Shown: positions 1 to 38,355 of the stretch, one piece after another
Layout of the letters: each line of letters begins with the position of its first letter
How positions within the stretch are numbered: the first letter of the stretch is position 1
IMG/VR virus record: IMGVR_UViG_3300031237_000266
Location: 1-38,355 of that record
Length of the DNA: 38,355 nucleotides
Reading direction: 5' to 3' (one strand)
DNA from: a virus
The notes under the pieces: model-generated
What the model saw: the letters and a program-made list of their open reading frames with translations, nothing else
Databases searched by the model: none
Told to the model about the DNA's origin: nothing
Translations under genes and position numbers: made by a program

Positions 1-102
1 AGCTTCGGTCAGCTGGGTCTTTCCGACGTTCGTCGGCGTCTTCTTGCGAGCTTCTTCGCGGGCGAAGTGCTCCGTCATTCCAAATACTGCGAAGGTGCTC
101 AT
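1..102 (-). CDS. Partial small phage protein (N-terminal 34 residues)
   Basis: An ATG at 100-102 opens a leftward frame that runs off the window edge. The visible part, beginning MSTFAVFGMTEHFAREEARKK, is charged and rich in Lys/Arg/Thr, with no recognisable domain. The sequence upstream of the ATG (GGAGAAAACC on the minus strand) gives a good ribosome-binding site. It is the most distal visible gene of the leftward early operon, which would continue towards excision and integration genes. Function is unknown. Confidence 0.6.
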   Translation of the reverse strand, partial: MSTFAVFGMTEHFAREEARKKTPTNVGKTQLTEA

Positions 103-162
103 GGTTTTCTCCAAGCAAAGCGCCGCCATGCCGCAAGTGCAGCAGTAGCGGAATATGTGGAT

Positions 163-627
163 TCAGGATTCGGCTCGGTCTAGCCGAGAGGCCGCGGCAG
201 CGCCGGCCATGTAGATTTCGTGCGCCACGTTTTCGGAAATGCGTATTTCGTGGCGCGGAATGGCGAGCATGGGCGCCGAGCCCTCAGGTCCAGCAGCGTG
301 AGCCGCAGCAATCAGCGACTCGACCACCAGCCCGATGAGCTGCGGATCTCCACCCGCCAGCGATTCGAGCTTGGCGATCAGGCCGGGCCTAGCTCGCTGT
401 CTGAGCAGCTCCACGCCAGCAGCAGGCAATAGTAACTGAACGCTGTCGACGTTCAGGGCGAGCAGCTGAATCGCCTCGGCCTGCTCCGTGATGCCGTGCC
501 AGGACATCAGCTCGTGCAGCATGGGTATGACTCCTAGCCGAACCCGAAGGCGCAGCTCGATCTCGCCGACTGCCTTGCGTTTGGCTGCAGTCTTGGCTGA
601 CCGCTCGGCATTGGTCTTGGCGGTCAT
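163..627 (-). CDS. Hypothetical early protein, 154 aa
   Basis: The start is chosen at the ATG that overlaps the stop of the upstream 51-aa gene in an ATGA (624-627). The longer frame to 792 opens at TTG and only shadows its neighbour. The N-terminus (MTAKTNAERSAKTAAKRKA) is Lys/Ala rich, and the central part is predicted helical and Leu rich, as in small phage DNA-associated regulators. No Pfam family is recognised with certainty. The 3' part (positions 222-256) carries one of three copies of a dispersed 35-nt inverted repeat. It is translationally coupled to upstream genes of the left operon. Confidence 0.75.
   Translation of the reverse strand: MTAKTNAERSAKTAAKRKAVGEIELRLRVRLGVIPMLHELMSWHGITEQAEAIQLLALNVDSVQLLLPAAGVELLRQRARPGLIAKLESLAGGDPQLIGLVVESLIAAAHAAGPEGSAPMLAIPRHEIRISENVAHEIYMAGAAAASRLDRAES
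222..256 (-). repeat. Dispersed hairpin repeat, copy 1
   Basis: GCGCCACG (222-229) and CGTGGCGC (249-256) are perfect 8-bp inverted arms around 19 nt. Read in the direction of leftward transcription, the loop resembles that of copy 2 at 7304-7337: ACGAAA near the left arm and CCGAAAACG before the right arm. It lies inside the coding sequence of the 154-aa early gene. The function is unknown; it could be an RNA element for transcript processing or antitermination, or a protein-binding site. Confidence 0.75.
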
Positions 628-779
628 GGCAAGCACCTCTCCAGCAGAGTCGCTCCGCGCCGCTTTCCGTCCCGCATGACGATGATCTGGCCGCCTGCGG
701 CCTGCACGATGATGTGAGGGATACCGCTGGCTGTTGCGAGCTTCTGGGCGATCTTGATCAGCTGGATGATCGAGCTCAT
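624..779 (-). CDS. Small hypothetical protein, 51 aa
   Basis: A frame from ATG 777-779 to TGA 624-626 encodes 51 residues (MSSIIQLIKIAQKLATASGI... ending LLERCLP). It is coupled to both neighbours by ATGA overlaps (776-779 upstream, 624-627 downstream), the strongest evidence that this short frame is real. The middle reads IIVQAAGGQIIVMRDGKRRG, a beta-rich segment ending in a basic patch. No family is recognised. It is part of the leftward early operon. Confidence 0.7.
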   Translation of the reverse strand: MSSIIQLIKIAQKLATASGIPHIIVQAAGGQIIVMRDGKRRGATLLERCLP

Positions 780-1030
780 ATTCCGGCCTCAAGCATCCTC
801 CGGGCGAACCTCGCCAGATCCTCCTGGCCGCTGTACTTCTTGGGCTGGCGCGGCTGACGCCTGGCCGGAGGCTCAGCAGCCTGATCTAGTCGAAAAGGGA
901 TAGCTGCGTCTCGGCCGCGCGCGCCGCACTCTTGGATCTGGCCTCCTTGGGAGAGGAACTCGGCGGTCATTCGGTCGAGTTGCGCACGCAGCGAATCGCC
1001 GCGGGCAATGCCTGCGTTATCGATAAGCAT
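776..1030 (-). CDS. Hypothetical early protein, 84 aa
   Basis: The frame begins MLIDNAGIARGDSLRAQLDR at ATG 1028-1030, preceded by GGAG six bases upstream. An earlier TTG start at 1063 would overlap the LytTR gene and has no better ribosome-binding site. The C-terminal half is basic (RLDQAAEPPARRQPRQPKKYSG), ending ARFARRMLEAGI, which could contact nucleic acid. The stop overlaps the next ATG in an ATGA. No known family is recognised. Confidence 0.7.
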   Translation of the reverse strand: MLIDNAGIARGDSLRAQLDRMTAEFLSQGGQIQECGARGRDAAIPFRLDQAAEPPARRQPRQPKKYSGQEDLARFARRMLEAGI

Positions 1031-1056
1031 GGGTACTCCAGTGGGCACGCGCCCAG

Positions 1057-1413
1057 CTAGCAAGAGGAAGACTTCCGGGCGGCGATGGCCCGGCGAACGG
1101 CGGCAGCATGGCGGCGAGCAACCGGAAAAGGGTCTTCAATGCCCTCCAATGTCAGGAGGCAGGACGTGTCGCGCTCTCGGCGCATTGAAACGATGCGGTC
1201 AATCCGAACCAATGTGCTGCGGTGAATGCGAAGGAAGCATCCAGAAAACTCCTCTTCCAATGCCTTGAGCGGCTCGCTCAGCAGCAGATCGCCGCCTGGA
1301 TGGTGAGCGGCGACGTACTTGCTGTCGGCCTGGAAGTGGGTGACCCAGTCCACCGGGACCCATACCGGATGACCGAGGTAGCGGGACGGCAATCCGCGGC
1401 GCTGCTCGGCCAT
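1057..1413 (-). CDS. Stand-alone LytTR DNA-binding domain protein
   Basis: This 118-aa protein consists essentially of one LytTR-type DNA-binding domain (the AlgR/AgrA C-terminal fold) and lacks the usual receiver domain. Visible family features are the segment VTHFQADSKYVAAHH, the LLLSEPLKALEEEF strand-helix, and the hallmark FLRIHRSTLVRIDRI (residues about 59-73), followed by a basic C-terminus (PVARRHAAAVRRAIAARK). The start is ATG 1411-1413, where upstream sequence supplies GAGGCGG; the longer frame to 1695 shadows the next gene. It lies in the leftward early operon two bases after an 83-aa gene. Its role as a phage transcription regulator is inferred. Its target site is unknown. Confidence 0.85.
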   Translation of the reverse strand: MAEQRRGLPSRYLGHPVWVPVDWVTHFQADSKYVAAHHPGGDLLLSEPLKALEEEFSGCFLRIHRSTLVRIDRIVSMRRERDTSCLLTLEGIEDPFPVARRHAAAVRRAIAARKSSSC

Positions 1414-1415
1414 GA

Positions 1416-1667
1416 TCAGGCCGCCTCGGCGTCGAGGTTGCTGGCCAGCCGGCAGGCGGCGAGGTGCGTCTGCCGCCAGCCCTTCACACGGCCGGTGCGG
1501 TTGTCGACTACCCGGTAGAAGTTGTGGCTGACCGGTTCCACCTTGTGGCGTGAGGCAGCGATAGCGCGGGCGACCGCCTGCAGGCGCTGGCGATCGGTGT
1601 CGAGCTGCGAGGCCCAGCTGGCCCTCAAGGTTTCGAGGATGTCGCGGTTCTGGTACTGCTGGTGCAT
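1416..1667 (-). CDS. Hypothetical early protein, 83 aa
   Basis: The frame runs from ATG 1665-1667 (MHQQYQNRDILETLRASWAS) to TGA 1416-1418. The predicted fold is helical at the N-terminus (residues 8-40), then contains NFYRVVDNRTGRVKGWRQTH, which looks like a short beta hairpin with basic residues. AGCGAGGTTCATCAACC precedes the start and gives an AGCGAGG ribosome-binding site. It ends two bases before the LytTR gene begins, so the pair is probably coupled. No family is recognised. Confidence 0.7.
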   Translation of the reverse strand: MHQQYQNRDILETLRASWASQLDTDRQRLQAVARAIAASRHKVEPVSHNFYRVVDNRTGRVKGWRQTHLAACRLASNLDAEAA

Positions 1668-2253
1668 GGTTGATGAACCTCGCTGTGATTTGCACACATC
1701 AGGCAGCCGTCTCCGCTCATTGCGGGACCAACGCATGAGTTGGGATGGAAACGGCTGTCTGGATGGGTGCGGAAGGAAGTGGTGATGCAGATGGCCGGTG
1801 CTGACCCGGCATGGCAAACGACCACATGCTTCTCAGATGGTGATCAGTGCCTTTTAACCATCGTCCACGTATTGCGCATCAGCCTGCGCATTACATCTGC
1901 ATCGGTAGAGTGATCTGGTAGGAGTCCCCGGGTTAGCCTGTCCGACATTCCGCTCGCCAGCGGAATGAACGTCTACATCCCCGCGCATGCGTTACCTACT
2001 TGGCAGATCACTCTCCGATGCATCCTCTTCAAGGAAATGGACCGTAACGTGGGCCAGCCGTTCGCTCTCTCGGCAGCGGCGCGACTACCGCCAAGCAGCA
2101 GGCCACGGACGTTCATCCGCCACCTTGCCTTCCTGTTTATTTACGCTGCCAACGCGCTTTGGTCCGGTGCCGCAAACACTGACCTGCGGGTGATGGTAGG
2201 CCCGCGCTAACGCCGGCAGCTGGCGGAACAGGCACCGCGGGGCGGCCTTGGTG
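1668..2253. other. 586-nt gene-poor region with nested inverted repeats
   Basis: No convincing protein gene lies here on either strand. A long imperfect inverted repeat has arms at 1898-1922 and 1995-2022, sharing AGATCACTCT and CGATGCA in opposite orientation. Nested in its loop is a perfect 9-bp hairpin: CATTCCGCT (1946-1954), CGCC, AGCGGAATG (1959-1967). A smaller pair GATGGT/ACCATC lies at 1836-1862, and two TGCGCA palindromes lie at 1873 and 1885. The structure could be a noncoding RNA, a recombination site or a replication or partition element. The sequence alone does not decide. Confidence 0.55.
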
Positions 2254-2544
2254 CTAGACCTGCTTGAATTCTCGAAACGCAGCAGGAACCGAAAAAGTCT
2301 GGCCAACCTCATCGAAGCAGATGCTGTCCCATAATTCAGAGGCAGTTTGCAGTCGATAGCCAGGCGCCAGTTCTGGAAGCTCAACCGTGGCGAATTTCTT
2401 AATACGTTCGGCCACCTCCTTTTCGGTCGGCATCGATCCGTTACCCATGCCTATGGTCGCCTTACCTCTTTTCTCTTTCTCGTCGTCGATGATGTGAACC
2501 TTGATTTCTACGGAGTAGGGGCCGTAGACGGGGTTGAAACTCAT
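2254..2544 (-). CDS. Hypothetical protein, 96 aa
   Basis: The frame from ATG 2542-2544 reads MSFNPVYGPYSVEIKVHIID, then KATIGMGNGSMPTEKEVAERIKKFATVELPE, and ends AAFREFKQV. It looks like a small alpha/beta protein: two N-terminal strands and a helix around TEKEVAERIKKFA. GGAGAGACGAAC upstream gives a strong ribosome-binding site. It is the first gene before the large gap, in the leftward early operon. The family is not recognised, although phage early-region genes of this shape are common in Pseudomonas. Confidence 0.75.
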   Translation of the reverse strand: MSFNPVYGPYSVEIKVHIIDDEKEKRGKATIGMGNGSMPTEKEVAERIKKFATVELPELAPGYRLQTASELWDSICFDEVGQTFSVPAAFREFKQV

Positions 2545-2619
2545 GTTCGTCTCTCCAGTCAGACTTCCCCTGATGCGCCCCGCGTGAGGCGCACCGGGAA
2601 ATCGGCTGCGCCGGTTGGC

Positions 2620-2778
2620 TCAGGCGCCGACCTTTGGCCTGCCGATCAGCAGAACGGCCAGTAGCAGGCCGACGATCACCAGATCGGCACACATGGAGAG
2701 CAGTCGGCTCGTCGAGTCGACCAGCACGACCGCTCCGGCCAGCCCGAAGGCCAGCCAAAGGCGTAGGTGCTGGAGCAT
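2620..2778 (-). CDS. Small membrane protein, 52 aa
   Basis: The frame from ATG 2776-2778 overlaps the stop of the TerB-like gene in TGATG. The product has two hydrophobic segments: residues about 7-20 (LWLAFGLAGAVVLV) and about 32-46 (DLVIVGLLLAVLLIG), with a short polar link and a basic C-terminus. It is probably an inner-membrane hairpin. Its tight coupling to the TerB-like protein suggests the two work together. No family is recognised. Confidence 0.7.
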   Translation of the reverse strand: MLQHLRLWLAFGLAGAVVLVDSTSRLLSMCADLVIVGLLLAVLLIGRPKVGA

Positions 2779-3218
2779 CACAGGTAGTCCTTGAGGCGCA
2801 GGTTCATCTTGGCTGCAGCGCGCTCGAGCACGGTGGTTTCGGCCGGTTCTTCAATCTCGCCGTCAGCCTCAGCGACGGTGATCATGAAGTTCAGGACGAT
2901 TTCCGCGTTGGCCGGATCGTGAGCCAGGTCGGCCAGCTCGCGCTCGGCGTTCATACGGATGATCCGGGCGCCGCCTTCGTTGAAGTCGGCCTTGGCGCGG
3001 TCGATGACCTGACCGAGCTCGGCGCCGAATCCAGCCAGTTGCGGGGCGTTGCGCAGCAGGCGGTCAATCTTGTCGACTTCGCTGGCTTCGATCTCGCCGT
3101 CGGCGCTGGCGATGTAGAAGCAGCCGTAGACGCAGGCCTGCATCAGGTCGCGGTTCTCGATCTTGGCCATGGCCTGGCGGGCTTCGCGGGATTTCTTGCC
3201 GAACAGTTTTCCGAACAT
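2778..3218 (-). CDS. TerB-like (tellurite resistance TerB family) protein
   Basis: 146 aa, first gene of the leftward operon after the leader. The N-terminus is basic (MFGKLFGKKSREARQAMAK). Two repeats follow with acidic motifs of the TerB fold: ASADGEIEASEVDKID (residues about 38-53) and AEADGEIEEPAETTVLE (about 114-130). Such DG-E loops bind metal in TerB relatives. Known TerB proteins belong to tellurite or phage-resistance stress operons, often at the membrane. The ribosome-binding site is AAAGGAAGT before ATG 3216-3218. The link to the overlapping small membrane protein is inferred from context. Confidence 0.85.
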   Translation of the reverse strand: MFGKLFGKKSREARQAMAKIENRDLMQACVYGCFYIASADGEIEASEVDKIDRLLRNAPQLAGFGAELGQVIDRAKADFNEGGARIIRMNAERELADLAHDPANAEIVLNFMITVAEADGEIEEPAETTVLERAAAKMNLRLKDYL

Positions 3219-3580
3219 GGGTACTTCCTTTGGGGTGGTTGCTTTCCCAATGCCGCCTCATCGAAGCGGCATCAGTGAAAACTTCCATCTCCGCCATGCG
3301 CATCGCCGGAGTCTTCTCTCTGGCCGGGTCAGCAACTGGCATCTTCCCGGCTGGCTTGCATGGCTTCGCGTGCTGGCATGTGGCAGCACGGCAGGTTCCA
3401 GAGCCTGCATGGGGAGCGAAATTTCTTGCCCGCGCTGTACGGCTGCTGCCGGATCGCTCCGCGGGGTTCCTTGATTGTTAAAGAGCAGTCCCTTTTGAGG
3501 GCTTGGCGAAGTGCTTCTCGCCTCGTTGCAACCAAGCTACAACGCAAAATTGTAGATTGCAAGCATGAGTTGTAATTCTG
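3219..3580 (-). promoter_or_regulatory. Left operon leader with boxA-like nut element
   Basis: On the minus strand, positions 3487-3475 read TGCTCTTTAACAA, identical to the bacterial rrn boxA that recruits NusB/S10. It lies about 50 nt downstream of the left operators, where lambda carries nutL. Just beyond is CGGA-GCGA-TCCG (about 3451-3462), a short hairpin with a GNRA loop that could act like boxB. A 7-bp hairpin (ATGCCGC 3250-3256, GCGGCAT 3266-3272) lies near the TerB-like gene. An antitermination role is inferred. No promoter hexamers are assigned with confidence. Confidence 0.6.
3538..3574. promoter_or_regulatory. Left operator pair (OL-like)
   Basis: Two 17-bp sites match the repressor-region operators at 6368-6442. 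Site 1 is TACAAC-gcaaa-ATTGTA (3538-3554). Site 2 is TGCAAG-catga-GTTGTA (3558-3574), centred 20 bp away. By comparison with lambda they should let CI and Cro control the promoter of the leftward operon whose first gene starts at 3218. A TTGCAA on the minus strand overlaps site 2 and could be a -35. Confidence 0.75.
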
Positions 3581-3585
3581 AATAG

Positions 3586-3609
3586 TAAAAAGCCCGCACA
3601 TGGCGGGCT
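3586..3609 (-). terminator. Intrinsic terminator after the DUF1654 gene
   Basis: AGCCCGC (3591-3597) and GCGGGCT (3603-3609) form a 7-bp stem with a 5-nt loop. Read leftward it is followed by a run of T (TTTTTAC), so it terminates transcription from the DUF1654 gene before it reaches the left operators. Confidence 0.85.
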
Positions 3610-3629
3610 CTTCTTTCGGTAAGGCGCGA

Positions 3630-3893
3630 TCAACTATCGGCCGGATCAGCCCTCCAGGCCAGATGCATGCTCCCATCGCTGCGCGGCGTCAGAGTCACGC
3701 CGTCGGAATCACGGATCTCCTCCATCAGCCTGTCCCAGTCACTCTGAATCTCATCGGGCTGCCGACTGATCACAGCCTGTCGCTCAACCAGGGCGCGGGG
3801 CGTGCTGATGACGCCCTGGATGCGGCGGGCCAGGCGTTCATAGCCGGAGATTTGGGTTTGATGGGTGACAGCGCGAGCGCGTGGCTTTGCCAT
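3630..3893 (-). CDS. DUF1654 family protein, SOS-controlled
   Basis: 87 aa. The core SGYERLARRIQGVISTPRALVERQAVISRQPDEIQSDWDRLMEEIRDSDGVTLTPRSDGSMHLAW matches the Pseudomonas-specific DUF1654 family: YERL...R, then W-RL-EEI, then VTL--R-DGS. Its biochemical function is unknown. Start ATG 3891-3893 has AAGGAAG upstream. A perfect CTG-N10-CAG LexA box (3917-3932) sits 24 nt before the start, so expression should rise with DNA damage. The gene is monocistronic and ends at an intrinsic terminator. Its place between the left operators and hicAB suggests a role in induction or immunity. Confidence 0.85.
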   Translation of the reverse strand: MAKPRARAVTHQTQISGYERLARRIQGVISTPRALVERQAVISRQPDEIQSDWDRLMEEIRDSDGVTLTPRSDGSMHLAWRADPADS

Positions 3894-3916
3894 ATGACTT
3901 CCTTACTTCTGCTTAG

Positions 3917-3932
3917 CTGTATAAAAATACAG
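3917..3932 (-). promoter_or_regulatory. LexA (SOS) box upstream of DUF1654 gene
   Basis: CTGTATAAAAATACAG is a perfect palindromic-type LexA site (CTG-N10-CAG with TAT...ATA flanks). It lies just upstream of the leftward DUF1654 gene and probably overlaps its promoter. Confidence 0.9.
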
Positions 3933-4026
3933 TACACATGGCTCGCGGCTGCATCAAGCGAAACGAGCGGATGCGACTTTGGTATGTAAATTTTTCAAGC
4001 AGACGGCGCAGGCGCGGCAGAAAACT

Positions 4027-4053
4027 GCAGGTGGTGCAGGTGGTGCAGGTGGT
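4027..4053 (+). repeat. Three tandem 9-bp repeats upstream of hicA
   Basis: GCAGGTGGT occurs three times head to tail (4027, 4036, 4045), followed by a partial unit. It lies about 60 bp upstream of hicA, just before a GT-rich stretch ending in TATAGT (4082-4087), a possible -10. It may be a regulatory site or a slippage product. Confidence 0.6.
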
Positions 4054-4114
4054 GCGGAGCAATGTTTGTGTGTATTGTGTGTATAGTGTCGGCAGGCAGC
4101 GCGAGGAGACGGTA

Positions 4115-4297
4115 ATGCGAAGTCGGGAGGTGATCGAGCTGCTGGAAGCGGATGGTTGGTACGAGGTGGCCGTGAAAGGCAGTCACCACCAGTTCAGGCA
4201 TCCGACCAAGCCGGGCAGGGTGACGGTTCCGCACCCGAAGTCGGACCTGCCGAAAGGCACCTACCAGAGCATCCTGAAGCAAGCTGGCCTCAAGTGA
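4115..4297 (+). CDS. hicA: HicA mRNA interferase toxin
   Basis: 60 aa with the compact double-stranded-RNA-binding-like HicA fold. The N-terminal motif SREVIELLEADGWYEVAVKGSHHQF has the conserved Gly and catalytic His (GSHHQF, residues 22-27), followed by HPTKPGRVTVPHPKSDLPKGTYQSILKQAGL. HicA toxins cleave mRNA and tmRNA and are neutralised by HicB. Start ATG 4115 has GAGGAGACGG upstream; a longer in-frame opening at 3938 is upstream DNA. hicB follows 31 nt later, the usual order. In a prophage the pair is a likely stability or anti-phage module. Confidence 0.9.
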   Translation: MRSREVIELLEADGWYEVAVKGSHHQFRHPTKPGRVTVPHPKSDLPKGTYQSILKQAGLK

Positions 4298-4328
4298 GGC
4301 CGGCTATACCACCCAAGAGGGGCACACC

Positions 4329-4733
4329 ATGAAATATCCCGTCGTCATCCACAAAGAGCCAGGCAGCGACTACGGCGTGACCGTGCCGGATGTGCCCGGC
4401 TGCTTCTCCGCCGGCGAGACGATGGCTGAGGCGCTGGAGAATGTGCGCGAGGCGCTGGAGCTGCATTTCGAGGGGTTGGTGGCGGACGCAGAACCGCTCC
4501 CGCAGCCGCAGGAGGTCGACGTGCATGCGGCGAACCAGGACTATGCCGGCGGCGTGTGGGCGCTGGTCGACTTCGATGTGACGCCCTATCTGGGCAAGGC
4601 TGTGCGCTTCAACGCTACCTTGCCGGAGCATCTGTTGGCGCGGATCGACGCCTACGTGAAGAGCCATCCGGAGCAGAAGAGCCGATCAGGATTCCTAGCC
4701 GAGGCGGCCTTGCGGGTGTTGCAGCATGGCTGA
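4329..4733 (+). CDS. hicB: HicB antitoxin
   Basis: 134 aa. The N-terminal HicB domain (MKYPVVIHKEPGSDYGVTVPDVPGCFSAGETMAEALENVREALELHFEG) has the typical DVPGC-SAG-T--EA motif. The C-terminus (VRFNATLPEHLLARIDAYVKSHPEQKSRSGFLAEAALRVL) is a ribbon-helix-helix DNA-binding segment. It should bind HicA and repress the operon promoter. The stop lies inside the next gene, which begins at ATG 4726, so the three genes look like one transcription unit. Confidence 0.9.
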   Translation: MKYPVVIHKEPGSDYGVTVPDVPGCFSAGETMAEALENVREALELHFEGLVADAEPLPQPQEVDVHAANQDYAGGVWALVDFDVTPYLGKAVRFNATLPEHLLARIDAYVKSHPEQKSRSGFLAEAALRVLQHG

Positions 4734-5061
4734 TGGTTTTCAGATGAGCGCTGAGGCGATGGAGCTACTGCAGGCGGGCGGCTTGAAGATCGAGGCTGAG
4801 GGCGTAGCGATCAACGCTCGCTGGTTCATGGCTGATGGGAAGCAAGTTGCGAAGGTCACCCTGATTGGGAGCAAGGGAGGTCCTATGGGATATGGCGTGC
4901 AGTGTGAACCATATCCAATTTTCGAGGTTGATGCAGAGTATTCGGTATTCGAGAGCTTGAAGCTCAACGAGCCTGCACGCATCAAGTTCCTGGCCGACCT
5001 AAAGCCAATCAACAGTGGCGGATATGTTCTGCACCTATTGAAGGTGCTGGAGCAGTCTTAA
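4726..5061 (+). CDS. Hypothetical third gene of the hicAB operon, 111 aa
   Basis: The frame starts at ATG 4726, overlapping the end of hicB by 8 nt, and ends at 5061. An alternative start is ATG 4744 (MSAEAMELL). The product looks alpha/beta: an N-terminal helix (SAEAMELLQAGGLKIEAEG), a strand-rich middle (WFMADGKQVAKVTLIG) and a hydrophobic C-terminal helix (GGYVLHLLKVLEQS). No signal peptide, membrane segment or known domain is seen. Overlap with hicB implies translational coupling; a role as accessory or modifier of the toxin system is only an inference. Confidence 0.75.
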   Translation: MADGFQMSAEAMELLQAGGLKIEAEGVAINARWFMADGKQVAKVTLIGSKGGPMGYGVQCEPYPIFEVDAEYSVFESLKLNEPARIKFLADLKPINSGGYVLHLLKVLEQS

Positions 5062-5097
5062 ACGAAGCCATACCAAATCACACTGTCTACGAGCAAG

Positions 5098-5382
5098 CTA
5101 TCTTGGCATTCCGTATTTTGCCGAGATATGCAGGATTACGGCACCTCCGATGATGAAGCTCAATGTCTGGTCACCGATGATTGGCAGGTATTCTGGCCGG
5201 AAAGCGCAGATCAGGAATGCAATTCCCGTTGGGGCGCTTGAGAGCGATAAGCCGTTGACGATGGCCTCTTCCAGGGCGGCACTGGTATTACGCAGCCTAG
5301 CGTGCAGATAGGTTCCGATAAAGGAAACGAGAAACAATGCAGCAGCGAACCCAGGCAGGTTCTTCAGGAACAGCTCAGTCAT
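5098..5382 (-). CDS. Small integral membrane protein, 94 aa
   Basis: The start is ATG 5380-5382; a GTG directly before it is possible. AAGGG seven bases upstream favours the ATG. Predicted membrane segments are residues about 8-27 (NLPGFAAALFLVSFIGTYLHA), 48-63 (SAPTGIAFLICAFRPE) and 70-88 (TLSFIIGGAVILHIS). The start overlaps the end of the upstream membrane gene. Both lie directly downstream of cI and would be transcribed in the lysogen, the usual position for superinfection-exclusion or lysogenic-conversion genes. That function is inferred; no family is recognised. Confidence 0.7.
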   Translation of the reverse strand: MTELFLKNLPGFAAALFLVSFIGTYLHARLRNTSAALEEAIVNGLSLSSAPTGIAFLICAFRPEYLPIIGDQTLSFIIGGAVILHISAKYGMPR

Positions 5383-5596
5383 CACGGCCCTTGCGTCGCA
5401 ATCGGTAGATCAGCCAGTTTCCAGCCAGCATGCCAATGAAGCCTGCTATCAGCAGGGCCGGAGCGTCGTTGAGTGGAGGGGCGATGGCCTGACCTATCAG
5501 CGAGCTGACTGCGCCGCACAGCGAGGCCGATCCAGCCAGCACGGCAATATCTCGTGTGCTCAAGTCAAGGAGTCCGTGGAAGTAGGGATGAAGCAT
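5375..5596 (-). CDS. Small integral membrane protein, 73 aa
   Basis: The frame from ATG 5594-5596 reads MLHPYFHGLLDLSTRDIAVL. Two membrane segments are predicted: residues about 17-38 and 46-66 (APALLIAGFIGMLAGNWLIY). A positively charged tail follows (RLRRKGRDD), suggesting a cytoplasmic C-terminus. It overlaps the following membrane gene by 8 nt and lies 106 nt downstream of the repressor. It probably acts with that partner at the inner membrane. No family is recognised. Confidence 0.7.
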   Translation of the reverse strand: MLHPYFHGLLDLSTRDIAVLAGSASLCGAVSSLIGQAIAPPLNDAPALLIAGFIGMLAGNWLIYRLRRKGRDD

Positions 5597-5702
5597 GCGC
5601 GCACCAGTTTTTTATCAGTTTGCGCACAAGGTTATCGAAAAACATCCTGCTGCATCCTATCTGTATAACCTCCATGCCTATCCACTCCAGCAGGAAGCGG
5701 GC

Positions 5703-6356
5703 TCACATCTTGACCTTGCTCGGCGGGCAGACGGCGCCGACGTAGTGGATATGTTCGATCTGCTCGACCGGGATCGTGCGTCTGTCGTAGGCGTCATTCA
5801 CCGAGGCAAGGCTGACCTCGACATCGTTCGCGTAGAGCAGCTCCTTGACCATGCTTTCGCCGTCATGCAGACGGACCATCACATACTCACCGGGTATCAG
5901 CTGGCCGTTCGGCTCGACCACGGCGACCCAGCCGTTCTTGATGGCTGGTGCCATGGAGTTTCCCTTGAGGCGCAGGGCGTATGCGCCGGGGTCGCGGGAG
6001 GGAAATTCAACGTAGCCGTCTCCATTTTCGATGGCATACCAGTAGCCCTGGGTGCCCATCTGGGCTGTGCCGACGATCTTGATGTGGCGCCAGGGGCTGA
6101 CGATGGGCGGGCCGGGCTCGAATGTTGTCCTCTCCCTACCATCTTGCGGATCGTCAGCCGGCTCTCCCATTAGAAAGCCAACGCTCTTCCCAAGCAGGCG
6201 ACTGAGCTGCTGCATTTTTTGAGGGCGAGGAATATTCCGGCCAGCTTCCCAAGCCTGGACTGATTGAGGGGTTACGCCGAGCTGCCGAGCAAGCTCGGAC
6301 TGATTCCAGCCTTTCTCCTCTCGAGCAATAGCGATGCGATTACCGGTCGTAGTCAT
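5703..6356 (-). CDS. CI-type phage repressor (HTH-XRE plus S24 peptidase)
   Basis: 217 aa from ATG 6354-6356; upstream in-frame codons would run through the operators. Residues 5-60 form an XRE helix-turn-helix (RIAIAREEKGWNQSELARQLGVTPQSVQAWEAG). Residues about 90-212 are a LexA-like S24 domain with catalytic Ser134 in KGNSMAP and Lys171 in MVKELLY. Such repressors dimerise on operators to hold lysogeny and self-cleave when RecA filaments form. The classical Ala-Gly cleavage pair is not obvious; the linker instead reads IVGTAQMG. It is divergent from cro, with three operators between them. Confidence 0.93.
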   Translation of the reverse strand: MTTTGNRIAIAREEKGWNQSELARQLGVTPQSVQAWEAGRNIPRPQKMQQLSRLLGKSVGFLMGEPADDPQDGRERTTFEPGPPIVSPWRHIKIVGTAQMGTQGYWYAIENGDGYVEFPSRDPGAYALRLKGNSMAPAIKNGWVAVVEPNGQLIPGEYVMVRLHDGESMVKELLYANDVEVSLASVNDAYDRRTIPVEQIEHIHYVGAVCPPSKVKM

Positions 6357-6367
6357 ATCGCGAAAGA

Positions 6368-6442
6368 TACAACTGGCCGTTGTAGCTCGCATTGCAATTC
6401 TCCATTGTAAAAGCGCCGTCAAGTCTGTAACTTTGGGTTGTA
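6368..6442. promoter_or_regulatory. Right operator cluster OR-like (three sites) with divergent promoters
   Basis: Three 17-bp sites have 6-bp arms and 5-bp spacers. Site a is TACAAC-tggcc-GTTGTA (6368-6384), perfect. Site b is TGCAAT-tctcc-ATTGTA (6393-6409). Site c is TGTAAC-tttgg-GTTGTA (6426-6442). Centres are 25 and 33 bp apart. They fill the cI-cro gap as lambda OR1-3 do. A plausible cro promoter is TTGTAA (6405-6410), 17 bp, TAACTT (6428-6433). The best site is closest to cI. Confidence 0.85.
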
Positions 6443-6462
6443 ATTTTGAGCCAGAGGACTTT

Positions 6463-6669
6463 ATGAAAGAGAACGCAGCAAAGCGTGCAGCTGAAGCTGC
6501 TGGAGGGCAGTCAGCTCTGGCTCGCGCCTTGGGCTGTACACCTCAAGCCGTCCAGCGTATGTGCGCTACTGGTCAAGTACCAGCTCGTAGAGTTCTGCAG
6601 ATCGAGATAGTTACTGGTGTTTCTCGCCATGAACTGCGGCCTGATCTCTATCCGAATGAGCGCGAGTGA
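6463..6669 (+). CDS. Cro/YdaS-like transcriptional regulator
   Basis: 68 aa from ATG 6463, preceded by AGAGGAC. The sequence AAKRAAEAAGGQSALARALGCTPQAVQRMCATGQVPARRVLQIEIVTGVSRHELRPDLYP is a small helix-turn-helix of the YdaS/Cro-like group; GGQSALARALG and PQAVQRM are the turn and recognition helix. It is divergent from the repressor, so it should be the first rightward gene and lower repressor synthesis during lytic growth. Confidence 0.88.
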   Translation: MKENAAKRAAEAAGGQSALARALGCTPQAVQRMCATGQVPARRVLQIEIVTGVSRHELRPDLYPNERE

Positions 6670-6713
6670 TCTGCTGCGTGGCGACATCCCTGCCATTGGC
6701 TCCATGAGTCCAG

Positions 6714-6728
6714 TATCGCGAGGCGATA
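6714..6728. promoter_or_regulatory. 15-bp palindrome upstream of the CII-like gene
   Basis: TATCGC-gag-GCGATA is a perfect 6-bp inverted repeat 40 bp before the CII-like start. The half-site TATCGCGA also occurs next to the cI start (6357-6364). It may be an operator for a phage regulator; nothing further supports this. Confidence 0.45.
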
Positions 6729-6767
6729 CATCGTGGCGCTACAGAAAGAGCAAAGAGGTTTTTACAG

Positions 6768-7190
6768 ATGGACGAATTCCTGCGGGCTTGCCACGACACG
6801 GTGAAGGACAACGAGGCCAAGGCTCTGGCCGCCAAGATGGGGCTTCCTCACGTCAGCCTGCTGCAGCGGGCCAATCCTGACAACGATGCTCACAGGCTGA
6901 CCATCAATCACTTGTTCGGGATCCTGCTGCACACCGGCGATATGCGTCCGCTCAAGGCCCTCGCCGATGCGTTCGGTTTCGACCTGGTGCCGAAGGGGAG
7001 CATCAAGGCCGAAAGCCTCAGCCATGCACTTCTGAAAATGAATCTGGAAATCGCCGATGTGACTCGCGCCGTGGGCGATGCACTGGAAGACAACCACGTC
7101 TCCCGCCAGGAGAAGGAGCTGATCAATCGCACGATCGAGGATGCACGTCGGAGCCTTGACGTGATCGAGGCGAGTGTTAAGGCCGCCTGA
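6768..7190 (+). CDS. Phage regulatory CII-like protein (CP76 family)
   Basis: 140 aa. The N-terminal half (MDEFLRACHDTVKDNEAKALAAKMGLPHVSLLQRANPDNDAHRLTINHLFGILLHTGDMRPLKALADAFGFDLVP) matches the phage regulatory CII/CP76 family: a helical DNA-binding region with NP--D-H-L. The C-terminal half is a long helical stretch (LSHALLKMNLEIADVTRAVGDALED...), possibly for oligomerisation. CII-type proteins activate repressor and integrase promoters in the lysogeny decision. AGAGG precedes the start and a terminator follows the gene. Confidence 0.88.
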   Translation: MDEFLRACHDTVKDNEAKALAAKMGLPHVSLLQRANPDNDAHRLTINHLFGILLHTGDMRPLKALADAFGFDLVPKGSIKAESLSHALLKMNLEIADVTRAVGDALEDNHVSRQEKELINRTIEDARRSLDVIEASVKAA

Positions 7191-7205
7191 ATAGAAGGCA
7201 CAAAA

Positions 7206-7232
7206 AAACCGGGTGGCAGCCCGGTTTCTTCA
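7206..7232 (+). terminator. Intrinsic terminator after the CII-like gene
   Basis: AAACCGGG (7206-7213) and CCCGGTTT (7220-7227) form an 8-bp stem with a 6-nt loop, followed by CTTC. A perfect 16-bp palindrome (7234-7249, TGGCGCCTAGGCGCCA) lies right behind it. It would act like lambda tR1, limiting replication genes until antitermination. Confidence 0.75.
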
Positions 7233-7273
7233 TTGGCGCCTAGGCGCCACATACGATTCGAAAGGAATGATAG

Positions 7274-8029
7274 ATGCTTTCCACTGAAATAACCAGTCAC
7301 CCCGCGCCACGAAACGCGATTGCCGAAAACGTGGCGCGCAGCGTGACCATGAGCAGTATCGAACTGCTGGAGCTGGTCAACCAGGCACGCGCCGATTTTG
7401 GCGAGTCCGAGGTTCGCCACAGCGATTTCGCCGCTCGGTGCCGTGATGAACTGGACGGCGAATACTACGAAATTTTCGTAGTAAGGAATTCCCGCGGCCC
7501 GGCCACTGAAGCCATCGGCATGACCGCCGACCAGTGCAAGCTGGTAGCAATGCGTGAGTCGAAGGCGGTACGCCGCAATGTGCTGGCCCGCCTGAATGAG
7601 CTGGAGACCCAGCAGACGCTGGCGCTACCCAACTTCAATAGCCCCGCCGAGGCAGCCCGCGCTTGGGCCGATCAGTTCGAGCAGCGCGCTGCTGCCGAGC
7701 AGGCGCTGGCCATCGCTGCGCCCAAGGCCGCTTTCGTCGACCAGTACGTCGAGGCTACCGGCTCGATGAGCTTCCGCCAGGTGGCCAAGCTGCTGAAGGC
7801 GAACGAGCGCCAGTTCCGCCAGATGCTGCTGGACAGGGGCGTCATGTACTACCTAGGCGGTGTGTTGACCCCATACCAGCCACATACCGATGCCGGACGC
7901 TTCGAGGTGAAGACCGGAACCAGCGAGCGCAATGGGCATGCCTTCAACCAGGCGCGCTTCACCCCGAAGGGGGTGCAGTGGGTGGCCGGGCTGTGGGCGC
8001 AGGCACAACTGAAGGATGCTGTCGCATGA
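7274..8029 (+). CDS. Phage antirepressor, KilAC domain
   Basis: 251 aa from ATG 7274 with AAAGGAATG upstream. The N-terminal ~110 residues look like a Rha-type regulatory segment: MSSIELLELVNQARADFGESEVRHSDFAARCRDEL, then GMTADQCKLVAMRESKAVR. Residues about 148-245 are a KilAC domain (VDQYVEATGSMSFRQVAKLLKANERQFRQMLLDRGVMYY...FTPKGVQWVAGLW). KilAC proteins counter repressors or regulate host functions. The first codons carry copy 2 of the dispersed hairpin, and the stop overlaps the replication initiator start in an ATGA. Confidence 0.9.
   Translation: MLSTEITSHPAPRNAIAENVARSVTMSSIELLELVNQARADFGESEVRHSDFAARCRDELDGEYYEIFVVRNSRGPATEAIGMTADQCKLVAMRESKAVRRNVLARLNELETQQTLALPNFNSPAEAARAWADQFEQRAAAEQALAIAAPKAAFVDQYVEATGSMSFRQVAKLLKANERQFRQMLLDRGVMYYLGGVLTPYQPHTDAGRFEVKTGTSERNGHAFNQARFTPKGVQWVAGLWAQAQLKDAVA
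7304..7337 (+). repeat. Dispersed hairpin repeat, copy 2
   Basis: GCGCCACG (7304-7311) and CGTGGCGC (7330-7337) are perfect arms around 18 nt. It lies 30 nt inside the antirepressor gene. Read along rightward transcription the interior shares ACGAAA and CCGAAAACG with copy 1 as read along leftward transcription, so both have the same orientation relative to transcription. Confidence 0.75.
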
Positions 8030-8868
8030 ACTTCTACCCGTTCCATGTGGGCGACTACACCTTGCGTACTGCTCACCTCGACCCGATGGAAGACCTCGCC
8101 TACCGCCGATTGCTCGACCTGTACTACGTCAACGAGACAGCCATTGCCGGTGATGCTGCATCGATCGCTCGCTTGATTCGCATGCGCTCCAACGCCGCAG
8201 AGGTTGCCGTGGTGCTGGGCGAGTTCTTCGAGGAAACGCCGGAAGGCTGGCGTCACAGCCACTGCGACGATGTGATTGCGCAGTACCAGGCAAAGGCCCG
8301 TCAGGCTGCTGAGAACGGAAAACGCGGAGGCCGCCCGAGAAAACCTGAAACGCCAGAACCGCAACCGAGCGTAGAGCAATCAGCTTCGGATATGGATTGC
8401 TCAGAAAACCCAGAAATAACCCAGCCGGTTAATTCCGTTAACCCAGAAGAAACCGGATCGACAACTAACCAAGAACCAATAACCAATAACCAAAACCAAG
8501 AAGATCAAAAGACTTGTTCGCCTTCGGCTCACGCCGCCGCGGACGAGCTGTTTGATCGGTTCTGGAATCTCTACCCCCGCAAGCAGGACAAGGCCAAGGC
8601 GCGCAAAGCCTGGACCAAGCTCAAGGTCAGCGAGGCGCTGTTCGCCCTGATCGCCAAGGGGCTCGCCGCGCAGGCTGCGTCCCACGACTGGATCAAGGAC
8701 GGCGGCAAGTACGTGCCGATGCCGACCACATGGATCAACGGGAGGCGCTGGGAGGACGAGGTGAAAACCAACGTCCACCACCTGCCCCTGAGCCGCCACA
8801 GCGGCTTCGAGCAGCGCAATTACACCGCAGGACTGCCCCAGCGCGAGGATGGAACCTATGTCTTCTGA
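8026..8868 (+). CDS. DUF1376 (YdaU-type) replication initiator
   Basis: 280 aa. Residues 1-90 (MNFYPFHVGDYTLRTAHLDPMEDLAYRRLLDLYYV...) are the DUF1376 winged-helix-like domain of phage replication proteins. A basic Pro-rich linker (GKRGGRPRKPETPEPQP) and an Asn/Gln-rich linker (about 120-165) follow. The C-terminal DnaT-like segment (FDRFWNLYPRKQDKAKARKAWTKL, about 176-199) resembles primosome loading proteins. Start ATG 8026 overlaps the antirepressor stop. The DNA for the linker holds tandem iterons, as in lambda O, so the origin may be inside this gene. The DnaC-like loader follows. Confidence 0.88.
   Translation: MNFYPFHVGDYTLRTAHLDPMEDLAYRRLLDLYYVNETAIAGDAASIARLIRMRSNAAEVAVVLGEFFEETPEGWRHSHCDDVIAQYQAKARQAAENGKRGGRPRKPETPEPQPSVEQSASDMDCSENPEITQPVNSVNPEETGSTTNQEPITNNQNQEDQKTCSPSAHAAADELFDRFWNLYPRKQDKAKARKAWTKLKVSEALFALIAKGLAAQAASHDWIKDGGKYVPMPTTWINGRRWEDEVKTNVHHLPLSRHSGFEQRNYTAGLPQREDGTYVF
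8427..8494 (+). repeat. Candidate replication origin: iterons within the initiator gene
   Basis: Four tandem 7-mers AACCAA(G/T/T/A) occupy 8467-8494. Just upstream is an inverted repeat, GGTTAA-ttccg-TTAACC (8427-8443). The stretch is A-rich within a GC-rich gene and encodes a disordered Asn/Gln linker. This arrangement mirrors lambda ori inside gene O. The origin call is an inference; a low-complexity linker could give similar DNA. Confidence 0.5.
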
Positions 8869-9649
8869 CCTGAATTCCCATCTGTCCGAGATCGAGATCC
8901 GCTTCGGCGCCATCGGTAAGGAGCCCGCCCGCTGCGAGCGGCACGGCGATTACATGGCAGTGATCCGCAAGGATGGCGAGCGTACGGGATGCCCGGCCTG
9001 CCGAGAGCAGGAGCGCGCCGAGGAAGAGCGCCAGAAGCAGCGCGCCCGGTTCGTTGAACGCCACATGCAGGCCGCCCGGATTCCGCGCAGATTCATCGAC
9101 AAGAGCTTTGCCGGCTACCAGGTCGAGAGCGAGGGCCAGCGCAAGGCATTCGACGCCTGTGCCGGCTATGCCGACGACTTCGGTGACCACCTGAAGGCCG
9201 GGCGCTGCATGCTCATGCTGGGCAAGGTCGGCACTGGGAAAACCCATCTGGCCGTAGCCATCGTCCAATGGCTGATCCGTGAGAGCGGCTTTGCGGCCGT
9301 CTACCGCACGGTCGGCGGAGTCATGGACGAGATCCGCGCAACCTACGACGGGCAGGGCAGCGAAGTCGAGATCATGAAGACCCTGGTCGGTGCCGATCTG
9401 TTGGTGCTGGACGAGGTGGGGGCGACCAAGGCCACCGAATTCGAGCTGGCCACCCTGTTCCGCATCATCAACGGCCGATATGAGCAAAACCTACCGACTC
9501 TGATCGTTTCCAACCTGGGCCCGCAAGAGCTGCCGGCCGCTCTCGGCGAGCGCTGCGTAGATCGCTTACGCGAGAACGGTGGGATCCTTGTTCCGTTTGA
9601 CTGGGCCTCCGCCCGACTGGAGAAACGCCAGGAGATGACCCATGAGTAA
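8858..9649 (+). CDS. DnaC-like ATP-binding helicase loader
   Basis: 263 aa from ATG 8858; an in-frame ATG at 8849 is an alternative. An N-terminal zinc-binding pattern (C26-x2-H29...C45-x2-C48) precedes a helical region. The AAA+ core has Walker A GKVGTGKT (122-129) and Walker B LLVLDE (181-186). DnaC/DnaI-type proteins load the host replicative helicase DnaB at the phage origin. The start overlaps the end of the DUF1376 gene and the stop overlaps the next start, an operon for replication initiation. Confidence 0.92.
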   Translation: MSSDLNSHLSEIEIRFGAIGKEPARCERHGDYMAVIRKDGERTGCPACREQERAEEERQKQRARFVERHMQAARIPRRFIDKSFAGYQVESEGQRKAFDACAGYADDFGDHLKAGRCMLMLGKVGTGKTHLAVAIVQWLIRESGFAAVYRTVGGVMDEIRATYDGQGSEVEIMKTLVGADLLVLDEVGATKATEFELATLFRIINGRYEQNLPTLIVSNLGPQELPAALGERCVDRLRENGGILVPFDWASARLEKRQEMTHE

Positions 9650-10253
9650 CCAATTCAAGCCGGGCTACTGGAGCGAGCTGAAGCGGCTGGCTGAGGCGGA
9701 GCTACCGAAGTGCTGCGGTGAAATGGTCCCGACCGGTGTTGAGTATGGCGGCCAGCGCGAAATGATGTGCTGCGAGGCGTGGCAGCAGGGCGAGGTCACT
9801 GTCGCTGCGTTTGATCTTCTGCAGCTGATCGCCGAAAACGAGCGCCTACAGGGGCTAGCTTGCGCGGTGAACAGCGCCATGCATGAGGCTGGCATGCCAG
9901 TTGGCGCCGATCCTGCTGAGCTGGCTGACATGATCCATAGGCTGCAGGTCCAAGTGGCCACCCTGCAATCAAGCCCTGACAGCTGGCAGTCCGGCTACGA
10001 CAAGGGGCGTCTCGACGGAACCAAGACTCGCCTGAGCGAGCTGGAGCAGGAGCGAAGGATCAATGCCGAGCTCAGCGCCGAGGTCGAGGCGCTGCGGAAG
10101 GATGCGGAGCGGTATCGGTGGCTGCGCAACCCGGATCAGGCCGTAGGCAACGTGATGGACAAGATGGGCAGTTCTGGCGTTTACGAGTACCGGGCCGGCG
10201 ATGAGCTGGACGCGGCCATCGACTCCGCCATGGGCAAGGACAATCCGGCATGA
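9642..10253 (+). CDS. Hypothetical phage protein with coiled coil, 203 aa
   Basis: The start overlaps the DnaC-like stop. Cys-rich motifs occur in the N-terminal third: PKCCGEMVP, and MMCCEAWQQG. A helical region QLIAENERLQGLACAV follows. A coiled coil runs about residues 125-160 (TRLSELEQERRINAELSAEVEALRKDAERYRWLRN). The C-terminus DELDAAIDSAMGKDN resembles the ead/Ea22-like small phage proteins that often end in D-AID-A. Function is unknown. It overlaps the recombinase start by four bases. Confidence 0.8.
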   Translation: MSNQFKPGYWSELKRLAEAELPKCCGEMVPTGVEYGGQREMMCCEAWQQGEVTVAAFDLLQLIAENERLQGLACAVNSAMHEAGMPVGADPAELADMIHRLQVQVATLQSSPDSWQSGYDKGRLDGTKTRLSELEQERRINAELSAEVEALRKDAERYRWLRNPDQAVGNVMDKMGSSGVYEYRAGDELDAAIDSAMGKDNPA

Positions 10254-11542
10254 GCAGTACGGTGACGGTGATGCTGTCGGATGCGGAGATCAAGCGGCAG
10301 GCGGCGCGGGGCGATGTCGGCCGGCTGCGGGCGGCCCAGCATCCGGCACTGCGGCTGCGCTTCCTGGGCGATCGCGCCCGGGGCAGCTGGGACGTGCGGG
10401 CCGGCAGCGAGTGGAGGAAGTTCGGCGCCTGGCCGGAGCTGAACACCAAGGCGGCGTTGGCGGTTCTACCCGAGGTGCTGGCGCGCTTTGCGGCCGATCC
10501 GGAGGCGGTGGTGGGCAAGGGCGGCTGGACGACGGTGGGCGAGCTGCTCGGCTGGTACCTGGATCGGGTGCTGCGGGACCGCAAGCTGTCGGCGAAACGC
10601 CGGACCTCGGTGAAGTCGGCCATCGACTGTCATCTGCTGCCGCGCCTGGCCGGGATGCCGCTGGCAGCGGTGAATCGCGGGGCAGTGGATCAGGCGCTGA
10701 TGTGGCCGCTGCAGGAGACGCTATCGCCGAGCTATGTGCGGCTGATCCTGCGGGTGCTGATGATGGCGTTCAAGCAGGCGCTCCGGCTCGAGCTGATCGC
10801 TGAGGATCCGCTGGCCTCGGTGAAGTTCACGGACTTCGTCCAGGCGCGGATCAAGCCGAAGGCGGCCCGGCTGCATGTGATGGATGCCGGACAGGTGCTG
10901 GCCACCCTGGCAGGGCGCTTCGAGCAAGCGCCGATGGAAGGGATGCTGGCGGCGATGATGCTGGCCCATGGCACGCGAGTCGGCGAGACCCGGTTGGCCA
11001 GCTGGCGGCATATCAGCCTGAGCGAGCGCGTCTGGCTGATCCCGGCCGAGAACACTAAGACCCGCGCCGAGCATGTGCTGCCGCTGACTGAGCAGGCCTG
11101 CGCGCTGCTGCGCCGCTATCGGGCGATCCAGCAGGCGCGGGGGCAGGATCCGGTCTGCCTGTTCCCAGGACGGGACGGCAAGCCGATCAGCGAGAAGGCG
11201 GCCTCCGCCATCTTCACCAGCCTGGGGGCCGGCCAGTGGTCGAGCCATGACCTGCGCAAGCTGGCCCGCACCGGGTGGGCTGAGTTGGGGGTGGACTACC
11301 TTATCGGCGAGCTGCTGCTGAACCATGCCATGGGCTTCGCGGCACAGACCTACATCAACACCAGTGCCGACGATCTGAAGCTGGATGCCCTGAAACGCTG
11401 GCATGCGTGGCTGGATGAGCGTGGTTTCGCCGCATTGCACGGCGGTACAGGGGCGGTTTCTTCCGTTTCGAGGTTTGACGCGGAGGCCGCGCCAATCGCG
11501 GCTTCCAGCGGTTTTCGAGAACTCCAAAAAGAGAGGCTGTAA
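10250..11542 (+). CDS. Tyrosine recombinase (integrase family) within the replication arm
   Basis: 430 aa. An N-terminal arm-type DNA-binding part is followed by a core-binding domain (about 93-190) and a catalytic domain with all key residues: Arg243 (HGTRVGE), Lys270, His333-x2-Arg336 (SSHDLRK), His359 and Tyr368 (AQTYIN). It can therefore be active. It lies between replication genes and a VRR-NUC nuclease, far from the attachment site at 37319, whereas prophage integrases usually sit beside att. The main integrase may be off the left edge, with this enzyme resolving concatemers or being a second integrase. The start overlaps the upstream stop (ATGA). Confidence 0.92.
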   Translation: MSSTVTVMLSDAEIKRQAARGDVGRLRAAQHPALRLRFLGDRARGSWDVRAGSEWRKFGAWPELNTKAALAVLPEVLARFAADPEAVVGKGGWTTVGELLGWYLDRVLRDRKLSAKRRTSVKSAIDCHLLPRLAGMPLAAVNRGAVDQALMWPLQETLSPSYVRLILRVLMMAFKQALRLELIAEDPLASVKFTDFVQARIKPKAARLHVMDAGQVLATLAGRFEQAPMEGMLAAMMLAHGTRVGETRLASWRHISLSERVWLIPAENTKTRAEHVLPLTEQACALLRRYRAIQQARGQDPVCLFPGRDGKPISEKAASAIFTSLGAGQWSSHDLRKLARTGWAELGVDYLIGELLLNHAMGFAAQTYINTSADDLKLDALKRWHAWLDERGFAALHGGTGAVSSVSRFDAEAAPIAASSGFRELQKERL

Positions 11543-11980
11543 ATGGTCGCAGCGGCGATGAGGACGTACACGGCGCCGAAGCGGCGGCCCGTGGTGGACT
11601 ACGAGGGGCAGGAGCAGACGGCCCTGTTCAACTGGTTGAGGGTTCGCTACCCGGCGGCGGCGAAACTGGCCTACCACGTGCCCAACGGCGGGCACCGGAT
11701 GAAGGCGGTCGCGGCCAAGCTGAAGGCCCAGGGCGTCAAGGCCGGGGTGAGCGACATCACCCTGCCGATGGCGCGGGGCGGCTACTTCGGGCTGTACATC
11801 GAGTTCAAGGCGACGCCCCCGCACGATGCGGCGGTATCGCCATCCCAGATGGCCTTCCTGCAGGCGGTCGAGGCGCAGGGTTACCTGGCCCTGGTGTGCC
11901 GGGGATTCGAGGCGGCGCGGGAAGTGATTGAGGGCTATATGGCCCTGCCGAAGACGGAGGTGGTCCGTGACCCTCGTTAA
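11543..11980 (+). CDS. VRR-NUC domain nuclease
   Basis: 145 aa. The VRR-NUC (PD-(D/E)XK-type) pattern is clear: YEGQEQTALFNWLRVRYP (20-37), VPNGGHR (46-52), GVSDITLP with Asp71, and YIEFKA with Glu87-x-Lys89. VRR-NUC proteins cut branched DNA, and in phages they may replace Holliday resolvases. The ATG follows the recombinase stop with no gap, and GAGAGG lies upstream. Pairing with the recombinase suggests a recombination module. Confidence 0.9.
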   Translation: MVAAAMRTYTAPKRRPVVDYEGQEQTALFNWLRVRYPAAAKLAYHVPNGGHRMKAVAAKLKAQGVKAGVSDITLPMARGGYFGLYIEFKATPPHDAAVSPSQMAFLQAVEAQGYLALVCRGFEAAREVIEGYMALPKTEVVRDPR

Positions 11981-12311
11981 GCGGCACGGGCCGGACCTGC
12001 GGGTTGCGGTTGTCCCGCTGGCTGAGTGCGGGGCCTGCCTGGGGAAGGGCGTCATCCGGGGCGTGTTTCACCAGATGGCCTGTGCCGGCTGCAATGGCTC
12101 TGGGATGGTTTCGAAGGAGACGGGCGAGGCGCTTGAGGCGGAGCTCTTGGTGTTGCAGCTGCGGATGCGCTTGAGCCAGGCGCATGCGGTGATCCGGCAG
12201 CAGCAGACGCGCCTGGAGCGTGTTGGACTGGTTCAGGGCGGGGCCGAGAACGATTACGAAGGGCAGCGCAACCGCCGGGGGATCGGCGGGGGCAATTGGA
12301 CGGGGGATTGA
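11967..12311 (+). CDS. Zinc-ribbon (CxxCxGxG) protein, 114 aa
   Basis: The start is GTG 11967 with GGAGG six bases upstream, overlapping the VRR-NUC stop. Two DnaJ-type zinc knuckles are visible: C21-x2-C24-x-G-x-G and C39-x2-C42-x-G-x-G. A helical region with MRLSQAHAVIRQQQTRLERVG follows, then a Gly/Arg-rich tail. Small proteins with these knuckles occur near late antiterminators (some Q proteins contain them). A role in antitermination or recombination is possible but unproven. Confidence 0.8.
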   Translation: MTLVKRHGPDLRVAVVPLAECGACLGKGVIRGVFHQMACAGCNGSGMVSKETGEALEAELLVLQLRMRLSQAHAVIRQQQTRLERVGLVQGGAENDYEGQRNRRGIGGGNWTGD

Positions 12312-12314
12312 GTG

Positions 12315-13010
12315 ATGATCTATTCGAGCGTTTTGAGTGCCGTGGTTAGCGCGCTGGCGGCAGAAAGTATCGACAACACCAGCAAGCAGGCTTGGCAGAA
12401 GCTCTACAACCCGAACGACGAGGAGGGGGCCGGCATTGAGAGCCTGAATAGGGCCTCGGGTGCAGAGGGAGTAGACCGGAACATGGTCGATTGCCTGGTG
12501 TTCGCCATCCTGCATCGCCGGCTCAAGGAGCGCCACTGGCATGCCCTGGTCGCCAAGTACAGTACGCACAAGGGGCGCAAGGTCGAGGCGATTAGCAAGC
12601 TGCGTCCGCTGATCGCCACCCCGGCGCCGACGCTGTTCCTCTACAAGGCCGTGACCGCCTGGGCAATCCCGAAGCTCAAAGGTGTGCAGGTGACGCTCGC
12701 GCCTTCGGTCAGCGTGGAGGTTCCGGTCGATGCCAAGCCGTCGAAGCAGGCGGCAGTCGTGGCGGCGGCCCTGGAGGCAGAGCGGGTGAAGCGCAAACGC
12801 CTACAGGCCAGGTCGTCCGATATGATCGTGCTGCCGGCCAGCTTCTACGACATGAATACCTGGGATCCGGACGGGCGCCCCGAGCCAACTCGTCGAGAGT
12901 GGCGAAGGAAGATCCATTCTGTGCTGGACGAGATGACGAAAGAAGCTCTCAGCGAGGCAGAGAAGGTGCTGACGGCTGAGGGAGTGCTTGTTCAGCAGGA
13001 GGCCGCATAA
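12315..13010 (+). CDS. Probable late antiterminator (Q-like position), 231 aa
   Basis: ATG 12315 is chosen; a GTG lies directly before it. The protein is helical, with the segment VDCLVFAILHRRLKERHWHALVAKYSTHKGRKVEAISKLRP (about 56-96), a basic helix-turn-helix-like region, and WAIPKLKG. The C-terminus has TWDPDGRPEPTRREWRRKIHSVLDEM. No family is assigned with certainty; it recalls DUF1133/Q-like antitermination proteins. A promoter at 13015-13043 and two terminators follow directly, as with lambda Q, pR' and tR'. The Q assignment rests on position. Confidence 0.6.
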   Translation: MIYSSVLSAVVSALAAESIDNTSKQAWQKLYNPNDEEGAGIESLNRASGAEGVDRNMVDCLVFAILHRRLKERHWHALVAKYSTHKGRKVEAISKLRPLIATPAPTLFLYKAVTAWAIPKLKGVQVTLAPSVSVEVPVDAKPSKQAAVVAAALEAERVKRKRLQARSSDMIVLPASFYDMNTWDPDGRPEPTRREWRRKIHSVLDEMTKEALSEAEKVLTAEGVLVQQEAA

Positions 13011-13014
13011 GCGG

Positions 13015-13043
13015 TTGACAGCAATCCATCGTTCCATCATTAT
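13015..13043 (+). promoter_or_regulatory. Late promoter (pR'-like)
   Basis: TTGACA (13015-13020), a 17-bp spacer and CATTAT (13038-13043) form a strong sigma-70 promoter five bases after the stop of the probable antiterminator. It reads into two successive terminators and then the late genes. A second TTGACA at 13077 has no good -10. Confidence 0.8.
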
Positions 13044-13093
13044 TTTTCCCATCCTGTCGATCTTGCGCGTTTAGGATTGACAATCAAACACAG

Positions 13094-13127
13094 AAGCCCC
13101 GATTCGGTCATCCGGTCGGGGCTTTTT
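13094..13127 (+). terminator. First late leader terminator (tR'-like)
   Basis: AAGCCCCGA (13094-13102) pairs with TCGGGGCTT (13116-13124) and is followed by TTT. It lies about 45 bp after the late promoter -10, so late transcription should stop here unless antiterminated. Confidence 0.85.
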
Positions 13128-13130
13128 CAT

Positions 13131-13165
13131 GCGCCACGTTTTTTCCTGTGCTGGAATCGTGGCGC
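13131..13165 (-). repeat. Dispersed hairpin repeat, copy 3
   Basis: GCGCCACG (13131-13138) and CGTGGCGC (13158-13165) are perfect arms around 19 nt, between the two late leader terminators. Its interior fits copies 1 and 2 best on the minus strand (GGAAAAAACG before the right arm). Confidence 0.75.
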
Positions 13166-13175
13166 GAACATTCAG

Positions 13176-13202
13176 AGCCCAGCCACATGCTGGGCTTTTT
13201 CG
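13176..13202 (+). terminator. Second late leader terminator
   Basis: AGCCCAGC (13176-13183) and GCTGGGCT (13189-13196) form an 8-bp stem with loop CACAT, followed by TTTTTCG. It lies 16 nt before the first late gene. Confidence 0.9.
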
Positions 13203-13217
13203 TTTCTGGAGCCATCC

Positions 13218-13538
13218 ATGGAAAACCAGCACCGCAAGATCGCCGGCTATCGCGAGCTGAGCCAAGCAGAGATCGACCTGATGAACCGGATCAAGGCCAA
13301 GGGCGGCGAGCTGTTGGAGCTGCAGGCCGAGCTGGTCGACCTGCTCAAGCTACAGGAGATGGCAAAGCTCAACGCTATGGACGGCGTACGAACGAGCGAT
13401 GCCGAAGCCAAGGCAAAGGCTGAGTTCAACCGCTTCCACGCCGCAGAGCCACTGCGCTGGGCCGCTATCGGCAAGACCGACATCCAGACCGGCATCATGG
13501 CGCTGGTTCGCGCCGTAGCGCAGCCGGCTGGAATTTGA
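13218..13538 (+). CDS. acb2: Acb2/Tad1-type cyclic-nucleotide sponge (anti-CBASS/anti-Thoeris)
   Basis: 106 aa. MENQHRKIAGYRELSQAEIDLMNRIKAKGGELLEL at the N-terminus, and EPLRWAAIGKTDIQTGIMALVRAVAQP (about 77-103) near the C-terminus, match the Acb2/Tad1 family (formerly an unnamed phage family). These proteins assemble as small oligomers and bind signalling cyclic oligonucleotides and gcADPR. They thereby block CBASS and Thoeris immunity. The conserved Arg-Trp, Gly-x-Thr and Gln-x-Gly positions are present. ATG 13218 follows GGAG. It is the first gene after the late promoter and terminators, so expression depends on antitermination. Binding specificity cannot be read from sequence. Confidence 0.85.
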   Translation: MENQHRKIAGYRELSQAEIDLMNRIKAKGGELLELQAELVDLLKLQEMAKLNAMDGVRTSDAEAKAKAEFNRFHAAEPLRWAAIGKTDIQTGIMALVRAVAQPAGI

Positions 13539-13624
13539 CTTCACTTTCGGCCCCTCGCTCCTTTGCTCCCCAGCGGGTTGCGATGCGGGCCACCTATTCA
13601 TTCCCCATGCGGGGTCACAGAGAT

Positions 13625-13945
13625 ATGAAAATGCCTGAGAAGTCCCCTGACCTCTGGGCTGCCGTGCTCGCATGGGTCAGCCAAGTCATGCCGCAGCTGT
13701 ACGCGCCCGCGCTGTCAGTAGTGATTGCGGTTCTACGCGTGATCTACGGCGGCGGCAGTCGTCGGCAGATGCTGCTGGAGGGTGCACTGTGCGGGCTGGC
13801 CACGCTATCCGTGGTTCCGTTGCTCCAGTGGCTCGGCCTTCCGGCCAACATGGCCACGTTCGCGGGCGGCTGCGTGGGCTTCATTGGCGTCGAGAAGCTG
13901 CGCGAGCTGGCGGATAAGTTCCTGACCAGCAAGGCGGGCGGATAG
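13625..13945 (+). CDS. Lambda-type phage holin
   Basis: 106 aa from ATG 13625. MPEKSPDLWAAVLAWVSQ starts a small holin with about three hydrophobic segments: residues about 18-38, 53-70 (EGALCGLATLSVVPLLQWLG) and 74-90 (ANMATFAGGCVGFIGVEKL). IYGGGSRRQMLLEGALCG and VGFIGVEKLRELA match the lambda-type holin family found in Pseudomonas phages. It would form the membrane lesions that let the endolysin (36071) reach the wall. The holin sits at the start of the late operon, far from the endolysin, which is usual in such phages. Confidence 0.88.
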   Translation: MKMPEKSPDLWAAVLAWVSQVMPQLYAPALSVVIAVLRVIYGGGSRRQMLLEGALCGLATLSVVPLLQWLGLPANMATFAGGCVGFIGVEKLRELADKFLTSKAGG

Positions 13946-13980
13946 CCATGAGCTTGAAATCGTTCGCGAGGTAAACATTG

Positions 13981-14304
13981 ATGGCGAAGCTCAAGATGCA
14001 TCGGCCGGCAATCAAGATGGCCGATACCCAACAGGTCAAGGTGCCGGTAGTCGCTGATCGGCGGATCACGGGCAGAAGACTGCAGGCCAGACGGTTGGCC
14101 GTCTGGCAGCGCGACCCCACCTGCGCGGTGTGTGGTCGCGTGGTGGCTTACCCGGCCGGCTTCGAGCTGGATCACATCGTCCCGTTGTTCATGGGTGGCG
14201 AGGATGTCGAGGCGAACTGCCAGATCCTGTGCGTAGACAGCCCGGACGGCCTGCATGAGGGCTGCCACTCGCGGAAGACCCGAGCTGACCTGAGCGGGCA
14301 GTGA
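13981..14304 (+). CDS. HNH endonuclease (packaging-associated)
   Basis: 107 aa with the HNH fold: C48-x2-C51 (CAVC), FELDHIVPL with Asp64-His65, Asn79, and C95-H96. These give a zinc-ribbon plus beta-beta-alpha metal site. In HK97-like cos phages such an HNH protein sits beside terminase and is needed for cos cleavage. Start ATG 13981 has GAGGTAAACATTG upstream. The small terminase follows after about 100 nt that may contain cos. Confidence 0.9.
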   Translation: MAKLKMHRPAIKMADTQQVKVPVVADRRITGRRLQARRLAVWQRDPTCAVCGRVVAYPAGFELDHIVPLFMGGEDVEANCQILCVDSPDGLHEGCHSRKTRADLSGQ

Positions 14305-14413
14305 AGGGGAGGGGGAGGGTCGAAACTTCCAGGCCTCGCCGACAGGAAACCGCTCGGTCCCCCATTTGCAGATTATTTCCCCGTTAACGAAGGTCGTTAA
14401 CCATGGCGTTAAC
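14305..14413 (+). other. Candidate cos/terminase-binding region
   Basis: The gap between the HNH and small terminase genes holds a G-rich tract (GGGGAGGGGGAGGG, about 14305-14319). Three CGTTAAC repeats lie at 14382, 14395 and 14407, spaced 13 and 12 bp. Repeats of this kind near the terminase genes are typical of terminase-binding R sites. The cos call is an inference from position and from HNH-terminase linkage. Confidence 0.45.
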
Positions 14414-14843
14414 TGAACAGAAGCGCCGGTATGCCGATGCGCGGCTGTCCGGTTTTGGCAAAAAGGCCGCTGCCATCGAGGCAGGATGCCCGGAGAAAAC
14501 CGCCGCCCAGGCGGCATCCCGCTACGAGAAAGATCCGGATGTGCAGGCCGCCATGGGGCGCGCCGTCGCCGTGCAGGAGCATGCGCGGCATGCTCCGCCG
14601 GCGGTCGATCCGAACCCGCATATCCCCGCGCCCGCCGCCGATCCGCTGGAGTTCATGCGGAACATGATGAACGACCTGGTGGCCGACCCGAAGCTACGGC
14701 TGGATGCGGCCAAGGCGCTGGCGTCCTTCACGGTTGCCAAGCCCGGCGAGGCCGGCAAGAAAGATCAAAAGGCCGATGCGGCCAAGCAGGCAGGGAAGGG
14801 AAGGTTCGCTGCGGCGCCTCCGCCACTGCGCGCGGTGAAGTGA
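14403..14843 (+). CDS. Terminase small subunit
   Basis: 146 aa. The N-terminus MALTEQKRRYADARLSGFGKKAAAIEAGCPEKTAAQAASRYEKDPDVQAAMGRAV is the helix-turn-helix DNA-binding region of small terminases. The C-terminus is Pro/Ala/Lys rich and probably flexible. It recognises the packaging site and recruits the large subunit, whose gene follows one base later. Confidence 0.88.
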   Translation: MALTEQKRRYADARLSGFGKKAAAIEAGCPEKTAAQAASRYEKDPDVQAAMGRAVAVQEHARHAPPAVDPNPHIPAPAADPLEFMRNMMNDLVADPKLRLDAAKALASFTVAKPGEAGKKDQKADAAKQAGKGRFAAAPPPLRAVK

Positions 14844-14844
14844 T

Positions 14845-16527
14845 ATGCCCGAGTGGTCTACAGCCTGCCCCGATTGGGGCCATCGCCTGCTGGCCGGCGA
14901 AACGATCATCCCGCCGCCGATCTTTCCAGAGGAGGCCGAACGCGCTCTTGAGGTGTTCAAGCAGCTCAAGATCGTCGACGCCCCCGGCAGTCCGACCTTC
15001 GGCGAGGCCTGTGCCTCCTGGGTATTCGATCTGGTGGCCTCGATCTTCGGCGCCTATGACCCGGAGACGGGCCGGCGATTGATCACCGAGTGGTTCATCC
15101 TGATTCCGAAGAAGAACTCGAAATCGACCATTGCGGCCGGGATTATGATGACCGCTCTGATCCTGAACTGGCGGCAGTCCGCCGAGTTCTCGATCCTGGC
15201 GCCGACCGTAGAGGTCGCCAACAATGCCTTCGCGCCGGCCCGCGATATGACTCAGCGGGACGACGATCTGGACGCGCTGATGCACGTCCAGACCCACATC
15301 AAGAGCATCACCCACCGCGAGAGCGGCGCCACCCTGAAGGTGGTGGCCGCAGACTCCAATACGGTAGGCGGCAAGAAGTCGGTCGGTACCCTGGTCGACG
15401 AGCTGTGGCTGTTCGGCAAGCGGCACGACGCCGAGAACATGCTGCGCGAGGCCATCGGCGGCCTGGCATCGAGGCCCGAGGGCTTCGTGATCTACCTGAC
15501 CACGCAATCGGACGAGCCGCCGGCTGGGGTGTTCCGCCAGAAGCTGCAATACGCCCGTGACGTGCGCGATGGCGTGATCGAGGACAAGCGCTTCGTTCCA
15601 GTCATCTTCGAGCACCCGGCCGAGATGGTCGCCCGCAAGGAGCACCTGCAGGTCGAAAACCTGGGTCTGGTCAATCCGAACCTCGGCTACTCGGTCGACG
15701 AGGAGTTCCTGCAGCGCGAGTACGCCAAGGCCAAGCTATCGGGCGAGGAGTCGTTCCGCGGTTTTCTGGCCAAGCATGCGAACGTCGAGATCGGCCTGGC
15801 GCTGCGCTCGGACCGCTGGGCCGGTGCGGACTTCTGGGAGACCTGCTCTCGGCGGGGCATCACCCTGGAGAGCATCATCGAGCGCTGCGAGGTGGTCACC
15901 GTCGGCATCGACGGCGGCGGCCTCGACGACCTCCTCGGTCTGGCCGTGGTTGGCCGCGACCGCGACACCCGCGAGTGGCTGGGCTGGTGCCGGGCCTGGG
16001 CGCATCCGTCCGTCCTGGAGCGCCGCAAGGACATCGCCGCCAACCTGCACGATTACGCCCGCGAGGGCGACCTGGTGCTGGTCGACAAGATCGGCGACGA
16101 CGTCGAGGAGGTGGCCGACATCGTGCACGCGCTCGACCGGGTCGGTCTGCTGCATCAGGTCGGCGTCGACCCGGCTGGTATCGGTGCCATCCTCGAAGCC
16201 ATCGTCGAGCGCGGTGTCGAGCAGGACAAGGTGGTCGGCGTCAGCCAGGGCTGGCGGCTCGGCGGAGCGATCAAGACCACCGAGCGCAAGCTGGCCGAGG
16301 GCGGTCTGCTCGTCGCCGCCCAGCCGATGATGGCCTGGTGCTGCGGTAACGCCCGTGTCGAGCCGCGCGGTAACTCGATCCTCATCACCAAGCAGGCCAG
16401 CGGCTCGGCCAAGATCGACCCGCTGATGGCGTTGTTCTGCGCGGTGTCGCTGATGGCTACGAACCCGGCGGCGCCTACGGGCGGGCTCTCCGACCACATC
16501 CTCAAACACGGAATCAGGACGCTCTGA
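14845..16527 (+). CDS. Terminase large subunit (HK97-like)
   Basis: 560 aa. The N-terminal ATPase has a Walker A-like PKKNSKST (88-95) and Walker B GTLVDELW with acidic pair 185-186. The C-terminal RNase H-like nuclease has VGIDGGGLDD (Asp356, Asp361/362) and later IVHALDRV...VGVDPAGIG. The family is the HK97/phiC31-type Terminase_1 group. It is the motor that translocates DNA into the prohead and cuts concatemers. Its TGA overlaps the portal ATG by one base. Confidence 0.95.
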   Translation: MPEWSTACPDWGHRLLAGETIIPPPIFPEEAERALEVFKQLKIVDAPGSPTFGEACASWVFDLVASIFGAYDPETGRRLITEWFILIPKKNSKSTIAAGIMMTALILNWRQSAEFSILAPTVEVANNAFAPARDMTQRDDDLDALMHVQTHIKSITHRESGATLKVVAADSNTVGGKKSVGTLVDELWLFGKRHDAENMLREAIGGLASRPEGFVIYLTTQSDEPPAGVFRQKLQYARDVRDGVIEDKRFVPVIFEHPAEMVARKEHLQVENLGLVNPNLGYSVDEEFLQREYAKAKLSGEESFRGFLAKHANVEIGLALRSDRWAGADFWETCSRRGITLESIIERCEVVTVGIDGGGLDDLLGLAVVGRDRDTREWLGWCRAWAHPSVLERRKDIAANLHDYAREGDLVLVDKIGDDVEEVADIVHALDRVGLLHQVGVDPAGIGAILEAIVERGVEQDKVVGVSQGWRLGGAIKTTERKLAEGGLLVAAQPMMAWCCGNARVEPRGNSILITKQASGSAKIDPLMALFCAVSLMATNPAAPTGGLSDHILKHGIRTL

Positions 16528-17753
16528 TGGGCATGATTGCAACACTGCGCAGCTGGTTCGGCACCAAGAGCGACCCGGTGCCGATCGACACCGCGGCGGC
16601 CCTCGCGGCGGCGCTGGGCGGCGGCTACCAGACCGTGACCGGGCAGAGCGTCAGCACCGTCCGCGCCATGCAGATGACCACCGTGTTCGGCTGCGTCCGG
16701 GTGCTCGCCGAGTCGGTCGGCATGCTGCCCTGCCGATTGTTCAAGCAGACGGGGAGAGCCCTGGAGGCGGCGACGTCCCACCGGCTCAGCTATCTGCTGA
16801 GCGTGGCGCCGAACGGCTACATGACCAGCCAGGAGTTCTGGGAGCTGCTGATCGCCTGCCTGTGCCTGCGCGGCAACTTCTACGCCTACAAGGTCGTCGC
16901 ACTGGGCCAGGTCGTCGAGCTGCTGCCCCTCGATCCGGGCTGCGTCACGCCGAAGCTGAACGACGACTGGACGGTTTCCTACCGGGTTTCCTTCCGAAAC
17001 GGCGAGGTCCGTACTCTGAGCCAGGACGAGCTCTGGCATGTCCGCCTGTTCACCCTGGACGGGTTGAACGGCTTGAACCCGATCGCCTACGCCCGCCAGG
17101 CCATCGCCCTGGGACTGTCGACCGAGGAGCACGGCTCGCGCCTGTTCACCAACGGCGCCGTGACCTCCGGCGTGCTGCAGACCGAGCAGACGCTGACGGA
17201 CGAGGCCTTCGCCCGGCTGAAAGCGCAGTTCCAGGGCGAGCACATGGGCGTCGCCAACGCCTACCGGCCGATGATTCTGGAGATGGGCCTCGACTGGAAG
17301 CCGATCAGCCTGAATGCCGAGGACTCGCAGTTCCTCGAGACCCGCAAGATGCAGCGCGACGAGATCTGCGCCATTTTCCGCGTGCCACCGCACCTGGTCG
17401 CCAATCTGGACAAGGCCACCTTCAACAACGTGGAAAACCTCGGCCTGAGCTTCGTCAACTACGCCCTGGTGCCGTATCTGACCCGGATCGAGAACCGCAT
17501 CCGGGTCGGCCTGCTGAACGACAAGGACCGGGCCAGTCACTACGCCAAGTTCAACGCCGGGGCCCTGCTGCGCGGCGACCTGAAAGGCCGCTACGAGTCG
17601 TATGGGCTCGGCATCAACTGGGGAATTCTCAGCCCCAACGACTGCCGCGAGCTGGAAGACCTCAACCCGCGCGACGGCGGCGACATCTACCTGACTCCGC
17701 TCAACATGACCACCCACCCGGAGGCCGCGAATGGCAACCAAGCAACGCCTTGA
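16527..17753 (+). CDS. Portal protein (HK97 family)
   Basis: 408 aa. Typical portal features include VSTVRAMQMTTVFGCVRVLAESVGMLPCRLF (about 38-68), NGYMTSQEFWELL, and the C-terminal RVPPHLVANLDKATFNNVENLGLSFVNYALVPYLTRIENRI. Twelve copies form the DNA entry ring at one capsid vertex. The end overlaps the protease gene by 23 bp. Confidence 0.95.
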   Translation: MGMIATLRSWFGTKSDPVPIDTAAALAAALGGGYQTVTGQSVSTVRAMQMTTVFGCVRVLAESVGMLPCRLFKQTGRALEAATSHRLSYLLSVAPNGYMTSQEFWELLIACLCLRGNFYAYKVVALGQVVELLPLDPGCVTPKLNDDWTVSYRVSFRNGEVRTLSQDELWHVRLFTLDGLNGLNPIAYARQAIALGLSTEEHGSRLFTNGAVTSGVLQTEQTLTDEAFARLKAQFQGEHMGVANAYRPMILEMGLDWKPISLNAEDSQFLETRKMQRDEICAIFRVPPHLVANLDKATFNNVENLGLSFVNYALVPYLTRIENRIRVGLLNDKDRASHYAKFNAGALLRGDLKGRYESYGLGINWGILSPNDCRELEDLNPRDGGDIYLTPLNMTTHPEAANGNQATP

Positions 17754-18384
17754 TATCCCGCTGACCCTCAAATCGGTCAGCGATAGCGGCGAGTTCGACG
17801 GCTACGGCTCCGTCTTCGGGGTCAAGGATTCCTATGCCGACATCGTGATGCCGGGGGCCTTCCAGAAGTCGCTGGCTGCCTGGCAGGAAAAGGGCCGGCT
17901 GCCGGCGCTGCTCTGGCAGCACAACATGGCCGAACCGATCGGCCTCTACAGCGAGATGCGCGAGGACGCCACCGGCCTCTACGTGAAGGGCCGGTTGCTG
18001 ATCGAGGACGACCCGCTGGCCAAGCGGGCGCACGCCCACATGAAGGCCGGCAGCCTCTCGGGGCTGTCCATCGGCTACCTCCTCAACGACTACGAGTACG
18101 ACAAGGACAAGAGCGCGTTCCTGCTCAAGGAGATCGACCTGTGGGAAGTCTCCCTGGTCACCTTCCCGGCCAACGACGAAGCGCGCATTGCCGACGTGAA
18201 ATCCCTGCTGGCGCGCGGCGAGACGCCGCCGCCCAGCAAAGTGGAGCGAGCCCTGCGAGAGGTTGGGTTTTCCGGCTCCCAAGCCAAGGCCTTCATGGCC
18301 AAAGGCTACAGCGCCATTTCCCCGCGTGAGGCGGGCGCCGATGAAGCGCTGCAATCCCTGAAATCCCTGATCAACCGCATCTAA
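17731..18384 (+). CDS. Prohead protease (HK97 family)
   Basis: 217 aa, ATG 17731 with GGAGG upstream, inside the portal gene end. The U35-type serine protease motifs are present: His64 in LLWQH and Ser113 in SGLSIGY; the strand WEVSLVTFPAN follows. It removes the capsid delta domain during head maturation and then degrades itself. The C-terminal Lys/Arg-rich part may be a scaffold-like tail. Confidence 0.94.
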   Translation: MATKQRLDIPLTLKSVSDSGEFDGYGSVFGVKDSYADIVMPGAFQKSLAAWQEKGRLPALLWQHNMAEPIGLYSEMREDATGLYVKGRLLIEDDPLAKRAHAHMKAGSLSGLSIGYLLNDYEYDKDKSAFLLKEIDLWEVSLVTFPANDEARIADVKSLLARGETPPPSKVERALREVGFSGSQAKAFMAKGYSAISPREAGADEALQSLKSLINRI

Positions 18385-18394
18385 GGAGGCCGCT

Positions 18395-19594
18395 ATGGCC
18401 GTAGAAATTAAAGACGTACAGGAAGTGGCCGAGGCCCTCGGCAAGAAGTTCGACGAGTTCAAATCCACCAACGACAAGCGCGTCGAGGCGCTGGAAGCCG
18501 AGAAGGGCAAGCTCGCCGGCCAGGTCGAATCGCTGAACGGCAAGCTCTCCGAGCTGGACGAGCTGAAGTCTGCCCTGGAGAAGGAGCTGGCCGCCATCAA
18601 GCGCCCGGGCGCCCCCGGCGGCAAGGACGTTTCCGAGCACAAGGCCGCGTTCATGCAGTTCGTTCGCAAGGGCAAGGACGATGGCCTGGCCGAGCTGCAA
18701 GCCAAGGCCCTGCAGACCACCGTCGACTCCGATGGCGGCTTCGCCGTCCCGGAGGATCTGGATCGTTCGATCCTCGAGCTGCTGCGCGACGAGTCGCCGA
18801 TGCGCCAGGTCTGCGGCCAGATCACCGTCAGCACCCCGGATCACAAAAAGCTGGTCAGCCTCGGCGGTGCCGGCTCCGGCTGGGTGGGCGAGACCGACAC
18901 GCGCCCGGCTACCAACACGCCCAAGCTGGCACAGATCGCCGCCATCATGGGCGAGATCTACGCCAACCCGCAGGCCACCCAGACCAGCCTCGATGACCTC
19001 TTCTTCGATGCGGAGGCCTGGCTGCAGGGCGAAGTGGCGACCGAGTTCGCCGAGCGAGAGGGCAATGCCTTCCTGCTGGGCGACGGCATCAACAAGCCCA
19101 AGGGCTTGTTGGCCTACACCCTGGACACGGCCGACGATGCCACCCGCGCCTTCGGCCAGCTGCAGAAGGTTCATTCCGGCACGGCGGGCGACTTCAACAC
19201 GGACGACCTGATCAAACTGGTCTACACCCTGCGCAAGGGCTACCGCGCCGGCGCGAGCTGGATGCTGCCGAACCTGACCCTGTTCAAGGTCCGCACCCTG
19301 AAGGACAGCCAGGGCAACTACATCTGGCAGCCCGGCCTGCAGGCGGGGCAGCCGTCCAGCCTGCTGGGCTACGGCGTCGTCGAAAACGAGGATATGCCGG
19401 CGGTGGCGGCCGATGCCAACGCCGTGCTGTTCGGCGATTTCAAGCGCGCCTACACCATCGTCGACCGCATGGGCACCCGCGTGCTGCGCGACCCCTTCAC
19501 CAACAAGCCGAACGTGGGCTTCTACACCACCAAGCGCGTCGGCGGCATGCTGACCGACTCCCTCGCGGTCAAGGTGCTGACCCTCAGCGCGTAA
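18395..19594 (+). CDS. Major capsid protein (HK97 fold)
   Basis: 399 aa. Residues about 1-75 form a coiled coil (EVAEALGKKFDEFKSTNDKRVEALEAEKGKLAGQVESL...), the delta scaffold removed by the protease. The mature fold begins around residue 110 (TTVDSDGGFAVPEDLDRSILELLRDESPMRQVC) and has the A-domain motifs ATQTSLDDLFFDAEAWLQGEVATEFAEREGNAFLLGDG and WMLPN. AAGGAGG precedes the ATG. A hairpin follows the stop. Confidence 0.95.
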   Translation: MAVEIKDVQEVAEALGKKFDEFKSTNDKRVEALEAEKGKLAGQVESLNGKLSELDELKSALEKELAAIKRPGAPGGKDVSEHKAAFMQFVRKGKDDGLAELQAKALQTTVDSDGGFAVPEDLDRSILELLRDESPMRQVCGQITVSTPDHKKLVSLGGAGSGWVGETDTRPATNTPKLAQIAAIMGEIYANPQATQTSLDDLFFDAEAWLQGEVATEFAEREGNAFLLGDGINKPKGLLAYTLDTADDATRAFGQLQKVHSGTAGDFNTDDLIKLVYTLRKGYRAGASWMLPNLTLFKVRTLKDSQGNYIWQPGLQAGQPSSLLGYGVVENEDMPAVAADANAVLFGDFKRAYTIVDRMGTRVLRDPFTNKPNVGFYTTKRVGGMLTDSLAVKVLTLSA

Positions 19595-19598
19595 TCGG

Positions 19599-19627
19599 GA
19601 AGGGCGCCTTCGGGCGCTCCTTCTTTA
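19599..19627 (+). terminator. Hairpin after the capsid gene
   Basis: GAAGGGCGCC and GGGCGCTCCTTC form an imperfect long stem with a TTC loop (19599-19623), followed by TTT. It may weakly terminate, or protect the abundant capsid mRNA. Confidence 0.55.
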
Positions 19628-19637
19628 GGAGGGGCCG

Positions 19638-19955
19638 ATGATCGACCTTGCCACAGCCAAAAATCACCTGCGCGTTGACGGCAACGACGAGGACGCGCTG
19701 ATCCAGCTCTATCTCGAGGCGGCCTTCGACACCTTCGAGACCTGGACCAATCGCCAACTGGTCGCCGACAGCGACCCGCTACCGGACCCGGTCGGCAATG
19801 CGCTGCACGCCACGCGCAGTATCGACCAGGGTGTCCTGCTACTGGTCGGCCACTGGTATGCGAACCGCGAAGCGGTGGTCAGCGGCACCATCACGTCGGA
19901 AATGCCGATGGCCACCCGCGCCCTCTGGATGCCGCACCGCTGGGTGAATTTATGA
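19638..19955 (+). CDS. Head-tail connector (gp6-like)
   Basis: 105 aa. MIDLATAKNHLRVDGNDEDALIQLYLEAAFDTFETWTNR is the standard start of the phage gp6-like connector family (HK97 gp6). It forms a ring beneath the portal. AGGAGG lies upstream and the stop overlaps the next start in an ATGA. Confidence 0.92.
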   Translation: MIDLATAKNHLRVDGNDEDALIQLYLEAAFDTFETWTNRQLVADSDPLPDPVGNALHATRSIDQGVLLLVGHWYANREAVVSGTITSEMPMATRALWMPHRWVNL

Positions 19956-20272
19956 GAGCCGGGCCTCTACGCCACCGCTGCACCCTGCAGCAAAAACAGA
20001 ACGGCGACGATGGCATGGGCGGTGGGCCTGCGACCTGGATCGATCTGCGCTCGCTCTGGGCCGAGATCGCTATCCCGACCGGGCGTGTCGCCACTGTCGC
20101 CCAGCAGCTGGAGGCCACCGTGACCGCCGAGATCCGTGTACGCCTGGCCGCCGACATCCGGGCGGGCATGCGCCTGGTGCACGGCGGCACGACCTACGCC
20201 ATCGAGGCGGTACTGCCCGACAACGAACGCACAATGCTCCGGCTGCTGTGCTCCAGTGTTGCGCATCCCTGA
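19952..20272 (+). CDS. Head closure / head-tail adaptor protein
   Basis: 106 aa. MRAGPLRHRCTLQQKQNGDDGMGGGPATWIDLRSLWAEI is typical of the SPP1 gp16/HK97 gp7-type closure family, a beta-rich stopper that seals DNA in the filled head. It overlaps the connector stop by four bases. Confidence 0.9.
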   Translation: MRAGPLRHRCTLQQKQNGDDGMGGGPATWIDLRSLWAEIAIPTGRVATVAQQLEATVTAEIRVRLAADIRAGMRLVHGGTTYAIEAVLPDNERTMLRLLCSSVAHP

Positions 20273-20281
20273 GGAACGACC

Positions 20282-20776
20282 ATGGCCCGACGATCCCGCA
20301 TCCTCGGCGACTTCAAACTGCGCCGCACCCTGCGCAACATCCACAAGACCCTGGACAACGAGCTCAAGCCGGCCATGCAGGAGGGGGCCGACAAGATCCT
20401 GGCCGACATGCAGCGTCTGGCGCCGAAGGACACCGGCGCCGGCGCTGCCGCCCTGACGGCTTTCGTCGCCAAGTCCGGGCTGGACGCCCAGATCGGCCTG
20501 CGCGGCAAGAAGGCCAACCGGGAGTTCTACTACCTGAAATACATCGAGTACGGCACCAAGGGCGTCTCCGGCGAGAAGCGCGCGAACGGGCGCTACCGGC
20601 GCACTACCAATAAGAGCGACGGCGCGCACTGGTTTGGTAAGTACCCGGACATCCCGGCCCGCCCGGCGCATCCGTTCGTTCGCCCGGCCTACGACCTGAA
20701 CCGCGACGAGATGGTGGCGCTGATCCGCCAGGCCATCGCCAGCACCCTAGCCCGAGCTGCCGGAGGTGGTCCGTGA
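20282..20776 (+). CDS. HK97 gp10-like tail completion protein
   Basis: 164 aa. LRNIHKTLDNELKPAMQEGADKILADMQRLAPKDTGAGAAALT, then YYLKYIEYGTKGVSG and PARPAHPFVRPAYDLNRDEM, match the HK97 gp10 family. The APKDTG and HPF-RPA motifs are diagnostic. It joins the head connector to the tail. Its stop overlaps the next gene's GTG start. Confidence 0.92.
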   Translation: MARRSRILGDFKLRRTLRNIHKTLDNELKPAMQEGADKILADMQRLAPKDTGAGAAALTAFVAKSGLDAQIGLRGKKANREFYYLKYIEYGTKGVSGEKRANGRYRRTTNKSDGAHWFGKYPDIPARPAHPFVRPAYDLNRDEMVALIRQAIASTLARAAGGGP

Positions 20777-21159
20777 GCGATCCGTCCCTGGCCCTGCAGC
20801 AGGCACTCTACCAACGCCTGACCGCAGAGCTCTCCTGCCCGGTCTACGACGCCGTTCCGGCAGATACGCCCTATCCCTACGTCACCCTCGACAGCGAGGC
20901 CGCCACGAACGCCAGCCCCGTGAGCGGGCGGCGACGCGAAACCCGGCTTCTCTACCTGTCGGTCTGGAGCAACTACCCCGGCCAGGCCGAGGTCAAGCGC
21001 CTGATCGGCGAGGTCGTTGCCGCTCTGGACGAGCGCCCCTTGCCGCTGAGCATCGGCCGGGCCGTCTCGGTCCGGATCGAGCGCACGAGTACTAACCGCG
21101 AGCCGGACGGCGTGACCTACATGGGCGCCGTCACCGTGCGCGTCATCACCACCCACTGA
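20773..21159 (+). CDS. Tail completion protein (DUF3168 family)
   Basis: 128 aa beginning at GTG 20773, which overlaps the upstream stop and has GGAGG before it. LQQALYQRLTAELSCPVYDAVPADTPYPYVTLDSE and VYDAVP match DUF3168/gpU-like tail terminators, which cap the tail tube. A short GCCGCC/GGCGGC hairpin follows the stop. Confidence 0.9.
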   Translation: MSDPSLALQQALYQRLTAELSCPVYDAVPADTPYPYVTLDSEAATNASPVSGRRRETRLLYLSVWSNYPGQAEVKRLIGEVVAALDERPLPLSIGRAVSVRIERTSTNREPDGVTYMGAVTVRVITTH

Positions 21160-21216
21160 TTCCCTATCCGTGCCGCCCCGGCGGCCGTTCACCAATGTGC
21201 CTTTGGAGGACTCCCC

Positions 21217-21714
21217 ATGGCCGAAGACAACCTTAATACGGCCGCAGGCTGTCGGATCAGCATCGGTACCAAGACCGTCGCCACCGATGCCGCCACCTAC
21301 GCCGCCGACACCTACACCGAAATTGGCGAGATCGAGGACATCGGCGAGTTCGGCGACACCTTCAGCGCCGTCAAATTCACCGCGCTCTCCAATGGTCGCG
21401 TGCGCAAGTACAAGGGGACAGCCGATGCCGGCGATATGACGCTGACGGTTGGTCTGGATAATGGCGACGTCGGCCAGAAGAAGATCGCTGATGCCCACAA
21501 GGACCGCTCGAAGGGTGACTACAACATCCGGATCACCCTAAACGATGGCGATCCGTCGGCTGTCCCGGCGATCAATCCGACCACCTTCTACTTCAGCGGG
21601 AAGGTCATGAAAAACACCGTCTCGCCGGGCAGTGCCGACAACGTGGTGCGCCGCAACGTCTCCATCGCCATCAACTCCGACATCCTCGAGCTGCTACCGG
21701 CCGCGTCTGCCTAA
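21217..21714 (+). CDS. Major tail tube protein
   Basis: 165 aa. The start MAEDNLNTAAGCRISIGTK, the repeated beta-strand pattern and YNIRITLNDG and FYFSGKVMKNTVSPGSADNVVRRNVSIAINSDI are typical of siphovirus tail tube subunits (lambda gpV-like). TTTGGAGG precedes the start. A GCGGGG/CCCCGC hairpin lies after the stop (21719-21736). Confidence 0.88.
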   Translation: MAEDNLNTAAGCRISIGTKTVATDAATYAADTYTEIGEIEDIGEFGDTFSAVKFTALSNGRVRKYKGTADAGDMTLTVGLDNGDVGQKKIADAHKDRSKGDYNIRITLNDGDPSAVPAINPTTFYFSGKVMKNTVSPGSADNVVRRNVSIAINSDILELLPAASA

Positions 21715-21755
21715 TACCGCGGGGCTGAGACCCCGCTCGATCCAAGGAATCCATC

Positions 21756-22088
21756 ATGAGCAAAACCCTGCATGGCACCATCGTAGTAACGGTGGGCGAC
21801 GACGAATTCACACTGGTACCCACCCTTGCGGCGGTTCGCAGCATCGAGGCCCGCTTCGGCGGCCTGCGGGGCGCTGCCCAGGCGATCATCAACCAGAGCA
21901 TCGATGGTACGGCTCACATCATTGCCAGCGGGGCGGGGCTCTTCGGCAAGGATGCCGAAGCGTTGCCCGAGAAGGTATTTGAGGCAGGCATCGTCAAGGT
22001 CACCAACCAGGTCATCACCTATGTGAATGCCCTCTACAACCCGCGCGGCGGGGACGATCAGGGAAACGCCCAAGCGGGGACGGAGTAA
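21756..22088 (+). CDS. Tail assembly chaperone (gpG-like, zero frame)
   Basis: 110 aa. SKTLHGTIVVTVGDDEFTLVPTLAAVRSIEARFGGLRGAAQAII is characteristic of gene transfer agent/HK97-type tail chaperones. This product binds the tape measure before tube assembly. A slippery GGGAAAC near its 3' end lets some ribosomes shift by -1 to make the longer fusion. Confidence 0.88.
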   Translation: MSKTLHGTIVVTVGDDEFTLVPTLAAVRSIEARFGGLRGAAQAIINQSIDGTAHIIASGAGLFGKDAEALPEKVFEAGIVKVTNQVITYVNALYNPRGGDDQGNAQAGTE

Positions 22089-22330
22089 GCGCCGTCGAGA
22101 ACGGCAGCTACGTCGACCGGCTGTATGCGGCGGCGACCGGCTATCTCGGCTGGTCGCCCGACGTGGCCTGGCACACGCCGCTCCCCGAACTGTTCCTGGC
22201 TCTGGATGCCCGCGTCGAGTGGGTCAGGATGACCTCTCCCTTCGGCTCCAAGCCTGAGCCGAAAAAAACCAAGCCCGGCAACGTCGCCGACAAGCTGCGG
22301 CAGGCCCTGACCGGGCGCAAGCACGAATAA
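21756..22330 (+). CDS. Tail assembly chaperone fusion (gpG-T-like, -1 frameshift product)
   Basis: A -1 shift at 22061-22067 joins 21756-22067 to a frame running 22067-22330, giving about 191 aa. The extension reads VENGSYVDRLYAAATGYLGWSPDVAWHTPLPELFLALDARVEW, then a basic tail ending LTGRKHE. This T-like part has no convincing start of its own, is open to 22330 and sits directly before the tape measure gene. This is the conserved lambda gpG/gpG-T layout. Confidence 0.85.
22061..22067 (+). promoter_or_regulatory. Programmed -1 frameshift slippery site GGGAAAC
   Basis: The heptamer fits X-XXY-YYZ in the zero frame (codons GGA-AAC at 22062-22067), a classical slippery sequence. The zero-frame stop TAA is at 22086, 19 nt beyond it. 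Confidence 0.85.
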
Positions 22331-22342
22331 CCCGGAGTTTCT

Positions 22343-25207
22343 ATGGCCGAGCAAGATGTCCAGGGTCTGCTCATTCGCATCGAGGCCACCGCGGCACAGA
22401 TGCTCCGTGAGCTGGATATGGCCGACAAGGCCGTGGCCTCGACCAGCCAGAAGATCGACAAACAGCTGGGCCGCGTGGACAAGGCCTTCGATAGCCTGAA
22501 TACCACCATCGCCGGCTCAACCACCCGGGCGATGGACAGCCTGAATGCCAGCGTCGCCAGTGCCTACGCCCACCTGGAAAAGCTCAGCGGCGGCCTCACC
22601 GGTACTGCTGCCGAGTCGAAACAGCTCTCCAGCATCATGGTCGGCGCCTCGCAGTCGGCGGCGAAGGTCGTGCCGCACCTGGATGCGAACGCGGCTGCCA
22701 TGGAGAAGGGCGGTATCAGCGCGGCGCAATACAGCCAGGCCATGCGCATGTTGCCCATGCAACTGACCGATGTGGTCACTAGCCTGGCCAGCGGGATGCC
22801 GGTCTGGCAGGTCACCATCCAACAGGGCGGCCAGATCCGGGACGCCTTCGGCGGCATCGGCAATGCCGGTCGCGCGCTCATCGGCAGCATCAATCCGGTC
22901 ACCGGGGTGCTGGTCGGCATCGCCGGCGCGGCGACCGTGCTGTATTCGGCCTACGAGCAGGGGGCTGCCGAGGCGCAGGCCTTTGAGAAGGCGCTGATTC
23001 TCTCCGGCAATGCGGCTGGGACCAGTGCCGATGCTCTGGCCGGCATGGCCCGCATCATGGATGCGGGAAACACCACCCAGCGAAATGCCGCGGCGGTATT
23101 GGCCGAGGTCGCCGGTACCGGGAAATTCGCCGAGACTCAGATCCTCGCCATTTCCAAGGCGGCGGTCGCCATGGAGCAGGCCACCGGCAAGGCGGTCTCG
23201 GAGACGGTCAAGGATTTCACGGCCCTGGCCGATTCGCCGGCGGATGCCTCGGCCAAGCTCAACGAGCAGTACAATTATCTGACCGCCTCGGTCTACGAGC
23301 AGATTGCGGCCCTCGAGGAGCAGGGGAAAACCACCGAGGCGGCGAAACTAGCCACCGATGCCTATGCCTCGGCGCTGCAGCAGCGCTCCATGGAGATCGA
23401 GGAGAATCTCGGTCTGTTGGAGCGAGCCTGGAACGGCGTCGGCCGTATGGCGTCCGAAGCCTGGGACGCGATGCTCGGCATCGGCCGCAAGGACACCCTG
23501 GAGCAGCAGCTGGCCGAGGTCGATGGCAAGCTGAAGAACCTGGAGAAGAATCCCTATTCGAACAGCTGGTTCGGCTCGAAAACCGCCAAGGGCGAGCTGG
23601 AGCAGAAGCGCACAGAGCTGCAGCTCTCGATCCAGCAGCGTGATACGGAGGCCGCCTGGCAGGCCGAGCAGGCCAAGCTGAATAAGGATGCGATCGCCGC
23701 CCAGAAGGAGATCGCGACCCTTCGCGAGCAGTCGCTGAGCAAGAGCGAGAAGAAGGCCAAGGAAGTGGCCGACTACATGGAGAACCTGGACAAGATCCGG
23801 GCCGCGAACCCGTCTTCTCCGCTGCTCGATCAGGCGCAGATCGACAAAGATCTGGCGGCCATCGAGGCGAAGTACAAGGAGACGGCCAAGCGGGCGAAGG
23901 AGTATCAGGACGATGCCGCGACCAAGATGCTGCAGGACCTGCGCAACCAGCAGGCGAACCTGACTAGCCAGCTATCGACCGTCACCAAGCTCACCGAGTC
24001 CGAGCAGAAACTGGCGGAATTCACCCAACTGGTGGCCGACCTCAAGGGCAAGGCGGTTCTCACCGCCGAGCAGAAGAGCCTGCTGGCCAACCAGGACCTG
24101 ATCAAGGCCCAGCTGCAGCAGAACGCTGCATTGGAGCAGCAGATCAAGCAGCGCGACGAACTGGCTCGGCAGGCTCAGCTGCAGTCCGCTCTCGACGAGC
24201 AGATCGCCAATCGGCAGAACGCCGTGAGCATCGGTGTGGCCGGCATCGGCATGGGTGACCGGGCGCGTCAGGACATGGAGCAGATCAACGCCATTCAGCA
24301 GAGCTATGCGCGGCAGATCACCGCCCTGGCATCCGCCCAAGGCACGCCGAACGGCCTGTCGGAAGAAGCCTATGCGGCCCAGGTGGCAGCGCTGAAGCGC
24401 GCTCAGGATCAGGAAATCGCCATCTATCAGGACGGTGCCCAGCAGAAGCTGGCAGCCGAGCAGGACTGGACCAAAGGTGCGACCCGGGCCATCGAGAACT
24501 ACCGCGACAGCGCGCAGAACATCGCCGGCCAGATGGACAGCCTGTTCACCAACGCCTTCAGCAGCATGGAGGATGCTGTCGCCCGGTTCGCAACCACCGG
24601 CAAGCTGTCCTTCAGCGACTTCGCCAAGTCCATTCTGGCCGACATGGCGCGGATCGAGGCCCGCCGGGCGGCGTCCTCGTTGCTGTCGGGGATCGGCAGC
24701 TTGGCCGTTTCGGCGGTGGGCAGTCTTTTCGGTAGCGGCGGCGGGTATTCCGGCGGAGCAGCCTCCGGATCGCTCGCCGGCAGCAGCTACAGCTTCAGTC
24801 CGGCGCTCGATGTATCGGGGCTTTCGTTCAATGCCAAAGGCGGGGTTTACGACTCGCCGTCGCTCTCGGCGTACTCGGGCGGGGTTTATGACTCCCCCCA
24901 ACTGTTCGCCTTCGCCAAGGGCGCCGGCGTGTTCGGCGAGGCCGGTCCCGAAGCCATCATGCCCCTGACCCGCGGGCCAGACGGCTCGCTGGGCGTGCGG
25001 GCTGTGGGCGGCGGTGGAGGCGGGGACGCGAGCATCGTCATCCATGCGCCGGTCAGCGTCCAGGCACAGCCCGGCATGAGCAGCCAGGACGCCGCCCGGC
25101 AGGGCGCCCAGATCGGGCAGGCAATGACGGCCGAGGTACGTCGACAGATCAGCGCCGAGCTGCGGAATGGCGGGATGATCTGGCGCGCCATGAATGGGAG
25201 GGGGTGA
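22343..25207 (+). CDS. Tail tape measure protein (lambda gpH-like)
   Basis: 954 aa, the longest tail gene after J. The N-terminus is helical (LIRIEATAAQMLRELDMADKAVASTSQKIDKQLGRVDKAFDSL). MLPMQLTDVVTSLASGMPVWQVTIQQGGQIRDAFGG (about 136-172) is the family hallmark, with a hydrophobic stretch at about 185-210 (NPVTGVLVGIAGAATVLYSAY). A long coiled-coil Gln/Ala/Lys-rich middle follows. The C-terminus FTNAFSSMEDAVARFATTGKLSFSDFAKSILADMARIEAR is lambda gpH-like, with a short internal repeat GGVYDSP. It sets tail length and aids DNA entry. TGATG couples it to gene M. Confidence 0.94.
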   Translation: MAEQDVQGLLIRIEATAAQMLRELDMADKAVASTSQKIDKQLGRVDKAFDSLNTTIAGSTTRAMDSLNASVASAYAHLEKLSGGLTGTAAESKQLSSIMVGASQSAAKVVPHLDANAAAMEKGGISAAQYSQAMRMLPMQLTDVVTSLASGMPVWQVTIQQGGQIRDAFGGIGNAGRALIGSINPVTGVLVGIAGAATVLYSAYEQGAAEAQAFEKALILSGNAAGTSADALAGMARIMDAGNTTQRNAAAVLAEVAGTGKFAETQILAISKAAVAMEQATGKAVSETVKDFTALADSPADASAKLNEQYNYLTASVYEQIAALEEQGKTTEAAKLATDAYASALQQRSMEIEENLGLLERAWNGVGRMASEAWDAMLGIGRKDTLEQQLAEVDGKLKNLEKNPYSNSWFGSKTAKGELEQKRTELQLSIQQRDTEAAWQAEQAKLNKDAIAAQKEIATLREQSLSKSEKKAKEVADYMENLDKIRAANPSSPLLDQAQIDKDLAAIEAKYKETAKRAKEYQDDAATKMLQDLRNQQANLTSQLSTVTKLTESEQKLAEFTQLVADLKGKAVLTAEQKSLLANQDLIKAQLQQNAALEQQIKQRDELARQAQLQSALDEQIANRQNAVSIGVAGIGMGDRARQDMEQINAIQQSYARQITALASAQGTPNGLSEEAYAAQVAALKRAQDQEIAIYQDGAQQKLAAEQDWTKGATRAIENYRDSAQNIAGQMDSLFTNAFSSMEDAVARFATTGKLSFSDFAKSILADMARIEARRAASSLLSGIGSLAVSAVGSLFGSGGGYSGGAASGSLAGSSYSFSPALDVSGLSFNAKGGVYDSPSLSAYSGGVYDSPQLFAFAKGAGVFGEAGPEAIMPLTRGPDGSLGVRAVGGGGGGDASIVIHAPVSVQAQPGMSSQDAARQGAQIGQAMTAEVRRQISAELRNGGMIWRAMNGRG

Positions 25208-25545
25208 TGCCAATCGAGACATTCATCTGGGACCCGAGCATCGATGCGACCGGCGACATCAGCCACCGCGTACGCAAAGCGCAGTTCGGCGATGGCTATG
25301 CCCAGGTAATCGGCGACGGAATCAACAGCAAGTCGCAGAGCTGGCCGCTGGCTTTTACCGGTACCGGTGAAGAGGTGATCCCGATCCGGGATTTTCTCGA
25401 CCTGCACGCCGGCGGCAAGGCGTTCCTCTGGTCGCCACCACTGGAGGGCGTCCAGCTGTATCGGTGCGCTACCTATCAGCTAGTGCCCCTCGGCGGCGAT
25501 CTGTACACCCTCAACGCCACCTTCGAACAGGCCTTCCACCCCTGA
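25207..25545 (+). CDS. Minor tail protein M
   Basis: 112 aa from ATG 25207, overlapping the tape measure stop. RVRKAQFGDGYAQVIGDGINSKSQSWPLAF and FLDLHAGGKAFLWSPP, YRCATYQL match the phage minor tail protein M family. It acts in tail tip assembly between the tape measure and L. Confidence 0.92.
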   Translation: MPIETFIWDPSIDATGDISHRVRKAQFGDGYAQVIGDGINSKSQSWPLAFTGTGEEVIPIRDFLDLHAGGKAFLWSPPLEGVQLYRCATYQLVPLGGDLYTLNATFEQAFHP

Positions 25546-25564
25546 CGAACAACGCATGACCCCA

Positions 25565-25587
25565 GGCTCGCCACGGCGGGCCTTTTT
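25565..25587 (+). terminator. Intrinsic terminator between M and the fibre gene
   Basis: GGCTCGCC (25565-25572) pairs with GGCGGGCC (25575-25582) with one G-T pair, then TTTTTG. It marks the junction where the fibre gene is inserted between M and L. Confidence 0.7.
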
Positions 25588-25604
25588 GTTGCCTGGAGAT
25601 CAGC

Positions 25605-26672
25605 ATGGCACAGCAAAACATCAATCTCGGCGCCGATGGAAGCGGGGCTGGCGGTGATACGGGACGGACGGCTTTCGCGAAAGCGCAGGCGAATTTCACC
25701 GACCTTTATGCCAACAAGCAGGACAAGAGCGGGCTTGGCAATGCCGCCTTTGCGACTGTCATGACGAGCCTGTCAGACGGCACGGCTGGCCGGCTTCAGC
25801 CGGTAGGGGCATTTGGATGGGGTGGGGATGCTATCGAGACCGCAACCCCGGACGCCCTGCTTCCGAGCGGTGCCTACTCGGTGGCATCGACGACCACGTG
25901 GGCGGCATCTCCGTTTCCTGGAACACGCGTTAAGCTCCTCCATATTCGGTTCGGCGGCACCACTGGCTACGGCATGCAGATCGCACAACCGTGGAACGCT
26001 TCCGCGCGCTTGGCATGGCGGTCCTATGATGGGCCAGGCGGTTTTGGCTGGGGTGCCTGGACGGAAGGGCTGAGCACCTCCAACGCTGCAGCACTCCCCA
26101 TACCTACTGCGCTGGCTGCCAACGCTGATAATGTCCGTACCCTGGGAACCGCTGCGCTTCGCTGGTCGACCGTCTACGCCGGTACTGGCACCATCAATAC
26201 CTCTGACGCCCGAGAGAAAACCGAGGTCCGGGCGCTGACTGATAGTGAGATCACGGCGGCCCGGCAGCTCGCCCAGGCGATTGGCGCCTACAAATTCCTC
26301 GCAGCCGTAGCCGAGAAGGGCGCGGACGCCCGCGAACATATCGGCCTGACCGTGCAGCGTGCCATTGAGATCCTGCAGGCCAACGGCCTGGCCCCGTTCA
26401 ACTACGGCTTCATCTGCTACGACAGCTGGCCACAGGTGACGATCGACCATCCGGCGACCTATGAGCAGGTCCCTGTGACCGATGTCGATGGCAACGTCAC
26501 CAGCTACGAGAACGGTGCGCTGATCAAAGAGGCCTGGACCGAGGTCACGCAGGAGGCGGGCGACCGCTACTCGTTCCGCACCGATGAGCTCAACCTGTTC
26601 ATCGCCCGAGGCCAGGCCGCGTACCTAGCGCAGCTGGAGGCACGCATTGCCGCTCTGGAGCCAGCCGCATGA
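25605..26672 (+). CDS. Tail fibre with C-terminal S74 intramolecular chaperone
   Basis: 355 aa. The N-terminus is [31 protein letters not shown], a repeat-poor fibre stalk. The C-terminal ~155 residues are a peptidase S74 chaperone with the Ser200-Asp201 self-cleavage site in [36 protein letters not shown] and GFICYDSWP follow. The last helix ([25 protein letters not shown]) is a trimeric coiled coil. S74 domains fold trimeric fibres and then cut themselves off. Host-receptor contact is likely. Its place between M and L is unlike lambda but common in Pseudomonas phages. The stop overlaps gene L (ATGA). Confidence 0.88.
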
Positions 26673-27418
26673 TCACCGCCGACATCCAGCTGCTCGAGCC
26701 AGGCAACGAGATCCGCCTGCTCGAGGTCGATTGCACGTCCTTCGGCGGCGACATCCTGCGCTTCCATGGCCACAACATCCCGCACACGCCAGCGGAGCTG
26801 GAGGCAGCGGCGACCAGCCCCGACCCGCTGCCGGCCAAGTCGATCTGGTGGCAGGGCGAGGAGTACGCTGCCTGGCCGATGGAAATCTCCGGCCTCGAGG
26901 TGACCGGTGACGGTACCGCGCCGACACCGACCCTGCGCGTCGGCAACATCGACGGCTCGATCAGCGCCCTGTGCCTGCTGTTCGACGACCTAGTGCAGGC
27001 CAGGGTGATCGTGCGCGACACCTTCGCCCACTACCTGGACGCGGCGAACTTCCCGGACGGCAATGCCCAGGCCGACCCGACCCAGGAGAAGGTGCAGACC
27101 TGGTACATCGACCAGAAGAGCAGCGAGGACGGCGAGACCGTCGAGTTCGCCCTCAGCTCGCCGGCCGACGTACAGGGGCAGCAGATCCCGGCGCGGATGA
27201 TCCAGTCCTCCTGCCACTGGGCGCTGACTGGGGGCTACCGCGGCCCGGACTGCGGCTACACCGGCGGCCCGGTGGCCGATATCGACGGCAACCCGACCGA
27301 CGACCCGGCCCGAGACCGGTGCGGCGCCCTGCTGGGCGACTGCAAGGCCCGTTTCGGCCAGAACAACCCACTCCCGTTCGGCGGCTTCCCGGCCAGCTCC
27401 ATCATTCGGCAGACCTGA
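26669..27418 (+). CDS. Minor tail protein L
   Basis: 249 aa. The N-terminal part is beta rich. Four conserved cysteines (Cys182 in SSCHW, Cys195 in PDCGYTG, Cys218 and Cys225 in [15 protein letters not shown]) match the iron-sulfur ligands of lambda gpL. It forms part of the tail tip hub. It overlaps the fibre gene by four bases and K follows one base after the stop. Confidence 0.94.
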
Positions 27419-27419
27419 T

Positions 27420-28172
27420 ATGGACCAGCACCTACTCGACGCCATCCGCGCCCATGCGGCGCAGGAGTACCCGCGCGAATGCTGCGGGCTGATCGTGTCC
27501 ACGGCGGCAGGCGAGCAGTACATCCCATGCCGCAACCTGGCCGGCGAGCCGAACGACCGGTTCGAACTGGCCCCCGAGGACTATGCGGACGCCGAGGACC
27601 TGGGGCCGATCGTCGGCATCGTGCACTCCCACCCGGACGCCACCAGCCGCGCCTCGCCGGCGGACGTGGCGCTGTGCAACGCCGGCGACGTGCCCTGGTA
27701 CATCCTCAGCTGGCCGGAGGGCGACCTCAACGTCATCCGGCCGGCGCCAGTGCCGCTGCTGGGCCGCGACTTCGTGCACGGCGTGCAGGACTGCTGGCAG
27801 GTCTGCGCCGACTGGTACCGGCGGGAATGGGGCCTGCAGTTCCCCGATTACGACCGGTCCGACCTCTGGTGGGAGAATCCGAAGAGCGAAAGCCTGTACG
27901 AGGACCGTTACGAGGCCGCCGGCTTCTACCGCGTCGACACGCCCCGGCGCGGCGACTTGATCGTCATGCGGGTCGGCCGCACGGCCCACCCGAACCATGC
28001 CGGTCTCTACCTGGGAAGCGACCCGAGCCTGCCTGGAGAGTCATCGCAGGTATTCGGCCAGGGGCCGTTCCTGCTGCATCACCTGTACGGCCGACGCTCG
28101 GAGATCATCGTATTCGGCGGGAGCTGGTGGGAGAGGGCGGAGCTGATCCTGCGGCACGGGGAGGCACGGTAG
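27420..28172 (+). CDS. Tail protein K: JAMM plus NlpC/P60 peptidase
   Basis: 250 aa with two domains. The N-terminal JAB/MPN metalloprotease has Glu20 and His69-x-His71...Ser79-x2-Asp82 (HSHPDATSRASPAD). The C-terminal NlpC/P60 domain has catalytic Cys125 (DCWQVCADWY) and His193 (HPNHAGLYLG). This fusion is the lambda gpK architecture. It acts in tail tip assembly and may cut peptidoglycan at infection. After it, the cargo region interrupts the usual K-I order. Confidence 0.93.
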   Translation: MDQHLLDAIRAHAAQEYPRECCGLIVSTAAGEQYIPCRNLAGEPNDRFELAPEDYADAEDLGPIVGIVHSHPDATSRASPADVALCNAGDVPWYILSWPEGDLNVIRPAPVPLLGRDFVHGVQDCWQVCADWYRREWGLQFPDYDRSDLWWENPKSESLYEDRYEAAGFYRVDTPRRGDLIVMRVGRTAHPNHAGLYLGSDPSLPGESSQVFGQGPFLLHHLYGRRSEIIVFGGSWWERAELILRHGEAR

Positions 28173-28184
28173 GCGCTGGGTTTT

Positions 28185-28207
28185 GGTGATGGCGGTTTGG
28201 TATTCTC
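28185..28207 (+). promoter_or_regulatory. Shared cargo-gene promoter-like element, copy A
   Basis: GGTGATGGCGGTTTGGTA followed by TTCTC matches copies B, C and D. The likely -10 is TATTCT (28201-28206) with TGG before it. It lies 23 nt upstream of the first lipoprotein gene. Confidence 0.65.
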
Positions 28208-28229
28208 GACTCTTTAATGGGAGGGAACC

Positions 28230-28643
28230 ATGCGTAAAACCATCACTTTCGCTTTGCTTGCAGCCCTAGTAAGTGGTTGCGATATCAAGGTTTCGCAAGG
28301 CGTGGCCGTAGATAAAGGGAAAGACATGCTGGCATCGACACTGAAAGATCCAAGCTCTGCGAAGTTCGGCGATGCATTCTTTGTTGAAAGCAAAATGGTA
28401 GGAGATCGCCATTACGGCTTCCTGTGCGGTCGAGTGAACGCAAAAAACTCGTTTGGAGCCTATGCCGGAATGTCGCGGTTCGTGGCAGACCTTGAGTACA
28501 CGGAAAGCGGAAGCTTCTCCATGAACAATGTGCTGCTTGAGCAGGGAGTGCTGGCCAAGTCTGGAAAAGATGGGTTTTCCATTTTCGAGACAGAGCATTG
28601 GGCTGCGAAATGTACCAAGCCAGGAGCAATGGCCGCTAAGTAA
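28230..28643 (+). CDS. Exported lipoprotein cargo gene, 137 aa
   Basis: A lipoprotein signal MRKTITFALLAALVSGC ends in lipobox LVSGC (acylated Cys17). The mature part contains LKDPSSAKFGDAFFVESKM, then GFLCGRVNAKNSFGAYAGMSRF, which is shared with the protein at 30447-30803. The DP-SAKF and CG-VN-KN--G-Y-G motifs mark a family of small envelope proteins with unknown function. GGGAGGGAACC precedes the ATG. Placement behind its own promoter inside the tail genes marks it as a moron that could be expressed in the lysogen. Confidence 0.8.
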   Translation: MRKTITFALLAALVSGCDIKVSQGVAVDKGKDMLASTLKDPSSAKFGDAFFVESKMVGDRHYGFLCGRVNAKNSFGAYAGMSRFVADLEYTESGSFSMNNVLLEQGVLAKSGKDGFSIFETEHWAAKCTKPGAMAAK

Positions 28644-28720
28644 CTCCAAGCCTTCCAGCAACAGACCGCCTACCTAGCGCAGGCTTTTAATTTCAGCAAC
28701 TCGGCCAAGTGCAGGGTTTC

Positions 28721-28743
28721 TGTGCTGGCGTTTTGGTACAGTC
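28721..28743 (+). promoter_or_regulatory. Shared cargo-gene promoter-like element, copy B
   Basis: TGTGCTGGCGTTTTGGTA followed by CAGTC. The likely -10 is TACAGT (28737-28742). It is the best conserved copy together with C and lies 22 nt upstream of the second lipoprotein gene. Confidence 0.7.
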
Positions 28744-28764
28744 TCCGAAACCAAGGAGACAACC

Positions 28765-29109
28765 ATGCGGAAAATCATCACGGCACTGGCTCTTGCTGCC
28801 CTTGCTGGGTGTACGGCGACCATGACTGAAACCCGTCAGAAGGGGCCTGCAAAGGTGTTTTCATCCAGTGTTCCAGCAAGAGAACTTGCTGAATGCATCA
28901 GAGATACATGGCAAAGCCAATCAATGTTCGGGAATAACACTGACTCGTACATGGATACTCGTGGCAGTAGCTATGTCGTAAGAACAGTTGGCGCCGAACA
29001 ATTCGCTGATATTTCACCAGCTAAAGACGGAGCAAAGGTCAGTTATTACCAGGCGAGCAATACCTGGATCAGTAGAAAACGTTTGATCAGCCTGCAAAGC
29101 TGTCTGTAG
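28765..29109 (+). CDS. Exported lipoprotein cargo gene, 114 aa
   Basis: The signal MRKIITALALAALAGC ends in lipobox LAGC (Cys16) and its first residues resemble the 28230 protein. The mature part (SSSVPARELAECIRDTWQSQSMFGNN..., SSYVVRTVGAEQFADISPAKDG) ends in a Cys. It has no known enzyme motif but resembles small periplasmic lipoproteins with an ELAECI motif. CAAGGAG precedes the ATG. A hairpin and T tract follow. Confidence 0.75.
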   Translation: MRKIITALALAALAGCTATMTETRQKGPAKVFSSSVPARELAECIRDTWQSQSMFGNNTDSYMDTRGSSYVVRTVGAEQFADISPAKDGAKVSYYQASNTWISRKRLISLQSCL

Positions 29110-29126
29110 TCGAGAAATAATTATTG

Positions 29127-29149
29127 GAATCCGCTTCGGCGGGTTTTTT
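29127..29149 (+). terminator. Weak intrinsic terminator after second lipoprotein gene
   Basis: CCGC-TTCG-GCGG (29131-29142) with flanking pairs is followed by a T6 tract (29144-29149). The stem is short but has the stable TTCG loop. Confidence 0.55.
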
Positions 29150-29171
29150 GTGCTGGCGTTTTGGTGTAGTG
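29149..29171 (+). promoter_or_regulatory. Orphan promoter-like element, copy C
   Basis: The first 18 bases (TGTGCTGGCGTTTTGGTG) differ from copy B only at the last one. Then comes TAGTG instead of CAGTC. No rightward gene follows; the opposite-strand antirepressor ends 32 nt away. It may be a remnant of a cargo gene displaced by the antirepressor cassette. Confidence 0.6.
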
Positions 29172-29202
29172 CCGCCGGAGATGACCGGCGGCAGGCCTAC
29201 GG

Positions 29203-30108
29203 TTACGGCTTTATGCCATCAGCTATCATGGCATAGCCGCCATCGGCGCACATGTCGCGGCAGATCTGGTAAATCTCGGCGCGGCGTTTGTCCAGGCGGG
29301 CGAACCCAAAGCTAGCTTCTCCAAGATGCTCTTCCAAATTCATCAGCGGCTTCGATTCAAGCAGCCGAGCCGTGCCTTTCAGACAGATGTGCTTGGTTAT
29401 CTGGAGAGCATGATAGTAATGGCTCATGAATGAGTAGAGCGAGCTGACCTCGTATTGATCCAGCGTCAGAGTTCCATTCTTCTGCTCTTCCTTCGGCATC
29501 CATTCACCTTCCATGGGCAATGAGTACGAGCCGATGAAGTTGCGGGCCGCATCGAGCTGGCTGGCCGGAATGTCCTCGGCGCTTACGACGCTGAAGGCTT
29601 TGTGCACCTGGGACCAGACGTGCATCTTGGCGCGCTGGCGGGACTTGACCGGTAGGTGGCGCACCTTGCCATCGAGTACGGCGGCCAGGCAGCGGAAGCC
29701 ATCAGTGCCGAGGGTTTGGTTCAGGACTGTTTCCACAGTGCGGTCGTCATGGCGAGCAGCAATGCCATCGTTCCAGTAGGACCACAGCACATCATCGCAC
29801 TCGTTCTGGTAGGCGATGATCCCATCGCGCAATTCAGGGCGAACCTTGTTCGGGTGGATCGACATAAGCCAGCCAGGAAGTTTGCGGAGGGGGAGGCAAG
29901 TCATTTCGCGCTGCTTTCCGTCTTCGGCAACCATCAAGATTTCCTTGATGGTTGATGCAAGGCGTCCAGAGGAGAGCTTGGCATGCTGACCTTGCCAGCT
30001 CAGGCCCATGCCTTCTGCAACAGGCTTCATAGGAACGAACGGCTGGCCTTCATGGCTGACCAGAAGCAGCTTGGATTGACGGAACGGAACGATGGTTGCG
30101 GCTTGCAT
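29203..30108 (-). CDS. P22-type antirepressor (Ant-like)
   Basis: 301 aa on the strand opposite to the late operon. The N-terminal ~120 residues (VPFRQSKLLLVSHEGQPFVPMKPVAEGMGLSWQGQHAKLSS...MTCLPLRKLPGWLMSIHPNKVRPELRDGIIAYQNECDDVLW) are the P22 antirepressor N-terminal domain. The C-terminus (LDKRRAEIYQICRDMCADGGYAMIADG) resembles P22_AR_C/ORF6C ends. Such proteins inactivate the repressors of other phages. Upstream lies a C4-type antisense RNA leader, so expression is kept off in the lysogen. AAGGGG precedes the ATG. Confidence 0.9.
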   Translation of the reverse strand: MQAATIVPFRQSKLLLVSHEGQPFVPMKPVAEGMGLSWQGQHAKLSSGRLASTIKEILMVAEDGKQREMTCLPLRKLPGWLMSIHPNKVRPELRDGIIAYQNECDDVLWSYWNDGIAARHDDRTVETVLNQTLGTDGFRCLAAVLDGKVRHLPVKSRQRAKMHVWSQVHKAFSVVSAEDIPASQLDAARNFIGSYSLPMEGEWMPKEEQKNGTLTLDQYEVSSLYSFMSHYYHALQITKHICLKGTARLLESKPLMNLEEHLGEASFGFARLDKRRAEIYQICRDMCADGGYAMIADGIKP

Positions 30109-30133
30109 GATGGAACCCCTTTGCTGGTTTGGA

Positions 30134-30170
30134 GTTCGCCGCCATTGTTCTCACGCTAATGGAGGCGAAC
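30134..30170 (-). promoter_or_regulatory. C4-target complement near the antirepressor start
   Basis: GTTCGCCGCCATT (30134-30146) and AATGGAGGCGAAC (30158-30170) are complementary at 12 of 13 positions. In the C4/ant system the RNA pairs with a target beside the ant ribosome-binding site. These arms are the best candidate for that pair (a'/a). Confidence 0.6.
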
Positions 30171-30254
30171 CGTGCGCGGGGTGAGAAACCGGGTGCAAAG
30201 GGAACCCGGCCAGGCCGAAGCCTGCCCACGCACGGCCCGCCATAACGCGGGCAC
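30155..30254 (-). ncRNA. C4-type antisense RNA
   Basis: Read leftward, it has three stem-loops in the order typical of phage C4 RNA. Stem 1 is 30235-30252 (GCCCGC/GCGGGC around GTTATG). Stem 2 is 30211-30224 (CAGGC/GCCTG with tetraloop TTCG). Stem 3 is 30189-30209 (CCGGGT/ACCCGG). A long-range stem (30170-30176 with 30229-30235) encloses stems 2 and 3. The sequence GTGCCCGCGTTATGGCGGGC is nearly that of P1/P22 C4. C4 blocks antirepressor translation by antisense pairing. End points are approximate. Confidence 0.8.
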
Positions 30255-30274
30255 AAAAAAAACGCCTTACGGCG
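30255..30274 (-). terminator. Intrinsic terminator upstream of C4 RNA
   Basis: On the minus strand CGCC-GTAA-GGCG (30263-30274) is followed by eight T (30262-30255). It lies between the leftward promoter and the C4 stem-loops, so it may attenuate or divide the leader transcript. Confidence 0.75.
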
Positions 30275-30338
30275 CCGTGCGCCTTTGCTTGATCCGGGTT
30301 CTCACGCCCGGCCGCTGAATTTGCAGCGGCAATGGGAG

Positions 30339-30366
30339 ACTAGACCAACATCGGGATAGGCGTCAA
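30339..30366 (-). promoter_or_regulatory. Leftward promoter for C4 RNA and antirepressor
   Basis: On the minus strand, TTGACG (30366-30361), a 16-bp spacer and TCTAGT (30344-30339) make a plausible sigma-70 promoter. A hairpin (GCCGCTG 30311-30317 with its complement before 30331) and a repeated GCGTGAGAAC (30306-30297 and 30156-30147) lie downstream. Confidence 0.6.
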
Positions 30367-30397
30367 TGCCTACGGCGTGACGGCAAGGGAGCGACTT

Positions 30398-30420
30398 GGT
30401 GATGGCGTTTTGATAGAGTC
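30398..30420 (+). promoter_or_regulatory. Shared cargo-gene promoter-like element, copy D
   Basis: GGTGATGGCGTTTTGATA followed by GAGTC. The likely -10 is TAGAGT (30414-30419). It lies 26 nt upstream of the third exported protein gene and faces away from the antirepressor. Confidence 0.65.
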
Positions 30421-30446
30421 GCCATTTCAGTTGATTGGGGTTTCCA

Positions 30447-30803
30447 ATGAAAAATATTACTTTTGTTGCATTTATTGCTGCCTGTTTAATTCCTACCATA
30501 TCCTATGCAAAGGACTTCACGCCGGCTCAAAAGAAAAATATTGAAGATGCAGTGAAAGAAAAATTGATAGATCCTGATAGCGCAAAGTTCAAGTTTCCTA
30601 CATATAAAGGCGGTCTTTTTTATTGTGGACTTGTTAACTCAAAAAATAGATATGGTGGCTATGCGGGGTTTTCTGTTTTTCAAGTTGCAGCCATGAGCGG
30701 AGAGTCTGGATCAACTAGTTTTTATGTCCTTGGTGTTGGTGATGGGGATTCAGGAAATGAGGCTCTAAAGACCACCTGTGCCGAGCATGGCTATACATTT
30801 TAA
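30447..30803 (+). CDS. Exported small protein, AT-rich paralogue of the 28230 lipoprotein
   Basis: 118 aa with a Sec signal MKNITFVAFIAACLIPTISYA, probably cut before KDF. The mature part has LIDPDSAKFKFP and FYCGLVNSKNRYGGYAGFSVF, aligned with the 28230 protein (DP-SAKF, CG-VN-KN--GGY-G). It lacks a lipobox. The gene is clearly AT-rich (runs such as aaaaatattac and many A/T third positions) among GC-rich neighbours, which suggests recent transfer. A terminator follows. Function is unknown. Confidence 0.8.
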   Translation: MKNITFVAFIAACLIPTISYAKDFTPAQKKNIEDAVKEKLIDPDSAKFKFPTYKGGLFYCGLVNSKNRYGGYAGFSVFQVAAMSGESGSTSFYVLGVGDGDSGNEALKTTCAEHGYTF

Positions 30804-30826
30804 TTAAGATATTATCTTTAATTCTT

Positions 30827-30848
30827 AACCGCCTTCGGGCGGTTTTTT
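30827..30848 (+). terminator. Intrinsic terminator after third cargo gene
   Basis: AACCGCC (30827-30833), loop TTCG, GGCGGTT (30838-30844), then TTTT. It insulates the cargo gene from tail gene I. Confidence 0.9.
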
Positions 30849-30865
30849 ATTGCTAGGAGAAAAGT

Positions 30866-31504
30866 ATGACAGCTGTAAACTATCAGCCGATGACCATCAT
30901 CCTCTTGTCTGGAAGCCTGGCAAAAGCCTTCGGTCGCAAACATCGGCGCCATCTCGACAGCGGTACTACGCAGGAGGCATTCCGTGCACTGAAGCACACG
31001 CTCAAAGGTTTCGAGGCCTTCATTCGGGATTCGGAGAAGAAGGGGCTGCGCTTCGCTATCTTCCGCAACCGCAAGAATGTCGGCGAGGAAGAGCTCGGTC
31101 TTGCTGGCACTCAAGAAATTCGCATCGTCCCGGTGATCACTGGAAGCAAGAGGGGTGGCATCTTCCAGACCGTGCTCGGCGTTGCGCTGATTGCAACGGC
31201 CTCATACTTTACCGGTGGATTGGCTGCTGGAGGAACGGGCCTATTGGGAGCGGGGGCTGGAGTTGGCTGGACTGCGGCAGCTGGCGCCGGTTTTTCTTTG
31301 GCCATCGGCGGAGTAGTCCAAATGGCCTTCCCCCAAGCCAAGGGCCTCAGCTCGAGCGCCGCACCCGAGAACAAGCCTTCCTATGCATTCGGCGGCCCGG
31401 TCAACACCGTAGCCCAGGGCAACCCGGTCGGCGTGCTGTACGGCAAGCGCCGGATCGGCGGCGCGATCATCTCGGCGGGCATCTACGCAGAGGATCAAAT
31501 GTAG
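30866..31504 (+). CDS. Tail assembly protein I
   Basis: 212 aa. MTIILLSGSLAKAFGRKHRRHLDSGTTQEAFRALKHTLKGFEAFIRDSEKKGLRFAIF is the ubiquitin-like N-terminus of lambda gpI. A Gly/Ala-rich hydrophobic region (about 100-150) and NPVGVLYGKRRIGGAIISAGIYAEDQ close the protein. It is needed for tail tip assembly with K, L and J. GGAGAAAAGT precedes ATG 30866. Confidence 0.9.
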   Translation: MTAVNYQPMTIILLSGSLAKAFGRKHRRHLDSGTTQEAFRALKHTLKGFEAFIRDSEKKGLRFAIFRNRKNVGEEELGLAGTQEIRIVPVITGSKRGGIFQTVLGVALIATASYFTGGLAAGGTGLLGAGAGVGWTAAAGAGFSLAIGGVVQMAFPQAKGLSSSAAPENKPSYAFGGPVNTVAQGNPVGVLYGKRRIGGAIISAGIYAEDQM

Positions 31505-31520
31505 CCCAACCAGAAAAGCA

Positions 31521-31556
31521 AAAACCCCCGCAGCTAGCCGGCTCCGGGGGTTTTTT
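31521..31556 (+). terminator. Intrinsic terminator after tail gene I
   Basis: AAAACCCCCG (31521-31530) pairs with CGGGGGTTTT (31545-31554) and is followed by more T. The stem is 10 bp with a 14-nt loop. Confidence 0.9.
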
Positions 31557-31621
31557 ATTTCCACCCCTTGTACGCACCAAGAGGAAGAACTTCGTTGGAT
31601 TTTAGACCATGGGTAACTCTC

Positions 31622-31759
31622 ATGAAAGAGATACTGAATCGCTACGGGCTAGCTGGAATGATCATCTCGGCTTGGATGATGGCCATGCCGGCAATCCTGA
31701 TTCTGCTCGCTGTGCGCGCTCCTGAATTGATTGAGGCCGTCGCCGCACTCATCAAGTAA
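31622..31759 (+). CDS. Small membrane protein between I and J, 45 aa
   Basis: The frame from ATG 31622 reads MKEILNRYGLAGMIISAWMMAMPAILILLAVRAPELIEAVAALIK. One long hydrophobic helix (about 9-31) is followed by an amphipathic tail. It is flanked by terminators on both sides (31521, 31781), so it forms its own small unit. Similar tiny proteins precede J in Pseudomonas phages. Function is unknown. Confidence 0.7.
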   Translation: MKEILNRYGLAGMIISAWMMAMPAILILLAVRAPELIEAVAALIK

Positions 31760-31780
31760 CGCCTCCCAAAGAACACCTAG

Positions 31781-31800
31781 ACCGCCGCTGGCGGTTTTTT
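31781..31800 (+). terminator. Intrinsic terminator before J
   Basis: ACCGCC (31781-31786), loop GCT, GGCGGT (31790-31795), then a T6 run to 31800. Confidence 0.88.
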
Positions 31801-31819
31801 ATTGCCTGCAGGAAACCCA

Positions 31820-34800
31820 ATGAACGCAGCAGTTCAGATCCGTGGCCGCAAGGCCGGCGCCTCCAGCGCGCACACCCCGGTCGAGACGCCCGACAGCCTG
31901 CAGTCGACCGCCTATGCCAAGCTACTGCTGGCCCTGGGCGAGGGTGAGTTTTCCGGCGGCCTAGCCGGGCAGGATATCTACCTCGACGGCACGCCCCTCC
32001 TGACGGACGGCAGCGAGAACTTCCCGGGCGTGACCTGGGAGTTCCGCCCCGGCACCGTCGAGCAGGAGCATATCGCCGGCATGCCGAGCGTCGAGAACGA
32101 GATTGCCGTCGGCGTCGAGCTGCGCAGCGATACGCCCTGGGTGCGCGCGGTGACCGATACCCAGCTCTCCGCGGTGCGCATCCGCCTGGGCTGGCCGGCG
32201 CTGCAGCAGCAGAAGGACAACGGCGACATCGTCGGCTACGCCATCGACTATGCGATCGATCTGGCTACGGACGGCGGCGCCTATCAGCAGGTGGCCACCT
32301 ACACCCTGAGCGGCAAGACGACCTCGCTGTACGAGCGCGCCCACCGTATCGACCTTCCGGCCTCCAGCTCTGGCTGGCAGGTACGCGTGCGGCGCATTAC
32401 CGCCAACCAGGACAACAACCGCATCGCCGACACCATGCGCGTGCAGGCGATCACCGAGGTTGTCGACGCCAAGCTGCGCTATCCGAACACCGCGTTGCTA
32501 TTCGTCCAGTTCGATGCTAGCCAGTTCCAGAACATCCCCCAGGTCGCAGCGGACGTGAAGGGGCGCAAGATCCGCGTGCCGAGCAACTACGATCCGGTCA
32601 GCCGCACCTATACCGGCGTGTGGGACGGGGCGTTCCAGTGGGCTTGGACAGACAACCCGGCCTGGGTCTGGTACGACATGGTGCTCTCTGAGCGCTTCGG
32701 ATTGGGCCGGCGGATCGATCAGTCCCAGGTCGACAAGTGGAATCTCTACGAGATCGCCCAGTACTGCGACCAGTTGGTCTCCGACGGGCAAGGCGGGCTG
32801 GAGCCGCGTTTCACCTGCAACGTCTATTTCCAGAGTCGGGCCGAGGCCTGGACCGTGCTGCGCGACCTGTCGGCGATCTTCCGCGGCCTGAGCTACTGGG
32901 CAGATTCGCAGATGTTCGCCATGGCCGATATGCCGCGCGACATCGACTACGTCTATACCCGGGCCAACGCCATCGACGGGCGCTTCGTCTACGCCTCGGC
33001 CAGCGAGAAGTCGCGCCACACCATGGCGCTGGTGAGCTACGACGATCCGGACAACGGCTACCAGAGCGCGGTGGAGGTCGCCTCCGATCAGGCGCTGGTC
33101 CGCCGCTACGGGGTCAACCAGGTGGAGCTGACCGCCATCGGTTGCACCCGCCGCAGCGAGGCCAATCGCCGCGGGCGCTGGGCGCTGCTGACCAACAGCC
33201 GCGACCGCACCGTTACTTTCCGCGTGGGGCTTGACGGGCAGATCCCACTGCCGGGCCGCATCATTGGTGTGGCCGACGAGCTGCTGGCCGGTCGCCCGCT
33301 GGGTGGGCGGATCAGCGCTGTTGCAGGGCGCACGATTACCTTGGACCGCGATGCTCAGGTCGCAACCGGTGATCGCCTGGTGCTCAACCTGCCCAGCGGC
33401 GTCGCCGAAGGACGCACGGTTGAGAGCGTCTCCGGCCGCGCTGTCACCGTGACCACCGATTACAGCGAGGTTCCGGTCGCCCAAGCCGTCTGGTCCATCG
33501 ATGCCGCCGATCTGGCCATCCAGCAGTACCGGGTGACCGGTATCAGCGAGCCGGAGAAGGGCATCTACGAGATCACCGGCATCCAGCACGACCCGGGCAA
33601 ATACGCGCTGGTGGATTCCGGCGCGCGCCTCGAGGCTCGACCGATCTCGGTGGTGCCGCCGAGCGTGCAGTCCGCGCCGACCGGCCTTACCGTCGACAGC
33701 TACACCAGCATCGCCCAGGGCCTGGCCATCACCACCCTGCGCGCGCAATGGGCCGCCGCGCCGAATGCCGTCGCCTATGAAGCGGAGTGGCGCAAGGATT
33801 CCGGGCCGTGGATCCGTGTGCCGCGCACTGGATCAACGAGTTTCGAGGTTCCGGGCATTTACGCCGGGCGCTATCTAGTGCGGGTGAGAGCGATCAATGC
33901 CGTCGACACGGCATCGCTGCCGGCCTACAGCGCGGAGACCCAGCTGAATGGAAAGCAGGGAACGCCGCCGGCGGTGGCCGCCCTGACGGCCGCGCCGCTG
34001 GTGTTCGGTATCCGCCTCGACTGGGCGTTTCCGACTGGCGCCGAGGACACGCAGCGCACGGAGATCCAGTACAACGCCAACCCGGTCGAGGAGGGTGCGC
34101 AGCACTTGGGAGACTTTGCCTACCCGCTCAATACTCACACGATTTCCGGCCTAGCCGCTGCGGAGACTCAGCATTTCCGCGCTCGACTGGTGGACCGTAC
34201 CGGTAATCTTGGGTCGTGGTCCGACTGGGTCATGGGGCAGTCCAGTGCGGATGCTACGGAGATTCTGGACTATCTGACCGACCAGATCGGCGAGACGCAA
34301 CTGGCTCAGCACCTGGCGGACCGGATCAGCCCGCCGCTGGCCGGCGCCGACTGGTTAGCCGGCGACGATCAGATTCAGGCCGGTGTCTGGTCCCAGCAGT
34401 ACGAGCGGGAGACGGCCGATAGCGCGCTGGCCGTGCGGATCGATACGGTCGAGGCCGCTGCCGGCCAGAACAGCGCCTCTATTCAGCAGACCAGCCAGGC
34501 GCTCGCCTCGCTCGATGGCAGCCTGCAGGCGATGTGGTCGGTGAAACTGCAGGTTACCCAGGATGGCAAGTACTACGCCGCCGGCATGGGAATCGGCATC
34601 GAGAACACGCCTGCCGGCCTGCAATCGCAGATCCTGTTCCAAGTAGACCGGTTCGCCGTCATCAACACCGCCAACGGAATGATCAGCACGCCGTTTGTGA
34701 TCCAGAATGGCCAGGTCTTTATCAATTCGGCCGTGATCGACAGGGCCGACATCGTGGACCTAGTCGTCGGCAGCACACTGCAGTCGGCGAACTACGTAGC

Positions 34801-34957
34801 CGGCCAGTCCGGCGTCCAGATCAACTTCGTCACTGGTGAGTTCGAGATGAACGGGTCGGCCCCTGGTGGCGGGCGCATGAGCCTGAACAACCTGTCCCTG
34901 AAGTACTGGGGCGCCAACGGGGTGCTGCGCGCCCAATTCGGCTATCTGGGGGCCTAG
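31820..34957 (+). CDS. Central tail fibre / host specificity protein J
   Basis: 1045 aa from ATG 31820 (CAGGAAACCC upstream). The N-terminal half is the gpJ tip-attachment region: SLQSTAYAKLLLALGEGEFSGG, then the Phage-tail_3-like core with WAWTDNPAWVWYDMVLSERFGLG. FnIII-like domains follow about 620-820 (SAPTGLTVDSYTSIAQG..., VRVRAINAVDTASLPAYSAETQLNG, then ...IRLDWAFPTGAEDTQRTEIQYN). The C-terminus (QVTQDGKYYAAGMGIGIENTPAGLQSQILFQVDRFAVIN) is DUF1983-like. It contacts the outer-membrane receptor and sets host range. Confidence 0.95.
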   Translation: MNAAVQIRGRKAGASSAHTPVETPDSLQSTAYAKLLLALGEGEFSGGLAGQDIYLDGTPLLTDGSENFPGVTWEFRPGTVEQEHIAGMPSVENEIAVGVELRSDTPWVRAVTDTQLSAVRIRLGWPALQQQKDNGDIVGYAIDYAIDLATDGGAYQQVATYTLSGKTTSLYERAHRIDLPASSSGWQVRVRRITANQDNNRIADTMRVQAITEVVDAKLRYPNTALLFVQFDASQFQNIPQVAADVKGRKIRVPSNYDPVSRTYTGVWDGAFQWAWTDNPAWVWYDMVLSERFGLGRRIDQSQVDKWNLYEIAQYCDQLVSDGQGGLEPRFTCNVYFQSRAEAWTVLRDLSAIFRGLSYWADSQMFAMADMPRDIDYVYTRANAIDGRFVYASASEKSRHTMALVSYDDPDNGYQSAVEVASDQALVRRYGVNQVELTAIGCTRRSEANRRGRWALLTNSRDRTVTFRVGLDGQIPLPGRIIGVADELLAGRPLGGRISAVAGRTITLDRDAQVATGDRLVLNLPSGVAEGRTVESVSGRAVTVTTDYSEVPVAQAVWSIDAADLAIQQYRVTGISEPEKGIYEITGIQHDPGKYALVDSGARLEARPISVVPPSVQSAPTGLTVDSYTSIAQGLAITTLRAQWAAAPNAVAYEAEWRKDSGPWIRVPRTGSTSFEVPGIYAGRYLVRVRAINAVDTASLPAYSAETQLNGKQGTPPAVAALTAAPLVFGIRLDWAFPTGAEDTQRTEIQYNANPVEEGAQHLGDFAYPLNTHTISGLAAAETQHFRARLVDRTGNLGSWSDWVMGQSSADATEILDYLTDQIGETQLAQHLADRISPPLAGADWLAGDDQIQAGVWSQQYERETADSALAVRIDTVEAAAGQNSASIQQTSQALASLDGSLQAMWSVKLQVTQDGKYYAAGMGIGIENTPAGLQSQILFQVDRFAVINTANGMISTPFVIQNGQVFINSAVIDRADIVDLVVGSTLQSANYVAGQSGVQINFVTGEFEMNGSAPGGGRMSLNNLSLKYWGANGVLRAQFGYLGA

Positions 34958-34960
34958 AGC

Positions 34961-35308
34961 ATGTCCTACGGAATGCAGCTATTCGACGAGGCAGGCTCAG
35001 TGATCCTCGACACCAGCAGCTTCACCTACCAGGTGATCTTCACTGCAGTCGTTGACTTCAGGGCGGCCACCGGCAACGAGACTCGCACCTACTCGATACC
35101 GGACTTCGACCCGACCAAGTGTTGTGCGGTCATGCTGCCGATAGACGACTACACCGTCGACTACGGCGACTACTGGAACTCCTGCCCCTACATCAAGCAG
35201 AGCGAGCTGACCGCTGGCTCCATCAAGGTCTACAACTACCGCCCGGAGTACAACGATGGCATGTATACAAAGACGCGTGTCACCCTGATGGTCTTGAGGT
35301 TTGCCTGA
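34961..35308 (+). CDS. Tail tip accessory protein, 115 aa
   Basis: MSYGMQLFDEAGSVILDTSSFTYQVIF opens a family of small proteins found downstream of J in Pseudomonas and enterobacterial phages (DUF6453-like). The middle has YSIPDFDPTKCCAVMLPIDD. It is probably a small tail-tip or fibre component. The TGA overlaps the next ATG. Confidence 0.8.
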   Translation: MSYGMQLFDEAGSVILDTSSFTYQVIFTAVVDFRAATGNETRTYSIPDFDPTKCCAVMLPIDDYTVDYGDYWNSCPYIKQSELTAGSIKVYNYRPEYNDGMYTKTRVTLMVLRFA

Positions 35309-35994
35309 TGACGTACGGTTTCCGCGCGATCAACGACAGCAACCGGGTACAGGTCGACTCTATGACCCCGACTCTATGCCTGCTGGCAAAGGGCACCTAC
35401 GCTGCCTCGGGTACCAGCAAGGTATCGATCAGTTTCCCCAGCCCGATCACCTCCCAGATACCGCCCCTGATCTTCTTGCACCCCACCGAGCCGACCACCC
35501 AGGCGTGGGATCTACGCACCTATATCCAGGTTGCCCTCATTGGGTCCCCTGGGAACTGGACCGGGTTCAGACTTGAGACCTACAACGTGAACGGGAGGCC
35601 ACAGGGCAAGTGGTTCGTGGCCTCTAGCGATGTCTCTCCCACTGCAAACTACGGGATGCGGCTGTGGGACGAGAACGGGAAGCTGCTGTTCGACTCGGAC
35701 AAGCCCTCTGTCCTGTTCACTAGGGCGTTATGGCCGTGGACCTATGCGGGGACCATCGGGTCGTCGGCCGTCCCGTATTGGCTCGCTGGTTCTAACAACG
35801 CGCTCACGGCCGACGAGTACCTGCTGCTGAACCCGTTTGCCATGGATGACTTGGGGTTCAACACCTCGGGGGCCATGTGGGGGGTATGCGTCGACTATGG
35901 GACGAATAGGGTGTTCCTGATCGATTCGGGCAGAGGGGGGTATAGCGTGGTGGGGCATAAGCCACTGGTCTATGCCAAGTTGACGGCAACCTAA
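35308..35994 (+). CDS. Tail tip/fibre protein, 228 aa, with repeat of the upstream motif
   Basis: MTYGFRAINDSNRVQVDSMTPTLCLLAKGTYAASGTSKVSISFP is followed at about residue 112 by NYGMRLWDENGKLLFDSDKPSVLF, which resembles the start of the upstream protein (YGMQLFDEAGSVILDTS...). The C-terminus is Gly/Tyr/Trp-rich. It probably contributes to receptor binding at the tail tip; a gene duplication is likely. A terminator follows the stop. Confidence 0.75.
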   Translation: MTYGFRAINDSNRVQVDSMTPTLCLLAKGTYAASGTSKVSISFPSPITSQIPPLIFLHPTEPTTQAWDLRTYIQVALIGSPGNWTGFRLETYNVNGRPQGKWFVASSDVSPTANYGMRLWDENGKLLFDSDKPSVLFTRALWPWTYAGTIGSSAVPYWLAGSNNALTADEYLLLNPFAMDDLGFNTSGAMWGVCVDYGTNRVFLIDSGRGGYSVVGHKPLVYAKLTAT

Positions 35995-36034
35995 ATCCTG
36001 GCGCTACGCCGCCCTACTAATTTCACTTCATCAG

Positions 36035-36055
36035 CCCGCCTCGTGCGGGATTTTT
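36035..36055 (+). terminator. Intrinsic terminator before the endolysin gene
   Basis: CCCGC (36035-36039), loop CTCGT, GCGGG (36045-36049), then A and TTTTT. Confidence 0.8.
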
Positions 36056-36070
36056 ATTTTCGGAGATCCC

Positions 36071-36616
36071 ATGTCCATCACCGAGCAGCAACTGCTGCAG
36101 ATCATGCCCAACGCCGGCCCTCGTGCCGGCGTTTTTGTGCCGGTTCTCAACGCGGCCATGAAGCGCTGGCAGATCGATACGCCCCGGCGCGTGGCGGCCT
36201 TCCTCGCCCAGGTCGGCCACGAGTCGAACCAGCTGCGCAACACCCGGGAGCTCTGGGGGCCGACGCCGGCCCAGGCACGCTACGACCTGCGCACCGACCT
36301 CGGCAATACGCCGCAGCCAGACGGTGACGGCCAGCGCTACCGGGGCCGCGGCCTGATCCAGATCACCGGGCGGGCCAACTACGCGGCGGTGAGCATCGCC
36401 CTGTTCGGCGACGACCGCCTGCTCAAAACGCCCGAGCTGCTCGAGCAGCCGGAGTGGGCGGCGGAATCCGCTGGTTGGTTCTGGTCGACCAACGGTCTAA
36501 ACCGGTTGGCCGATGCCGGTCAGTTCGAGGCGATCACCAGGCGGATCAATGGTGGTTTGAATGGGCAGGATGACCGGCTAGCCCTTTGGGGTAGGGCGAA
36601 GGAGGTGATGGCATGA
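36071..36616 (+). CDS. Endolysin, glycoside hydrolase family 19
   Basis: 181 aa without a signal peptide. The chitinase-like GH19 fold shows in RVAAFLAQVGHESNQLRNTREL, with acids Glu51 (GHES) and Glu60. YRGRGLIQITGRANYAAVSIALFGD and AAESAGWFWSTNGLNRLAD follow. It cleaves peptidoglycan glycan strands after the holin opens the membrane. GGAG precedes the ATG and the stop overlaps the Rz start (ATGA). Confidence 0.92.
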   Translation: MSITEQQLLQIMPNAGPRAGVFVPVLNAAMKRWQIDTPRRVAAFLAQVGHESNQLRNTRELWGPTPAQARYDLRTDLGNTPQPDGDGQRYRGRGLIQITGRANYAAVSIALFGDDRLLKTPELLEQPEWAAESAGWFWSTNGLNRLADAGQFEAITRRINGGLNGQDDRLALWGRAKEVMA

Positions 36617-37155
36617 GCCTCGCTGACCTGATCCCTGTGCAATACCGGATGGCGGCTACCGGAGGGATTGCCCTAGTCCTGCTGCTGGCCGGCGCCGCTG
36701 CAGGATGGACCGTCAATGGCTGGCGCCTGGGCGAGCAGATCGCCGCTATCCAGCGGAAGAACGCCGAGCAGCTCGCCAAGAATGAGCAGGTAGCAAACGC
36801 CGCCTTCCGTGAGCAGCAGCAGGCCCGTCAGCAGCTCGAAAACAAACTCTCGCTGCTCGACCAGCAGCATTACGGAGAACTGAAGAATGCCCAAGCTACT
36901 ACTGACCGTCTTTCTGCTGACCTCGCTACTGCTCGCCAGCGGATGCGCGTCACCATTACCGCCAGCAGCTGCCAGCAACTGTCCGGAGCAGGAAAAGCCG
37001 CCGGTGCTGACCGCGTGGATGATGGAACCGTCGTCGCCGACATTCAGCCAGCGACTGCAGCAGATCTTGCCCGTCTCGCCGGAGACGCAGACGCCTGCGC
37101 AGTGAAACTGACCGCGCTCCAGGGATGGGCGCGAGAGATTACGAAGGGGGATTGA
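36613..37155 (+). CDS. Rz-like i-spanin
   Basis: 180 aa. A membrane anchor at residues about 14-34 (ATGGIALVLLLAGAAAGWTVNGW) is followed by a long coiled coil (AAIQRKNAEQLAKNEQVANAAFREQQQARQQLENKLSLLDQQ). The C-terminus ends in the DLARLAGDADACAVKLTALQGWARE motif of Rz proteins. It spans from the inner membrane to the o-spanin and fuses membranes at the end of lysis. The o-spanin frame is embedded inside it. Confidence 0.93.
   Translation: MSLADLIPVQYRMAATGGIALVLLLAGAAAGWTVNGWRLGEQIAAIQRKNAEQLAKNEQVANAAFREQQQARQQLENKLSLLDQQHYGELKNAQATTDRLSADLATARQRMRVTITASSCQQLSGAGKAAGADRVDDGTVVADIQPATAADLARLAGDADACAVKLTALQGWAREITKGD
36887..37105 (+). CDS. Rz1-like o-spanin lipoprotein (embedded in Rz)
   Basis: 72 aa in a frame shifted relative to Rz and wholly within it. 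The signal MPKLLLTVFLLTSLLLASGC has a lipobox LASGC with Cys20, and the mature part is Pro-rich (ASPLPPAAASNCPEQEKPPVL...) as in Rz1. It would be acylated, sorted to the outer membrane and bound by Rz. The full nesting matches lambda Rz/Rz1. Confidence 0.9.
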   Translation: MPKLLLTVFLLTSLLLASGCASPLPPAAASNCPEQEKPPVLTAWMMEPSSPTFSQRLQQILPVSPETQTPAQ

Positions 37156-37318
37156 GATTGCCAGGACGGGCGATGAGGGAGCCGCCGCAATGGGCGACTT
37201 ACTGTAGGAAAATACAGCGCTAAGTTATTGATATTTCGTGCTGTATGGGCTGATTCTTTCTCTGCGTTATTTTACTTGTTTTTCTATAAGAATCAGTATG
37301 TTGCATGTGTTTCGCTAT
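37156..37318 (+). promoter_or_regulatory. SOS-box region between lysis genes and attachment site
   Basis: No convincing gene is seen. A LexA site CTGTAGGAAAATACAG lies at 37202-37217 (CTG-N10-CAG). A short AT-rich tract (37226-37310) follows up to the tRNA remnant. Only ATGGGCGACTTACTG-TAG (37191) could encode a tiny peptide. In the excised circle, the phage left end would lie beyond this box, so SOS-driven transcription could enter the left-end genes. That is an inference. Confidence 0.75.
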
Positions 37319-37367
37319 CACCTTGACATGGTGGGGGTCGTTGGTTCGAGTCCAATTGTGCCTACCA
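37319..37367 (+). other. 3' part of tRNA-Val(GAC): prophage attachment site (right)
   Basis: The 49 nt from CACCTTGACATGGTGG through GTTGGTTCGAGTCC to CCA match the anticodon arm, variable loop, T arm and acceptor 3' strand of tRNA-Val with anticodon GAC. The 5' half is absent: upstream sequence (TTTCGCTAT) does not form D or acceptor arms. Such a remnant marks one end of an element that integrated into the tRNA gene. The intact tRNA should be at the other end, beyond position 1. Confidence 0.9.
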
Positions 37368-37396
37368 AACAAAACCCGCAGCTGGCGGGGCTTAGA

Positions 37397-37425
37397 GGGC
37401 GATCCGAAAGGATCGCCCTTTTGTT
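37397..37425 (+). terminator. Intrinsic terminator downstream of the tRNA remnant
   Basis: GGGCGATCC (37397-37405), loop GAAA, GGATCGCCC (37410-37418), then TTTTGTTTT. This is the usual host terminator behind a tRNA gene. A shorter CCCGC/GCGGG pair lies just before it. Confidence 0.9.
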
Positions 37426-37557
37426 TTGGTTTTTTGGGGTGCGTCTGCCTTCTCGTGGCGTCAGATTTGCCTGAGTTCGCGGTTGAGGCCCCTTGAAAGG
37501 GGGGCGGTATTCGGGCATGAAAAATACCCGCCACCCCATGCTGGCAGCATGCGGGGG
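37426..37557. repeat. Cluster of small inverted repeats outside the prophage end
   Basis: No gene is seen. Inverted repeats include CCCCTT/AAGGGG (about 37490-37503), GGGCGGTATT with AATACCCGCC (about 37502-37532), and CATGCT-ggc-AGCATG (37537-37551). Read leftward they lie after the 55-aa gene and include a TTTTT run, so one may be its terminator. Confidence 0.45.
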
Positions 37558-37725
37558 TCAGTGCTGGGTATCATCCAGGGCCATCCTAATCCCCAGGATG
37601 ACGATATATAGCCAGTACAGCGGCCATAGCAGAACGCATCTGTGAAAGTGCGTCGGCTTGGTCACGCCGAACGATGTAATTACTGCGCCTATGAAATAGG
37701 TAACTACCAAGTCGACGATGGTCAT
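37558..37725 (-). CDS. Small membrane protein outside the prophage, 55 aa
   Basis: The frame from ATG 37723-37725 reads MTIVDLVVTYFIGAVITSFGVTKPTH, then FHRCVLLWPLYWLYIVILGIRMALDDTQH. Two membrane segments are predicted (about 4-22 and 30-49). Similar short proteins with LLWPLYWLY occur in Pseudomonas prophage early regions. Its start overlaps the upstream stop in an ATGA. It lies beyond the attachment site, so it belongs to a neighbouring or older element. Confidence 0.7.
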   Translation of the reverse strand: MTIVDLVVTYFIGAVITSFGVTKPTHFHRCVLLWPLYWLYIVILGIRMALDDTQH

Positions 37726-37844
37726 GGCTTGGTCTCAGGTGGGGCGCTCCGCAATGCTTCTCCGGCTGCGAACTCACGTGATGCAAGACCGTGCTGGGTC
37801 TTGGGCGTCGTTCGGCTGGGTTGCGCTGCAGTGGTCGCCATCAT
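37722..37844 (-). CDS. Small hypothetical protein, 40 aa
   Basis: The frame opens ATGATGGCGACC (37844) and ends at TGA 37722-37724, overlapping the next ATG by four bases. The peptide is Thr/Ala/Pro rich, then has the helix-like GLASREFAAGEALRSA. The ATGA coupling supports it, but the length makes it uncertain. No family is recognised. Confidence 0.5.
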   Translation of the reverse strand: MMATTAAQPSRTTPKTQHGLASREFAAGEALRSAPPETKP

Positions 37845-38085
37845 CGCTTCCAGTCTGCTGCGAAAGCCTCTGTAGCGGCCTTCCCGGCTTTGCGCTGTTT
37901 TGGCAGGCAGACATCCTCGCCCCCGACCTCGTCCTGAGGAACTTACCTATATAGGACTTTGCTCGGTCGCGAAGTTCACGTAGGGGATTCTTGCTGCTGG
38001 TGGGGTGTCCGCTGTCCTGCTATTTCCGAGGGTGTGCGCTGGGGTGTGTAGAGGGGCGGATGGAGTCCTGTTGCCTTCGGTAGGA
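37845..38085. other. No convincing gene
   Basis: Short leftward frames are present (one ending AGKAATEAFAADWKR just upstream of the 40-aa gene) but lack a start codon after the preceding stop, so they may be decayed. A TATATAGG at about 37947-37955 could be part of a promoter. Nothing else stands out. Confidence 0.4.
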
Positions 38086-38355
38086 TTATCGGGTGAGGAT
38101 GCCTGCCGCCTCGATGGCTTCTCGGCATTCGTCTATTCCGTTGCTTCACTCGAGGCTCAGGTCGTATTCCGGCAGTTCAATGATGAGCATCGCGCGCGAG
38201 GCCTGTCAGGCTTCCCAGGCGGCCTGGGTGGTCTCGGATAGATAGCTGCCTTCGAAGCGCTCGATCCTGGGTTCGATGTCAGAGCCTGAGTAATCGCTAC
38301 GGCTTTTCGCCCAGGCTTCGAAGTCCTGACGTATCTGCTCGAACCTTTCGCTCAT
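38086..38355 (-). pseudogene. Phage-type protein gene with two in-frame TGA codons
   Basis: From ATG 38353-38355 the frame reads MSERFEQIRQDFEAWAKSRS...FEGSYLSETTQAAWEA, then TGA (38206-38208). In the same frame it continues QASRAMLIIELPEYDLSLE, a second TGA (38146-38148), then SNGIDECREAIEAAGI and TAA (38086-38088). The three pieces match, in order, a phage protein family with WEAWQASR and ECREAIEAAG motifs. The first TGA falls exactly where Trp (TGG) is expected. The gene therefore looks inactivated by point changes; readthrough is less likely. The upstream end may lie beyond the window. Confidence 0.7.

Follow-up and report, generated by a model that had tools for sequence, protein, structure and literature searches.

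The promoter-like element that recurs between tail genes K and I of the viral DNA analysed here (38,355 nt, referred to below as the window) is best explained, with a probability of about 0.75, as the signal that starts transcription in a family of moron cassettes carried by tailed Pseudomonas phages, combined with recombination in the joint that contains the element and expression of the cargo from the prophage. In each cassette, an extended -10 promoter would sit directly after the terminator of whatever lies upstream, giving the arrangement [terminator hairpin]-[GGTGCTGGCG..TGnTAnnnT]-[about 20 nt with GGGAGGG]-[cargo gene]. Host RNA polymerase would express cargo from the joint without depending on the late tail operon, e.g., in a prophage, and general homologous recombination between joints could insert, delete or swap cargo, because every cassette starts with the same 50-100 bp. 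The parts of this explanation differ in strength: the promoter role within the cassette appears firm as judged from sequence, recombination acting in the joint is likely, and its service in prophage expression is what we infer.

A scan of the whole window with the pattern GTGMTGGCGKTTTGRTA, allowing up to 3 mismatches, places four copies of the element on the + strand, at 28186-28206 (copy 1, GTGATGGCGGTTTGGTATTCT), 28722-28742 (copy 2, GTGCTGGCGTTTTGGTACAGT, identical to the form that other phages carry most often), 29150-29170 (copy 3, GTGCTGGCGTTTTGGTGTAGT, comparable to that of locus L275) and 30399-30419 (copy 4, GTGATGGCGTTTTGATAGAGT). The existence of the four copies thus agrees with the earlier note, which had put them at 28185, 28721, 29149 and 30398, about 1 nt too low. 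An additional match, at 36123, is reached only at 3 mismatches; the number expected from shuffled sequence is 0.32, and five matches were reached in no shuffle. On a weight matrix the four copies score 30-36 bits, compared with 7.8 bits for the next best + strand site in the window and 16.6 bits for the best of 200 simulated windows, a comparison that is partly circular since the matrix was trained on 28 distinct sequences, 3 of them from the window and the other 25 from other loci. In copies 1, 2 and 4, TGG or TGA precedes TAnnnT, and the last base of TAnnnT lies 23, 22 and 27 nt, respectively, from the start codons of the genes at 28230, 28765 and 30447, in keeping with the 22-26 nt proposed earlier. 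Only these three copies would serve a gene, whereas the earlier note had all four serving the cargo region. Copy 3 is an orphan: it has no gene downstream, and its -10 is damaged, with TGTAGT where TAnnnT is expected, i.e., TG replacing TA (GGTGTAGT). Next to it come a perfect inverted repeat (GCCGCCGG-AGATGA-CCGGCGGC, 29171-29192, seen in sequence and predicted fold) and then the 3' end of a reversed antirepressor gene.

The region lies, as the earlier note had it, between the genes of tail assembly protein K (27420-28172, + strand; Pfam Prok-JAB and NLPC_P60, phrog_30) and tail assembly protein I (30866-31504, + strand; phrog_32, E=3e-67). Cargo 1 (28230-28643, + strand) encodes a probable 137-aa lipoprotein with a LKDPxSAKF...CGxVNAKNSFG domain (phrog_2320), cargo 2 (28765-29109, + strand) a probable 114-aa lipoprotein (phrog_914) and cargo 4 (30447-30803, + strand) a 118-aa protein with an apparent signal peptide, which is a distant phrog_2320 homologue of cargo 1. 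The previous description of these as small exported proteins fits the lipoprotein-like products of the first two genes (lipoboxes VSGC and LAGC, with LPAM_1 matches slightly under the Pfam cut-off), and for the third a signal peptide is read by eye only. The predicted structures of cargo 1 (pLDDT 77) and cargo 2 (pLDDT 84) found no PDB match at E<0.001; the best matches of cargo 2 (KA1 domain, E=0.017; Flpp3, E=0.03, TM 0.52) were discounted as evidence.

Cargo 2 is followed by a terminator (CCGCTTCGGCGGGTTTTTT, 29131-29149, + strand, from sequence and fold) that abuts copy 3 and forms a terminator-promoter joint with it, and the terminator scan places another (AACCGCCTTCGGGCGGTTTTTT, 30827-30848, + strand) after cargo 4. 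A weak terminator-like hairpin read from the sequence after cargo 1 (GCCT-loop-AGGC-TTTT, 28668-28688, + strand) has a stem of 4 bp only and was not picked up by the scan. Among the element copies of the window, folding gives a good terminator hairpin only at copy 3 and a partial hairpin or none at copies 1, 2 and 4, a point against the best explanation; the sequence 5' of copy 1, GCGCTGGGTTTT, resembles the right arm of the hairpin seen in relatives, the left arm being absent.

The reversed antirepressor gene (29203-30108, - strand; P22_AR_N, Pfam E=2e-45; phrog_524, E=1e-68) is absent from the earlier note. No LexA-like box was found 5' of it, the window's two LexA-like sites being at 3917 and 37202, and a blastn search of the whole region against phages gave matches to the antirepressor region only. 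Of 44 loci inspected, 13 have an antirepressor gene up to about 1.5 kb upstream of the joint, which mostly shares its orientation but is reversed, as in the window, in L067 and L130; in the P. aeruginosa record pHPA0271-2 the gene order is Arc, an ORF6N protein, the joint, cargo and I. Under the best explanation, the K-I site of the window would comprise three cassettes, the reversed antirepressor gene and an orphan joint from which both the cargo and the -10 have been lost.

Across the collected set, the constant part of the element is kTGnTGGCGnTTTG(G/A)TAnnnT, in which TGnTGGCG is conserved to the same degree as the -10, although conservation in this set is partly imposed by the search patterns. 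The TGn before the -10 hexamer is invariant, which is likewise partly a search-pattern effect, yet it is also recovered with a pattern restricted to the left half of the joint. A promoter scan under standard criteria found no standard -35/-10 pair here, which counts against the best explanation; in its form, the element resembles an extended -10 promoter of the sigma70 type, with TGnTAnnnT and no -35. Most relatives have it joined to a hairpin on its upstream side, CCCAGC-loop-GCTGGG-TTTTGG-TGCTGGCG (the left arm also occurring as CCCAGCC), whose arms covary, with columns 8/26 forming G-C in 11 and A-U in 7 sequences; this hairpin resembles an intrinsic terminator, and its T-run appears to lead straight into the promoter. 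The leader 3' of the element often reads CCCGGCC or CGGGCTTTCT, followed by GGGAGGG.

Two scans bear on whether these parts belong together. With a pattern that contains the element but no start codon, 11 IMG/VR instances with the hairpin or a near form of it were found, and a start codon lies 26-30 nt downstream in all 11. With the left-half pattern, consisting of a hairpin arm and GGTGCTGGC and no -10, nearly all full-hairpin matches run on into TGnTAnnnT and a start codon, the exceptions being L268, L275 and L278, and the spacing from GGTGCTGGC to TGnTAnnnT is 3-7 nt among relatives (L267, L273, L274, L279 and the plasmid-borne L281), which indicates that the hairpin side is conserved independently of the -10. 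Furthermore, homologues of the window's cargo that are without the strict element often have another TGnTAnAnT at the same position, e.g., GTGCTACAGTCCCGCC before phrog_914 genes, which supports the promoter reading. The earlier reading of the element as a promoter is in line with its probable extended -10, and the element recurs in many phages before unrelated small genes, mostly for exported proteins. The proposal that promoter, ribosome-binding site and signal peptide are repeated as a unit needs amending: the repeated unit is a joint of terminator, promoter and ribosome-binding site of about 50-100 bp, and the signal peptide lies outside it.

Scans of IMG/VR, INPHARED and Pseudomonadaceae genomes show how widely the joint is distributed. 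The exact and relaxed IMG/VR scans gave more than 30 convincing instances; TGA-type matches were discounted as chance, some of them being at lookalike sites that have neither hairpin nor cargo. In Pseudomonadaceae, the model matches at E <= 1e-4 in 17 of 398 genomes, about six of these matches being strong. Among 84,980 bacterial genomes the exact form has 20 matches, approximately the number expected by chance and only one of them convincing, and no match to the element was found in E. coli; a host regulon was rejected for these two reasons. Judging from its relatives, the phage of the window presumably infects Pseudomonas. The joint also occurs outside K-I: another common insertion site lies just before the tape-measure gene, and in one case (L125) it is upstream of L and K. 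It stands between K and I in AUS531phi, ahead of a phrog_2320 protein with a SPOR superfamily annotation, and in PS-1 before a 95-aa protein adjoining the tape-measure gene.

Once chance matches are removed, about a dozen unrelated cargo families remain behind the joint. They include lipoproteins, DUF4124 proteins, zinc ribbons and membrane proteins (PHROGs 2320, 914, 7441, 2315, 9068 (DUF4124), 29243 and 11231, with several cargo genes outside any family), and in most a lipobox, signal peptide or membrane segment can be read by eye. The lipoprotein or membrane character of much of the cargo would suit a role in superinfection exclusion or in some other alteration of the cell envelope, and the signal peptides, together with domains such as SPOR in AUS531phi, suggest that the cargo may act in envelope-directed lysogenic conversion.

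A sample of 74 K-I loci, collected via K alone, provides the base rate. In L181, L182, L187, L216 and L225 the gap between the two genes is -18 to -3 nt, a gap of -18 nt being an empty site, and in the others it is 0.4-4.8 kb; K-I is thus a general cargo insertion site. The element scores above 15 bits in 6 of these loci, which all have the same variant, and no reversed control reaches that score; the remaining 68 loci are without it. Its rarity at K-I, which also counts against the best explanation, indicates that it marks one family of moron joint among several and is not the rule for the site.

The evidence for exchange comes from points at which homology between related phages begins or ends. 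L017 and L028 are 97% identical from -1527 to +61 relative to the joint (1.59 kb) and then differ; L024 and L165 are 93% identical from -1124 to +20; L071 and L084 have DNA in common from -127 to +60. On the other side, L009 and L021 are 96% identical from -24 onward, with unrelated DNA upstream, and the AUS531phi-type phages and L077 have common DNA from -55 onward, while L009 has 2 kb of extra genes directly before the joint in comparison with L028. Altogether, about five independent phage comparisons, counted at the joint only, have homology that starts or ends no more than about 60 nt from it and gives way to different genes. Gene borders are, in any case, common points of recombination in phages. 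The loci were collected through the element, such that sharing of the patch around it arises partly by selection; pairs that share upstream DNA only or downstream DNA only are exempt from this effect. These five or so switches at the joint lend sequence support to the idea, advanced in the earlier note, that cassettes are swapped by recombination in a shared promoter.

The same observations have to be weighed against an explanation in which the joint is merely a good promoter-terminator inherited with some cargo, whole morons being inserted at gene borders with no recombination inside the joint. Phage mosaics often change at gene borders, the joint is missing from most K-I loci, and 262 of 305 pairs have only the patch in common, as pattern-based selection predicts. 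Such an inheritance sits poorly, however, with pairs that are 92-97% identical on one side and turn unrelated 16-61 nt from the joint on the other, and with a common patch that can take in the first codons of the cargo (L017/L028 and L071/L084); we regard this explanation as unlikely. If the joint is instead a place of exchange, tandem one-gene units with a common border could also call to mind integron cassettes and a site for a dedicated site-specific recombinase. Yet the ends of homology are spread over -55, -24, +16, +20 and +60/+61, with no fixed crossover point, which general homologous recombination fits better than a site-specific enzyme, and Pfam and PHROG searches found no recombinase gene in the cargo region of the window, leaving this proposal scarcely credible.

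Conservation of TGnTGGCG to the level of the -10, in promoters that are without a -35, would also be expected if the block were the binding site of a phage or host activator co-regulating the cargo, making the set a phage regulon rather than a recombination joint. A spacing of 3-7 nt between GGTGCTGGC and TGnTAnnnT would nevertheless be atypical of an activator that makes a fixed contact, the exact form does not stand at chromosomal genes (chance level in the 84,980 genomes), and conservation extends into the terminator hairpin; the activator is accordingly a quite improbable account. Simple duplication inside one phage, a possibility that the earlier note had itself raised, draws on the homology of cargo 1 and cargo 4 (both phrog_2320) and on the 84% identity of copies 2 and 3 over 32 nt. 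But identity between cargo 1 and cargo 4 is only about 32%, cargo 2 is of a different family, and many other phages have the same joint ahead of unrelated cargo, so that duplication is for practical purposes ruled out.

The favoured reading, a moron cassette with a promoter joint, concerns a stop signal and a start signal that are reused before unrelated small genes, and exchange at this joint suggests a route by which accessory genes are swapped. The movement of morons as single genes with their own signals has so far been mostly inferred and seldom shown, and a common joint with homology switch points offers a concrete, testable route for it. As a search handle, the hairpin combined with GGTGCTGGC and TGnTAnnnT pulls out uncharacterised candidate genes for lysogenic conversion.

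The morons of lambdoid phages (Hendrix, Juhala) are extra genes between adjoining genes, off-composition and with promoter- and terminator-like signals of their own. The cargo described here resembles them in being inserted between K and I, which adjoin in relatives (gap -18 to -3 nt), in having a base composition unlike that of the surrounding tail module (GC 0.40-0.53 for the three small genes versus 0.62-0.71 in the flanking tail genes), and in the putative terminators after cargo 2 and cargo 4 and the weak one after cargo 1. The conserved extended -10, at a steady distance before cargo start codons, would be the counterpart of a moron's own promoter. The cargo differs in that unrelated cargo stands in tandem behind one common terminator-promoter joint, whereas classical morons each have their own signals. 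Extended -10 sigma70 promoters have TGnTAnnnT without a -35, to which the joint adds the conserved TGnTGGCG block and a fused terminator; in contrast to integron-type cassettes, the joint is without a fixed crossover site and the cargo region of the window without a recombinase. The term moron is in current use (PMC7067206). In cluster K mycobacteriophages, the SAS/ESAS elements are conserved repeats that precede the start codons of numerous small genes, and some of them contain inverted repeats (PMC3203893), but they belong to other phages, are tied to translation starts and are not described there as terminator-promoter joints.

The closest known kind of system is the PeSLs of T4, a likeness drawn from their description: the joint would work like a PeSL without being one. 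PeSL (promoter early stem-loop) cassettes of T4-like phages were reportedly described by Arbiol in 2010 and Comeau in 2014. PeSLs are described as a terminator stem-loop combined with a promoter, a motif that is repeated between small accessory genes and at which genes are shuffled (PMC4503421). Set against that account, the joint appears similar in its composite of stem-loop and promoter, with a covarying hairpin in relatives that in the window is clear only at copy 3, and in gene shuffling at the motif, for which there are here about five independent switch points, counted at joint borders only. It differs in being carried by temperate phages with lambda-like tail genes K, I and J rather than by T4-like phages, in its two insertion sites in the late tail operon, and in having an extended -10 as its promoter. 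A broader proposal, which we hold tentatively and at somewhat short of even odds, is that the joint is a common currency of temperate Pseudomonas phages, an insulated prophage promoter and recombination handle in one, by which phages trade unrelated envelope-directed genes, as well as antirepressor genes, at two fixed positions in the tail operon, and which would represent a PeSL-like system that evolved independently in lambda-like phages.

Joints of terminator hairpin and promoter-like element that lack cargo and carry an altered -10 were seen repeatedly across several phages, namely at 29150-29192 in the window and, among the collected loci (L-numbers), at 3871 in L275, at 31 in L157 and at 1520 in L158. 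These orphan joints may be scars left by lost cargo, or sources of small RNA. The element itself also occurs in related forms: the TGATGGCGnTTTGATA form, from which the usual hairpin is absent, lies ahead of a 275-aa lipoprotein with a weak TolA_bind_tri match (L094, L106, L109, L117, L122, L131), and a cousin, TGATGGCATTTTGGTAGAGTCCGCGCCTCA, is found in several Pseudomonadaceae genomes (L171, L173, L174, L175, L179) ahead of a 322-aa protein without a Pfam family, which starts MSVGKK and has, as judged by eye, an N-terminal membrane segment.

In L015 (approximately 3399-4000, minus strand), a single cargo protein combines elements of two cargo families, an MQCPxC zinc-ribbon start and a phrog_2320 domain, and because of this fusion the two families were chained in clustering. 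The protein may be the product of recombination, with the exchange immediately past the joint.

Elsewhere in the window, LexA-like boxes are present at 3917-3932 (CTGTATAAAAATACAG) and 37202-37217 (CTGTAGGAAAATACAG). The stretch at 37340-37375 (GGTTCGAGTCCAATTGTGCCTACCA), in which ARAGORN found no complete tRNA, resembles a tRNA gene's 3' end and is possibly the attachment site.

Directly upstream of the joint, antirepressor genes recur (window 29203-30108, minus strand; L005, L019, L024, L067, L070, L077, L079, L130, L165; and the plasmid-borne L281, 3413-4982), being of the P22_AR_N, Rha or ORF6N type, with Arc alongside in one case. In the window and L130 a reversed antirepressor gene is followed by the joint and then by a phrog_2320 gene. 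It is as if an immI-like module moved together with the cassettes.
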